A stretch of DNA of 64,000 nucleotides, taken from assembly GCA_964036155.1 (NCBI GenBank), contig OZ038423.1, positions 2,247,249-2,311,248 of the forward strand, in the 5' to 3' direction. The stretch is from Diploscapter coronatus. Its lineage: Eukaryota; Nematoda; Chromadorea; Rhabditida; Rhabditidae. The notes beneath the pieces were generated by a model. It did no database searches and had not been told where the DNA came from. It saw only the letters and a program-made list of their open reading frames with translations. The position numbers and the translations under genes are program-made. Positions 1 to 64,000 of the stretch are shown here, in pieces (the stretch's first letter is position 1; each line of letters begins with the position of its first letter).

Positions 1-73
1 AATGGGCATATATCAAAGCATAAATTTAATAATTTACACTGGATTTATTGCGACATAGACGAAATTATTTCAG

Positions 74-2212
74 GTCAGACATGTTGTGGATCCAATACAG
101 TCGGTTGGATGTTCAGAGGAATACGTTACGCGAAGCCTCCTGTCGGTGACTTGAGATTTGCGGTAACTAACAATTCTTATCCTTTTTTTCTCAAATTCAC
201 CTCTAGAACGCTCAAAGAAGCGATCCCCAAGGACACATCGATGCTATGAATTATGGCAAGGAGTGCAGTCAAAACAACGTCACTAACGAGGACTGTCTTT
301 TTGTTAACGTGTTCACTCCAATTGTGAGAAATATTCCAAGAAGTGACCTGAATTCGCTGATTCAGGGAGTAAATTCATCACGGAAGTTGCCTGTGCTGTT
401 CTACATACACGGCGGCGGCTGGGTGGATGGAAGTGGTGCCTTTGGGAGTGGAATCTACCCGAACATCGTTAACCGAGGCCCAGTCGTCATGGCGTCCATC
501 AACTATCGTCTTGGACCCTTTGGTAGATAGCCCATAAAACCATCAGCTATCCTGCGAGTTTAGGTTTCTTCACGTCGAGAGAAGATACGATCCCAGGAAA
601 TTTCGCGATCTCAGACATGATCGAAGCTTTGAATTGGGCCAAACGCTACATTTCTTTCTTCGGAGGCGACCCTGATCGAATCACTATAGACGGTCATAGG
701 TACCGGAAAAGGTTGATCTGTTAGGATTTTGCATTTTCAGCTCCGGCGGAGAGTCCATCTCCACCCTAACGCTGTCTCCTCCAGCCAGAGGTTCTAAAAC
801 TTCCTGAAGAAAAAGCGAAAATTCAAGTTCTAGGCCTCTTCAAGCAAGCCATCTTCCAAAGTGGAACTGCCTTCGGCGGAGGTGTCTCTCTTTGCCCGTA
901 CAGAAACTCGAGCATACAACTGGCGATCAAACTTGGATGCGCCACAGCTGATCAATGGAACTCGGGACAGAACTTCAAAGTTAATAAAACGACTCCTGAG
1001 TTTCTTATTTCTCGATGGATTTAGCAAATTCTCCAATGTATGAGATCAGTCAATGCTTCAGCTCTTCAATATGACGACCTCCATTTCCCTTACAGACATT
1101 TTATGGAATGGGGCACTGAGATTGTGGGTTTTAATAATTTTATCATTTCATGCACAAGCGCGTCTTCAAATCGACGTAAGAAATGTTTTGTAGCGACGGA
1201 TATTTTACTAAAACATAGATGAACAGCTTGGCAGCAATGTGTTTATTCAGGACAAGTTCTTCATTCCCGACTCTCTCGAGAATCTGGCTCTGCAAAGACC
1301 GAAGATCAATGTGATGGCGGGAGATGTCACCACCGAATGGCTTGCTTGGGGTTAGATTGACCATCTGAATACCCATCGATCATCTTTAGAGTCCAACAAT
1401 ATCAAGGATGGTCGGATGTACAGTAGCTCGTTCACTAGACAGGGTATCATTGGGCAATTAAAGAGCATGTACGAACTGCATTGCTTCAATAATTACGGTT
1501 AGAAATACTTTCGTTTTCTTGACAATATTACTACAAACTTCAGATGCCGTCTTGCAGGGAGCCCAAGCGTACTACATCGATCCCAGGGAATTCGCTGATG
1601 ACGATCATGTCGAATGGATGAACTTGTGGATCAATGTAGGCCCGTCGGAAATCATTGTTGGAAAAGAACTTCAGTTGATGAGCGACTTGGATTTCACTGC
1701 GGGTGTTCTTCGGGATGCAAAGTATTTTGCCTACACTGGCTCGGACACTTACATCTACAGCTTCGACTATTTCTCGCCCTTAGCATATTCTTGGCTCAAC
1801 ATCAGTACACTGAGAAATGCTCCGCATAGTTGGGAAATGGACTATCTGTTTTCGACTGGTAAAGATCGACTTTCTTTCTGAAAACATATGGATTTTAGCT
1901 TGTAACGGTTATACTTGTCAAGCAGAAGATATGGCGTTGAAAGAAATCATGCAAAAGTGCTGGGTCAATTTTATTTTGACTGGAAATCCCACACCAATCA
2001 ACGGGGGTTTGTCGTTCGTTTGGCCAAAGCTGGATAACAATAATCGATTTTTGTCATTCTTGCCAACTCCTCAGGTGAGCTTCAAAAATATTCACGGTTA
2101 ATTCTCGAGGAAACTATTCAACTTTTAGGTCCTGAGTAACTTTCATCCCACAACGAATTTCTTCGCTTGCCAAGCCCCGACACTAGCTGGATCGAAACCT
2201 CCATTTTGTTAG
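74..2212 (+). CDS. Type-B carboxylesterase, copy A (5' end outside window)
   Basis: Alpha/beta-hydrolase of the carboxylesterase/cholinesterase family, expected to hydrolyse carboxylic esters, probably secreted or luminal. Exons: 74-162, 207-323, 366-522, 564-699, 741-790, 834-979, 1025-1123, 1251-1350, 1390-1497, 1544-1858, 1899-2074, 2129-2212; all phases join. Visible marks are the NEDCLFVNVFTP signature, the YIHGGGW oxyanion loop, the nucleophile elbow GHSSGG (split by an intron inside the Ser codon), a likely acid Glu in AGDVTTEW, and a likely catalytic His in APHSWEM. The signal-peptide exon lies upstream of the window, by analogy with copies B and C. The open stretch 1638-1676 sits exactly where B and C have an intron and may itself be a 39-nt intron. 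Family assignment is firm; the substrate is unknown. Confidence 0.88.
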
Positions 2213-2424
2213 AACTGTTTTTGCATGTATATTCGTGATAAATTGTTTGAGCTTTCATCTTTGTTCACAATTCATAGATTATGTTGTGCCGACACATTTC
2301 GCTTTCTATAGCACAAAATTCCTTGTTTTATCAGAGCTGCGTCTGCAGATTAACCGATAAATTTCAATGCTATGAAGTGTCCAAGCATTTTCATTTCTTG
2401 GTTATCGAAATATTTGCACTCGAA

Positions 2425-4814
2425 ATGCTCATTATTTTGCTCGGCTCACTTTTTACCCTAATAAAATCTGACATCGTCAATATCCAAATTTCGACTGGTA
2501 ATGTCAGTGCTACGATTCAAGGTTAGTTTTCTTTCAAATATTTCATCACTCGAAAATGGGTACATATCAAATCATACATTTAAATAGTTCGCACACACTG
2601 AATTGATTGAAACAGACGAGATAATTTCAGGTCAGACATGCTGTGGGGCAGACACGCGAGGTTGGATGTTCCGAGGCATACCCTATGCTCAGCCCCCAGT
2701 GGGAGACCTTAGATTTTCGGTATCAATTATCTCTTTACCTATTCTTAACTCTTTTTCCAGTACGCTCAAAGAATGGACCCTCAAGGCGTTGTGAACGCAA
2801 CTGAATACGGGGACTATTGCAGTCAAGGCGATCATGTCCAGGAAGATTGCCTCTTTATTAACGTGTTCACCCCTGTGGTATGGAAAATCTGGAATTATTT
2901 TCAAAGATCTGCATATTTAGGGTGTAAATTCTTCAATGCGTCTTCCAGTATTCTTCTACATACATGGAGGTGGCTGGGAGGGTGGAAGTGGTGCTTTTGG
3001 ACCAGGAATCTATCCGAATCTGATCAATCGCGGTCCCCTCGTGATGGTCTCAATTAACTACAGATTGGGACCGTTCGGTAGTTGTTCGGTTATTTTCTCC
3101 GAATTTCATCAATTTGAGGGTTCTTTACATCGAGAGAAGGCACGATTCCCGGCAACTTCGCTATTTCCGATATGATTGAGTCATTGAACTGGGCCAAGCG
3201 GTACATTTCTTTCTTCGGAGGTGATCCAAGCAGAATCACTATTTGTGGACAGAGCTCAGGGGGCGAATCCATCTCAACGTTAACATTGTCACCCGCAGCA
3301 AGAGGTAATCACTCTTCAAAATAAGAAGAAATTGCCCATTTAGGGCTCTTCAATCAGGCTATCATGCAGAGTGGCTCAGCTTTTGGTGGGGGAGTATCAC
3401 TTTGTGACTACCGAAACTCGAGCATCCAGTTGGCAATGACGCTGGGCTGCACTACTGCGGATCAGTGGAATTCCGGACAGAATTTCGCTGTAGGTTTTTA
3501 ATTTTTAAAAATGAAAAAGTTTAAGTAAATCACAATCTGGTCAGACAATGTGTCGTAAATAGCAAAAATTAATATGACAACATTCAGCAAATCCTCCAAT
3601 GCATGAGGTCAGCCAACGCCACAACGCTCCAGGACGCCGATCTGCATTTCCCTTACAGACATTTCATGGACTGGGGCACCGTTATCGTAAGGTTCTTTTC
3701 TGTAACTCAAAATAAAGAACATTTAAGGACAAACTCTATATGCCAGATACATTGGAAAATCTCGCCATGCAACGACCTCCGATGAATGTTATGGGCGGTG
3801 ACGTAGCTACAGAGTGGCTGGCTTGGGGTAGGATATTCTGTTATTTTCTCTATTATCAAGATGTATAAGGTAAAAAATGATCTATAATTGCTATTTGTAA
3901 AGTTATTTTTGAACCATTCATTCCAGAAACATACATTTCAGAAGAATGGTGGATTCAAAACGAGCTCAACAGTAGCTACTTCACGCGGCAAGGTGTGACC
4001 AATCAACTGAAGACGACCTACGAGATGCACTGTTGGAACAATTACGACGCTGTCGTCCAAGGAGCTCAACAGTACTACATCGATTCTCAGTTTATGTTCG
4101 AAACTGATCATGTCGGGTGGATGTCAGTTTGGATTAATGTAAGTGAGAGGACCTGAAGAGAATCCAGCCTTGAAAACGTTCAGCGAATGAAAAACATCGT
4201 AGGCAGGGGTCTGTGTTTAGAATTTACCAAAAGTCTTGCCTAGTTCTGGAAAGGTTGAACTTGAAAGAGTTTAGTTGATGAGCGACCTCGATTTCACTGC
4301 TGCTGTTCTTCGCGATTTGAAATATTTCACCACTACCGGATCAAACGCATACCTATACAGCTTCGACTACTTCAGCCCTCTAGCTTGGACGTGGCTGAAC
4401 ATAACTGAACTAAGACAGGCACCACACTCCTGGGAAATGCCGTATTTGTATGATGAAGGTGAGTTATGATGCATGCTCTCTTCTCATGATATGTTATTAG
4501 CTTGTAACGGCTATACTTGTCAAGCAGAAGATAATGCTCTGAGAGATATAATTCAAAAGTGCTGGGTCAATTTTATTTTGACTGGAAATCCCACACCAAT
4601 CAACGGGGGTTTGTCGTTCGTTTGGCCAAAGCTGGATAACAATAATCGATTTTTGTCATTCTTGCCAACTCCGCAGGTGAGCTTCAAAAATATTCACGGT
4701 CAATTCTCGAAGAAATTATTCAATTTTTAGGTCCTGAGTAACTTTCACCCCACAACGAATTTCTTCGCTTGTCAAGCCCCGACATTAGCTGGATCGAAAC
4801 CTCCATTTTGTTAA
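2425..4814 (+). CDS. Type-B carboxylesterase, copy B
   Basis: Complete tandem paralogue, about 543 aa, the usual length for the family. Exons: 2425-2521, 2631-2719, 2761-2877, 2921-3077, 3119-3304, 3344-3489, 3588-3686, 3728-3827, 3942-4138, 4275-4458, 4501-4676, 4731-4814. The start is chosen because it opens a hydrophobic signal peptide (MLIILLGSLFTLI). Motifs: QEDCLFINVFTP, YIHGGGW, nucleophile GQSSGG uninterrupted by an intron, Glu in GDVATEW, His in APHSWEM. The 9-10 junction is less certain: a small extra exon near 4184-4198 would also fit. An AATAAA lies at 4835-4840. Exons 1-5 are nearly identical to copy C, introns included, and the last two exons are nearly identical in all three copies. 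Confidence 0.88.
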
Positions 4815-5083
4815 GATTGTTTTTGTACATTATCAATAAATTATTTTGAACTTGCATCTATGCTAACAGTGATTAGTATAAATGGTCTCATTTGGTTGCA
4901 CTATTTTAAAAGGTTCAATTGAATACAATTATTAGAAGATGTTAACTTTTCAAGGCCCTTTCTTCAATCACCAATTTTCTCGTTCCTTATCAGAGTTGCA
5001 CCTGCAGATTAACCGATAAATTTCAATGCTATGAAGTGTCCAAGCATTTTCATTTTTTGATTATCGAAATATTTGCACTCGAA

Positions 5084-7478
5084 ATGCTCATTATTCTGCT
5101 TGGCTCTCTTTTTATCCTAATAAAATCTGACATTGTCAATATCCAAATTTCGACTGGTAATGTCAGTGCTACGATTCAGGGTTAGTTTCCTTTTAAATAT
5201 TTCATCACTCGAAAATGGGTACATATCAAATCATAAATTTAAATAGTTCGCACACACGGAATTGATTGAAACAGACGAGATAATTTCAGGTCAGACATGC
5301 TGTGGGGCAGACACGCGAGGTTGGATGTTCCGAGGCATACCCTATGCTCAGCCCCCAGTGGGAGACCTTAGATTTTCGGTAATCGTTTTTTTCAATTTGA
5401 AAGATAAATTTTGAAATTCAGTATGCCCAAAGAATGGATCCTCAGGGCGTTGTGAACGCAACTGAATACGGGGACTATTGCAGTCAAGGCGATCATGTCC
5501 AGGAAGATTGCCTCTTTATTAACGTGTTCACCCCTGTGGTATGGAAAATCTGGAATTATTTTCAAAGATCTGCATATTTAGGGTGTGAATTCTTCAATGC
5601 GTCTTCCAGTATTCTTCTACATACACGGAGGTGGCTGGGAGGGTGGAAGTGGTGATTTTGGACCAGGAATCTATCCGAATCTGATCAATCGCGGTCCCCT
5701 CGTGATGGTCTCAATTAACTACAGATTGGGACCGTTCGGTAGTTGTTCGATTATTTTCTCTGGATTTCATCAATTTGAGGGTTCTTTACATCGAGAGAAG
5801 GCACGATTCCCGGCAACTTCGCTATTTCCGATATGATTGAGTCATTGAACTGGGCCAAGCGGTACATTTCTTTCTTCGGAGGTGATCCAAGCAGAATCAC
5901 TATTTGTGGTAATTTGAAAACAAAAAAGAATAAAATTCACGGCTTTTTCCGATTTTAGGCGAAAGTTCTGGCGGAGAATCGATCAGTACATTGACATTGT
6001 CTCCACCTGCTAAAGGTAGTGAACATCAAAATTGAATTCCACAACGAATTGAATGATTCAGGACTCTTCAACCAAGCGATTATGGAAAGTGGCTCAGCTT
6101 TTGGTGGGGGAGTATCACTTTGTGACTACCGAAACTCTAGCATCCAGTTGGCAATGACGCTGGGCTGCACTACTGCGGATCAGTGGAATTCCGGACAGAG
6201 TTTCGCTGTAGGTTTTTAATTTCTAGAAATGGAGGAGTTTAAGTAAATCACAATTTGACTAGACAATGTGTTGTATATAATAAAAATTAATATGACAACA
6301 TTCAGCAAATCCTCCAATGCATGAGGTCAGTCAACGCCACAACGCTCCAGGACGCCGATCTGCATTTCCCTTACAGACACTTCATGGATTGGGGCACCGT
6401 TATCGTAAGGTTCTTTTCTGTAACTCAAAATAAAGAACATTTAAGGACAAACTCTATATGCCAGATACATTGGAAAATCTCGCCATGCAACGACCTTCGA
6501 TGAATGTCATGGCTGGAGACACTACCACTGAATGGTTACTTTGGGGTAAATTATACGAAAACAATAAAATTATTATAGCTATAAATGAGCACGTCAGAAC
6601 AATCAACCCTTGTGTATCGCTTCGTCCGCTTATTCTTCTGAAACCTAGAAGTTTCAGAACAAGGCAACATTCAAAATAACTTGAACAGCAGTTCTTTCAC
6701 GAGGCAAGGCATCATCAACCAACTGAAAGGACTGTATGAAATGCACTGCTGGAACAATTATGGTATGGGAAGTTTCCTTCAGTCAAGCAGATTCCGATTT
6801 CAGATGCCGTCCTGCAGGGAGCTCAAGCGTACTACATCGATGCCAACAACATGGTGGATGACGATCACGTCGGATGGATGAGCTTGTGGATCACCGTAGG
6901 ATCTAGAAATCTTTCTGAAATAAAAAGGAAATACTCAGCTTATGAGTGACCTGGACTTCACCGCGGCACTCCTGAGGGACATGAAATATTTCACCACTAC
7001 CGGATCAAACGCATACCTATACAGCTTCGACTACTTCAGCCCTCTAGCTTGGCCATGGCTGAACATAACTCAACTAAGACAGGCACCTCATACATGGGAG
7101 ATGGATTACCTCTATTCTGAGGGTTTGATTATAAATTAACTAAATTCAGAACTTCAATTCTTAGATTGTAACGGTTATACTTGTCAAGCAGAAGATATGG
7201 CGTTGAAGGAAACCATCCAAAAGTGCTGGGTCAATTTTATTTTGACTGGAAATCCCACACCAATCAACGGGGGTTTGTCGTTCGTTTGGCCAAAGCTGGA
7301 TAACAATAATCGATTTTTGTCATTCTTGCCAACTCCGCAGGTGAGCTTCAAAAATATTCACGGTTAATTCTCGAGGAAATTATTCAACTTTTAGGTCCTG
7401 AGTAACTTTCACCCCACAACGAATTTCTTCGCTTGTCAAGCCCCGACATTAGCTGGATCGAAACCTCCATTTTGTTAA
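5084..7478 (+). CDS. Type-B carboxylesterase, copy C
   Basis: Third tandem paralogue, with its signal peptide starting at 5084. Exons: 5084-5180, 5290-5378, 5422-5538, 5582-5738, 5780-5908, 5959-6015, 6062-6207, 6306-6404, 6446-6545, 6658-6762, 6804-6895, 6939-7122, 7165-7340, 7395-7478; all phases join. Motifs: QEDCLFINVFTP, YIHGGGW, elbow GESSGG with an intron in the preceding Gly codon, Glu in AGDTTTEW, His in APHTWEM. It has two more introns than copy B. An AATAAA lies at about 7529. The next gene (8176-9426) is convergent. All three copies keep the catalytic residues, so none looks like a pseudogene. Confidence 0.88.
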
Positions 7479-8175
7479 ATTATTTCGAGAAGAATGTGTA
7501 AAAATTTATCGTCATGAAGCAATTCCTAAATAAACGCGTCAATTATAAATCAATTTTTCTTCAAATACACATCTAGAATAACAAATTATCAGGCACTTTG
7601 TGACGAATAATGAAACTATCGAAAAAAAAAACCCCTGCTAGGTAATAAATAATGTGATAACTCGACCAAAGATTCTAATCTATCCACCTACTTTAATTCT
7701 ATAAGTTCATTATGTGTAGACAATATAATTAAATATTGACAGTTAAAATAATTAGTTTTTGTGTTCTTAGCAAATATGATTATGGGAGAAAATATGTTGT
7801 TGATATTTTTCCAGTTGCAACTTTAAATCGAATAGTTTCACGAAATCGACGGGATTCCTTGAATGGGTGTTCGGGCTCGGGAGACTGACGGATTGGGGAC
7901 CTCTTTAACTGAACTCGATAATCTTTGACCTTTGATCAATTTTCGTAGGGTTAGTAACGGATGACGTAGAAGTTTATTGCGAATCGATCTGAAATGATGT
8001 TTCAAAAATATGGAAATATTTAATTGACACATCTGGATCCGCTTTTATTGCGATAAAATTACTCGATATTTTAAATAGCGTTTCAGTTGTGTATGCTACA
8101 ATAGGAGCATTTCACTTTATTCTTACCAGAATTTTAAACCTATCTTACACCTAAGTCAAAATTCAGCCTAATTCA
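7479..8175. other. Convergent intergenic region
   Basis: Holds the 3' end of esterase C with a polyadenylation signal near 7529. The rest is AT-rich, with no gene seen. It separates a + strand gene from a - strand gene, so both run into it. Confidence 0.6.
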
Positions 8176-9426
8176 TCATCGTGTGTGAAAAATGTTGATT
8201 AATCTCACGCTAACCAGGAAATTTAATTCTTGCACTTACGAGTTTAAAACGAAGTAAATTATTGGATATAGAGAGCTGTTGAAAATCCACATGAAATTTA
8301 ACGCCATATAAACCCATATATTGTTGGGTAAAAGTACCTGAATCAAATAAATACCTAAAATTATGAAAGTCCAAAAGTTACTTGATAATTATGCCAGACC
8401 AAATTCTGTATCGTTACATAGACCGTTACTATCAAGGCCTGAATCAATATCTTCAATTCTGCAGTAGATTTCATAGATACTGCTAATTTACGACGCTAAA
8501 AGCGGTTATCTATTAAAAATATTATGCCTAAAAGTAAAGCTTACAGTTTGGCATAACATATATACAATTAGTACATATAGAACTCCGGCAAATAGCATTC
8601 CGTAGATTTGGATATACTTCGCAATTCCTTGACATAGCCATGAGTATGGATAGGATTGGTCGTATCCCCAGGTATATCCAAAATTAATACTAAACTTGAA
8701 AAATAAATGAAAACTAACTGATCAGGAAAGTAAGTAATCAAAACAAATGGGGAAGCTACCGCGGCTAGAAAACATAGGGCTATGGAAAATGATATGCCGA
8801 ACCAAATCTGAATATTTGAAATATCTTTTCAATGCAAATTTTAGCTTACATATAAAGCCTTCCCCCCAAATAACATTCTATCCAACTTCCGTGAAAATAT
8901 AACGAAAAATCGATTTATAGACAGAATGATCGTCATTGTAATGTAAATCGAGTAGCATGGTGTTGCGATACAACCGAGTAACTAAAAATAAACTTTCAAT
9001 TCAATAGGAAATATTTTTAGATAACATGATGTAAGTAGATTTCTGATTTTCTGGTATTTATATCGAACGTTTAAATTTACCCACCTTTTTAAAGAAGTAA
9101 AACCAAGTGGTCTGCGAGATCGTGAAAACTCCTGTGAGAAAATGTGCAGTCAGTTGCATGCTATCGAAAATCCCTAGGAAGAGCATGATTTTGTAGGACG
9201 GTAGACGAAATAAGTCCTTGTCTCGGTAGATAATCTGGAAAACTTCAATATTATTTTTAAATATGCTAGTTTTCCTACCAACAATATCAACCCATATCCA
9301 AGAAACGAGATCAACGACAACAGCATCATAGAAACCCCGACGATTATATCCGAAGCTGGGGTTCTGGCTAAACTCAAATGTGTATGTTTCGAGATTTCAG
9401 GAGTCAAATAACTTACAACTTTCCAT
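8176..9426 (-). CDS. 7TM chemoreceptor, Srt-like, copy 1
   Basis: Serpentine G-protein-coupled receptor, likely a nematode-specific chemosensory receptor of the Srt type. Nine exons on the minus strand: 9426-9417, 9367-9279, 9234-9085, 8981-8850, 8807-8719, 8689-8545, 8495-8382, 8337-8240, 8209-8176. All phases join, giving about 286 aa. Hydrophobic helices are visible throughout, e.g. DIIVGVSMMLLSLISFLGYG (TM1) and IIYRDKDLFRLPSYKIM (loop into TM2). The TM3 end reads SINRFFVIF, where rhodopsin-type receptors have DRY. TM7 is LNFMWIFNSSLYPIIYF. The first coding exon is only 10 nt. It is a tandem paralogue of 10436-11928 with the same intron positions. The family call rests on remembered Srt motifs; Srx is the main alternative. 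Confidence 0.75.
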
Positions 9427-10435
9427 AGCTAACGCACCTGCCGTCGTTGTTGTAGAATATTGATCATCTATAGCAATTTATCTATGCTCTGCTTAAAGTA
9501 TATAACTTTGCGAAACACTGAAAGTACACGAACAACATCTAGTCGATGGTAAATGAGCAGTGCAATTTGTGAGCGCAAGTGACTTGAAATTACTCTCTCG
9601 ATTAAAAAGCGAATAACAGATTTATTTTCGCCGAAGCAAAGCCGCATTTTCAAAACGCAATTATGCGGTATTTTTTATCGCCATTAGACAAATTGAAATG
9701 AAAAACGCGCGTGGAAATAGCTCAAATGTCTTTTTCAGGAATATCTCGTAAAAATACGTTCGGTAAAAAATAAATCAGGTTAAATGATCAAACGCTTGAC
9801 CCGTCGGCTGTTGTGGACTGTGGATTTCAGGAAATCCGGTGCGATTCATTTAAATTCTGCTTGGAAATGTTTTCCATACGCACGGCGAAAACACAGAACT
9901 ATGCTGCTTTTCGCCGTCGAATTTCAGCAAACATCGAAAGAAGAGCATATTTTGGGATCATTTAGATTGTCACACTGATACAATGAATTATGATCATTTG
10001 AAAGTTTCACGTAAAACTAAAACATGATAATTTGCTTGTTAAATAAAGCGATAGCCTAGATTATCGTTTCTATCTTTAAAATAGCTAAAAATGCAATCTT
10101 TTATTTCAAAAATAATCTAAGCGATAGATGTTACAAATACGTTAATCTTTGTCTTTTCTCCAGCCTTCGAGAGGTTCGTTTCTTTCGAGATCGAACTTTT
10201 CTTCGGTCGGACAAACATGGAAACCGTAGTGGCTTGAGCTGCTTGGAGGCGTTTTCGGATTGTGCTTAAATCGTTTAATACATTTTATGCACTTTGTTGA
10301 ATTTTTGAAAACATATTAGAGTCTTTCAAATGCGTCATAGTTTAATGGGAGTAGGCTCAATGTTCTTCCGATATATTTTCGTGAGTGAAGAAGCAAAAGA
10401 TATGTAGGAAGAATAACGCATACCCATTAATAGTT
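9427..10435. other. Intergenic, between two Srt-like genes
   Basis: About 1 kb between the start of one receptor gene and the stop of its paralogue. It should hold the promoter of the gene ending at 8176. Short open frames here have no recognisable content. No RNA gene or repeat was seen. Confidence 0.5.
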
Positions 10436-11928
10436 TTAAGTTAGCTGGTTCGAAGCTTTTTTCGCAATAAAATATATTTTAACATACCCATTAACAATAA
10501 AATAAATTAACGGATAGATTCCCGAATTGAAGATCCACATGAAGTTCAGTGCCATGTATGACCACAAGTTTTGAGGTAGGAGAACCTTGATAATAGCAAT
10601 ATAATAATAGAATACTAATATTGCACGTGATACCTGATAATTATGCCACAAAATATTCAATACACTACAATAGGCGGTGACGACAAAGGCTTGAATCAGT
10701 ACTTTGACTTCGGCGTATGATTTTTTTGAAGCCATGAAACGTTGACGCTAAAAATGCCTTTTTGAACATTTTGAAATATAGTAATATGAAATAATCTCAC
10801 CGTTCTACACAGTAGAATAACGATGATCAAATATAGAAATCCGGACACAAAAATACCACCGACTTCGATAAATTCTTCGATATCTTGAACCACTTGCGAA
10901 TATTTGTAGTTATCTCGATCATAATCCCAAGAATACCTAATTTTTATCTATTAATTTTAAACTCGAGCAAGATTTACCAATCTGGAAAATAAATAATCGT
11001 GGCATACGGTGAAGCCAAGGCTATTGAAAAGCATGCGCTAATGAATATTGAGACACTTAGCCACGCCTGGAAACGAAGCGTTAAATTGAACGAAAATACT
11101 TTTTGTCCAAAAAACCCGAGACTTACATAAACGGTTTTAGCAGAGAACAGAACAGGATCATATCTTGGGAAGGCCACTTGAATAAATCGATTGATAGATA
11201 AAATAATAGTTAAAACAGCGTATCCTACATAGCCTGGAGTCGCGATAGAACCCATGTACTAAGATTGGAATATTTCTCTACCAGTTACTTTTTCAGGTTT
11301 GGCAGCGTTTTAGCGAGATTCTCCATGCGAAGAACCTTTGCTCAACACGTTCTACCAATTTTTGCATGTCAATTTGCATCACACTTGTAGAAAAATCTAA
11401 TTTTGAGTGCATCCTCCCCACTAAAGTTTCCCATTCGACCGAAGCGTCCCAGCTTCAATTATTCTTTCCCTACCTTTCCGAAGCCATAACCAAACGTAGT
11501 TTGAGTGATCGTGAAAATTCCTGTCATGAAGTGAGGGAACAATTGAATAATGTCATAGATACCCAGAGTAAACATAATTTTATACGAGGGTAGCTTGAAT
11601 AGTTCTTTGTCTCTGTAGATAATCTACAAATTTGCAAATTAGCAGATTAAATTAAATTTTGACACATACGGTTAAAATAGCAGAATAAGCTAGTCCGCAC
11701 ATAATGGAAAGGACCATCATGGCACTACCGACAATAATGTCAGTGGTGGGGGTGCGGCCTAAAATTCAAATAAATTCTAAGGGTTATAAGAAACAAATTT
11801 TCAACCTTATGTCAACACTATCAATTAGTTTACTTTTAATTTATATTCCAAACATTTTGAGGCCTACCATTTCCCTCTTCAGTAGCGCTAGAAGCATCTT
11901 CAATAGCTACGGTAGTAATGCTATCCAT
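10436..11928 (-). CDS. 7TM chemoreceptor, Srt-like, copy 2
   Basis: Paralogue of the 8176-9426 gene. Exons: 11928-11868, 11758-11670, 11623-11474, 11258-11127, 11066-10978, 10936-10801, 10747-10634, 10585-10436; about 306 aa. Exons 2-5 and 7 have the same lengths as in copy 1 (89, 150, 132, 89 and 114 nt). The first exon is longer and encodes an acidic N-terminus beginning MDSITTVAIEDASS. Landmarks: DIIVGSAMMVLSIM (TM1), SINRFIQVAFPRYD (TM3 end), LNFMWIFNSGIYPLIYF (TM7), then a short basic tail. Copy 1 has an intron just after TM7. Here the reading continues to a stop 17 codons later, though a splice at the same place (GTATGT) cannot be excluded. Confidence 0.78.
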
Positions 11929-14334
11929 TTATCATGTAAGTAGTGATTAATCGATTTTCACATATTCAATAGTAGTCGTATGTCTGAAACTGCATTATAC
12001 ATTAGTCGTTACTATGCTTGCAAAAACAATTGCGTTAGATACTTGGCGGCAAAATAATTCAATTCAGGAGTTCATGGAGTGCAGTGCATGAGTATATGAG
12101 TGATAAGCGTAATACTGATATATATCTGGAAATGGTTTGACGCATATATACAAGAAAATAGTTCCTTATATGAAAATCAATAAAATATGCATGAATTCAA
12201 GCTGTAGTTGTCAACATGAAAGATCTAAATTAGATTCAGTCCTAAAATGTGAAAAATTAGGGAAACGAGTAACGACATTAGTTTGTTGATTACCATTTCC
12301 TATTTATACTCTCCTTAAATTTGAAGATTTTCCCATGTAGTAGGAGTGATCGAAAGTCGTTAGAGTTAAATGAAAAATAACAAATTGCTTCAAGTTATGC
12401 AAGAGCAAAAATTCAAATCCACCCACAGATAGGGGAAATTGTTTCGAAATAGATGGTGTTTGAAAAACTGGTTCGACTTGGGATACTGATTTTTAGACGT
12501 GCTGGGAAAAGTCTAATAATAATGTTGACCTCAAAGCTGCAGATTCACACAAAATGAGTGAAAATTTGCAGCACTAATTAAATTACGCATTTCATGTGGC
12601 AAATTTGCGTGCTTGTTCTGGAAGCAATGGTAATTGGGACGAATAGGTTAATTAGTCATTGAATTTTACCCAAAACATGATATATACGAAAATAACGATG
12701 CTTTATTTTTACATCAAAACAATTGACTCATAGGAAAGGTTGAAAATTGAGATAATTTTGAATATAGTTTGACCCACTGAACGAAAGACTTCCCATGGAA
12801 TCACAATTAGAAACCCGCAGCTTGATAACGCTATTTTGAAACATAAATCTAGAAACCAATATTCTTAAATAAAGTAAGAGAAAATCATAGCTACAAAGGC
12901 CTGTGTACTGCGCCTTGTGAGTCAAAATCCCGCTTCCAGTCCATATAATTCCACGATGTAATTATTCTTTTTTCCGTCCGATTATGCGCACCAAGCAGTT
13001 CCCATTTCAACATTGGTATGTGCCACAAGGTACAGATTATTACATATTGCCTTCAAGAATGTAATTTATTATACATGAAACAAATTTATAGCTAACGTTT
13101 TCCTGATTTGATTGATATGAATTGAACGTTCACATTTTGCCGAGTTTATTGGATGTAGAGCAAGTTCTTAATCTTTTGTTATGTACATAAGTCCAATTAG
13201 ATTTTCAATCATATTATATCTCGAGATTTTCGATAGATATTTGTTTATTGGATCAATCCCTGATGATGATACTACGTGTTTCTAGTGAAACACTAGTTTC
13301 ATTTTCATTGAAATATATTATTCTGTCCATATTTTTAGATCACAATATTTCATACTTATGCAAAATTTGCACAAGAATTTGACAGATTAATCATTGAAAC
13401 ATAAATTTTTTTGGAACCCTTCAGGAGCATAACACGTGGACGTCACAATGCCAATTTGCTCGGTGAATCGACTCCCTTGTGGCATATTCTTGCATATTCG
13501 AATTCGTGCAATTCGGGAAATGATAAATGGAACACCTTTTGCCTAGCCACTTCAAACCCTTTGTCTTCTTGTTCAAGAACAAATAATCTTTGGTTTCTTA
13601 TGAACTTTAATATTTTTTAGTTTCTTTCTTGCAAATGAATGCAATTTCAGTCAAAAACTCAATGTATTTATTCGTTTTTGTTCTTCAAAATAACAATCAT
13701 GAAAAATACCCGACGACACAATTTGCACACGAAATCAGAAACACTGATTTTCAAGAGAAATACCGTACCTTAGAAAATTGAAATCGCTTTTGTGCAATGC
13801 GAAAAGCACTCACAAATCACAGATTGTAAAGAGAGATCTGCAGGGGTTTGATTAGAGGGAAATGATATCATCGACTGCTGTTTTTCTGAAGATAAACTCT
13901 TCTTGCTTATCTCGCCAACGATATCATTATGATTTATATACAGAGAATAAAACAAGATTATTAAACTGCACTTCAAAAGTCAACTTATAGAAATGCATCC
14001 TCTGCCGAAGAGCGTTCCGTCATTAGGATCGAGTCGGTGAAAAATTCGGCGGACAGATCTAAAAATTGGGTTGTTAATGGCACTTCAATCACTCGAAATA
14101 TTGGAATGTCGATATTTAATTAACCACCAATTTAAAATGATCTTTCCCAACTAATACGCATAATTTTCAAAGGGAAATTTGAAACAAGCAAGCTTTCAAG
14201 CCATGCAAATTGGTGTGGGAAAAGAACTCTTTCTCTACCACCTCTCATTCTATTTTACAAGGCTTGAGGGCTTGAAAGCTTGTATTTCCTAAGTGTTTTT
14301 TTCAAAACTGTTATCTAGACTAGAAAATTAAATG
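11929..14334. other. Gene-free stretch between receptor genes
   Basis: About 2.4 kb, AT-rich. Scattered short open frames, the longest near 13411-13620, have no splice partners or recognisable motifs. It contains a 14-bp inverted repeat just upstream of the next gene's 3' end, listed separately. Confidence 0.5.
14189..14282. repeat. 14-bp perfect inverted repeat
   Basis: The arm at 14189-14202 is the exact reverse complement of 14269-14282, with a 66-bp spacer. It lies just beyond the stop codon of the minus-strand GPCR, so it may fold in that gene's 3' UTR or be a remnant of a foldback element. Confidence 0.7.
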
Positions 14335-17300
14335 TTAATTAGCACCTTCAGGCACGACTGAGTTAGCGTTATTGTTGTTATTGATGCGTAAGAGGGTCTG
14401 AGACTTCGAGTTGATCGTCACCGACTCCGAAAGATGGTATTTGTTTAATCCATAGCTTCGGGATATGCATTGAGGTAGGAGACATTTCGCGAATTCGGCT
14501 AGACGGCTGAAAATTGTTGCAATACAAGTCTAAAATTGTATGGATTTTCAATTTTTTTTGCCAAAATAACAAAGGTTCAGGTGTTCTTGTTCCAATTAAA
14601 AATTTCATTATTTTAATTTTTTCTGATTTAAAGCCTTAAAAGTTTATACATATATTTGACCCTTTTCACTCTCTACAAATTTCCAGCCTATTTTTGTAAT
14701 TTTCAAACTCATACCCCTCATAAAATATGAACGATTCTCATTTCAAATATAAAGATCGCATTTTTGCTCAAGTTCATGCTTTTGAGTCTAGATGCACTCA
14801 GCTTCCAAGAACATTCATATTCTCCTCATTTATATGCTCGAGTCAATATACATATGCGAATGAATGGGATTTTTAATGAACGCATCGAATATATACATTC
14901 ATGTCATATCTATTAAAATAGGTACGAAAAATTCGGTCATTGAGGACTAGAGAATGCATAGAAAATGCCCTAACTCTCTTCATAGACACAATATTTCATC
15001 GGGCGCATGAAAGAAAGTTCGTAAAACCTGGATGCCTCACTATGCTGAATAGCCGCTTTTTGCGCGTTGATATAGATAAGTACGGGAAATTTTACCTTTG
15101 CACCATTTTACGGAAGTTCTTTGAAAGGGCGAGATAGACGAAAAACGACAAGCTCATGTTGCACAGCCCCAAGAATACGCCTGAATGCCAATTAGGTAAA
15201 CTATACAAAATGGCTACTTAAAATTGCAATTTCTTAATTTCTTTAGAATACGTGACCTCAGAAAAACGTTTTTTTGCAGGACATTTAATTTTTATTTTAG
15301 ATTTGGGTCATAAAAATTGATTTCCTCCATCACTTTAGAGTAGAAAAAGTTATTTTCCTGTAAAAATTTGACTGAGGGAGCCTCATTTCGAAAATTTATG
15401 CTAAAAACGTTTTTGTCGGACCCTATATGTTCTTTTGATTAGGATGAAACATCTTAATTTTTCATCATTTATTCACTGAATAAAAATTCTCATGCTAAAA
15501 TCCGCTAAAAGAACGCTGACATTCATGACTTTGACCCTCAAAAAATTTCGGATGTTTTGCAAAGAAACGAATTTTTGCAAAGTGTTGATCTTCAAAAGCT
15601 AATTTAATGTGAAATTACCTATGGTATGCCAAATGCAAACTGCAGTTTCGTTGATGGCCAGGGGACCGGCGATAGACGCGTATAGCATCACGGGTACGGG
15701 TGGAAGCTCGGCGATTAGCTAAACTTTGATCATTTGGATACATTCTTCAACAAATTATATTTTAACTATAGATCGAATTGAATCTATAGTTATTTTTTAA
15801 CTTTGACTATTTTGAAACCAACTTTCATACGTAAACTATGGAATTTATAACTACTTCTTTTACTACAGAACTAGATTTCTTTGAACGTTAAACTTTTTCA
15901 GGAACTTTGTAATAAACTTTAGCCAATAGTTTAGAGTTTACCTGCAAACCCGTAGTTATGAGCGTGATCCTCGTCACGCATCGCTTTTCGTTTCTGAAAT
16001 ACAGGGACTATAATTTGCAGAAAATCGTTAAGTTCTTACGAAAAATGCTTGGTATGTGGGAAGTCGGGCTTTCGAATGACGAGCCGCCAAAATATGGCTC
16101 CGGTCATGAAAATTAGAAGGCTCATGGGGATGACAATCGCCAGCAGCAGATTGGCAATCGTGTGTATTTTCTCGAACACGATCACGTGGTCCTCTTAAAG
16201 AAATTAGTTTTCTTTTTTTAATGCTACCCTTGAAATTTTTAAAACTAAAACTCACAAAATTTCGGATTTTATAATCATGGAATTATATGCGTTTCAAGAA
16301 AATACCTATATTTCGATGTTTCATAAAAATAAATTGCTTCATAGTGCGATTGAATCTGTAGCTACAAAATTTCAGTCAATAGGCCGTTTCTATGAAACAT
16401 GACAACATACTCTTTTAGCTGATTCTGATAATTATCAGTCAAAAAATCCCTAAACTCACCTAACGATGATTCAATGACGAGGTGATGCTTCCCGCACTGC
16501 TTCTGGAGTTTCGCAACCCGATTCAGAGGGTAGATAATCGGAATGAGCAGTCCGGCCAGGCCGATAACGATGTAACTTCGCCAAAGGTTCTTCTTCGTGC
16601 AGATAGATTTCGACTGGGAGGGATGGATCACGTGCAAGTAGCACTCGCTCGTCATCAGGACGGTTAGCCTGAAAGTGGATTATTTTAGGTTATTATTGCT
16701 ATTGATCTCATTATTTGAGGGACTTATTTAAATTTTAGGACTTTCAGGCAAAAAATAAATGCAATGCATGATAATAACATTTCAACTTTTGACCGTTATT
16801 ATGAAACTTATTCTAATGGACAAATTTGGAAGCATGAACTTTGTCCAAAATTAGCTGCCTTGAGTTAACTCTAGGTTAATTTTAGTGGCTTCCTTATTTC
16901 CAATTAGTCTGAAGCTACAATTCTTTGAGCTCATTTCGCATTGTTTTGAAGTTTCTGGGAAGGCTAGACAATATTTTTACATGTCACATGATACTTAATC
17001 GGAAGTGGTATAATTTAAATTGGATAATTCGATAATTGAATTACTTACGTAAATTCACGAAAGATGTAACGTTTTGCGTATTATAAAATTTCTACCATGC
17101 CCTTTCTAGGGAAATTTTAAAGCTAAAATGCTCGCAGGTACCAAAAATCACACCTGCGCCTGTCTGGTTTTCAAAATCCATACCTGTACTTTGCCTGTGA
17201 GAATCCGTTTTATTAAATATGAAGTAAATCATACGGTTTTAAAATATCCAAATTTGAAATAACTTACCACATAGCGCAAAATCCGAACACGTTGACGAAA

Positions 17301-18084
17301 TAGATTTGATATGGGAAATAGTCCCAGTACTTGTGGTCCGTGTCTGAACCGGGCTCCCAAACCTTGATGAACCGAAGAGCTTGTGGAAGCAGGAATAACA
17401 TCGCCAGGGAGTTCATCAGCTGAAATTGCGCAGGGTTCATGGAAAGTCTTATAAAATGAGTATTTTTTATTTGCTGCCAGATGTTTTGTTCCAGCTTCAA
17501 AGTAAAAAAGTATATGTTCCATGAAAAATCTCATGCTTTCGCATACTCCAAGCTTTATTATTAGTTCCTCTGCTTCTGTCAATACGATAAAAATGTTATG
17601 TTTCAAGAAATATCATATGATGCGCCAAAATTTATTCTTTATTGGGCAGTTCTTGCTGATTGTGAGCTATGAAATGACAAATTTCGTATTCCACTTTCAA
17701 GCCATCTGACACTTCTAAGAATAATAATCAGCCTAAAATTACCAATTTGGTGGAGAGCATTCTGATCGCGATGTAGAATCGGATTTGATCGGAGTTGTAA
17801 ATTGCAATATTGATAACGTTGCCGAAAAGTGCCAGCATGAAGACGAACAGGAACCCCTGACCCATCAGAGCCGAGTAGATCTCTCGCTCTTCGCAAGGGG
17901 TTATCTGCAAATTGAATATGTGAAACATATTACAGATGTTCAGAAATTGCTATATTTTTGATCGGCCTCTCGAATACACAAATAGTATCCATATTTAAAA
18001 TAAAGCTCATACCCTGCTCCCACCACATAGGCTATTGAACAGATCTTCGAAGCTGATCTGCGATGATGCGTTGATGTGCTTCAT
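14335..18084 (-). CDS. Rhodopsin-type GPCR, peptide-receptor-like
   Basis: Nine exons: 18084-18013, 17904-17743, 17419-17268, 16668-16460, 16193-16040, 15993-15942, 15718-15619, 15180-15096, 14506-14335. All phases join, giving about 385 aa. TM1 reads FLFVFMLALFGNVINIAIYN with the GN pair typical of class A. TM2-TM3 follow around LMNSLAMLFLLP and FVNVFGFCAM. The DRY position reads SECYLHVIHP, an unusual substitution. Cys residues in the TM2-3 and TM4-5 loops could form the usual disulfide. TM6 contains ELPPVPVMLYASIAGP, and TM7 ends NMSLSFFVYLALSKNFRKM. The tail is polar and ends with an Asn-rich run. The overall look is that of nematode FMRFamide/peptide-type orphan receptors, but I cannot name the ligand. 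TTTCAG abuts the start codon, which suggests spliced-leader addition. Confidence 0.82.
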
Positions 18085-18090
18085 CTGAAA
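18085..18090 (-). promoter_or_regulatory. Probable SL trans-splice acceptor for the GPCR
   Basis: On the minus strand TTTCAG runs directly into the ATG of the GPCR. Either a spliced leader is joined here, leaving no 5' UTR, or an undetected upstream exon exists. Confidence 0.45.
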
Positions 18091-21000
18091 ATTTAGAATA
18101 AAATTAAAAATTGACTATATATCAAGATAAGTTCAGTATTATGATCATAATATTATGCCAACACAAGATGACAAATCAAGACTCTACAAGCTATGCTAAA
18201 GAAAATTAACCTTGTGAACGCACTATATCGGGGAGTTTCTAGTGAGTAATGTAAGTCAAAGATAACGAGATATTCAGGAAATTTGCACATTATTTATTCA
18301 ATTTAAAATGTGACTAGGATGATTACACACTTGGTGATGAGTCAATTATAGAGACAAGCCTAATGAATTTAGGGAAAAGGATAAATGGGGAAGTCTATCA
18401 TTCATGCCTGAGTCAAAAACGGCGAAAAATAGATTTGGAAGGAGGCAATTTGAACGAAAAGCTAGAAAATTTTTACCTAGCCTAAATATTAGGCAAAGCT
18501 TGTTAATGTCATACTTATAAACAGGGTGTAATTTTAGAAGGAAGTAAGATGTTTTTATTGCTGCCATAAGATTAAGATGAATGTCCAGCAATTTTATAGA
18601 CACTTTTATTGTAGGTTTTATGATGATAAAAATGGATTATTCTTCTAGAGTAAAGTCAAACAGTCGCAATTCTAACGCATTCTCAAGCTTCATGGCGATT
18701 CTCATAACTTCAAAGCCCAACGTAAAAGTTTCCCGTTAGAGAGGGTAGGCGGAGTCAAAATGGGGCAAAATAGGGATGATGTTCCGGGAATTTCACCACA
18801 GCATTTCCCGGACAAGATTAGCAAATTAGGCAAAATTTTGGCGTTCGAAGAGTGGATTACCTTCAAAAGCGGAGGGAAAGTGATTTCCAATTTGCAGCAA
18901 AGTTTGCTCGAAATATCCCGTATTTTGTGCTTGATGAGTGATTAGAAAAGATATATGAGTTGTGTAGTTTGTATATCAGATATGCCGAGGATATTTGGAT
19001 TATATATTGCGCATGATAGGCATTAACATAGGTTCTGATGATACGATAAGGAAGTGATAGCTTATGATGAAGTGAAAAATTAAGATATGGCGAAATAGCC
19101 AATGATAGATATCAATACCAAAGCACCGAAGGCAATAATAGTTATTTAAAAAAAAAAAAAAAGTTGAAATCGAGATCAAACTGAATTACATATATTATCC
19201 ATGAAGAAATACCTAATCTAATAAGGAAGAATCGTGAATTTGTGAATTGAAGAATGAAATATTCGATTAATATGCTTCTTCGTGTGTCAAAATATGAAAA
19301 TACGCGTTGCTTTCGGCGTGAAATTTCAATTTTCAGTGTGGAAAACGCAATTACGCCTGTCGTCGTGAACCTTTCAGGAGTCAATGGAAAAAATGAAAAC
19401 GACTTCATCGGAATTTCAACGATCAAAATATGAGCGCATAGGAAAGTATCAAAGTCAAAAGAGAATCTCACGCAAATCATTTGGATAAAAACCGAATTTT
19501 CGAAAAATGACCGAAATTTATTGTCCAAATATACCTATTTTATTAGTAGAATGTATGGAATTTGAGTAATTTCTTCCCAAACTTCTTTTCGCTAATAATT
19601 CTTGGGAACAAAACACTTCCTTAAATTAATCTCCCGAACCCCCGAATTGCTGAAAGAGGGCAAAAATCTCAAACTCGTATACATCTTCATTAGTAGCAAA
19701 TAAGAAAACATTTACAATTAGATAGAAGGTCCTCTCTGTCAAAAGTAAGCAGTTCTCTGAACGAAGGAAGAGGCCCGAAAAAGTCACGAAAGGGAGGAGC
19801 GAAGGAGTAAATTGCATTCGACGTGTTATCCCCGAGAACTACAAATTGTAAATTCGAGCGAGTTTTATTCAGAAGAACAAAAGTAAATACGTTTTTAGAG
19901 ATAGTCTGGAAAAGGCCAAAACTACGAAGATGTGTGGAGAAACATTATGTTTACCTGTCTATACTTTTTGCTTGTGGACTACGACGCTACAATGTTATGA
20001 TTTTTTGCAATATTTCGTTTTAATTAAGAGAGCACATTCTAATTTTACTGGAACTTATAAAAGTGCATAAAGTGAACCCTCTAAATTTTAATTTTACTGA
20101 CATTTTTGGGCCCTACGTTAAATTATTTTCCGATTTAGGATAGGTGATGTATTTTGAGTGCGCTTGAGGCTTAAATAATTTATAATTTCATTATTACCAG
20201 GGCTCAAGATAAAAAATCCCAAGGTTCAAGACTTATGATTATAGTCTGCTCTTTTTCAGAAGTTGTGATTTATGTAGACTTTAAAGATTGTCTTAGATAA
20301 TCAGAAGTTCTATGCATTTTTAAAAATTACATGTCTATAAGCTCAGAGACTAGATGAATTTTATAAAACGTCTGAGAGTGGAAAAAAACAAAATTGTCAT
20401 TTTCATACGTGTCTAGATTTTCATTGAAACATACCCGAGAACTTTCTAATACCCATAAAACCTAATTCGTGGTTAGTAGTTTGGAATGAAAATGGCTAAT
20501 AACTTCCTAAGAAAAATGTTCCAATATGCTGCAAATCTAGATTTGTACTCTGCTAAGAAAGCTTATTTGGGTGCAGAATCGTGTATATATTTTCGAGCAC
20601 AAAATCCCTATTTTACTCAAAAACGTCTGCAAATTAATCACCACGATAAATCCTGTTTACTCTCGAAATAATTACTATCATCCAGTCGTACGAAAAATGC
20701 GTCTAGCAACGCGTGAAACACAAAGGTAAAATATGATATAGTTTAGTCCCAAAATGGTTTCAATAAATTACCGCTTGCGTGTTAGACTACTTGCTGAAAT
20801 TACGGGTTAACTAGTGAATTCCATGATAATATTATCATTCAATGATAAATAACGATGGCCTGAGACCGGATGGGATAATTTAAAGTTATCTAAAGAAGGA
20901 AGTAATCTTTTAAACTTCGTACTATCGTGGGTAAGCTGCAATTTCAGAAAAAGTTGGGCTGGAACATTCACCTTATGTGAATGTTTAAATTATGGAAAGA

Positions 21001-24000
21001 GCAGTTTTTAATCACACGTTGAAAGATAAACCTTGAAACCAGAATGAATAGAAAAAATTCAGACGAAATGAGCTTTTACCCACGATGTCAAGTCAGATTT
21101 TGAGAATCAGTGTCAAAAACCAAGCTCAATTTCATTATTGAGGGTGCAGAAGTCCAGGCTAATGATGAAGCATAGACTCGAAAAACAGATTGAATATTTT
21201 ATGAAGATGATGATTTTTTGAAACAAACATGAAAAGTTGCTAGGCAAAGGGTTGGAAAATGAGCGAAGTTTTGGATAAGCTAAAATTTTGAGGGGTTAGA
21301 AAGAAATGATCAGATTTAAGGAACTTTCGGAAATTGTCATTGTTGGTCTTGAGATGATGCAGAATTTGAATAGATTTTCTTGAATTCTCAAATCTCGAAA
21401 AGTTAAATGTTCTTTTAGAAAGTCGCGTGCAAATTTTTGATTCAATTATTCAATTAGCACTACAATGAACTTGCAACGTCATATTTGAAGCAAAAAATCG
21501 AATAATAACGAAAAATATTCACAGAAAAACATAATAACAATCTTGAAATAAGTTCATCAGAAGAAATTGCACTTTCTGAAATAGGTTAATCAAAATTTAG
21601 GGCCTATGTTAAAGTGAAATAATGTTGTTTAAAAAACTCAAAAACAAAGGAAGACAAGTTCAATACATTTCTGTTGAAGTATGAAAATTTTCTAATAGAG
21701 GATGGAATCACTTTCTAATGTTTCGTAACATTCTCATTCTTTGTGGTTGTGTGTAGGAGAAAAGAAAGACGACGGAGACGCGCAATATGCCAAATACAGA
21801 TGGAAGGCATTGGGAAAGCATGGGAAGGGATGAGATAAGTGAGAAATGGGAATGAAATGGAAAGAGAACGAGGAGGGTGCTGGCCAAACAGTTAATCAAG
21901 CAGAAGATGCTAGAATTGTGATCCTGATGGACTTGGATTTTTAAATAATAAAAATTAGCCTGGATTTTACTGAACCTAGATAATTAGTAAAATTAGGATA
22001 GTTATTGGAGCTATTTGAGAGATAGAGCTAATTTCGTTGTGGAAAATGATTCGGAATTAACCTCGGTTTTATCTATTAAATTTTTTTTCAAAATTTGAGG
22101 TACGTGAAATTAGGATAACTATGGTGGGATAGAGCTAATATGTCAGCGAAGAAATGATGATTCCAATGATCATTTTTACGTCATGACAGATTTTGAGGGT
22201 CAACTATAAATGAGTTTAGATCAGATTTCAAAGTTCGAAAGGACGTATAACGATATGACGCTAAACGAACACAATTTAGAGCAAAGAATATAATAATAAT
22301 ATCCCTCATCCAATTAGTGTCAAAGTTGTGTGTTCTCGCTCGTAGCAAAATTTCTAACAAAAAGCCTAAATCATCTCTGGAATCGTTGAAATGCCGGTTT
22401 GATATTCCATAGAACCGATATCGAACTATGGCAGTATGAATTAAACTTCATCAACCATCCATTAAAAACTGATTCAAATTATTGAAATTTAACCGATGGT
22501 TATGATAGGTGTCTCATATTATGCAAGAAAAACACCTGAACAATTCATGCGTTTGTTGAAATCTTCTCGATTATGGTAGATCTAGTTTCTATTTGTCATG
22601 AAGTATCACTTTCTCGTCCTATCGTTATTCAGGATGTGCACAAAAAGTCGTCGGAGCATGGAACAATCAGATTAGATAAACCGAATGAGAAAGAACGGAT
22701 GGGGAAAGTAATTTGAATAGCGTGATGCTAACGCTTATTTGTGGAAATCGAACAAATAGGAGAAAAGCACAAAGTCTATTTTTTAGAATAGTAAAGTTAT
22801 ATAAAGCGGCAACAATTTCAATATGCTGGTTTCGAAGTTAAGTTGCTATTTCATGAGGTTGGAGTTGACAATAAATTAAATGATAGAGCGAAGTCTAATT
22901 AGGAAAATAGGAGTAGAGTTAAATGAAGTGGAATAACTTCAATATAAAGTTGCTGGGGTGGATTAGAAACTTCATGAAATTGAAGCTAACAATAAGTTTA
23001 TACTATCAGTGGTAGCAACTCCAATTTCAACTTACGAATTTTTATAATAATATAATAAGTTCGAGAAGCTATTTTAGTCAATTCCAAGAATAAGATAAGG
23101 CGCAAAGTCTATATACGAACGGGCGGGGGTAAATTAGCTAGGAACATCCTCCTAATATTGAATCATCCCACTTAGCGATTTGACTAATTTATCAAAATAG
23201 TCTTCATGGGAAATGGATAAGCTAAAGAAGCTACTCAGAAATTCAGGTTCACTTTTAGTTATTCTTCACTTTGTTGGAATACGGTAAAACTAAGGGTTGC
23301 TTTTCCAGTTTTCCAAGCCACTTCTTCATAAATCTAGATTTCGAACCACTCAAATTTAACTGAACGGTCTCCAATAATCCTAATTGAAGTTTCGTCTTCT
23401 AGAATAAAATGAGAAAAACTTAAACCCAATTTTTGGACCCGATTTTTTAATTCGAGACTATTTCCCGGAAATAGTTGTGACCTGGAAAAATTCTGGAAGA
23501 CTTGAAAGTCTGCGTTCCCGAAAGTTTGTCCCAGACATTTCAGGGCCCAGAAGCTATTCATCTAATTCTCCCCTGGGAAATATTCGGATATTCCTTCATT
23601 TTGTTCGTCCAGGCTCTGCCCCCGTGCATCAGGTACTTTTTGCCATGTTCTCCTCCAGTTTTCCCAGGATGATTACCATAAAATTCGGCAAAAAATGAAC
23701 CCAATTTACGCAAATTCGCCATATTTCATTTATTTTTGAGCGTCATCGAAAATGATTCTGTTTTTCTGCAAAATTACTTGAAAAATCGAAAACACCTATG
23801 TGTTTGCAGCTAATTTTGAAACTAGACACTCGCTACTTCAAAAATGTACTTGAAAATGCAAATCGAATGAGACAAAACGCGGATATTTTGGTTCCGGATT
23901 GGAGACAAAAATTGGAGTGGAAATTGAAAAGGAGCATATTTGACGTTAGGACTGAATTGTGCGCGGTCCACATCAATTATAAATGGAGCAACGGGCTTGA

Positions 24001-27000
24001 AAAATTAATTTGGAACAAAACATGTGAAAGGCAAAAGATTGATCATTTTCAGAGAATGCATACTTCAAATTAAATTAATATATCATAAATTTCGTAGGTG
24101 GATAGGATCAAGTGTTTTCTTTTTTGAAAATATTACGTGCAACCTAAAATATTTTCTCAGATTATAATTATAGATATTGCAACAAACCAACATTTCTGAC
24201 TTTTAATAACTAACAAAAAATTGATTTCTATTTTCAACGCGGAAGTATCGGATGCTGTGATTCTGAAGATAGGTTTTATCAAACAAACTAGAAACTTCGA
24301 GTTTCTTCTGAAGCTTATCATTACGCAAGGCTAATTCTTAGAATGAACATAGCAAAAAATGATGGTCTATATTTAGAAGCTATTCTTTATACGTAGTACA
24401 ATAGGCCTAAAAATATTGTTCTTTAAACAGAAGAACTTTCATGGCATTCAAATCTCAAATACCTAAGTCTGAATGAAAAATGAGTTTAAAACTTAAATTT
24501 TCAGGTACCAGGTAAAAGATTTTCTAATAAACTTTCAATTCACCGTATTTTTAAATCTTAGAGTATTTTGGGATCTCACGTTCTTGTTCCGTCATAAAAT
24601 ACAAGTTAGCTATCTTTTAATAGAAATGTTGGTTCTACGTTTCTGAAATTTCCTCTTGTAAAAGTTTACTAAAGTTCAAATTTGCATACTGGTCAATTAT
24701 CATATCATACATTTATCACCTGTTCTCCAAAAGGTAGCAATGATAATAAGGAAAAGAGCGCGCCGACCTTCAAAAATCCCCTAATTACAATTGGAAGTTT
24801 AGATGAAAATAACTGGTAGGTTTTCATTTTTGCAGGCTAGAAAAATAGTAAAAGTGGATAATTTCCAAGAGAAAATAAGACTTGACGTATTTTGCTCAAG
24901 ATACCTAGTCTTCAAAAATCTCCAAATTTTCAGTGATCACATCAACAAAATTTTTCTTCTAGTAAAGAAGGATTAAAATTTTGCTGATACCGTAGGGTTT
25001 TATGAAATAATAAAAACTGAGGGTATGAAATTTGTGGAGAATGATGAGATACATTTAGGTGATATCTCAAAATAACGCTGTCTTGCCCTCAAATTCTATT
25101 GATAAAAAGTCGGAAGCGTACATATAACATGTGTGTAATGCACCTTTAGTCCTGATATTTCGGATTTCCTCATCATTTATCAAACAACAAAGAGTTGAGA
25201 TTTTCACTTCCACTAAAGAAGACACCAGTAAATTTAGTATCAAAAGAGATGCACGAGGTTAGGTTGAATCGGATATTTGAAGGGTATTTTGAGAGATTTG
25301 ATGAAATTTTTTACATATTATCGAATGTTAGATACACTTTTAGGAATTCCAACAATGGTTGCATGCTTAGTAATGGATCTAACTTTAAATAGTTTAGAAA
25401 AATAAGTAAAGACAAAAATGATATATGTTGTAAGAGATCAGAAATACTAATCGTGATCATTAAAATTAATCCTCGACAGTTTGTCAAAACTAGAATAGAC
25501 TAAAATCGGACAGAGTATAAAGCTGACTCAGGCAGGGTAATCTACTCTGAACGCGAAAGAATAAATACGTGCAATTTTCTACGCAAATTCGTCGACTCTC
25601 AGATAAGGACAGAGGTTGCTCGAAATTGCTGTAAAACTAAGACAAAGTTGCGAGTTTAGCCGGGAATATTTGAATAAAAAATAGGAGAGCGAGACTAGAG
25701 ACTAGATATTTTTCTTAACCTTTAGTTTAGCTGAGATTATGAATTTTTAATAAAGTGACTCGGGGTTAGTAAGCTTGCAAAATAGGTGAATAAGTAAAAG
25801 AAGACGTTCACATGATGCTATATTCTGCCAGGCATTTGAAAAATTTCTAGGTAAACCTGAATTTTTGAGAATTCAGTTCATTTATATCGTCCAAAATATG
25901 ATAATGGTAGAAAGTTTTCAGATAATTTTTAATCGAAAAATTTCTAGCCTCTTATCGCGAAATATAGTAAGCAGACAATAACAAAAGTTAGAATTTTCTG
26001 CAGAAATTGCAAAACTAGAGAATTATTATTATTATAAGTGAAAAACTAGACGGAAGTAATTATAGGATCAAAATATAAAAATTGGAAACTTTGCGTCAAT
26101 ATCTTTCATAATGACGAAAAATACCAGAGTAATCAACCCCGCCCAAAATTCAGAAATTTTCAGCCAAATTTAAATAATTCTCGCAAAATGCTAATCTATA
26201 TGCACTAGACGGGATTAGAACGCTGATTTAGAGTTTTGGAGAACCACTTTGGGAAAAATAAAAGAAGTACCCTTGAAAACAAGGAATTTTAGAAATTCGT
26301 CATTATAATGAAATAAAATAGAAAATTGAAATACAAATATGGCTGGGATTAAAAGTTCCAGAACCATGTTAAACCAAAACTTGAACTTACTGAGCTATCC
26401 AGACTATCGTCAATCGAGTCCATGTAGCTAGCCAAAGACATGTTGGAAGATAGCTGAAAATCTTTGATTATTCTCAAATTAACAGTGAACTTATGAATAA
26501 CTAACTTCGAAATAAGCTCGATCTGATATAATGAACTCCCACATTCTAATAAAGAGCATATGCAATTTAATTTGGAGTACATAATGAGTGGTTATAGCAA
26601 TTCTCGAAAATTAAGGAAAAATCATTGGCAGAGATTTTTGTAAAATGCGTGGTTTAGGTCGAATGTTTACCTAAAAATTTAAGCTAGAGAATTTTGGCAT
26701 TTAGAAAGTTTACAGACGCTATTAACCTGAGATTTTCCATTATCTAATTATCAGGTTAAAAATGCCGATCTCTAGAAGGAAAAATTTGCTAGACAGAAAA
26801 TACTACGGTTAAGAAGTCTAAGCCGTTTTTTACCTGACAAAAAATGTTCAAGTTATCTAATTTTAAATTATTAAACCGGAAATACTTGGGTGGATCTGGA
26901 GCAAAAACCATGGGAAAATCTCGCTTGTTGATAAAAAAAAAATCCAAATCATTTTTAGGCCACTTTTACTTTTAGCTCAACAAAAATCGCCAAATTCTAA

Positions 27001-30000
27001 GCCGGAAATGCGCGTTATTCTTAATTTTCGAACGTGACTTTAGACCCGGTTTTTTGGTCCTCTATTTTTAATTTTTGACGGGAAAATTAAAACCGCTCGG
27101 ATAAAGAGAATCTAGGTGAATTCAGGGAATATCTGTCTAATTAACCTTGAGAGGAGATTCAGATAATGATTTGAGATAGACCTGATATCCAGGCTGAAAT
27201 CTTTATGGTAAACCCTCTATGAATTTTTTGCCCATGGTAAAGAATAGGGAATACAGACCAGATTAGATATTTGGGATTTCAAGCAAAGGCTTAGGATTCT
27301 TCAGAACTAATGAATGAATTGGCAATTCATTGGAAGAATCGACGTTAGACGGGCAATTGCAAAGGTAAGAGATGATCATTGAAACATTAGCAAAATTGAT
27401 GAAAAAGTTACAAATTTTTCCTTTCCCATTGAAATTAAAACCCTAGAAACCCGAGCAGAAGAAGTGGAATCATTTGAAATGACTTTCAGAAATATTAAAA
27501 ATTAGAATACGTTTCAAATTTGAACTGGTTTTAGTAGACGAAGATGCTACTGTTGTAAGAAGGCTACTAACATCTCTAACATCTTTATATGAGAATTTTC
27601 AAAATAGATCAAACTGATAAATTTAGATAATGTAAAAACTAGGTTTTTAATATTTTACCGAATTTTCCGGGATTGAATAATCAAAGTCTGCTGATGTGTC
27701 ATTGGAAGCGTCGATCGTCACGTTACTTTTTAGTATCTGCCTTTGTAACTCTGCCAGTAGCATCCTGAAAAGCATTCTTTGATCTCAAAAAATGTCTGCA
27801 AAAGTTATTCTATGATGCATCAGAATATATTCCTCGAAAAAAGGACGAACGCGAATAACTAATGTATTACCGAGAAGTCAAAAGGTGCAAATCATAAATA
27901 TTCATCGATATAACTATCAAAAGAGCTATGGAATTCACTCATTTTGTTTAGGCTACGGGATTAAATTAAATTTTATGGGTCTATCTTTACGCTTTTTATT
28001 CATTCAAATGGGAAATGATGATGGTAATAAAATTCCTAAATTGGAAATAGAAATAATCAGATATTGAGGCTGATTCATAATTATATTCTAAAAATTAAAT
28101 CGCTAAACTGCAATAAACTGAATTTCGATCGAGTAAAAATTTCTATAGACCCAGAATATTATCGAAATAAATGACTCATGAGTAATAATCGGAACGGAGC
28201 CAAAACCGAAACTCGAAAGCTCATAGATCAAAATTTTCTTCGAACGCGGCTCAAGCGAAAGAATTTGACGAGGTAAATCTTCCCAAAGAAGCGTCAAAAT
28301 ACGCACTTTTTGGTCGAAAAACTAACCTTTTTGTCCTCAGAAAGAAGAGTTCAGGTATTTTTCGAATTAATTTAAAACCAAAGAACTAGTCTTTGCGAAA
28401 TTTAAATTTATATCAAGAACTTACATAAAATCGAATTAACTTAAACTCGACTTATCAATTTATTGTCCGTATGAAAAATTTTATCATGAGTTTATGAAAA
28501 TTAGCGGCAAACGTGAAAAATGCAAAATTTTCGAAAATTATGCACCGCACATCTGACAATTATGGGATTAGTCGGAAGAATGAAATGTTGAATTATTCGA
28601 GACTGTATTTAAGCTCTATTCCTCACTATGTGATATGAACACTTTTGTATTAATCATATGAAGACAGCTTAAGATTTCAAGAAATCGAGAATATCTCAGA
28701 CTGTTTTGAAGAGTCTATCTATGACTATGTAATATAGGGTTATTTGATTTTGCAGTATCAAATATATCATTATCTTCAGCGGCCTTTAAGAAAGGGTGAT
28801 AATTTTCGAGCCCAAGTTTTCGAATTTCACGGTCGAAATTATACGTTACGGCGAATCCCATTCAATTCTCTTAGGGATGGAAATAACGGATCAGGAATTA
28901 GTCGATTTTAAGAAGATTTTGCAAAATATGCAAGACTTTGAAAAAAATCAATATTTTCCTCAAATTTATAACTTTGTTCATTTTAATCTAGATTGATTAA
29001 TTGTCGGTCAGAAAAAAAACAGCTACGAAAAATAATTCATCAAATTTGCTAATTCGATTTTATGATTTTGTTCCAAGCTCAATTTGAGAAGCGATGGAAT
29101 AGAAGTTAGGATAGCGCGAATTCGCTGTAATTACATTAGAAACACTCACCACGCATTTCAAAGATTAACGGCTCTAATGAAGGGTTAAAAATGAAACTTT
29201 TCTTTGAAAAAAATCTGCAAAAATCGAAGTTTTGCATCGCGAATTATGTAAATGATGATGCCAATTTTGGTCGGTTCCTTCTGTTTTCATTTGACTTTCG
29301 AAAATCGAAAAAATAAACGTAAACAAACGGAATTCGAAATAACAAAAATGAATTTCAATGTTTTGCCAGCTTCTTGATTTTCACCCACATATACACGCAA
29401 AAATGAATAATTACTCGTACTCTTCAGAACTTGTGAAAGTCCAACTCAAAACAAAGGCCGAAAGAGTTCATTGTTTTTCTCCTTCAGTCAGAGAGTTACG
29501 CAAAATCCCAGTCTGCGTTTCACCTTTCTTGCTTTTCTTGAATTTTTCGAAATACGTGCGGCTTTTTCACAAGAGGACAATGTTCTTTCTTGCCTAAACT
29601 TAGGTGATTCCGAATTTCAAACATCACCATATCAAATTTCAATGAGGATAGCAGCTGATCAGAGTCGCATGCAAGTCCAAATTTGGAGAGAATTTAGCAT
29701 AGCTTTGAAGAATTAAGAAATAATAAGTTTTCTAAAATTGCCTTATGATGTAAGATTATTAGTGTCAGATAGAATCGCAAAAATATTTGATCAGCATGAA
29801 ACAGAATACTTTTTAAAACAGTATTTGGAGTTGGAACATAATAAGGACGTCATAAAATCTGGTCGAATTACCATTTCAAAAATTTAGAAGCATAGATAAA
29901 TTTTGCAAAAAAAATTCAAGCATATTTACAAAAAAAAAAGCTGAAAACGAGGAAATTTATGAATGAAGTGCAGGCGACGTCAGACATGCCAAATACAGAG

Positions 30001-32049
30001 AGCGTTGAGATATTTTTAGTACCGAGAAATTCGCAAAAAGAAGATGTAATTGCGCAGTTACGTGCAAAAACTACCTTTTATCATCTTAACTAGAGTCAAA
30101 ATTTCAATCTGACAGAAATAGAAATGACAATTATTCCAAATTGCCAATTTACAGAGATTGCTCATCACATGATTAAAATAGTCCAAAATGCTCGACCTTC
30201 ATCTTAAAAAATAGAAAGAATGAATCATTGAAATGGTAAAAGTCAAGTTGTGTGTGCGTGAAATTTGTGTTCGAAAAAAATTACTTGGCTAATTCGCATC
30301 ATTTTGCCTGGGTTCTTCTAAGACAATTTTCAGGTTAAAGAATGACAATAATCGAGAAATTATTCGTTAAAGTTGACGTAGCCACAAACAGTCTAGACCG
30401 TAACTCCTAAATGTCTCGAAACTTTAGTAAGGTTAGCAAATTTGAGAAGCTTGGGAATTTTTAAATTAGAAGTACAAATGTGTAACAATTCGATTAGCCG
30501 ATGTAATTTAAATTCAAGAACAATTATTTAATTTTAGAAGAGATATTGAAACAATTATAGAGACATTGCAGCTAATGTTCCGAAATATTCTACTTTATGT
30601 AATCATAAACTAGGCATTTATGATAAAAAATTGCGAGAAAATCTAATTTATCAACATGTAAATTTAGCACGATTTTTAGAATTGCGATAATTTCATCATA
30701 AGCTGCAGAATTAGAAAAATCCATAAAAATTTCCTGCAAATAGTGAGCACGTATGATTTTCTAGGGAAATTCAATCCTTCTGAGTTCTGAACCGCTAATT
30801 TCCCCGCAAAAACAAACTTATGTGTATGCAGCAGCAAAGAAAATTCGTTAGAGTTCAACTTTTTCAATACCCGCCGTTTTTGAGCCGGTAAAAATCAGTC
30901 AGGCAAAAATCGCCACATAAACGTATAATTTATTGAAAACTTAAATATAACTCTTCAAGACAGATGGTGATAATGATCGTTGAATCCGAAAAATTGACGG
31001 TTTCGAAACACAAATCTCAAAATTCGTACAACAATATTGATCATAGATGATTTGCTTTAAATAGTAAAATAATATTTTTTAAGCTGGTGTTTGAGTTGAG
31101 TAATAAAAACCCTTAGAGAGGGTCATTACAGAGTATATAGTATTAATTTTGCGTCTTTCCCAGATCTGAATTGATCTAATATTCATATCAAAGATGGCTT
31201 CTCGAATTCTCCATTGAATCCTATTGCATATGGTAAATAGCCGAGGGATTTGTCGTGGCTCCATCGGTCCCTGTTCAAGCAATTTTTCATCGGTAAGAGT
31301 GCGCGCGTAGATTCGCCTAATTTCAGATAATCTTCTATCAATGAATTTCTCCACTGCTTGAATATTCTCCGGCCAAAATTCATCCTTAAAATGCACGTTC
31401 ATCGCATTTACAAAAAAAAAAAGCCGTAAAAATTGTGAAGTGTGATAGCAGCGAAATATTTCGAACGGGCATCATTTTCAAAACGTTCATCAAGTATAGG
31501 CTCTGTAACGTAAAAAGAATTTTTCAACTTACAAAGGAACCTCCCCGAGCGTGTACTCAAATTCCCGGTCAAGAACCCTACATAGTTTTGAAGTACTCGG
31601 TGAGTTAGGAAAGTTGATATAAAAGTTAGGGGGCTGATATGCGGTAACGCGCATTTTGCGCGTACAAATGCACTTTCCATGGCTAACAAGCCAAATCCAA
31701 AAAATTCGAGAAAATCAGGGAATAATATTTTTCACTTCTTTCTCGAACATTATCTAATTGAGTCTCTATCCCATTTGCAATTGATACATTCAATTCGGGT
31801 CAAGGTAATTTATCAATTCTTTTCCAAATACTATCCTTCGAACCACAATTTCATCATATCAGACACTTCATTAAATAGTTTCATCACAAGATATCTCTTT
31901 ATTATTGGTCAGACATTCGACATTGATAACTACAACTTCGAAGCTAGCAATTATCCCTCGTATCTTCTCCACTTGTATGGCAACGGCTTTTTAGTAACGT
32001 AGACGAAGCGCCTCCTGTAAACTCAACAAATTTTCAAGAAATTCAAAAA
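18091..32049. other. 14-kb AT-rich gene-poor region
   Basis: No chain of exons with joined phases could be built on either strand. The longest open frames (19142-19528 minus, 23798-24073 plus, 31079-31402 minus, 31679-32002 plus) are isolated, AT-driven and without recognisable motifs. Local degenerate duplications occur, e.g. around 21970-22140 and 22805-23000. No tRNA, rRNA, CRISPR or intact transposon was seen. Some of it may be promoter DNA of the GPCR ending at 14335. Confidence 0.45.
22805..23000 (+). repeat. Degenerate tandem duplication, about 120 bp apart
   Basis: The stretch 22805-22880 and the stretch 22929-23000 share an interrupted pattern: AATTTCAATAT/AACTTCAATAT, then GTTGC or similar, then TTCATGA.., then GACAATAA/AACAATAA. 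They look like two old copies of one unit. Confidence 0.35.
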
Positions 32050-34543
32050 TCAAGTGGGGGACTTTGTCGTAGTAGTTTCCTCTATCGGGTCGGCCTGGTA
32101 CTCGTAGGCTTCGTTGAACTGGGGGTTCGGAGCGTCCGCGTCAACAGCTTGTTGATTATCGGGGTCGTCAGATGGGTTTGCCTGAAAATGAGCATATTTT
32201 TAAGGTCACCATATTTTATGGTACGTTTTCATCGGTCTGTTGCTGCTGCTGTTGTTCTCGATCCTGGGCATTCGGTTGTGGTGGAACTTCCCCAGGTGGG
32301 CTTCCCCCTGTCTCTCTGATAACGTCGGAATACTCTTCATTGGATGGCTGGCCGTTTTCTAAATGATATGCTTCAAAGTTCGATTTCTGGAAACGGAATT
32401 CTTGTTATTCATTCGACGAGTTGCGTCAATAATTGAAAAATCATAGGTTTCCTAATTTGTTTGCAACGAGAATGAGAAAATGTCTCAATTGTGCGAAGTT
32501 TGTTTGTTCAAAATCCTACTCCCGTCCTGTTTTCCTTCCTTTCTCCGCTGCGGAGCTCTTCTCGGTCCTTCTCGATTGACCAGATCTTTGATGCTCGGCA
32601 TGTCGACGTTCTCATTCAAGACGCTCATCTCAGGCTCTTCTGGGGGTGACAGCTGGTGGTCGCCTTCATGGAGCGTGATGTCTTCTTCAAATCATCGCTT
32701 TCAACCAGAGGAGCTTTCAATTCTACCTGGCTCTTCCCGGTTCTGGTCCATCTTCCCTGGATTTGGATCGGCAGACCCTGGAGGCGATGGTGTCTTCTTC
32801 ATAACTTCAGTACCAGGTGGCTGAGGTGAGGTTTCGGATTTCTCAACGACTTTCAGACTGAAAATCTCGGTCGCCAGATTATTGGAGAAACTTTTCAACC
32901 TCGATTCCTCCTCTTGCTTCTTCATCGTCATCTCTTCCTGCTCTTTCTTCTTCTTCAGCATTTGCAGCTCAAACGGACAAGGACAGAACTTGACGTCGGC
33001 TCCACGCTCACCCTTTTCTCCCTTTCCTGGAGTGGGAAAATCAATTTGTCCCCCAAAATATTCTAAAACTCACGTCCTCGCTTGCCCTGAGAACCCGGTA
33101 AACCGTCCAACCCGTTGGGTCATGAAATTGGAATTTTTTCCCTAAGAAATAAGCTAATAAAAAACCTGGCTGGCCCCTCGGCCCAGGTTCGCCGTAGATG
33201 TAGTTCCGCTGAACATTTCAGAGCTAATTTTATCCCTCAACGAAGAGAAAATCGTTCAAACCTTGCCGCGCATGCCCTGAAAGGTAAATTCGAGTTATGA
33301 GAAAGCCTGAAGAAGGTGAAGAAAATACCTGTAGTCCAGGGGGTCCGATCGGACCTCGCTCGCCCTTCTGAAATTGATAGAAATATTTCTTCAAGATTCT
33401 AATAACGTGCCGGTCCAGATAAGCCCGTTCCGCCCTCGGCGTTCTTTCCAGGCTGACCTTTCAGGCCTTGATGACCCTGAAAGAAGAAAGTATTTTTAGA
33501 GGAGTATCTCGACGAATGTTACCTTCAATCCAGGCTCACCAACATCGCCTTCAGGCCCGATTGTTCCTGAAATAAGACAATTATCAGTAGAGAGATAATG
33601 AAATTACCATCGACTCCATCTTGGGCAGGTTTTCCCGGCGTTCCACGTTCTCCTTTGTCTCCCTGAAGTTGATTATTCAAATCTTCTGGGAGGTTGTGAA
33701 AGCCTACCTCGTCGCCTCTTGCCCCAGGAGCACCTAAGAAATCATGCATGTAGCTCTACTGTGGATATTCAGGAAGATCCTGACCACATCCACATTATTG
33801 CACACTTACCTTCAGGTCCAATCTGAAAGTTCAAATTGCTATGTTTCAGAATATTACGAATCATTTGGTATTGAAAGAAAAATACTGCCTCTGGAGTTTG
33901 GATGAAGATGTTGATGGATCAAAAAACTCGATCCGATCCGGAATGTTCGGAGCGGATCCGCCGGGTCAGCATTCCTGGCTTTGAATTCAGTGAAAATCTA
34001 ACTTACATCTCCCTGCGGACAGACGACGCATTGCGGTTCCATCTCGTCGAGGATGTCTCTCGCATCCTCCCCTCGTTTGCCCTGCTTACCCGCTTTACCA
34101 GACTAAATTTTCTATTTTCTAGGAAAAAGCAATGATAAACCTCTCCATCGCTACCATCAGGTCCTAAAATTGATCAATTTTCTTTGAAAAAATCGAAAAA
34201 AAAACAACCTCTTGGCCCAGGCTTCCCAGGTAAACAGGTGACAGCGTATCTTTTTGCTAGGAGATGACTAGGTTCCGACAAGAATGATTCCGAGAACAGA
34301 GCGTCTATTTTCTGGAAAATAAAATAAAGTTTCAAAAGTTAACATGCTCGGCTTTGAAAAGAGTTTTGATAACAGAGTTGTTCACATCAGCAACTAACTA
34401 ACCCGAAAAGCATTAACCTTCTGCACCACAAAGTCCTTCGACTTTTCGGCATTATTTAGCAGTAGAGGTAAATAAACGAGTTGTCCAATTATCAAGCAAG
34501 AAGATATCAAAATCGTCGCATAGCCCGCGATTTCGAAAGACAT
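32050..34543 (-). CDS. Cuticle collagen with long acidic/Pro/Gln tail
   Basis: Structural collagen of the nematode cuticle, about 465 aa. Exons: 34543-34418, 34311-34209, 34163-34141, 34102-34007, 33822-33810, 33733-33708, 33662-33608, 33566-33523, 33476-33411, 33367-33329, 33276-33262, 33208-33166, 33121-33074, 33026-32727, 32684 to about 32581, 32386-32225, 32181-32050. Order: N-terminal membrane anchor (AGYATILISSCLIIGQLVYL), a basic AKRY cleavage-like site, interrupted Gly-X-Y blocks, a KFCPCPFEL cysteine motif, then a tail of about 200 residues with K/E-rich, Pro-rich and QQQQQ-type segments. Known cuticle collagens have few introns; this one has at least 16. One intron ends in AT (33122-33123) and one starts with GC (33410). 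The junction after 32684 does not join cleanly: GTCAAT near 32580 is in phase, the better-looking GTAGGA near 32519 is not. Confidence 0.8.
33122..33165 (-). other. Non-canonical intron (GT...AT) in collagen
   Basis: The Gly-X-Y frame resumes perfectly at 33121 (G-P-N-G-L-D-G). The base before it makes the intron end TTTCAT instead of TTTCAG. The donor is GT. No AG within the intron restores the frame. It may be a sequencing error, an allele, or true non-canonical splicing. Confidence 0.55.
33930..33958. repeat. GC-rich hairpin inside a collagen intron
   Basis: The arms 33930-33942 and 33946-33958 are complementary except for one mismatch and one G.U pair, with a 3-nt loop. It stands out in AT-rich DNA and lies in the 184-nt intron 33823-34006 of the minus-strand collagen. 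Confidence 0.7.
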
Positions 34544-35223
34544 TTTGGGGGAAATGAAGTGAAAGCCCGAGAAAGTTAACCGCAGGCTTTATTTCTAACG
34601 CCAAAATGAGGTGACCTAATTGGGATCTTCGGAAGCATAGCTGGATTTGTAATATCCCTTTCGGAAAGCAGATAACTAAATTGATTGGAATTTGACAAAG
34701 AAATAGATTTTTAAAAGGACATTGATTGATTCGAAAAACTAAAAATGACTTGGGTCAAGGTTTTTTCCCAAATCATAGATATTAGGAGAATGGAAACATA
34801 TAATCGTGTCGTGCACTCTTATCATTTTTGACGCATGGTAGCTACAACATAGTGCAATCTCAATATCGAGACACCTACTGTTCTCCTACGAATTGATATG
34901 GCCTGAAAGACACTTATCAACTCCCATAATCTTATTTGTTTAATCAATATCTATTGGACCTGTTTAGTCTGATTTACAAACAATAACAATAGGTAAATAA
35001 TTTATTTTTTATCATTATATTTAAGGCTAATTCTGAGCTATATATTTGCGAGATTACCGGTTACCTGATTAAACTTTAACCGTAATAATATAAACTTTTT
35101 CCCAGACCATTAAGCCTATAGTTTGATACTTCCAATCTTACAATTCAATGCAACTTAGCATCTTTTTATGGTTACTTTGTAAGATTCTTGTTCAATCGAC
35201 TTTTTCCAATCGATTTGATTCAG
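34544..35223. other. Divergent intergenic region
   Basis: About 0.7 kb between the start codons of the minus-strand collagen and the plus-strand acyl-CoA synthetase, so it probably holds both promoters. No clear TATA box or repeat was seen. Confidence 0.5.
35221..35223 (+). promoter_or_regulatory. Probable SL trans-splice acceptor for the synthetase
   Basis: TTGATTCAG ends at 35223, three bases before the ATG at 35227. A splice acceptor this close to the start, with no coding exon upstream, is typical of spliced-leader addition in nematodes. Confidence 0.45.
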
Positions 35224-35226
35224 ACA

Positions 35227-38200
35227 ATGAAAGTCGCCTCGCCGTTTCCCCCGGTCGCAACCAGCGACCGCAAAATGCACTCCATTTTGTGTGAAGCGAT
35301 CGATGGCCACACCGAACATGATCCAGAAGCCATTGCGTTTGTAAGGAAAACACGTAGTTAAAAGCAAACGTTTCATTGAAAATATAATGATAACTTTCAA
35401 ATTAATAAAAAAATCACTTATTGAATATCATAATCGTATCAAATCAAGATGTACAAAGATAGGCTTCAATAAAAATAGCAAACGCCTTGAAATTCAATGG
35501 AACCGATGGTTTAACCATTAATATTGAAACTATAATTCATGCAACTCGGCGTTAGAAATTGTCCTTCCTGGGAGGGACATCCTAGCATTGATATACTTAT
35601 CGTTGCTGGAGAAAGTTCGATATTCACACGCAGCAATTAGGAATTGAATTTGGTGGAGCGAAATAATGAGTCGTATAGAAGAGAAACGAGACGAATAGCG
35701 CGTAATTTTTGAATATCGACGCGTTCTCTTCCAATCGATAATACCATAAAATGTTATGTATTATTTTGAATCACATCCACAAAAACGAATCTCCAGATCT
35801 GCGCTGAAGAACCCGAAAGCCTCATCACGTTTAAACAACTCGGCCAGCAGTCTCATTCCATTGCTAGCTATCTGAATTCCATGTGAGAGCACCTTCGTTT
35901 ACAAGGAAAAATCATTGTTTTCTAGAGGATTCGGCCATCTGGACGTTGCCGCCGTGTTTCTGCCGAACCGCATTGAATATGGCGTGTTGATGATTGGAAT
36001 CTGGAGATGTGGTGGAATTTTTACCGGTGTCAGTTTCGCATCTACTCACTGTAAGTCCAATTTTTATTTTACTTTGGGAAAATAAGAATCATAAGTTTCA
36101 CAAAACCAAGTGAATAGGCTAAGAAGAATAATTCAGCACACTGTGGAAGGACAGAATCTGTATCTAACACAAATAACGAATTTTATCGTTTCAGTCGAAC
36201 TCAAACGCCAACTACTGGATTCTGGAGCCTCCGTCCTTTTCACGGATGAGACGAATCTGCACACCGCCATGAAGGCTACTGGGGAGTGCAAGAACTTGAA
36301 GGTCACTAAACTGTTCTCTCATTCGAATATATTGATTTTCAGCGAGTCATCTGCATCCGAGAGACGGCTAAACCCCTGCGCATGGGAATAGTCGATTACG
36401 ATAATGTCATCAATCATAAAGGGAACATCAAGGACGACTATAATTTTAGGTTAAAATTCATCTTCACGTTTTTTCGGCGAATTTGAAAATTCAGCCCCCA
36501 CGACACCGCTCTGCTGCCATATTCTTCTGGAACGACTGGTGTGCCGAAGGGAGTCATGTTGACTCATCAGAACTTCGGAACGATGATGGAGTTTTTTAGA
36601 CAGTACGGATTATTCCAGATTTAAAGAAAAAAATCGATATTCAGGTACACCACCGCAAGATTTCTTCCAGCTATGGACAATGCCAAAAGTTGGCGAGGTC
36701 AATACGACTACTTATTTTTGCCGTTCTATCACCTCTATGGATTCGGAATGTTGTATCAGGTAATGCCAGCTCGTAAAAACATAGTAATTACTGATCTTTT
36801 CTTTATACTTTTACCATATTCTCTAAAACGTACAGCATTTTTCACTCTTTGATAATGTGAACGAGTCTATTTCCGAGGAAAATTAAAGATAAATGACTAA
36901 TTCATCCTATGGTTTGTTGTAGGACATAAAAATTTTGCCGTTTAGGCAATTCTGAAAGGCACCACCTCCATCGTCCCCAAGAAATTCAACCCCCAGAATA
37001 TGATGATGTCGATTCAGCGGTACAAGGTTCGATGATTGATGATTCAAGCTAAAAAGCAAATTTTCCATTCCAAATCAGATCAAATGTCTTCTACTCGTAC
37101 CTCCCGTCGTCTTGTATCTGACGAAGAGTTCTGAGACGAACAAATACGATCTGTCCTCAATCAGAATCCTGCTGACTTCCGCCGCCCCCATTGGGAAAGA
37201 CCTGAGCGAAGAGTTTCTCGTGAAGTTCCCTAAAGCTAGGATAGCTAATGGTTTATTATAGTTTGAAAGTTCATTACGAGGGTTTTTGAAGCCTACGGAA
37301 TGACGGAAGCAGGAATGGGAGTGACTGCGGCGTTGATTGAAGACGGGAAGAGAAACGAATGCGAATTCGTCGGACACATCTACTCGATTTTTGAGTTCAA
37401 GGTTAGCTTTTATCTAGTTTGCATCGCTAGGCTCAGGATCATTGTGGAATTTGCAATCTGATACGAGTCTAGCTATTATGAGACATATCATATGTCAATC
37501 ATGCAATTTTAAGCTAACCATTTAAAATCATGTCACACACTCGGAATGAAATTAACCTGCTGCCGAATTTAGATGTTCCCTATCTTTTCCCGAATCATAT
37601 TTTCTGATGTTACAACTCCATTTCTCTAATTTGATTGGGAATTTCGACAATTATCGCCACCCCATTATTTCTGCATCATATCCAAACACTTCGACTACAC
37701 TTTAGGCCGTCGATCTCTCAACCGGCGTCGAGGTTCCACCCCGAACTCGTGGTGAGTTGTGCATCAGAGGGCCGACCGTCATGAAGGGCTACTTGAATCG
37801 GCCTGACGCCACAAAAGAGACGATCGACGAGGAAGGATGGCTACACACTGGGGATATTGCTATGATTGAACCAGGTCGAAAAACTCATACCATCTAACGC
37901 ACGATTCGAAATTTATTCCAAACTTTAATAGGCTTCAAAATCGTAGTATCTTGCTTTACAGTTTTACCAATGTCATGCCTGAAAAACGACTCCAAAATGT
38001 ATCGTTAGATTTCAGACGGAATGGTCAAAATCGTGGACCGCAAGAAAGAGCTCATTAAAGTCAAGGGGTTGCAGGTATTCAAAATAAACCTGAAAATGAA
38101 GAGAAGAAAAGCGAAACACTCAGGTAGCACCCGCAGAGCTTGAAGACCTGCTTCAATCTCATCCTGAAATAGCCGATGCTGCAGTGGTGGGGTTGCAAGA

Positions 38201-38771
38201 AGAGAAGGCAGGCGAGAAACCGATGGCCTTTGTCGTCAAGAAGACGGACAAACTGACGGCGAGAGACGTGCAGAAATATGTTGAAGGTTGGCATCTTAAT
38301 TTGGAATACAATTCCCAAGTCTGCACACATAATTAATTGGAAGACATTTTTCATTGTTAGATTTGTAGAATTCTGAAACTTATGATATTAGACGAGATCT
38401 TTTAATCGAATACTTTTTGTCAATAGATAATCACTAGTAATGAATTCCTCTTCAAGAAGCCAAAATCTTTGAAACATATCCTATTTTACAAGATCTTACT
38501 TATTTTGATGGAGGTCAAAATTTAATTGTTTCAACAACTGATGTTGAATTGCACCTCTGATTGCAACAAATTTCACTTCAAATGACTCAAAACTCGCTGA
38601 ATCACTGATGACTCACTAATTGCTTCAATTGCAGAGCGCCTTTCGCCTTACAAATGGCTTACGGGTGGAGTGAAATTCGTCGAACAAATTCCAAAATCGC
38701 CATCCGGGAAAATTCTGCGCCGACTTTTGAGAGATCAAGTCAACCTGCCACAAACATCTTCGAAAATATGA
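35227..38771 (+). CDS. Acyl-CoA synthetase, 4-coumarate-CoA-ligase type
   Basis: ATP-dependent acyl-CoA synthetase of the ANL superfamily: carboxylate + ATP + CoA to acyl-CoA via an acyl-AMP. Exons: 35227-35340, 35797-35882, 35926-36050, 36195-36301, 36343-36449, 36495-36602, 36645-36759, 36946-37026, 37079-37250, 37292-37401, 37706-37874, 38016-38074, 38124-38286, 38635-38771; 550 aa, the normal length. The AMP-binding motif is [12 protein letters not shown] near residue 187. Others are [28 protein letters not shown], and the C-terminal [11 protein letters not shown] carrying the adenylation lysine. The last residues, SKI, fit a PTS1 variant, so peroxisomal import is likely. The donor after 36301 (GTCACT) is weak but is the only in-phase choice. 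Substrate class unknown. Confidence 0.92.
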
Positions 38772-39833
38772 TCTAATCGTATATTTTTGCAAAATAATTA
38801 GCATAAGAATTGATTTTATCCCATCCCATGTCTATTCTATAAAAAATTTGTTGTATTTATAACAAAAAATAGAAGGTTTAAATTTTCACACTACAGCACA
38901 TTGAAACTACACGAACCTAATAAAACTTTCTAGCTTAGTTTACATTTTTAGTGATCATGCAATTTTCAGTCCCCGTGAATTCCATTTTTCTGATCGCATA
39001 AATTCCATTTCAGTAGTGGTCACAGTTTTCTCTATTTTGCATTTTCAATTGAATCGGGAAAGAATCGTAAGGGAAAATAAATGAGATTGACAAAAAGCGG
39101 CACTTTTTCTTCCATTTCCAATTACGTTTACTACGTCGGGCATGATTCGTGTGGTCAAAAATGATAGAATAATGGAATTGGAATTGCTTATCATTCAGAA
39201 AAGTCACTTTTAGGAGAAAGTAGAAAGTGACCTTCATCTTATAATTGGCTTATTTTTACGAGAAAATATATATCGATTATGTTTCGCAATTACAGAACAG
39301 GAAAGTTGATGAATTCTCTATAGTCTGAAGGAGATATGTGTCTTATGTTTAGGTTTAACATCGTTTTCAATTCTTTCCAAAATAGTTAACGCGTTTTTTC
39401 CGATGACCAACGAAATAGTTGCCTCGTTTTTGCGGTAACCGTCTGATTCAACAAAATAAGTTTCCGCATTAAATCAGTAAGAATTCTCCTTGATCGAACC
39501 TTTCTTGAACTGGTTAATGCTTTGGAAATGCATCTAACACAAAAAGACGACGATGCTTTTACTGAAGTAAGTAAAGAAGGAGGAATTTGATGCTAACTGC
39601 AAAATGCAAGGGGAAAGGCGCCGTAGTAATCATCAGGCAGAAGCCTCCCAACGAAGCATGACCGACTATGTGAAAAATTAGAGACGAAATAGGCACGGAG
39701 ACACACTAAAAGACTGATAAAATGATCGACGAAAAATAGGAATAATAGGCTAGAAAAAGCCGCGGTGACGATAGACAGTTTTACGCATAAAAAACCAAGA
39801 TACGAAAAAGAGATGCAACTTTTTATGCGTAGA
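38772..39833. other. Intergenic, synthetase 3' end to collagen upstream region
   Basis: Contains the synthetase 3' UTR, with an AATAAA near 38919, then AT-rich DNA without a supported gene. The 39783-39830 inverted repeat and the 63-bp tandem array begin at its right edge. Confidence 0.5.
39783..39830. repeat. 11-bp inverted repeat upstream of collagen
   Basis: 39783-39793 is the exact reverse complement of 39820-39830, with a 26-bp spacer. It lies immediately before the 63-bp repeat array in the collagen 5' region. Confidence 0.7.
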
Positions 39834-40022
39834 TAGTAAAGAACCTTGAAGAGAGAATGAGACGATGGCATAAAATTAGTGATAAAAGCGAAGAAATAGT
39901 GAATAATATTGAAGAGAGTGCAAGTTAGCATAAGGTTAGGCTAGCAAAAACTGGAAGAATAGTAAGAAACCTTGAAGAGAGAATAGGTTGACATGGAAAG
40001 TTAGGCTGAAACGGAAAAGCAA
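39834..40022 (+). repeat. Three-copy 63-bp tandem repeat in collagen promoter
   Basis: Copies start at 39834, 39897 and 39960. The spacing is exactly 63 bp each time. Each begins TAGTAA/TAGTGA, then carries (C)TTGAAGAGAG and a TTAG-containing middle. The array ends about 20 bp before the TATA box and may be a duplicated enhancer unit. Confidence 0.8.
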
Positions 40023-40040
40023 TCGAAAAATGGGCGGTAG

Positions 40041-40048
40041 TATAAATA
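40041..40048 (+). promoter_or_regulatory. TATA box of the collagen gene
   Basis: TATAAATA lies 51 bp upstream of the ATG at 40099. A strong TATA box is common for highly expressed, moult-cycled cuticle collagens. Confidence 0.65.
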
Positions 40049-40098
40049 GTGGGGTCGGAGCGGAATTGGCAGGAATCCTCTTCTCGTTTCAAGTAATA

Positions 40099-43000
40099 AT
40101 GGAAAAGGAGCAATTCGCCAAGGAAGCTGACACCAAGATCAAGGTAAATTGTTTTGAAATTTAAATATTTTCGGATCTTTAATTTCTAAATATTTCTCAT
40201 ACTATTTTTGGATGCATTAATTAATCCATTATAATGTTCTGTAACACATCTTAGCTATACTTTTGAAATTTTTGGTATTTGAAAAATCATCAATTGTTTC
40301 TGTTCATTATCTTTGAGATTTTTAAGTCCTACTTTATCATCAAAATATTGGCGTTTCCAAATTTTGCATTTACTTTATCCATTGTTAACCGCCACCGAAA
40401 ACACGTCACTCTAATGAATTGCATATTCAATTTGAAAAATTCTAAAGCACATTTGAAAATACTTGGAAACAGCTAAATGCCGACCCCTTTCTTTTCCCAC
40501 ACTATTTCACTCTACTCTAGCCTCCCTCTCTCTTTCTAGCTATGGGGATAGTCATTCAGTAACTGCCAAAATACTTATTTCGAATAACTTGCAGGCCTAC
40601 TACCTGATCGGCTATGCAGGCATCACATTCTCGGTGATCTGTCTGCTGTCGATGTGCATCACTCTCCCCGTGGTGTACAACTACGTCAACCAGCTCAAGG
40701 GACAGGCACAGGACGAGTTCCGCACTTGCGAAGAGACCGTCTTCACCGTTCAGTCCTCTCTCGGCGATCTCAGGGTACAGTATTCTAATTTTTGTCTAAG
40801 GATTATACTTCCTGGCTGTTCCTTCACGCAGTAGTCAGTCAAGAATAGGGCGTCAGTTTAGAGATTTTGAAACATAATTTAGTTTCTTATTGATAGAAAC
40901 GAAAATCGTTCGAAAGTCTATGAATGAACACACATGTTTTCGAAGAAACTAAGTAAATCGTATCACAAACAATAGTCATTGAAGTAGCTCTCTCGTTTGC
41001 GAATAATCAAAATACCCAACTTGGAGAATTTTCAGGACAAGGTCCAATCCGGTGCCTTCAACCGCACTCGTGTCGCCAGGGATGCTTATTCCGAAGGTAT
41101 CGAAGGGAGCGGCGAAAGCGTTTATACTTCCGGTACCAACTCCATGCACCCTATGTTCTTTCCGTTCTTTAGACAATTAGAGAAATTAGGGAATGATAGC
41201 CAAAAGCTATATTTAGTTCGAGAGTCCAAACCATGCAACGCACCGTATGGGGTTGTTGGTGCTAGGTAGAAAATGTTGGTTGGAGATGATTTGTTCATAG
41301 TCATCATAGGGTGTATATTCTTACCTCCCATAACACGTAGTCGTACCATATAGTACGCTACTCACCCCAAAATTCACTGCCAATTCCTTCCTCGTTTACC
41401 CATTTTGCGTGAATCTTTTCGTTTGATTAACCACTACGACAAGCATCCGTATTCGAAAATCTTCGTAATGATTCCCACCAAAACTGTTTCCAAGCAACCC
41501 CAGAATACGGATGCGCACGGGAGATGAGCATGTGCTCCCTAGACCATTCTGACCTTTTCTTACCCTGCTCCATTTCCATTTTCTTTTCATCTTGCATGCC
41601 AACAACCCTTCACAGATCAAGGGGATTTGGGAACCGTGAAAATCTAGGATGTTTGACGTCATAACAAAAGACGTGAGATGAAACATTTCCATCCTAGTTT
41701 AGCCGTGTTGCCTATCTATTAGACTTACGGTATCCAAATAACCCCGGTCTACACCTGAACACTCGTAGTGACACTCACCCTATCCACTACCTATCCTCTG
41801 TTGCACTGATCAGTTCGTAGATGATGCTAAATACGACCAATTCAGGCGCCAGCGCAGGAGTAGACAGCTACGACAGCTGCAGCGGATGCTGCTTGCCAGG
41901 ACCTGCTGGTAAGAGGCTTACAAAAATGTCAAAACTGCTTCTTTTCTAAACCTAAATGGCCTAAAGTTGATCTAAAATGACTATTTCCAGGACCTAAGGG
42001 ACCAAGAGGAAACGACGGAAGACCCGGAAGACCTGTAAGTTTCCCAATCTACCAAAAAAATGAAAAATTCGCTCTTGAAACAACCTCTCATCAGTACAAA
42101 TCAAATGAACCCCATGTGTAATATCAAACGACTAATTATTCATATTTCAGGGAGCCCCAGGAGCCAGAGGGTTCGTATCAACTTACTTTTCTCTTGAAAA
42201 TAATACTTATCATGAAATTTCAGACACCCAGGTATCGTATTCATAACATTTAACTCGAGGATTGAGTTTAACTCTGGAGTACAAACCAGTTTTTAAATAA
42301 AATCCGAGTTAGAAGACCAGTATGAATATTTGGAAATCTGCAGGAAGACCACCCCAGACCCCTTGCGAGCCAACCACCCCACCACCATGCCCAGACTGCC
42401 CGGCCGGACCAGCTGTAAGCAAATTGGAATTATCATCAAAAAATCGAGACCAGAGAATTTTCTATCATCCAAAAAATGCTCACTTTTGCCATCCGAAATG
42501 ATTAATCAAGCTCATTCTAACCATATCAACGACCTAGTTTCTTATCCGAATCATTTCAGGGACCCCCAGGAGCTCCGTAAGACCATCTATAATAAATGCC
42601 GAATCAACTCTAGGTAAACGGTAAATTTTCAGAGGACAGCCAGGAGTTCCAGTACGTCGAAAATTTCAATTTATCGTCAAATTTCGGCTATCAAATAAAA
42701 TTGATGGCTAAAAATTTGACGATAAATTAAAATCACCAACTTCAGGGAAGACCAGGAACGTGAGTGGAAATTAGCGCAAAACAGATATATAATTTTTAAA
42801 TTTTCAGCTCAGGAAATCCAGATAAGTCTTCGTTCCATACCTCCTCAAAAACACTATTTTGACCATATTTGCACTCGGAAAACAGCTCTTTCAAATCTTA
42901 TGATCAGAATAGTGATTTCTTGATGATTTGAGCCATCCAATTCTTATCTGACTCGTTTTAAGCCAGCCAGGAAGCTCAGGCCCAGTCGGAGAGGTGCGAA

Positions 43001-44341
43001 AATATTCCAAATCCGAAGGTATTTAATCTTCCAAATTTCAGAAGGGAGCCAACGGTGCCCCAGGAATGCCAGGCAGCGACGGACCATCTGGACCATCTGT
43101 AAATTTTCAGATTATGCTTAAACCCTTTAAAACATCGAAATTTTCACAATTACGAAGTTATTGAACACACATTTCTGAGTCAATTTAAATCGCCATATTG
43201 TGGTCCTTAAAAATCGAGAATATCAATATTTCGAAATATTACAGTTGAAATTAAGCTCAGAGGGCATACAATCTAAATATTCATACCCTAATTTTCAGGG
43301 ACCATCCGAAGCAGAGGGAGCTCCTCAACCAGGCAGACCAGGACAGCCGTAAGAGACCACTTAAATTAACTTCCAGCATTTTAAATATCGAATTTCAGCG
43401 GAAGACCCGGAAATCCAGCTATGTCTTCTATCAATTTATCAACGATTCAGCCCATCAATATGTTCAAAATCTTGATTTTAACCATTTTGAACCGATTGAA
43501 AGCTGACCCTCGTTGATACATTGAGCATTGGCACTGTTTCAGGATCCCCAGGAAGTAAGTTCTTGGATATTTTCGAGTCTTTTTGGGGAAATGTTTGATA
43601 TCGAAACTTTCGACTGTATCTTTCTAGTTCATAGAAGAATGAAATACAAAGTTTGCGATTTTCGGGAAGAGACTGTTGACCAAATTCCTCACAAGTATCG
43701 GGATTAATCGCCGGATTTTCAGACCCAGGATCACCTGGACAAGACGGATCTCCAGGACAAGTAATTCGTTTTCGATTTAATCCCTACATAGCCCTAAATC
43801 TGAGGATTAAAACGATACTCAACAGTCTATATCTCAGACTTAGTGTTAACGCTAAAATTAAATCGAAAATGAATTTGATTACAGCCCGGAGAGAACGGAA
43901 AGTAAGTCTTGATCCTCATCAAATCAGATTGTAATTATGTATTTTCAGGGACGGAAACCCAGGGTAAAATTCTCGGTTTAAATTCCCGAACCAAATAACT
44001 TACCATCGACTTTGCAGAGCCCCAGGAGAGGACGGCCAGAACGGAAGTAAGATTCTTATTTGAATACCTCGATGATAAGCTCTAAATTGAAAATTTTCAG
44101 CGCCCGGATCCGATGGAGTGAGTGCCTCTTTCTCGATCATGAATTTTACCCTAATTTAATATTAATTTATTCGATAATTTTAGCACCCTGGCTCCCCAGG
44201 AGAGAGGTACGGGATTCTTTCCATGCTTGGACTTGTGGTGGCTTTTTCCCCCCTTTCTAATTGAATGTTTTCAGAGGTATCTGCCCCAAGTACTGCGCCA
44301 TCGACGGAGGCATCTTCTTCGAGGACGGAACCAGACGATAA
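40099..44341 (+). CDS. Cuticle collagen split into about 24 exons
   Basis: Typical 307-aa nematode cuticle collagen: N-terminal anchor (YLIGYAGITFSVICLLSM, then VVYNYVNQL), the cleavage region NRTRVARDAY, a Cys knot DSCSGCCLPGPAG, Gly-X-Y blocks broken by PCEPTTPPPCPDCPAG, and the conserved C-terminus ICPKYCAIDGGIFFEDGTRR. Exons: 40099-40143, 40595-40774, 41036-41096, 41846-41908, 41991-42034, 42151-42170, 42224-42231, 42344-42414, 42560-42576, 42633-42651, 42746-42759, 42808-42821, 42971-42993, 43042-43098, 43299-43348, 43399-43418, 43543-43554, 43723-43760, 43885-43901, 43949-43963, 44018-44046, 44101-44117, 44184-44206, 44275-44341. All phases keep Gly-X-Y. Two donors lack GT (42822, 43419). 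AATAAA at 44418. In C. elegans such genes usually have few introns. Confidence 0.9.
41443..41524. repeat. 12-bp inverted repeat in collagen intron 3
   Basis: 41443-41454 is the exact reverse complement of 41513-41524. It lies in the large 749-nt intron. A second, looser foldback lies near 41643-41700. Confidence 0.65.
42232..42343 (+). repeat. Hairpin intron 7 of the collagen
   Basis: Nested complementary segments: 42238-42245 with 42321-42328 (8 bp), 42251-42257 with 42305-42311 (7 bp), 42274-42277 with 42286-42289 (4 bp). It is flanked by an 8-nt and a 71-nt exon. The splice ends are GT and AG. Confidence 0.6.
42652..42745 (+). repeat. Hairpin intron 10 of the collagen
   Basis: A 17-bp perfect inverted repeat, 42668-42684 with 42712-42728, fills most of this 94-nt intron, leaving a 27-nt loop. 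The splice ends are GT and AG. Confidence 0.8.
42822..42970 (+). other. Hairpin intron 12 with an AT donor instead of GT
   Basis: To keep Gly-X-Y the exon must end at 42821 (CCAG) and the intron must start ATAAGT; the 3' end is CCAG. Nested pairing: 42819-42826 with 42943-42950 (8 bp), 42844-42849 with 42927-42932 (6 bp), 42852-42862 with 42904-42914 (11 bp, one G.U). An alternative GT donor at 42827 with the acceptor at 42962 is in frame but breaks the Gly-X-Y repeat by one residue. Confidence 0.6.
43419..43542 (+). other. Hairpin intron 16 with a CT donor instead of GT
   Basis: The exon GGA AAT CCA G must join GA TCC CCA across 43419-43542, so the intron starts CTATGT and ends TTTCAG. No GT donor nearby restores the frame. 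Nested pairing: 43431-43435/43520-43524, 43437-43445/43510-43518 (9 bp), 43447-43451/43502-43506, 43455-43459/43495-43499, 43462-43470/43484-43492 (9 bp). That is 33 pairs in a 124-nt intron. Confidence 0.7.
43555..43722 (+). repeat. Hairpin intron 17 of the collagen
   Basis: Nested pairing: 43576-43584/43666-43674 (9 bp with two G.U), 43601-43610/43648-43658 (10 bp, one bulge), 43616-43619/43644-43647, 43622-43626/43632-43636. It is canonical GT-AG and follows a 12-nt exon. Confidence 0.6.
43761..43884 (+). repeat. Hairpin intron 18 with near-terminal inverted repeats
   Basis: 43763-43781 pairs with 43857-43875 over 19 bp (one G.U), starting two bases into the intron. A second stem pairs 43794-43804 with 43833-43843 (10 of 11). 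The intron is GT-AG. It is nearly all foldback, like a small inverted-repeat element. Confidence 0.8.
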
Positions 44342-45113
44342 ATCAAGAAGTCCAACTTCGAGAATTATCCATTTCATCGTTAAACTATGCGTTGTTTGCG
44401 ACAATAACAACAACGACAATAAATATTATTGCATCAATCAAAATCGTGTAATTCTTGAATATCCGCAAGGAAAAATTTAATCTCACTTTTTATCAGCTTC
44501 AATCATAACAAACGGCTAAATATTCATCATTGTTCATTCTTATTGAAATCTCCAAAGCAACAAATTCGAGCATCTACTATAACAAGTGCCTCAAATACTC
44601 ATAATCTTAGCTCTGAAAAGAAACAAAGTCGAATTTTACAGTTTTTGATAAACTATGATCCTAATTCAGCAAGGATATCGGATATCGATGTTCAATGTGC
44701 TGCCTCATTCTTTTGCGCTTAAGATTGATTTTCATATCTTGTAAATCTCGTAAGATTTTGAATACTTTAGAATCTCTGGAAGTTTTCCTTTCAGAAATCA
44801 TTCAATCTAATCGATAACTATTTATCTTATCTTACATAGTGATCTTATTATAATATATCAATGAAATAATGTAATTCAATCAAAGAAAATTTAAAATTTT
44901 TCGAAATTCAGTAAATAAATCTTGAATTTGCTAGTTCTCACGTACGTTTTTGCATGCTCTTTAAGCTTTGACATTATTCGCCTAAAATTCTTCTTTTCGC
45001 AGATTCTATTTTCTTGATTGCGACAAGAATGGAGACCTTTGACAAATGATTGTCAATTGATGTGATGCACCAATTCTCAATTCAGCCGAGGCTTCATCTT
45101 TTCATTTGAAACA
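44342..45113. other. Intergenic, collagen 3' end to Cys-rich cluster
   Basis: Holds the collagen 3' UTR and polyadenylation signal, then AT-rich DNA. No gene seen. Confidence 0.5.
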
Positions 45114-45120
45114 TATAAAA
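45114..45120 (+). promoter_or_regulatory. TATA box of Cys-rich gene 1
   Basis: TATAAAA lies 64 bp upstream of the start codon at 45178. A matching TATAAAA lies 50 bp upstream of Cys-rich gene 3 (46918-46924). Confidence 0.5.
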
Positions 45121-45177
45121 AAGTCTATTTACGAAAGTGAATGAGCTCATATTCTTGACTAAATCGAACCGAACAAT

Positions 45178-45985
45178 ATGCTGGTGAGAATTTGTCTTTA
45201 TTTTAATTTTATTGATTAATGATGTCCTATAATCTTTTTTGTAAATAAGATTTTTCCACTTATTTTAAAAATGGGGAAAAGCACGTCAAAACCACTATTC
45301 CTTTTCTAACTTTCCATTTGTTTGTATGATGTTTAAAAGTCATTTTATTTTTTATTTTCGATTTTTCAATTTTCGAATTTCAGAAATTCCTCGTCCTCGC
45401 TTCTTTCGTCTGCCTCTCCCTCCAGCAGCAGGATGTCGATGTTGTGCCGAACGTCGTCGTCATTCCGAATCCACCATCGTCCGGTATCAGTAAGTTATTT
45501 TTTGTTAAAATTTAATCGAAATTGCACACTGCGAAAGAAACTGAGTTTATGAACAAAGTGGATTTGTCTGAAAAAATATTGTTTCTTCAAAAATAAGCGA
45601 TCTTCATAAAAACTCTGAAATTTAGCCTGCACCAGAAGAGCGTCTGCACAGGTAAATTATTATTATCTCTGGTTATCTTTTGCATTTGTTTTTAATTTAA
45701 GCATATTACTTGCAGATAATCGTGGACGGTGTTCCATCCCAAGTATTTTGCTCGATCGGGCCAAATTCTCGTGACGGATGCATGGGATGCTGCAAGGCTG
45801 TCGGCCTGTCGCGCGGACTCACCACTGTAAAAATCGCGTCAAAAACTGCAGAAATCTTTCTTTCTGCAAATTAGCCGCGCAGTTTTCATAAATTGCATTT
45901 TCAGGACTTCTCCGTCGGCTTCCCGTCATCGCAAAACAGCCAGGACTGCATTTGCTGCTTCGGATCTTTCGGGCAGGGAAAATAA
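45178..45985 (+). CDS. Small secreted Cys-rich protein 1
   Basis: A 109-aa predicted secreted protein of a family I do not recognise. Exons: 45178-45183, 45384-45489, 45626-45651, 45716-45826, 45905-45985; all phases join. The signal peptide is MLKFLVLASFVCLSLQQQ, followed by an acidic/Pro linker. The domain has eight cysteines in the order C-x18-C-x9-C-x2-CC-x25-C-x-CC, with IIVDG after the first and LSRGLTT before the last exon. The first exon encodes only Met-Leu. The third exon is 26 nt, as in genes 3 and 4. AATAAA at 46001. Four tandem paralogues follow on the same strand with 200-800 bp spacing. Confidence 0.78.
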
Positions 45986-46185
45986 ACGACTTTTCTGTCC
46001 AATAAAGCTCTTTTATTGTGTTGGAAAACTTCGAAAATCAATAAATACTCGGCTGTTTTGTTCAATGTTCAAATTGTTTCGCACGAGTCCAATGTGTGAA
46101 AGTGAGATAGCATCTGCCAGACGTCTATTTTCATGTAATTGTTTTGAAGAAATCGATATATGAGGGGAGTTCTTCGATCATTGAA

Positions 46186-46640
46186 ATGGTAAGAATGTCG
46201 TCTTTCTTTAGTTTTTATTCGTTTCAGAACTATTTCTTTGTTATCCTAATTTTGAGTGCTTTCTTGCAAATTTCTATCCAGGATCAGAATGGTGATCGCG
46301 TATATTTCGACCCGCAATGCGGCTTCAGCTGTACTCGACAGGCGTACATCATGGCAAGCTTTATCGAAGAATCTGTTCAAATTTTTTCTCAGATCAACAT
46401 CGACGGAAAGGTTTCCAAACTCCAGTGCGCAAGAGGAAAATACAAATTGAGTGTTTCCTGCAATGACTGTTGTAAAGCTGTAGCTATGTCGAGGAATTTT
46501 ACTACGGTAAGTAAAAATTTTAATTTTAAGATAGAAAATTTGAGCAATCTTAGGACGTTGCCGTTGGGTTCATGGGCTATGATGAGAATTACATGTTCGA
46601 CTGCATTTGCTGTTTTAATATCCAAAATTGTCAGAACTGA
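46186..46640 (+). CDS. Small secreted Cys-rich protein 2
   Basis: Paralogue of the 45178 gene. The first exon (46186-46188) is just ATG, followed by a 39-nt intron. Then come 46228-46506 and 46554-46640, giving 122 aa. The signal peptide is MNYFFVILILSAFLQISI. The domain reads SCTRQ...INIDGK...C...SCNDCCKAVAMSRNFTT, then DCICCF. At the place where the other members have an intron, an in-frame 51-nt stretch (46342-46392) begins GC and ends TTTTTTCTCAG. If it is spliced as a GC-AG intron, the protein is 105 aa and aligns better. AATAAA at 46663. Confidence 0.72.
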
Positions 46641-46967
46641 AACTTTTTGTTATTTTTCCCTAAATAAATACTTTTAAGCCAAAATAGCTCGGTTTTTCTG
46701 AGCAGGATGAGTTCATTTTACGAATTTAGCGCGAAAAATTGTGAATTGCTTCGGAATCGAGCATGAAAAAGTCAATAGCCACACTTGACTCGATACGCTA
46801 TGATTCACATTTGACCAGTTTTCTTGAAGCATGTAGACCCCATTCATAATTATTTGACTCTGAAAAACTATAGGTTCGAATTTTACGAAAATACTCTACG
46901 TTCGCCAAAAATGTGCCTATAAAATGCCCAATTTTTCGGAAATTGATCAAATTTCCAATATTCAATC

Positions 46968-47673
46968 ATGATGGTAAGTAAAGCGTTCCTTTTCTCATTA
47001 CTTTATCGATTTCTAGCAGACCTTCGTCCAGTTCGTTGTGATTTGCCTTTTCGTCCAGAATTTCGGCCAGAAACATGTTGGTACTGAAGCTACTGGTGAG
47101 CCCAATGGTAATCCTAATGCTACAAATGGTCCTGCGAAACCGAGATATGCATGCGATGCTTACAGTGAGTTTATTTCCTTATTTCCAAAATAGAGTCCAT
47201 AATTTTCAGTCTGTACCCATGATTTCACCATAAACGTAAGTAAATTGTTAAGTTCGAAAAAATTGCGTGATATTTCAAAATTCCAGGTCTTCGTCGACGG
47301 GGTTGAGCAATCGAAAAAGTGCATAGACGCGCACGAGGAATTGCACAGCTGCCAAAAATGTTGCGTACATTCTAGAGATCTGCCTGAAAATATAGTAGGT
47401 TGAAAGAAATCATTCATTTTACCTTATTTTTCTAATATGATTACTTTATGAGCATGAAAATCATTAAATCAACATTTTGATCGATTTTTATTCAAGTTTT
47501 TTTTAAAGAAAAAACATACCAATCAATATGTTGATTGATTTCCCTAAAAATTTCAGGACTATCACGAAATCGAGTCATTCGTCCTGCAAGAGGGAGCGAT
47601 CAGAAAATGCACGTGCTGTTTCGCCAATGAGTGCAATAAGGATAGAGAAGACCATATGCACAATAATCTATAA
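46968..47673 (+). CDS. Small secreted Cys-rich protein 3
   Basis: Third member, 134 aa. Exons: 46968-46973 (Met-Met only), 47017-47164, 47220-47245 (26 nt), 47287-47394, 47557-47673. The signal peptide (MMQTFVQFVVICLFVQNFGQ) is followed by an Asn/Gly/Pro-rich linker. The domain runs ICTHDF, VFVDG, KKC, HSCQKCCVHSRDLPENI and RKCTCCF, giving C-x18-C-x9-C-x2-CC-x27-C-x-CC plus extra Cys in the linker and tail. TATAAAA lies 50 bp upstream. Confidence 0.77.
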
Positions 47674-47859
47674 AATCCAATAATTTATTAGATCTGAACT
47701 TGTAACTCGTAAATGAATAAACTGATACTGATCCACATCATTCGAAGATCGTTTACTGCACCACAATAATATAAATCATAAACTAGCACAGAATAGTGTA
47801 AACATTGACGGACAATGCTTTTTGATTATTGGAAATCATTATCTAGCACTCGATCAATC

Positions 47860-48338
47860 ATGATTAGACTACTTTTAATCATCTTCTTCGTCTTGCATTT
47901 AAATTATGCTACTGAAAACCCCATGAAGCGTGCTCGAGATGGGTTTAGTAAGAGTTAATAGATACCCTTTCAAATAAATCTCCATTTTAGTCTGCACGGC
48001 AATGTTAAATATTGATGTAACTATCTTTCTATGATTTTAGCACATTTCAAAAAAATTTAGGTGTTAATACGATTACTCGGAAACCATCATAGCTATACTA
48101 TCTCATGCAGTAACTCGGAAGACGTCGAGAGTTGCCATAAATGTTGCTATTATTCGGCGGATCTACCTTCTGACGTGGTAGTTTAAATTATTAAACTATT
48201 TTTGAACTTATTGCAAGTCAGACCTACGGCGACATCGACGTTTTTATGATCAATATCAGTGTTGCTAGACGGGCTTGCGTGTGTTGTTTCCCGAAAGGAC
48301 CAAATTTCAACGAATCTACAATTGAAAATTTTTATTGA
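47860..48338 (+). CDS. Small secreted Cys-rich protein 4
   Basis: Fourth member, 115 aa. Exons: 47860-47947, 47991-48016 (26 nt), 48061-48177, 48222-48338. It lacks the intron after the start codon; the signal peptide MIRLLLIIFFVLHLNYA begins directly. The domain runs ICTAML, ISC, ESCHKCCYYSADLPSDV and RACVCCF. It has the same eight-Cys order, with spacing 22, 8, 2, 28 and 1. Confidence 0.75.
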
Positions 48339-49121
48339 TGTCGAAAGATTTTCGATGCTGCCGCTTTTGAAATCCTTCAACTCCGAGTATAAATTATTTT
48401 AAGAGCTGTAACAATAGATATTTAATCTAAACAGATATAAATAGAGAGACCAGGTGTTCCCTTTTCAAAGGAGAGAAAGAGCTATCGCCTTTATCAGATT
48501 GTTCATATGAAGAATAAAACGAGTTATCGATTTTGCTTCCAATTTCAGTATTTTTATTTAGAAAATAATTTCTCAGAATGGTTTACATTGGAATTATTTG
48601 GGAACGACATATTCGTGCGTTGCAATTGTTGAGAATGATCGATTAATGATGATGATAGAATGAATAGTTTCCTCGAAATGTTGCATATTTTTAGGAGAGA
48701 AATAGTTGCGCTCTAGTTTTAAATCATAAACCTTCCAAAAAAGTGTAACCGTAAAATCTTTCGAATACACCAATTATAATAAAAGAAATTCAATTTTAGG
48801 CCGGATACTTATTCATTGGACTATAGGGCTTCTTTTCCGAAGTACCGAATTTCACCATGCTATTGTTGTAGATTTTCTTGATTGCAAAATAAACTAGTAC
48901 CTTATAAGGATATACACTTCATCACTGGACATGGTTACCGTTCAGTGACCGGTTTTCTCGTGCCACTCGCACACACATTCAATCTCATTATAAGAATGGC
49001 TTCATTATGTCATTTATTGAATGCTTTGTGGACATTCTTCCAGTTATTACATGATTCTTCATCATTGGTTTATTGGATATTTGTTGCTTTGATGCCATAT
49101 TATGGATGATAATTTGAAATA
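48339..49121. other. Intergenic between Cys-rich genes 4 and 5
   Basis: About 0.8 kb of AT-rich DNA. One open frame near 48882-49109 has hydrophobic content, but it has no splice context and no family motif. No further family member seen. Confidence 0.45.
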
Positions 49122-49887
49122 ATGGTAGGTTTTAGTTTGAAGGACTCTTTTTCAATTTGAATTTTAGCGCTTCATTCCTATTCATTTGTTCGTATACGTT
49201 ACTCAAATTTATTGTCTGAATTCTAATAATTCCTCTGAAACTTCTAAGCCAGATAGGAAATCTAGTCGAGGGGCTTATAGTAGGTTTCAGACAAATTAGT
49301 AAAATAAAATCACTACTTTAGTATGCGCAGAAGATATGGAATTAGATACTAAACATGTAGGTTTAAACTTAAGCTCAATTGTTAAACAAAATTTAGCGAG
49401 ATTACAACATGTTGGGTTGGAAAGAGTATTTCACGAAGAACACTGTTAAATGTAGTTCGTTTAAAGAGCTTGAAATCTGCCGAAAATGTTGCTTCTATTC
49501 GAATGATATGCCTGATAACACGGTTTCTTTTCTTCTAAATTTAGTTTGGCTTTTTTTATTTGATTAAATTTAGAACCTAAACGATATTGACGCCTTCCAT
49601 GCGAAAATCAATGGCAAGAGTAGATGCGTTTGCTGTTTTCATAAAAATCCGAGGTGAGTTTTCTCATTTTTAAAATTATACAAGTTTTTAGACTTCCTGA
49701 AAACCCCATATCAAGCTCGACCTCAGAACCAAAACGGTCTAAATATTACTACGCTAATCTCAACTTTGATCCGAAACGATATGAAATGTTTATTCTAAAT
49801 TCTAAGCTTGGCCTCACTTATGATTTATTTCTCATTACATCATTCCTACTTCTCGTTTATTTTACTTTTGACCAATTAACTCTCTAA
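49122..49887 (+). CDS. Cys-rich protein 5 with C-terminal membrane segment
   Basis: Fifth member, 183 aa. Exons: 49122-49124 (ATG only), 49168-49279, 49322-49356 (35 nt, the counterpart of the 26-nt exon), 49397-49522, 49574-49653, 49692-49887. The signal peptide (MRFIPIHLFVYVTQIYC) is followed by a Ser-rich linker. The domain runs ICAEDM, VKC, EICRKCCFYSNDMPDN and SRCVCCFHKN. The last exon adds about 65 residues ending in LFLITSFLLLVYFTF, a likely transmembrane helix. If the last intron is retained, translation stops two codons after the normal splice point, giving a short secreted form. Confidence 0.65.
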
Positions 49888-51244
49888 CTTGAAGATATTG
49901 TTCTTTAGAAATGTCAGTTATTTTTCTCGCAGTAAAATTTAGAAATAAATTATTTTAAACTAAATAATAAAGGTCCCAGGAGTTTTTAGTATTTCAAAAA
50001 TCCGGTTTCCGTTCCGTATTATTCACACGTTCTTCTTTCTCTTCGTTTTGACGAAAGACCGTTCTCTCTGTGATTTCTCTGACCATATTTGAGCTCATCC
50101 ACTTGCACTTATGTATTCTCTGTTTTGGCTATTTTTCCTCTATTCTAATTTTCTGGCTTCTTTTCCGCTCTCTCACTTCCTCGTTCTCTTTTTTCGCCGA
50201 CTATTTACCGAACCTTTCAGCGCCGACTTCAAGCAGTAGGGCCGGCCGCCCTACAGCTCAACGCGCTCGCCGAGATGAGGCGAATGATTTCCGGACCGTT
50301 CGCGAATTTTTGAATATCGATGACGGGTTTTGATTTCTTCGAGGCCCATTCTTCAGCATTATGAAATTTTAACCCTATTTTTTCCAATTACATCGAGCAA
50401 CGATGATGTAATCTCATTCGTAGTATTTCTATCGGAATTTTCTCATGAAACTTGATTTTATAAATTATTACTCTTGTAGCATGCTTCCATTGAATGAAAA
50501 AGTATCTATTTCCAAGATCAATTTCATTTCGACCTCTATTTTCTTAGAACTAGATCTTCATGCCCTAGGCTATAGGTATTTGAGTGCTGGTACTGGATTT
50601 GAGTAGCAATGTCACAGCGCAATATTTGCTCAGTTCTATTGTCTATTAGCTGGATAACCGATTCACCCCTCTGCTACTTGAAGGACTATCATGTCTTGCA
50701 AGAAAGTTGCATGATATTGATATGCTTTTGCAGAAGTGACGATGATATTTTTCAGAAATTTACTTGTTTCACACTGTTCAAGCTTTGTTAATTGATCAGT
50801 CGCCACCCCATTTTGGTCTATAAAGAAAAATATAAATAGATCAAATTGAATCAGCGTTGTACTTGGCTCATAATGAGCCTGAACCTTACCTAAAAATTTT
50901 ACACGAATATAATTCCTTGGCTAAACTTATTCTTTCGATCTCACGTACAACTCTGCCTACTTTCCATCAATGATGTTTGCCGGTCGTTTTTGCGTGAGTT
51001 TTACGTCAGCTCAGCTTCCTGGGCGTTTCTTGCCTTTTTCCTAGCGCATTCTTAGCGCCTGATCGTCGTGAAAAGCGGCTTAATTTTATGTAGACGCTAC
51101 GGACATTTCGCGTGCCTCAGCATTTTTTATATCCGGAAAATTTGATCGTAGCGGTTTTTCGCCGAATTGCAGAGTCAACTTTGCCCGAAAAAGTCTATTT
51201 CGAATTTGTGGCGCGTGCCCGCACGTTGCCGAAGTATCACCTGA
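49888..51244. other. Intergenic, with one orphan exon-like stretch
   Basis: About 1.35 kb between Cys-rich gene 5 and the DUF19 gene. Apart from the exon-like segment at 50221-50333, no coding chain, repeat or RNA gene was seen. Confidence 0.45.
50221..50333 (+). pseudogene. Orphan terminal-exon-like segment
   Basis: A strong acceptor (AACCTTTCAG) ends at 50220. It is followed by a GC-rich open stretch in one frame (…RAGRPTAQRARRDEAND…REFLNIDDGF, stop at 50333), unlike its AT-rich surroundings. No upstream exon with matching phase was found. In another frame it could serve as an alternative last exon of the preceding Cys-rich gene, ending SADFKQ. Function unknown; it may be a relic. Confidence 0.3.
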
Positions 51245-54200
51245 ATGGGATCGGGATGGAATTCGATCCAATGGATGGCGAAAGCGCTGCTGATTATTAC
51301 AGGTAGGTATTTTAACTGTGCTAATGCTTGACAGTAGTTTACCTACGTGAATGATGACAATTTATCAGCGATGATTTCGGCGCCTTATTTTTGACGCGTT
51401 GTAAAACTCACTGAAATATAAGTGATAGGGCATACTGAGACAGCGCCATCACTTAACAAATTGCAATACTATCCCTACTAGATATTTCTGAAACTAATAC
51501 TGATAACAGATTTGGCAATTACTAAGTGGCGGAGTCTCCACCAAATAATAATTGTCGCAAGATTCTTATAGGTATTTTTGAAGCGATACTCCTATTTTCA
51601 ATAAATAAAGAAATTGGAACTAATCCATGAATTTTCCTGAAACATTCTATTTTAAGTAGTCTCTGCGTGTCCGACGAAAGAGTTCATGCCCTGTGTCATT
51701 CAACTAAACGCTCAGAAAGTGCCATTCGACACGAATATTCTCAGCGTTCTATCCAACATTACTACTGAAGCTAAATTATTGCATACTTGTAGGTACGATT
51801 CAATTTTTTTCCGTATTTCTTATTTCACAAGTATTTCCGGTCACTCAATGACCACATGATTCACTCTTGAATGATGTTTTCGCTCGTATTTGTCCGAAAA
51901 AATCGCTGCGAACTCAACTCAAATAATGCCGAGTGTCATACGATTCGGCTGGATGCGTTTTGTTGAAAACAACACAGCGTCATTTTAAAATTTAGAGTGC
52001 CAAATTATCGTGAATTCGTTGATGTTGAAGTGCCAAAAAATGTTGCGTTCTAGGGATTTCTACAAATTTTACGGAATAATAAACGGAATTTTAGAACCTA
52101 TGAACGAGTATTACCCTGTTTCGAGCAAAGAGTAGCGACTTGCGGCACGAAGCCACAAAAATCGACGTTGGAGAAGGGGAAGCGACTATTGGCTTACTTG
52201 TGTGCTCCGTTTTCATTGCAGGTAGAATTAGATGTGTTGCAAGTTTTTCGATATATGATTTTGATATAAATGTGTAATATTCGCGTATAAGTTTGGTCAT
52301 TTATTGGACAAAATATTCGAGAATTTGAGACTAATGTAAACAGTCCATGTAAATTCGTCTTAGGTTTCAATTTCAGCGGCAGAAGATATTCCTGCGATCG
52401 ATGAAATGCATACAAAACACTACGCAATCGTTCAGCAGCCCCAACTGCACGATAACAAACACCGTATTTACGAACAAATTACAGTCATGCAGGTAGAAAT
52501 TTCAATAAAATACCCTGTATTCACACAAAATTTTCGCTCCTCCAAATTTTTCACGTTTCTTATTTGTCTCTTCATTTGCGCCTATCTCTCACCCAACTAT
52601 GCTAAAATTATTGCAAAGAAGTGTTGAAAACTTTACCTAGAGCGATCCAAGAATATTCAACGCATTACCACTATATCAAAGTCGCTTGTCATCACGTTCC
52701 GTTTTAGCTAGCGTCTCTAGGTAAAGTGGCGTGAGAGAGCATTGGAAATAGAGAGGTAGATAAGAAACGAGAAAATTAGGGGATCGGGCATTTAGTTGCA
52801 GATGAAGGCTACTAAGATACAATGTTGCAAGGCGTATTCCAAAAGTTAAATCCTTTTTCTTTGGGGGAAATATAGCAGCTTCCTGAAATGATAACAACCA
52901 ATATGATGAGATAGATATAGTACGGACTGTCTTCAATAATCGATTTACTTTATTCCAGGGACCACTGTGAGTCAGATGACATGATTTGTACCTCTAAAGT
53001 CCGTCTGGCTGAAATCGCCACCTGCACCTACACCGAGATCGAGGAGCAGTGCGATCATGAAGCTGCTGAGTTCTATGCACAGCTTCAGAATGTAAGTATC
53101 CTATTTCAAATGTGATAAGACCAATTGTCAGTAGCAAGAGCCAAAGTTTTTTTTGCTAATCAGCAATACTATATTCATCGCTCTCGCTCACTTTGCACTT
53201 CCACGTTGTTCTTGTTTCAGACGTTGACAAACAAAGAGTATCCGGTGCAGTGTCAATACTATTTGCACAATGCAAAGCTGGTGCAGCAGCAAGCTGCGCC
53301 TCGGACAGTCGCAGCCAAAGAGCGATCGAAATTCCCACCAGTGAACCGACTTCCGCTAGAGCCGATTCACGCCATGTCGGCTACAACTACAACATCGGAG
53401 CCTAAAACCAGCACTACCCCTTTGGTTGGTACACGATGTTTATAGTATGAAAAGCTTCTTAGAGCCAATTCCAAGTAAAGACAACGAAGAAACTGATTTT
53501 AGAAGATCTTCCCGAAAAAGAAGTCCAACCAAGACGTCACGAGACAGAACTTCATCAGAAGGACACAACCTAAGAAGAGTCGTGCCTACCTCAAGACGCA
53601 CACGAAGGCGATCAACACCACTTTAGCAACAAGAACAGCGTTGAAGGAAATGAGGATGCGCATGAAGTTGGGCAACCTGACAGCTCCAACGTTCCCCATC
53701 TTCCATGTGGGCACCACGCTGGTTGGATCGACTGAACCCCCTCAAACCCAGCCGTACTTTCCTCTCTTCACCACCAGCAAGGCTCTCTTCCACTCGATGG
53801 TGACGACCACGCCAACTCCCCCATCGAAGATGACCTCCATGCCGACTACTCAAAGAACGACCACTCCCACTCCAACACCCATTTCCACAACGACAAAAAT
53901 TCCAACCACTACCAGCAGGACATTCAAATTCGTGTTTCCCACCACCACAACAACAACAATAGCAACAACAACAACAACAAAAAAAACACCAACAACTTCA
54001 ACAGCTAAGCCGAATCCTGTAAAGACTACTGCGAAACCATTCAAATTTCCCGCGTTCACAACCAAGGCACTCGAGACGCTCAAGGGCATTCTTCCTAAGG
54101 TCATCATCAAATTCACCGATGAAGAGCCGCATCTGGCGCATGGTCCAAGACCCATACCTGACTCGATCCTCTACTATGCTACCTCAACACTACCACCGCC

Positions 54201-55322
54201 ACCGCACAACGACAATCCAATGCCACGATCGAATGAAAAGAGTTTCGACATCATGAGGCATTTCGACTTCTATAGTTCAACTACCGCTCCGATCACTATG
54301 ACGACTCCGCATTGGAGCAAGCCCTACGAGTTCTCATTTTCTCCGACCAGGAAGGCCTTCGTTAACTCTGGTAGCACTAGTGGAAAGTGGATGCCTTGGT
54401 ATTATCGCCCTATGGGAAGCACGCCGAGGTTTGCAAGTTTCAGCTTTATTTCCAAAATGATAAGAATTGCAGCGGAATGGTCAGTGAAGGAAAAGCGGCT
54501 ACGATAAAACCACCGATGCGATTTTCATCGCACCACCCAACTCTTCTGCCGCCGACGCCAGCACCACTTTATGCCCACTTGACCCAGCAGAAATCTGACT
54601 CATCACTGCTGAACAACGATCAGCCACCAGTGATTCCAGCGGTCAAAGGAACTGGCAGTGGAAATCAGTTCCCAGTCAATTTTGACTTCGAGCCAGCTCC
54701 GAAGGTCGACAATCCGTTCAAGATTGAGATCAACTGGATGGATGATCCTATTGTAAGAATTCGAATTGTTTCTGCTTCATGATATCAAACAGATAGACAC
54801 GTTGGTATCGAAGTTGAACAATTCATGATTTATTGCTATAAAACAGCTTTTTCCCAGATGGAAAACCCCTGGTACTCCCAAGTGACACCTCGACTCTACC
54901 CGACCACCACAGAATCACCTCCAGTCAATGGTCCTCTATCTGCGATACAACCGATTTTCAGCCAGTTTAGGAGCGACACCTTGAATCTAACTGAAATTCG
55001 ATCGAAAGCCAATAATTATTTATCCGGTGAGATTTTGATAGAAAAGTTGTATGTTTCAAAGAAAAGTGGATGGAAGATAAGATTTCTATCAACCAATTGA
55101 AGTCATGCAGATTGTGTTAATTGTAAAATAATAATAACACAAAATGAATCATTTTCAGCAGCGCTGAGTGCTTTCACGGACAGCAACGACCCAACATTGC
55201 ATAACGATCCTTGGAGGACAATAATTGACGCAGTGGCACCGACAGTGCAAAAATATTCGCCGGATCTTATTCCACGGATACGACAGGAAATTGAACGATT
55301 AGAAGATCTTGGGAATAGATAA
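51245..55322 (+). CDS. Secreted DUF19-like protein with mucin-like tail
   Basis: About 770 aa. Exons: 51245-51302, 51657-51792, 52095-52221, 52377-52492, 52959-53091, 53221-53424, 53503-54428, 54473-54752, 54858-55026, 55159-55322; all phases join. The signal peptide (WMAKALLIITVVSA) is followed by about 170 residues of Cys-rich sequence with the look of the nematode DUF19 (T20D4.11-like) domain: paired cysteines, VATCG and AYLCAP. Next come a basic Lys/Arg stretch, a Thr/Pro-rich region (about residues 340-450) likely to be O-glycosylated, and further Pro/Thr-rich sequence ending in a charged helix, RIRQEIERLEDLGNR. DUF19 function is unknown. It is probably extracellular, perhaps in cuticle or mucus. 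The domain call is from memory of the cysteine pattern. Confidence 0.68.
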
Positions 55323-56663
55323 ATTATAAATTGACGATTGTCAGGAAATGCGTTATTTTTTTAATTTGCTACTCTTGAAGATATAGTAATGAACAAAGTA
55401 TCCAGCCACCCATGAAGCTTCTAGTGATGGTCCAATTGGAGTGAAATTATGCACAAATAAAGTAATCATCAACACTAAAATATTAATCCCCAAGTTACAA
55501 TAGGATTGAATCGTTACACGAGTCAAAACCAGGCCTCAAACTTTCATGGGTGGCCAGATACTTTTGTTCGCTGCAATAATTCCCGGCTATCAGATCCATG
55601 AAATTCCATTTCAAACAGTCTTTCACGATAAGATCATGTCGATTAGCATAGACTTACGCTAATTTAATTCAAATTTTATTTAAAATCTATTTATTTAAAA
55701 GAAAAATAAAACCTCTTCAAACACATGAGAATGTGTGTCATTTGAGCGTGCAACCCCGATGATTTCTATATGTCATTTTTAGATTCGCATGATAAAAATG
55801 CTACAAAGTGAGCGGGACTTTTCTAAATGCAATAGATGTTTAAATTAAATTCTTAAAAATGCATGAAATTACTAAATTCACATGAAAATATCTCGTATTG
55901 CACTGGCCATCGTTTTCTTCTAAATGAAGCATGAAATAGTTCATTTTTAAACTTCTCGTTTAAATTAAGAAGTTAAGTATTCAAATTGCATCTAAAAATA
56001 TTCCGAGTCCAAAAATCTGGAATTTCAAAAAATAAGAGGGTAGAGATTGATTTTAGACCATCTCTCTCTTTGTGTGTTATTTCTCTCTTTATAATACTGC
56101 AAAAGTAATCGTGCGTCACTTTGCACGTCTCCCAGATTTACGGACCAAGTAATAGTAATTTTTCATAAATACCGCATGAGACTATTAAAACCCGTGAATT
56201 ACGTTTGCACCAGCACTTTCACAGACAATCGTAATCGCAATCGTTGAGAATTAGCATGTCATTTCACCATTATTAAACTAAAATTAGCACATCTTTCGAG
56301 CTAGTGAAATGGCTATTTTAATCAATGTCTAGACGATTCAGAACAAAGCATTGTGAATAATTAAAAAATATTGAATCCGAAGCACGTTTGTATTAAAAAA
56401 ATAAGGAATGTAGAATCTTTGTGTGGTCAGATATTCGTGGAATTTGAAAATTTGGAAATAAGAGTTTCACACTTTTCAGGATTTACGAATTATTTTTCAA
56501 GCTGGTTCTTTGACGCACATGTCCCGTTTTATTTCCAAATTGCCAAATAGCTTCCTATTTCAAACTATCTCCAAGATTTATTATCCCTCAAAATAGAGGA
56601 TCCAGATCTTCTATCAATTATTTTCAACCTGGGACATCTATTTTGAGAACCCGATATTTTTAC
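55323..56663. other. Convergent intergenic region
   Basis: About 1.3 kb between the stop codons of the DUF19 gene and the receptor kinase. AT-rich, with polyadenylation signals (AATAAA near 55456). No gene or repeat supported. Confidence 0.55.
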
Positions 56664-59600
56664 TTAAAATGACTCCCGGCCATTTGCGATGCTGTAGCCT
56701 CCGTTTATATTTGATGCGGGTGTTTCGGGAATCGTGCATCGCTCCATAGCGTTGCCGTTTATCGTGCTTGAGACCTGAAAATTTCAAATCAACACAGCTC
56801 GACTATGTATGTTTCAACTTTTTGGTTATATTACGAAAAGCAGCCGTAGTTATTATCTAACTTACCCTTTCATAATGAGTGTACAGGTTGGAATTCTGGC
56901 TTCGCTCCAAATCGTCAGTGATTTCTTTGATGACGTATTGGATTTGAGTGAAAGACGGTCGATCTTGAGGGTTGGCGTGCCAGCACGCGATCATTACACG
57001 TTGGTATCTGAACAATTTAACAATTCCATGTTTCAAAATTTTAAACAAATGAAACTCTTCAAATACTGCCAATTGGCTTGAGATATTCGCGTCTAATTAT
57101 AAAATAAGTTCCAGCTTACAAGGACGGGGGACAGTATTCCGGTATAGGCAGTCGGTAACGGTTCTTGAGCAGGTTCTTGATCTCATGCACGTCTTTCTGC
57201 GATCCATAGGGCAGCGATCCTCTCGTCATCAGCTCCCAGGTAAGCACTCCGTACGACCAGACGTCGGATTTTTTGTTGTACTGCAAAATATTCTGTGTAA
57301 AGTCTTTTCCCTCAGAATTTCGTCGCAGCAGGTTTGTTGAGAAATTGTACTATTTCACAATCTTGTTATTTTTTGGAATAATAAAAGACGCGTATTTCAT
57401 ACGGTAATTACCCGATTAAGGTCAAGTATGTGCAAAGGCTTGAAAAGTAAGTGGTGGTATTTCATAATCTCAAAAAAAAATATATAGGAGGTTAATACAA
57501 TTGGAAGGTCAAAATACATCTACGAAAAAGTCACATAAACTTCATAAGAATCTCTGAAACATACGGCTTCGTCTGTCAGCGACTCTATCGCCATCCACCT
57601 CACGGGCATGCTCGTGTCTCTTCCTGTCGCTTCGTACTCCATGGTTTCGGGGTCCACCTAAAAATTAGAAAATCACATTTGCTCCTAGAAAGAGAAGTTT
57701 CCTAGAAATTTTACACAATTTGAGGGATGTATAATGTTGGTGAAGAGTAAAAGCCTCAACAACTTTTCTATAGAATAAATGAAGTACAAACCGGTCTGCA
57801 TAGCCCGAAATCAGCCACTTTTACGTCCAAATTTTTGTCCAGCCTGAAATTTTCTATTTTTTTGAAAATTTGAGAAAAAATTCATACATGCAGTTCCTAG
57901 CTGCCAAATCTCTATGGATATAGTTTCGCGATTGAATATGTTCCATGCCTTCGGCAATTTGAGTGGCGAATTTTAGGAGGAGACGAAGAGTGGGTCGCTG
58001 AAATGAAAACTTATGTCACATGGATTTGCTTGGTAAAATGATAGTTATTCTTTACAGTCGGACATATTGGTAGATTAACAAAAATCGAAAATTGGAATGG
58101 CAATGATGTAGTGAATATGTTAAAAATATATTTTTCATAAACTCGCTTAATGAAGTTATGAGTTTTCCCTGACACTCGACGAGGCATAGTAGAAAAATGA
58201 ATAAACTCACATTCGATTCATCCCTCAGATAGTTCACCAAATCCCCGTTGTGCATGTATTCCGTGACGACTATCGGGGAGTACGAGTGTTTGTACGCAAC
58301 GCCGATCAACTTTAGAACACGGTCACTGTCGAATTTGGTCATGATTTTTGCTGAAATTTGGGGCATTTCGATTGTAGATATTTGTAATGCGGTCATCGAC
58401 TGCTGGAGTACGCAGTGGGATTTCTCTCGCTTTCCTCACTAGGTACACTATTTCATCGAAGCGATGAAATAAGTGTCTAGAATCTACATGCGTTCCCTAT
58501 TCTCAAATAACCTCTTTTTGCGAGCTGATCATAGATACTCTTCTATTTTCGTACCTTCGTTGAAGAAGTCGCGGGCTCTTCCTTCTGGCCGGATCATCTT
58601 GCAGGCCACTTGGATAGGGTCGTACCGACGATTGTAGGTACCTAGGTGAACGTCGCCGTAGTAGCCTAAAATTGAAAGATCATGTTTTATAAGAATACCG
58701 TATAAAGTCGAAAATAGAAGACATAGGACTTGTATTTTGACTGTTTAGCTCACCTTTACCCAACTGTCTTCCAAGCTCCAATTCGTCGTAGGGAATTTGA
58801 TATTCTTGCGGAATCATTGAGCTAAATTTTGCTACTTAAAAATAAAATCTAAAAATAGTGCTCACTAATAAGTCGATTCGTATAGATCGTGGTCTCTACT
58901 TGGGTCATCAATTCTCGTCATATTAATACCATTGAATCCTAAAACTGCAAAATTATCATCATTTTGTTAATTCAACATAAAGGGAAGGGTTATATTGGCA
59001 ATTCTCATTATTGATGAAACTGAAATTAAATCATAACATTTTAGGATAGCAAGAAATTAGTAGGGAACTCAAAGATAGATCAACTTATAACTTAAACAAG
59101 TTTCAAATCTTACGATTTGAGTGCGCTGAATTTTCCGTCGACGTATTGTAACTGGACGTCTGTTTGGTGCGACGGTACTGGAGGACAGCTTTCTATAAGA
59201 TCCCCTTTAAAATTAGTGAACAAGCTAAAACGATACCAATTTATCCCGAATGAACCATAGGAATCCAGCGATCAGAAGGATCACGACTACCACGGCGATC
59301 GTAGCACCGATAACTCGGTAGAGCCTTAAATTAGCATAGTTTTAGATTAAACTCAATTCTAATAAGAAATGAACATTGAATAGGAATGATATGGAAAAGT
59401 TTTGTAACATACTCTAATCTTTTTTATTCATTATTTCATATGTAAAAAATGTCAAAACGAGTTACTAAAATATTTAGCTTACTTGGTATTGCTCTTCTTT
59501 TCTTCACCAGTCTCGTCATTCGTGGAAATACTTTCCTCAGATTTGATCGAGTCGAGCCTGATTTCTATCGGAAACTGCATGTTATCACCAAGCTGGCCCA

Positions 59601-62549
59601 TCAGTGAAACGTTTTGGCAACTACGATCGATTTTGGTATCAGCTTCCACTTTGCATTCCAAACTGAAGTCCCATGTCTTCATTATTGACACTATTCGTTG
59701 AAAATTGGCCAACTATATTTTTGAATAATGTCTGTACAGAGCAGTGATGAAATTTGTAACCCACTCTTTGTAGCCAGAAAAGTTTAGAAGTGAATCAAAT
59801 ATGTTTTGAGTTCTATCGATACAAGTCAACTATCAAATTTTCAATTAGACTGTCACAGGTAGAAAACTAACAAATGCAAACAAAATGCTCACTGATTGAA
59901 ATCATGGTACGTCACGCGGCAGATGTCGTTGCACAGTGAAATATATGGCTTCTGAAGGTTCGTAAGATTCTGACCCCAGATGTTCAGCTGCGTCGAGTTG
60001 TGATTGATGATGGTCTGAAATCATCATTCTTCATTCATCCAGGAAGATGAGTGCCCCTTAGGTCGACTTTCATGACTCATACTCAAAACTCAGTGTTAGG
60101 AATTCGTACGTTTTTCAAGATTTACCTGCTTCAATTGCGGCGGGCATTTGCCTTTAACCGAAGGGAAGCAGTCCTTCTTGTTCTGCTCGATGGATCGTTC
60201 ATCTCCACTCTTCGCACACCATGCGCATCCCATCGGGTCGTTGAAGCCTCCATCGGCAAGGTTATGGCAGGACGGATACAGGTCGTGGCAGGTGATTTTG
60301 GTGAGAACGATCTGAAGATGGTTTTGATGATCATCTTCTTTCGGATTCAGTATAAGCGTACCTGCGACCCATTCGAAAGGAGCACAGCCTTATCACTGGA
60401 CTGGGTTATCGCGAAGTCTGATTGTGGCTGAGTCAGCACTTGCCACACGATGTTTGCAGGTCTTGAAGCACCAGACCTGCTGATCTGAATTTTAAACGTC
60501 TTTTCTGGTGGCATTGGTAAATCTGTTACTCGAATAACTCTGTTTTCCTGTTTATCCAGTCCAGACAAAAAGTAAGCCTCGGGCGTTGGGATGAGATTCA
60601 TGGCGACGTCGAAGACTGTGGGGAATATCGCCTCCACCGTGCCAGGAATCTTCTTGTAATTCTCTAGCCACCCGAGATTATATGATTCCGCACCATATGC
60701 GCTTAATTGGCAGTTGTCGTATCTGAGCGACTCGCTCTAAAATCATATCGTCAATAGTCTTAGAGTTACGTGCCAAAGTTTTACCCCGCCGTATTTGGAG
60801 CAGGGAGTGGGGTGGGAGTTTGTTGCATGCGTGTAGATCCAGCAGTTTTGCATATTTTTTGCATCCCAAACAGTGGTGTTTCTCTCGAATTTGCAGTCCT
60901 TAAAAATAAAATTTAGTAGATCTTCTTTGCTTCTGAATACTCTCATTCAGATACATTTAGCGCACTCGATGTTATCACAAAGAAAGAGTTATAAGTTATG
61001 TTAACCAAGTGAAATCTCAACTTACTTCAGCAGCATGATAATCGGTGTCCTGACAGATGTTCCATGTCGCCTCGATCTTCTCATTGACGGTCGTCATCGG
61101 ATACGTGCACACCTCAAAATGATCAGGAGTTTTCACGACTACGTGCAAGGTGTCCGTGGATTCCTGATAGGATGCGCTTTGTAGAGCTAAGACGTCTAAA
61201 ATGTGACGATAAGCAAAAAAAAATCATCAGAGAATTCCGTACTGTCTCCTCCGCAATCCAATGTGATCGAAATTCGCGAATACAATTCGAAGGTTTCATC
61301 ACGAGAGCAAACCCTAAAATGAGTTCACCTTTTGAAACTAAAAATCAATTATTTACCTAGTAATCTTTGGGAGAGTGGAGTTGCTTCCAACCTTCCGCTT
61401 TACCAACGAATAGGGCTCATTAGGCTGATAGGTCGAGCCGACAAAGAACGTGAAGTTGTTCCGCTCGAATCCTAACACGCTCATATGGTTGTCGAAAAAA
61501 TCTGATTCGTGGGAGACGTCGAGAGGTTGCAGAATCCTGTAATACCAATGCGCTGATAAACTAACGAAATAGCAGCAAATATGGACCTTTATGTCTGGAT
61601 AATTTGAATTTCAAGCTACCAAATTACTAAGCCCACCCTTCATCCTGAGCCTTGTATCTGTATATCGCTCCGTGTGGCTGATTGTCATCTCCCATTATCA
61701 CGATCCTCAGCATGATCTTTCCTTCGACGGAAGTTTGGACGGCGGACGCAGCAAGAATCCCCTTGGGTGTGATAGTCTCATCCTTCAAGATAAATTCGAA
61801 TCTGGAGCAGGATGAATTTGGGCCGGAGGCGGTGCACATTCTGAATTTTTTTTTTCGATATTTCAGTATTATTGAACCTTTCAAAATGATTTTTAATTTC
61901 ATTGATTTAGACGTTTCCCTTTTTATTCAAAATTATCGTCTGAAATGTCACATGATCTCCATCACCGAAAATGTCTGTCCTTTATTTCCCCATTTAGGCA
62001 TTCGAAAGCGTGCGAAATTACCCGCAATTTTGCCCGTCGCAATAGAAAAGCGTCGTGGGGGAGAAGAGTTTGAGCTCGTGAAATACGTCCCGCTGCAGGA
62101 AAGGCAGTTTGATCACGTTCGAGACATCCTCTGGAAAAAAAACAACTATACAATTTACAAACATGACCATTTTTACTATTAATCCGTCCATTTTGGTCCG
62201 TCTTGTACAGGAATATCCGGTCTTTAGTGGCCACTGCTAGCGTGGAATAGCCATACGTCGTACCGATGATCTGAAAAAAGCATAAAAGTGAAACCTTTTA
62301 CGTTTCACAATTATTATCATCATAAAATTAATAGCTTGAATGAATGGCGGAATAGGGTCATATCGTCAAATAAGTTTATGATAACAACTTGTTGAGTTTT
62401 GAAATGATTTCTACCTGCTCATTCTGGTTCTCCAGCTTTAGCACGGTTGGATAGACGGCTTCAGCGAGTTGGGCGAATATTAGCACCAAGAATATGGGCA
62501 GAAGCCGGCCGACCTGCGGCCGCCGTGGAGCGAGGCTCAAGCAACTCAT
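56664..62549 (-). CDS. MET-family receptor tyrosine kinase (Sema-PSI-IPT-TM-kinase)
   Basis: About 1066 aa in 24 exons, from 62549-62415 to 56774-56664. The signal peptide ([16 protein letters not shown]) is followed by a Sema-like region (about residues 50-484), a PSI domain ([18 protein letters not shown]) and an IPT-like segment ([12 protein letters not shown]). The TM helix is [20 protein letters not shown]. The kinase has a glycine loop GKGYYGDV, VACK lysine, FFNEAKIM glutamate, [17 protein letters not shown] and [10 protein letters not shown], so it looks active. The activation loop has one Tyr (MEYEATG), where MET has two. The closest known nematode relatives are the Sema-containing MET-like kinases (svh-2 type). 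One junction is unsettled: exon 11 must use a weak GTGACG donor at 59916 to stay in phase with 59712-59483, or a short exon was missed. Confidence 0.88.
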
Positions 62550-62583
62550 CGACGCGGACGCATCTGACAAAGCAGGGATGCTC

Positions 62584-62590
62584 CTGAAAT
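62584..62590 (-). promoter_or_regulatory. Probable SL trans-splice acceptor for the kinase
   Basis: On the minus strand AATTTTCAG ends at 62584, 34 nt upstream of the ATG at 62549. That ATG directly precedes the signal peptide. An upstream in-frame ATG would be removed by leader addition here. Confidence 0.4.
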
Positions 62591-64000
62591 TTTCGAATCG
62601 TTGAATGAGTTTCAAGAGTTGAGAGGTTTAGCGATAAAAATGTAAACAAAATGATGGACCGAAAGTGGGTGATTGAGAAAATAGAATTTAAAAAGAAGAT
62701 AAATTGGATAAGTTTTAAAATTGGCGAAGAATAAACATGAAACCTTACGATTATTGGACCTGGTGGTGGTAGGGGTTATAATACAAAAAAGAATTATTTT
62801 ATTGTAGATGACCGATAACTCGAAACGAAATAAATAATGCAAAAATTTGAATATGCAAAGTGTGCAATTGCGTATTTACAAATAATCGTCACGTTCATTC
62901 ATTAAATAGATGAATTGTCGTAAGGTTTGCTGCAAACAACGTATCAAAATTGCGTTTCATTTTTCTTTGCTCCAAGTTGTCGATCATTAGCAATAAGAAA
63001 CGATCAATAAGAAGCTATATTTTTCGGCAAAAATTTCATAGGTTAAACAATAGCAAAATAACCAGTCAGATAGAAATTTGACAGAAACAAAAACAGTTCT
63101 TCAGTAATGATGGGGGATTATCCCTTTTCCGCTAATCTATCAATGAACGGGATCATGAAGGAATGAAAAATGAACGACTATTTTCAGACGCATGACTACG
63201 CTTATCAATGTCTAGAGGCAGAGACGCAGAATAGTTCACCAGAGAAGGAATTATTAATGAGGGATATTGATGGGTCGATAGTTAGCCTAAATTTGGCAGA
63301 TATATGATTTAGAGAGTGCATATTTTGCAAGAGTGCTAAGTACACAGCTTCAAAGACACAAATTAGTTAACTTTTCAAATGCATGATATTTCAGAAATTT
63401 TCAAGGATTAAGAGGAAAAAATCTTGCAGTTGATCTTCACTCACCTATGGACTCTTTCAAATTCACTAAGTGCTAGTTTAGTCTGCCTCTTTTGGCAGAC
63501 ATAAATATAAAACGGTCCAAGGCCATTGCGCGAACACAGAGTAAGGGAAACATCGCGCAACATTCGTGGAAAGGAGAGAAATTTCTACGAGGCAATTCCT
63601 CAAACGAAAATCGATGCGAATCGTGTTGAAATCGGGTGTTTGGAAAAAGTGGAACCAATGTAGCTATCAATTTAGAATACATAACATAATCAAATGCGTA
63701 ATTGAATAGTCATAGTTTTGGATCAAGCATAAATTATGATAAATTACCACTCATCAGATTGTGGAATAGTAGGAAGAAGATGAGTCAAATTAACATTTCA
63801 ATTGAGACATATTTTTAAAAATAGAGGAGTTTATATAAGTATAATGATGTAAAATATCGACTTTTACTGGAATAAAACAATAAAAACTATAGTGATGTCG
63901 TCATATCAATGTCATATTGTCATCGAGATGAAAATTATTCTAACTTTCAGGAAATGTATACCTAATGAAGTGAAAATAAATTATTATGAATTCTTTCCCA
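62591..64000. other. Upstream region of the receptor kinase
   Basis: About 1.4 kb of AT-rich DNA. Short minus-strand open frames (62612-62842, 63473-63682) show no splice partners or motifs. Presumed to be promoter sequence; no TATA box or repeat stands out. Confidence 0.45.

Follow-up and report, generated by a model that had tools for sequence, protein, structure and literature searches.

Gene Structure and Intron Borders

The stretch of Diploscapter coronatus DNA analysed here (64,000 nucleotides, hereafter the window) contains a cuticle collagen gene on the plus strand at 40592..44341, which runs from the Col_cuticle_N exon (domain match at C2:2287861-2287983) to the stop. The gene has at least 22 introns. 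Manually placed junctions yield one open GXY frame, and the corrected protein ends in PGERGICPKYCAIDGGIFFEDGTRR*. A further 5' exon lies upstream of 40592. A separate collagen model gave the same introns except for i9 and contained two extra introns toward the 5' end, of 261 nt (40775-41035) and 713 nt (41133-41845). Cuticle collagens of C. elegans have only a few introns. Exons of 8-20 nt are numerous in the present gene. The one public gene model compared was out of frame across the hairpin introns described below.

Intron borders were predicted from the GXY frame and a gene model favouring GT/GC-AG. GT-AG borders were assigned to i4 (42232-42343), which is preceded by an 8-nt exon, to i7 (42652-42745), which lies between exons of 19 and 14 nt, and to i14 (43555-43722) and i15 (43761-43884). 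For i9, an AT-AG reading (42822-42970) was dropped in favour of GT-AG borders at 42826-42962 because a similar junction, GAT A[A/T]|G[T/C], occurs in the collagen loci L044, L041, and L046; the 3' end TTTTAAG is also present in L044 and L041. The borders of i13 (43419-43542) are ambiguous, as the GXY frame is kept by CT..AG or, with a shift of 1 nt, by GC..CA, and an in-frame GT-AG alternative would disrupt the GXY repeat. The first and last eight letters of i13 are the same in the homologous chromosome copy (C1).

Folding of the Introns

Twenty introns of this gene, not including 40775-41035 and 41133-41845, were folded and each compared with 300 dinucleotide shuffles. The earlier note had described hairpins in six introns, and four of these folded above chance. 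Folding was strong in i7 (z −8.5), i13 (z −6.5), and i15 (z −5.8) and moderate in i4 (z −3.0; p 0.010, which loses significance on correction for the 20 introns tested; z −3.4 in a separate run). The other two were at chance level: i9 gave z −0.6 as 42822-42970 and z −1.0 (p 0.16) with the corrected borders, and i14 gave z +0.7. All of the remaining 14 introns tested had z > −0.7. The stem lengths described earlier (17-19 bp ungapped, and 33 pairs in a 124-nt intron) were borne out, with 17 uninterrupted pairs in i7, 19 in the basal stem of i15 (one of them G-U), and 37 pairs in total in i13.

The whole window was also scanned in 120-nt segments at steps of 15, with clusters called at z < −3.5. 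The four hairpin introns made up 4 of the 21 clusters, including the two strongest (−8.0 and −6.4). Strong hairpins occur elsewhere in the window too, e.g., at 11671-11805 and 13201-13380 (z −5.6), and those inspected showed no resemblance to introns of the collagen hairpin kind.

Hairpin Introns across Collagen Genes

Non-redundant introns of 80-200 nt were collected from this gene and from 40 collagen-domain loci, a count that includes alleles and overlaps, and 27 of these 81 introns had z < −3. A second set of eight further collagen loci gave 12 of 35. The same threshold was reached by none of the 34 predicted non-collagen introns of the window (Fisher p 2e-5 vs. the first set and 1.6e-4 vs. 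the second) and, among 116 segments of 80-160 nt drawn at random from the window, by only 2. The sampled collagen loci hold approximately 40 non-redundant hairpin introns (29 + 12), in genes that also have plain introns and are present in two diverged chromosome copies.

A spanning stem was predicted in 29/29 hairpin introns, and at least 12 end-to-end pairs in 26/29. The median unpaired length was 4 nt at the 5' end and 10 nt at the 3' end. As modelled, the fold spans the intron and would leave its ends close, as in structured introns. In 7/29, folding is predicted to pair the first base of the intron, which would hide the donor. Hairpin introns are associated with very small exons: of the 29 hairpin introns, 93% had a smallest flanking exon of ≤17 nt. 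This share was 38% in the long non-hairpin class (48 introns; Mann-Whitney p 4e-6) and 66% among the 115 short introns; in the second set it was 12/12 for hairpin introns compared with 10/22 for others (p 0.0018). A hairpin is not required everywhere, since 20 of the 48 long non-hairpin introns also had at least 12 end-to-end pairs and 38% of that class lie beside microexons.

The 29 hairpin introns begin with GT (23), GC (5), or CT (1; 43419-43542), and all end in AG, with CAG in 19. These borders and the TTTCAG-like 3' ends fit U2-type spliceosomal introns, although this is partly built into the gene model. Their donor consensus was weaker, averaging 4.17 of 6 where the other intron classes averaged 4.56-4.73 (p 0.005); under a stricter test (A4 and G5 both present), the difference was not significant (p 0.11). 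Branch-point strings showed no clear difference.

Conservation of the Hairpins

All four hairpins of this gene were predicted anew in the homologous chromosome copy, including a similar fold for i4, with energies in the two copies of −26.0/−25.2, −29.9/−31.7, −36.5/−38.7, and −31.4/−45.0 kcal/mol. Between the copies, i7 differs at 0/60 paired and 2/34 unpaired sites, and all three changes at paired sites of i15 keep the pairing; two-sided compensation was not seen. Across eight hairpin introns, 16/682 paired sites differed compared with 26/354 unpaired sites (p 2e-4), whereas in non-hairpin introns the counts were 132/1882 and 116/1837 (p 0.43). The lower divergence of stems than of loops derives mainly from this gene, whose four introns gave 6/270 paired vs. 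19/184 unpaired differences (p 2.7e-4). The four hairpin introns of other genes gave 10/412 vs. 7/170 (p 0.28), with L015 and L028 in the reversed direction.

In an alignment of twelve copies of a single collagen intron, the fold is kept, with 97.7% of cells paired. The covariation score of this alignment, whose rows are related copies, was 0.137 compared with 0.108 in shuffles (reached by 0/500). Its four pairs with two-sided changes were matched in number by 106/500 shuffles, and its number of further pair types by 421/500. Many one-sided changes to G-U were tolerated, but about as many distinct pairs were broken, and G-U tolerance does not decide between selection on RNA and arm-to-arm copying. 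Among paralogues, L028 and L036 remain alike in their intron ends and folding energy (−30.7/−31.1), with divergence in the middle of the intron. On one fixed structure, three paralogue pairs had 7 broken and 1 compensated, 8 and 0, and 7 and 3 pairs, respectively. Hairpin intron positions are common to some paralogues. Within genes, introns 9 and 14 of L047 are ~71% alike over 130 nt, as are introns 10 and 14 of L045 over 92 nt; the flanking exons are similar too, and from this likeness the two cases are likely intragenic copies.

A small number of allelic pairs were compared, and none of them showed the clean absence of a hairpin intron from one allele. Intron 5 of L034 has 184 nt and z −3.3; the corresponding intron of L030 is 63 nt shorter, at 121 nt, with z −1.4. 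A hairpin intron of L019 was considered as an intron-only difference from L039 and rejected, as it is part of a segment of ~0.8 kb with no alignment to L039.

Arm Motif, Site Preference, and Searches for Mobile Copies

A subset of the hairpin introns has a common arm motif, ATTCATAGTCAATTTATC, set several nucleotides inward from the intron ends. Its log-likelihood was 109 in the 3' arms of the 29 hairpin introns, compared with 50-60 in five non-hairpin samples and 63-74 in five shuffles. In the second set, the motif was present in the 3' arm of 4/12 hairpin introns vs. 1/22 others (p 0.04). The exon context CCNG|GA surrounded 12/29 hairpin introns vs. 6/163 others (p 1.5e-7), a preference that was weaker in the second set (6/12 vs. 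4/22, p 0.11). A covariance model built from six hairpins matched intron 9 of L019, which was outside its input (E 6e-4 antisense, 0.01 sense). Otherwise it gave only weak matches, to 42665-42732 of this gene (E 0.31) and to a dispersed repeat, L054 (E 0.28).

DNA searches with i7, i13, i15, and one other collagen intron returned only the query itself and the homologous chromosome copy. One of these searches missed relatives at ~73% identity, so it is close copies that are excluded; for i4, the query was the whole window that contains it. A scan of genome contigs found no relative, and a scan for inverted motif pairs in the window was no richer than shuffles. The one-arm pattern had 100 matches compared with 16 for the reversed pattern. 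Twenty matches were sampled away from known collagens; a partner arm was lacking in 19, and the remaining one was itself a collagen intron. The two-arm pattern occurred at three loci per chromosome copy (control: one forward, one reverse). One of the three was a collagen intron, and the other two were, on reading, unlike collagen introns, one of them with a weak hairpin. No two-armed motif hairpin was thus confirmed outside collagen genes in these samples, which do not amount to a full census. As far as these searches reach, a dispersed mobile element was rejected as the source: the four introns searched gave no further close copies, and the pattern matches examined gave no confirmed two-armed hairpin outside collagens. 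Direct repeats flanking the hairpin introns scored 7.0 vs. 5.6 and 6.2 of 11 (p 0.02), a comparison confounded by the GXY repeats.

Proposed Function and Origin of the Hairpin Introns

Our preferred reading is that these are spliceosomal introns whose hairpins would aid splicing and be kept by selection, and that they multiplied with the collagen family and not by free transposition. The many exons of 8-20 nt in the cuticle collagen genes of this worm are probably too small for exon recognition, in which case recognition would have to act on each intron as a whole. Introns of 45-57 nt may achieve this unaided, and many introns of 90-150 nt beside microexons by folding. A long, near end-to-end hairpin would loop out the intron body and bring the 5' splice site near the 3' end, and selection for this approach would maintain the hairpins. 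They may have spread as collagen genes, and exon-intron modules within them, were duplicated. That a fold joins intron ends around tiny exons had been proposed in the earlier note, and the exons of ≤17 nt, the weaker donors, and the conserved stems agree with it; that folding helps splicing, with selection acting on the RNA, is the step we infer. We place the probability of this explanation at about 0.5, as the stem signal outside this gene was not significant on its own.

Chance or base composition, the level at which two of the six introns first listed do fold, is a negligible explanation given z values down to −8.5 and the scarcity of such values in control segments and predicted non-collagen introns; it is refuted for i7, i13, and i15 and for the hairpin introns as a class, with 42232-42343 moderate. 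We regard as doubtful an introner origin, in which insertion of an inverted-repeat element at CCNG|GA sites of GXY-coding repeats, with splice signals brought along or completed by the element, gave rise to the introns and with them the microexons. Such an element would account for the motif in the 3' arms of both sets, the site preference, and the match to L019 intron 9. Against it, the four introns searched had no near-identical copies (within the sensitivity of those searches), no two-armed hairpin was confirmed outside collagens in the samples, the site preference weakened in the second set, and no clear target-site duplication was seen in a comparison confounded by the GXY repeats. Multiple highly similar copies at unrelated sites, as introners have, were not observed for the four introns searched. 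Given the lack of close second copies of these four beyond the other chromosome and the 19 of 20 sampled matches without a partner arm, a freely inserting element is not supported. An inverted-repeat element confined to collagens, spread by GXY-repeat homology with CCNG|GA flanks, creating the Diploscapter microexons and later selected as a splicing aid, is likewise rather improbable. So, in our judgement, is maintenance at the DNA level, by which palindromes formed by template switching or arm copying, with arms that correct each other, would mimic compensation and have no role in splicing. Low stem divergence and paired changes are also expected from arm-to-arm copying, but the concentration in collagens, the association with microexons, and an arm motif common to several genes would be unexpected from a general mutational process; the tolerated G-U changes do not decide the matter, given the broken pairs.

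Intron structure has usually been studied singly, and here one gene family carries many hairpin introns. They would allow the role of folding in the handling of microexons by the spliceosome to be tested directly, and they bear on how introns multiply.

Comparison with Known Systems

The looping of long introns of the yeast type is a case of structured conventional spliceosomal introns. Spliceosomal splicing aided by a hairpin would place the collagen introns close to these and to the conventional and intermediate introns of euglenids, which have GT-AG borders, a fold that joins the ends, and a structure thought to aid splicing, with no common structural elements reported among those compared (PMC4770533). 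The collagen hairpins differ in being concentrated in one gene family, beside microexons, with recurrence in some paralogues and an arm motif in a subset. In the nonconventional introns of euglenids, stable pairing likewise joins the intron ends, and the authors considered whether the stem holds a "fingerprint" of the source sequence; their borders are non-canonical and their route of removal is not known, whereas 28/29 collagen hairpin introns begin with GT or GC and 29/29 end in AG under a model that favours this (PMC4770533). Introners, including families with terminal inverted repeats, have arms common to introns at different sites and a preferred context, to which the arm motif of a subset and the CCNG|GA preference here may correspond, and are reported in only two animal groups; the main text contains no word beginning "nematod" (Gozashti et al. 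2022, PMC9860276). Unlike introners, the four collagen hairpins searched had no near-identical copies, and none was confirmed outside collagen genes in the samples examined. Fritillaria borealis reportedly has non-canonical introns of repeat origin. These too are animal introns linked with repeats, but going by the title of the report they are numerous, diverse, and non-canonical (Henriet et al. 2019), whereas the collagen hairpin introns are mostly GT/GC-AG.

The cuticle collagen gene and its introns

The exons of the cuticle collagen gene at 40592-44341 (+) join into one open frame, whose product runs from an N-terminal cuticle domain through a Gly-X-Y region and the motif PCEPTTPPPC to the end PGERGICPKYCAIDGGIFFEDGTRR. 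The gene contains at least 22 introns, and its smallest exons are 8 nt long. A general predicted gene model recovered most of the introns, fusing 42760-42807 with 42826-42962 and 43419-43542 with 43555-43722 into single longer introns; a collagen-specific model that we wrote gave identical introns apart from 42826-42962. The assembly consists of two contigs (87.7 and 82.0 Mb) plus ~13 kb. Each large contig carries one copy of the gene (C2, in the window, and C1, on the homologous chromosome), with 94% identity between copies, which fits the passages of the published description that give D. coronatus a 170-Mb diploid assembly with two chromosomes and 5.7% divergence (PMC5483258). The N- and C-terminal exons match a D. 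pachys protein almost exactly, which lends good support to the genus Diploscapter. Over most of its central Gly-X-Y region, this protein (WR25_00778) is read in the wrong frame when aligned with 42035-44180, and it contains translated intron sequence (KTIYNKSRINS), indicating that the public D. pachys model fails across the microexons. The single differing residue of KTIYNKSRINS agrees with C1, and the protein has I where both C1 and C2 have V.

The earlier note had described hairpins in six introns of this gene. Each was compared with 300 dinucleotide shuffles, and three of the six proved to be extreme hairpins: 42652-42745 (+; folding energy z = −8.5), 43419-43542 (+; z = −6.5), and 43761-43884 (+; z = −5.8). 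The hairpin in 42232-42343 (+) was moderate (z = −3.0, p = 0.010), and 42822-42970 and 43555-43722 folded at chance level. The borders of 42822-42970 were also revised: the junction GAT A[A/T]|G[T/C] is present in other collagens, two of them with TTTTAAG at the 3′ end, so this intron was re-read as a GT-AG intron at 42826-42962, for which z was −1.0. In 43419-43542, the Gly-X-Y frame calls for tentative CT..AG borders, identical in both chromosome copies; an in-frame GT-AG alternative would insert residues that break the repeat. The predicted stem of 43761-43884 is clearly stronger in C1 (−45.0 vs. −31.4 kcal/mol), through several changes.

Hairpin introns in collagen genes

Hairpin introns (z < −3) are concentrated in collagen genes. 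A first set comprised this gene and 40 loci chosen by their cuticle-collagen domain and not by hairpins, namely the 30 best domain matches and ten others hand-picked from the same list. Some of these loci are allelic or overlap within one gene, and the 449 modelled introns of the set were reduced to 253 once near-duplicates were dropped. Among the non-redundant collagen introns of 80-200 nt, 27 of 81 had z < −3 (16/31 for those of 100-130 nt), compared to 2 of 116 length-matched random window segments (80-160 nt). Similar pairing in introns elsewhere, which the earlier note had named as evidence against its reading, was seen in none of the 34 predicted non-collagen introns of the window at z < −3, with five between −2 and −3; this is a small sample of predicted models from one window, part of which must be wrong, since some of the models occupy the same DNA on opposite strands. 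Eight further collagen loci were then taken as a second, test set; one of them (L076), without a usable model, was excluded from all counts. Hairpins were found in 12 of the 35 non-redundant introns of 80-200 nt in this set. Elsewhere in the window, strong predicted folds (z = −5.6) lie outside the collagen gene at 11671-11805 and 13201-13380. Carboxylesterase matches (PF00135) occur in all three forward frames of 109-7478 (+), where the 33-exon predicted model probably merges tandem genes.

Hairpin introns mostly adjoin microexons. The smallest adjoining exon was ≤17 nt for 93% of 29 hairpin introns in the first set, compared to 38% of 48 long non-hairpin and 66% of 115 short introns, and in the second set for 12/12 hairpin vs. 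10/22 long non-hairpin introns. A CCNG|GA site was present in 12/29 hairpin introns vs. 6/163 others (second set: 6/12 vs. 4/22 long non-hairpin, p = 0.11). Donor consensus was lower in hairpin introns (mean 4.17 of 6 letters vs. 4.56-4.73, p = 0.005); a test of A4 and G5 together gave p = 0.11. In predicted folds the stem spans the intron, and the unpaired ends have median lengths of 4 nt (5′) and 10 nt (3′).

An arm motif is common to a subset of hairpin introns, and it is faint in the gene at 40592-44341. Log-likelihoods from motif searches were 109 for 3′ arms, where ten controls reached 50-74, and 87 for 5′ arms, where eight controls reached 61-67. One of the strings TATGAAT, CTGAAT, TTTGAAT, and TAAGAAT, picked after inspecting the first set, occurred there near the 3′ end of 13/29 hairpin, 0/48 long non-hairpin, and 2/115 short introns. 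In the second set, such a string was found in 2/12 hairpin vs. 0/22 non-hairpin introns, and the 3′ arm motif in 4/12 vs. 1/22.

Conservation of the stems

Between C1 and C2, eight hairpin introns differed at 16/682 paired vs. 26/354 unpaired sites (p = 2e-4), and non-hairpin introns of the compared genes showed no contrast (132/1882 paired, 116/1837 unpaired). This signal, a possible sign of selection, comes mainly from the gene at 40592-44341 (6/270 vs. 19/184, p = 2.7e-4); four hairpin introns of other genes gave 10/412 vs. 7/170 (p = 0.28), and those of loci L015 and L028 showed the opposite trend.

One collagen intron occurs in twelve copies with the fold kept and four pairs changed on both sides. 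For these related sequences, the covariation score and the two-sided cell number exceeded all 500 shuffles, and the number of two-sided pairs was reached in 106/500. Two paralogous pairs of hairpin introns at the same position kept their folding energy, one with its middle diverged beyond good alignment. Under one fixed structure, three intron pairs had 7 and 1, 8 and 0, and 7 and 3 broken and compensated pairs, respectively, so re-pairing, not strict compensation, keeps the fold. The chromosome copies of one collagen locus have an intron 5 of different length (L030, 121 nt; L034, 184 nt; a difference of 63 nt); the longer folds significantly (z = −3.3) and the shorter has z = −1.4.

Possible role in splicing

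Most nematode introns are very short, and the intron is recognised as a unit. Many exons in hairpin-bearing collagen genes are probably too small to aid recognition, and the splice sites of a long intron flanked by two microexons would lie far apart. A hairpin would remove that distance, with the donor and about ten nucleotides at the 3′ end left mostly free. Most likely, then, the hairpins bring splice sites together around microexons, and such bridging would explain why hairpins go with microexons, why their donors are weaker, and why stems are conserved. A less likely reading, DNA-level upkeep of palindromes, would also yield the conserved stems, with no role in splicing. Bridging by hairpins does not explain the seven hairpin introns whose first base is paired in the predicted fold, nor the absence of hairpins from other long introns next to microexons.

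Among the open-access papers listed by literature searches, at most 10-30 per search, no title or abstract start described hairpin introns in Diploscapter or nematode collagens. The nearest described parallel among the systems compared is the structured introns of euglenids, in the sections covering them (PMC4770533). The relevant portion of another report gives the Diploscapter htz-1 gene two or more introns (PMC11139335).

Origin and spread

Paralogue pairs L041/L044 and L028/L036 carry hairpin introns at the same position, and L067 carries a relative of the L028/L036 intron. Within each of the genes L047 and L045, two hairpin introns are ~71% alike, with similar flanking exons. Shared positions and intragenic likeness thus suggest that at least some hairpin introns spread when genes and exon-intron modules are duplicated. 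Most hairpin positions of L045 are unshared with L043 and L050, in weak alignments (46-48% identical) within repeats.

The earlier note had suggested introner-like mobile copies; a freely moving element is not supported by the searches. DNA searches with four hairpin introns returned only the introns themselves and the other chromosome copy, although one search missed known relatives of ~73% identity. A one-arm motif search of the genome gave 100 matches vs. 16 for a control; of 20 fetched away from known collagens, 19 lacked a second arm and the other one proved to be an intron of another collagen gene. That intron was also one of three loci per chromosome copy in a two-arm search, the other two being unlike hairpin collagen introns. 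In the literature, one paper, whose main text has no word beginning "nematod", reports introners in only two animal groups (PMC9860276), and the part covered of a study on nematode intron gain makes no mention of Diploscapter (PMC9169325).

Locus L079 has a motif-like two-arm hairpin near base 250-315 (C1:57506104), with no recognisable collagen coding around it. L052, L053, and L054 are three copies of a dispersed repeat bearing GATGAATTGACTATGAATTTAGCAAGA. When L019 is compared with L039, ~0.8 kb that includes a portion of a collagen gene on one chromosome copy has no alignment at the allelic place. Very similar collagen genes (L020-L027, L031-L033, L035), with intron 3 and its flanks ~85-93% alike, are scattered over both chromosome copies at many sites, unlike many other collagens, which form one-to-one allelic pairs.
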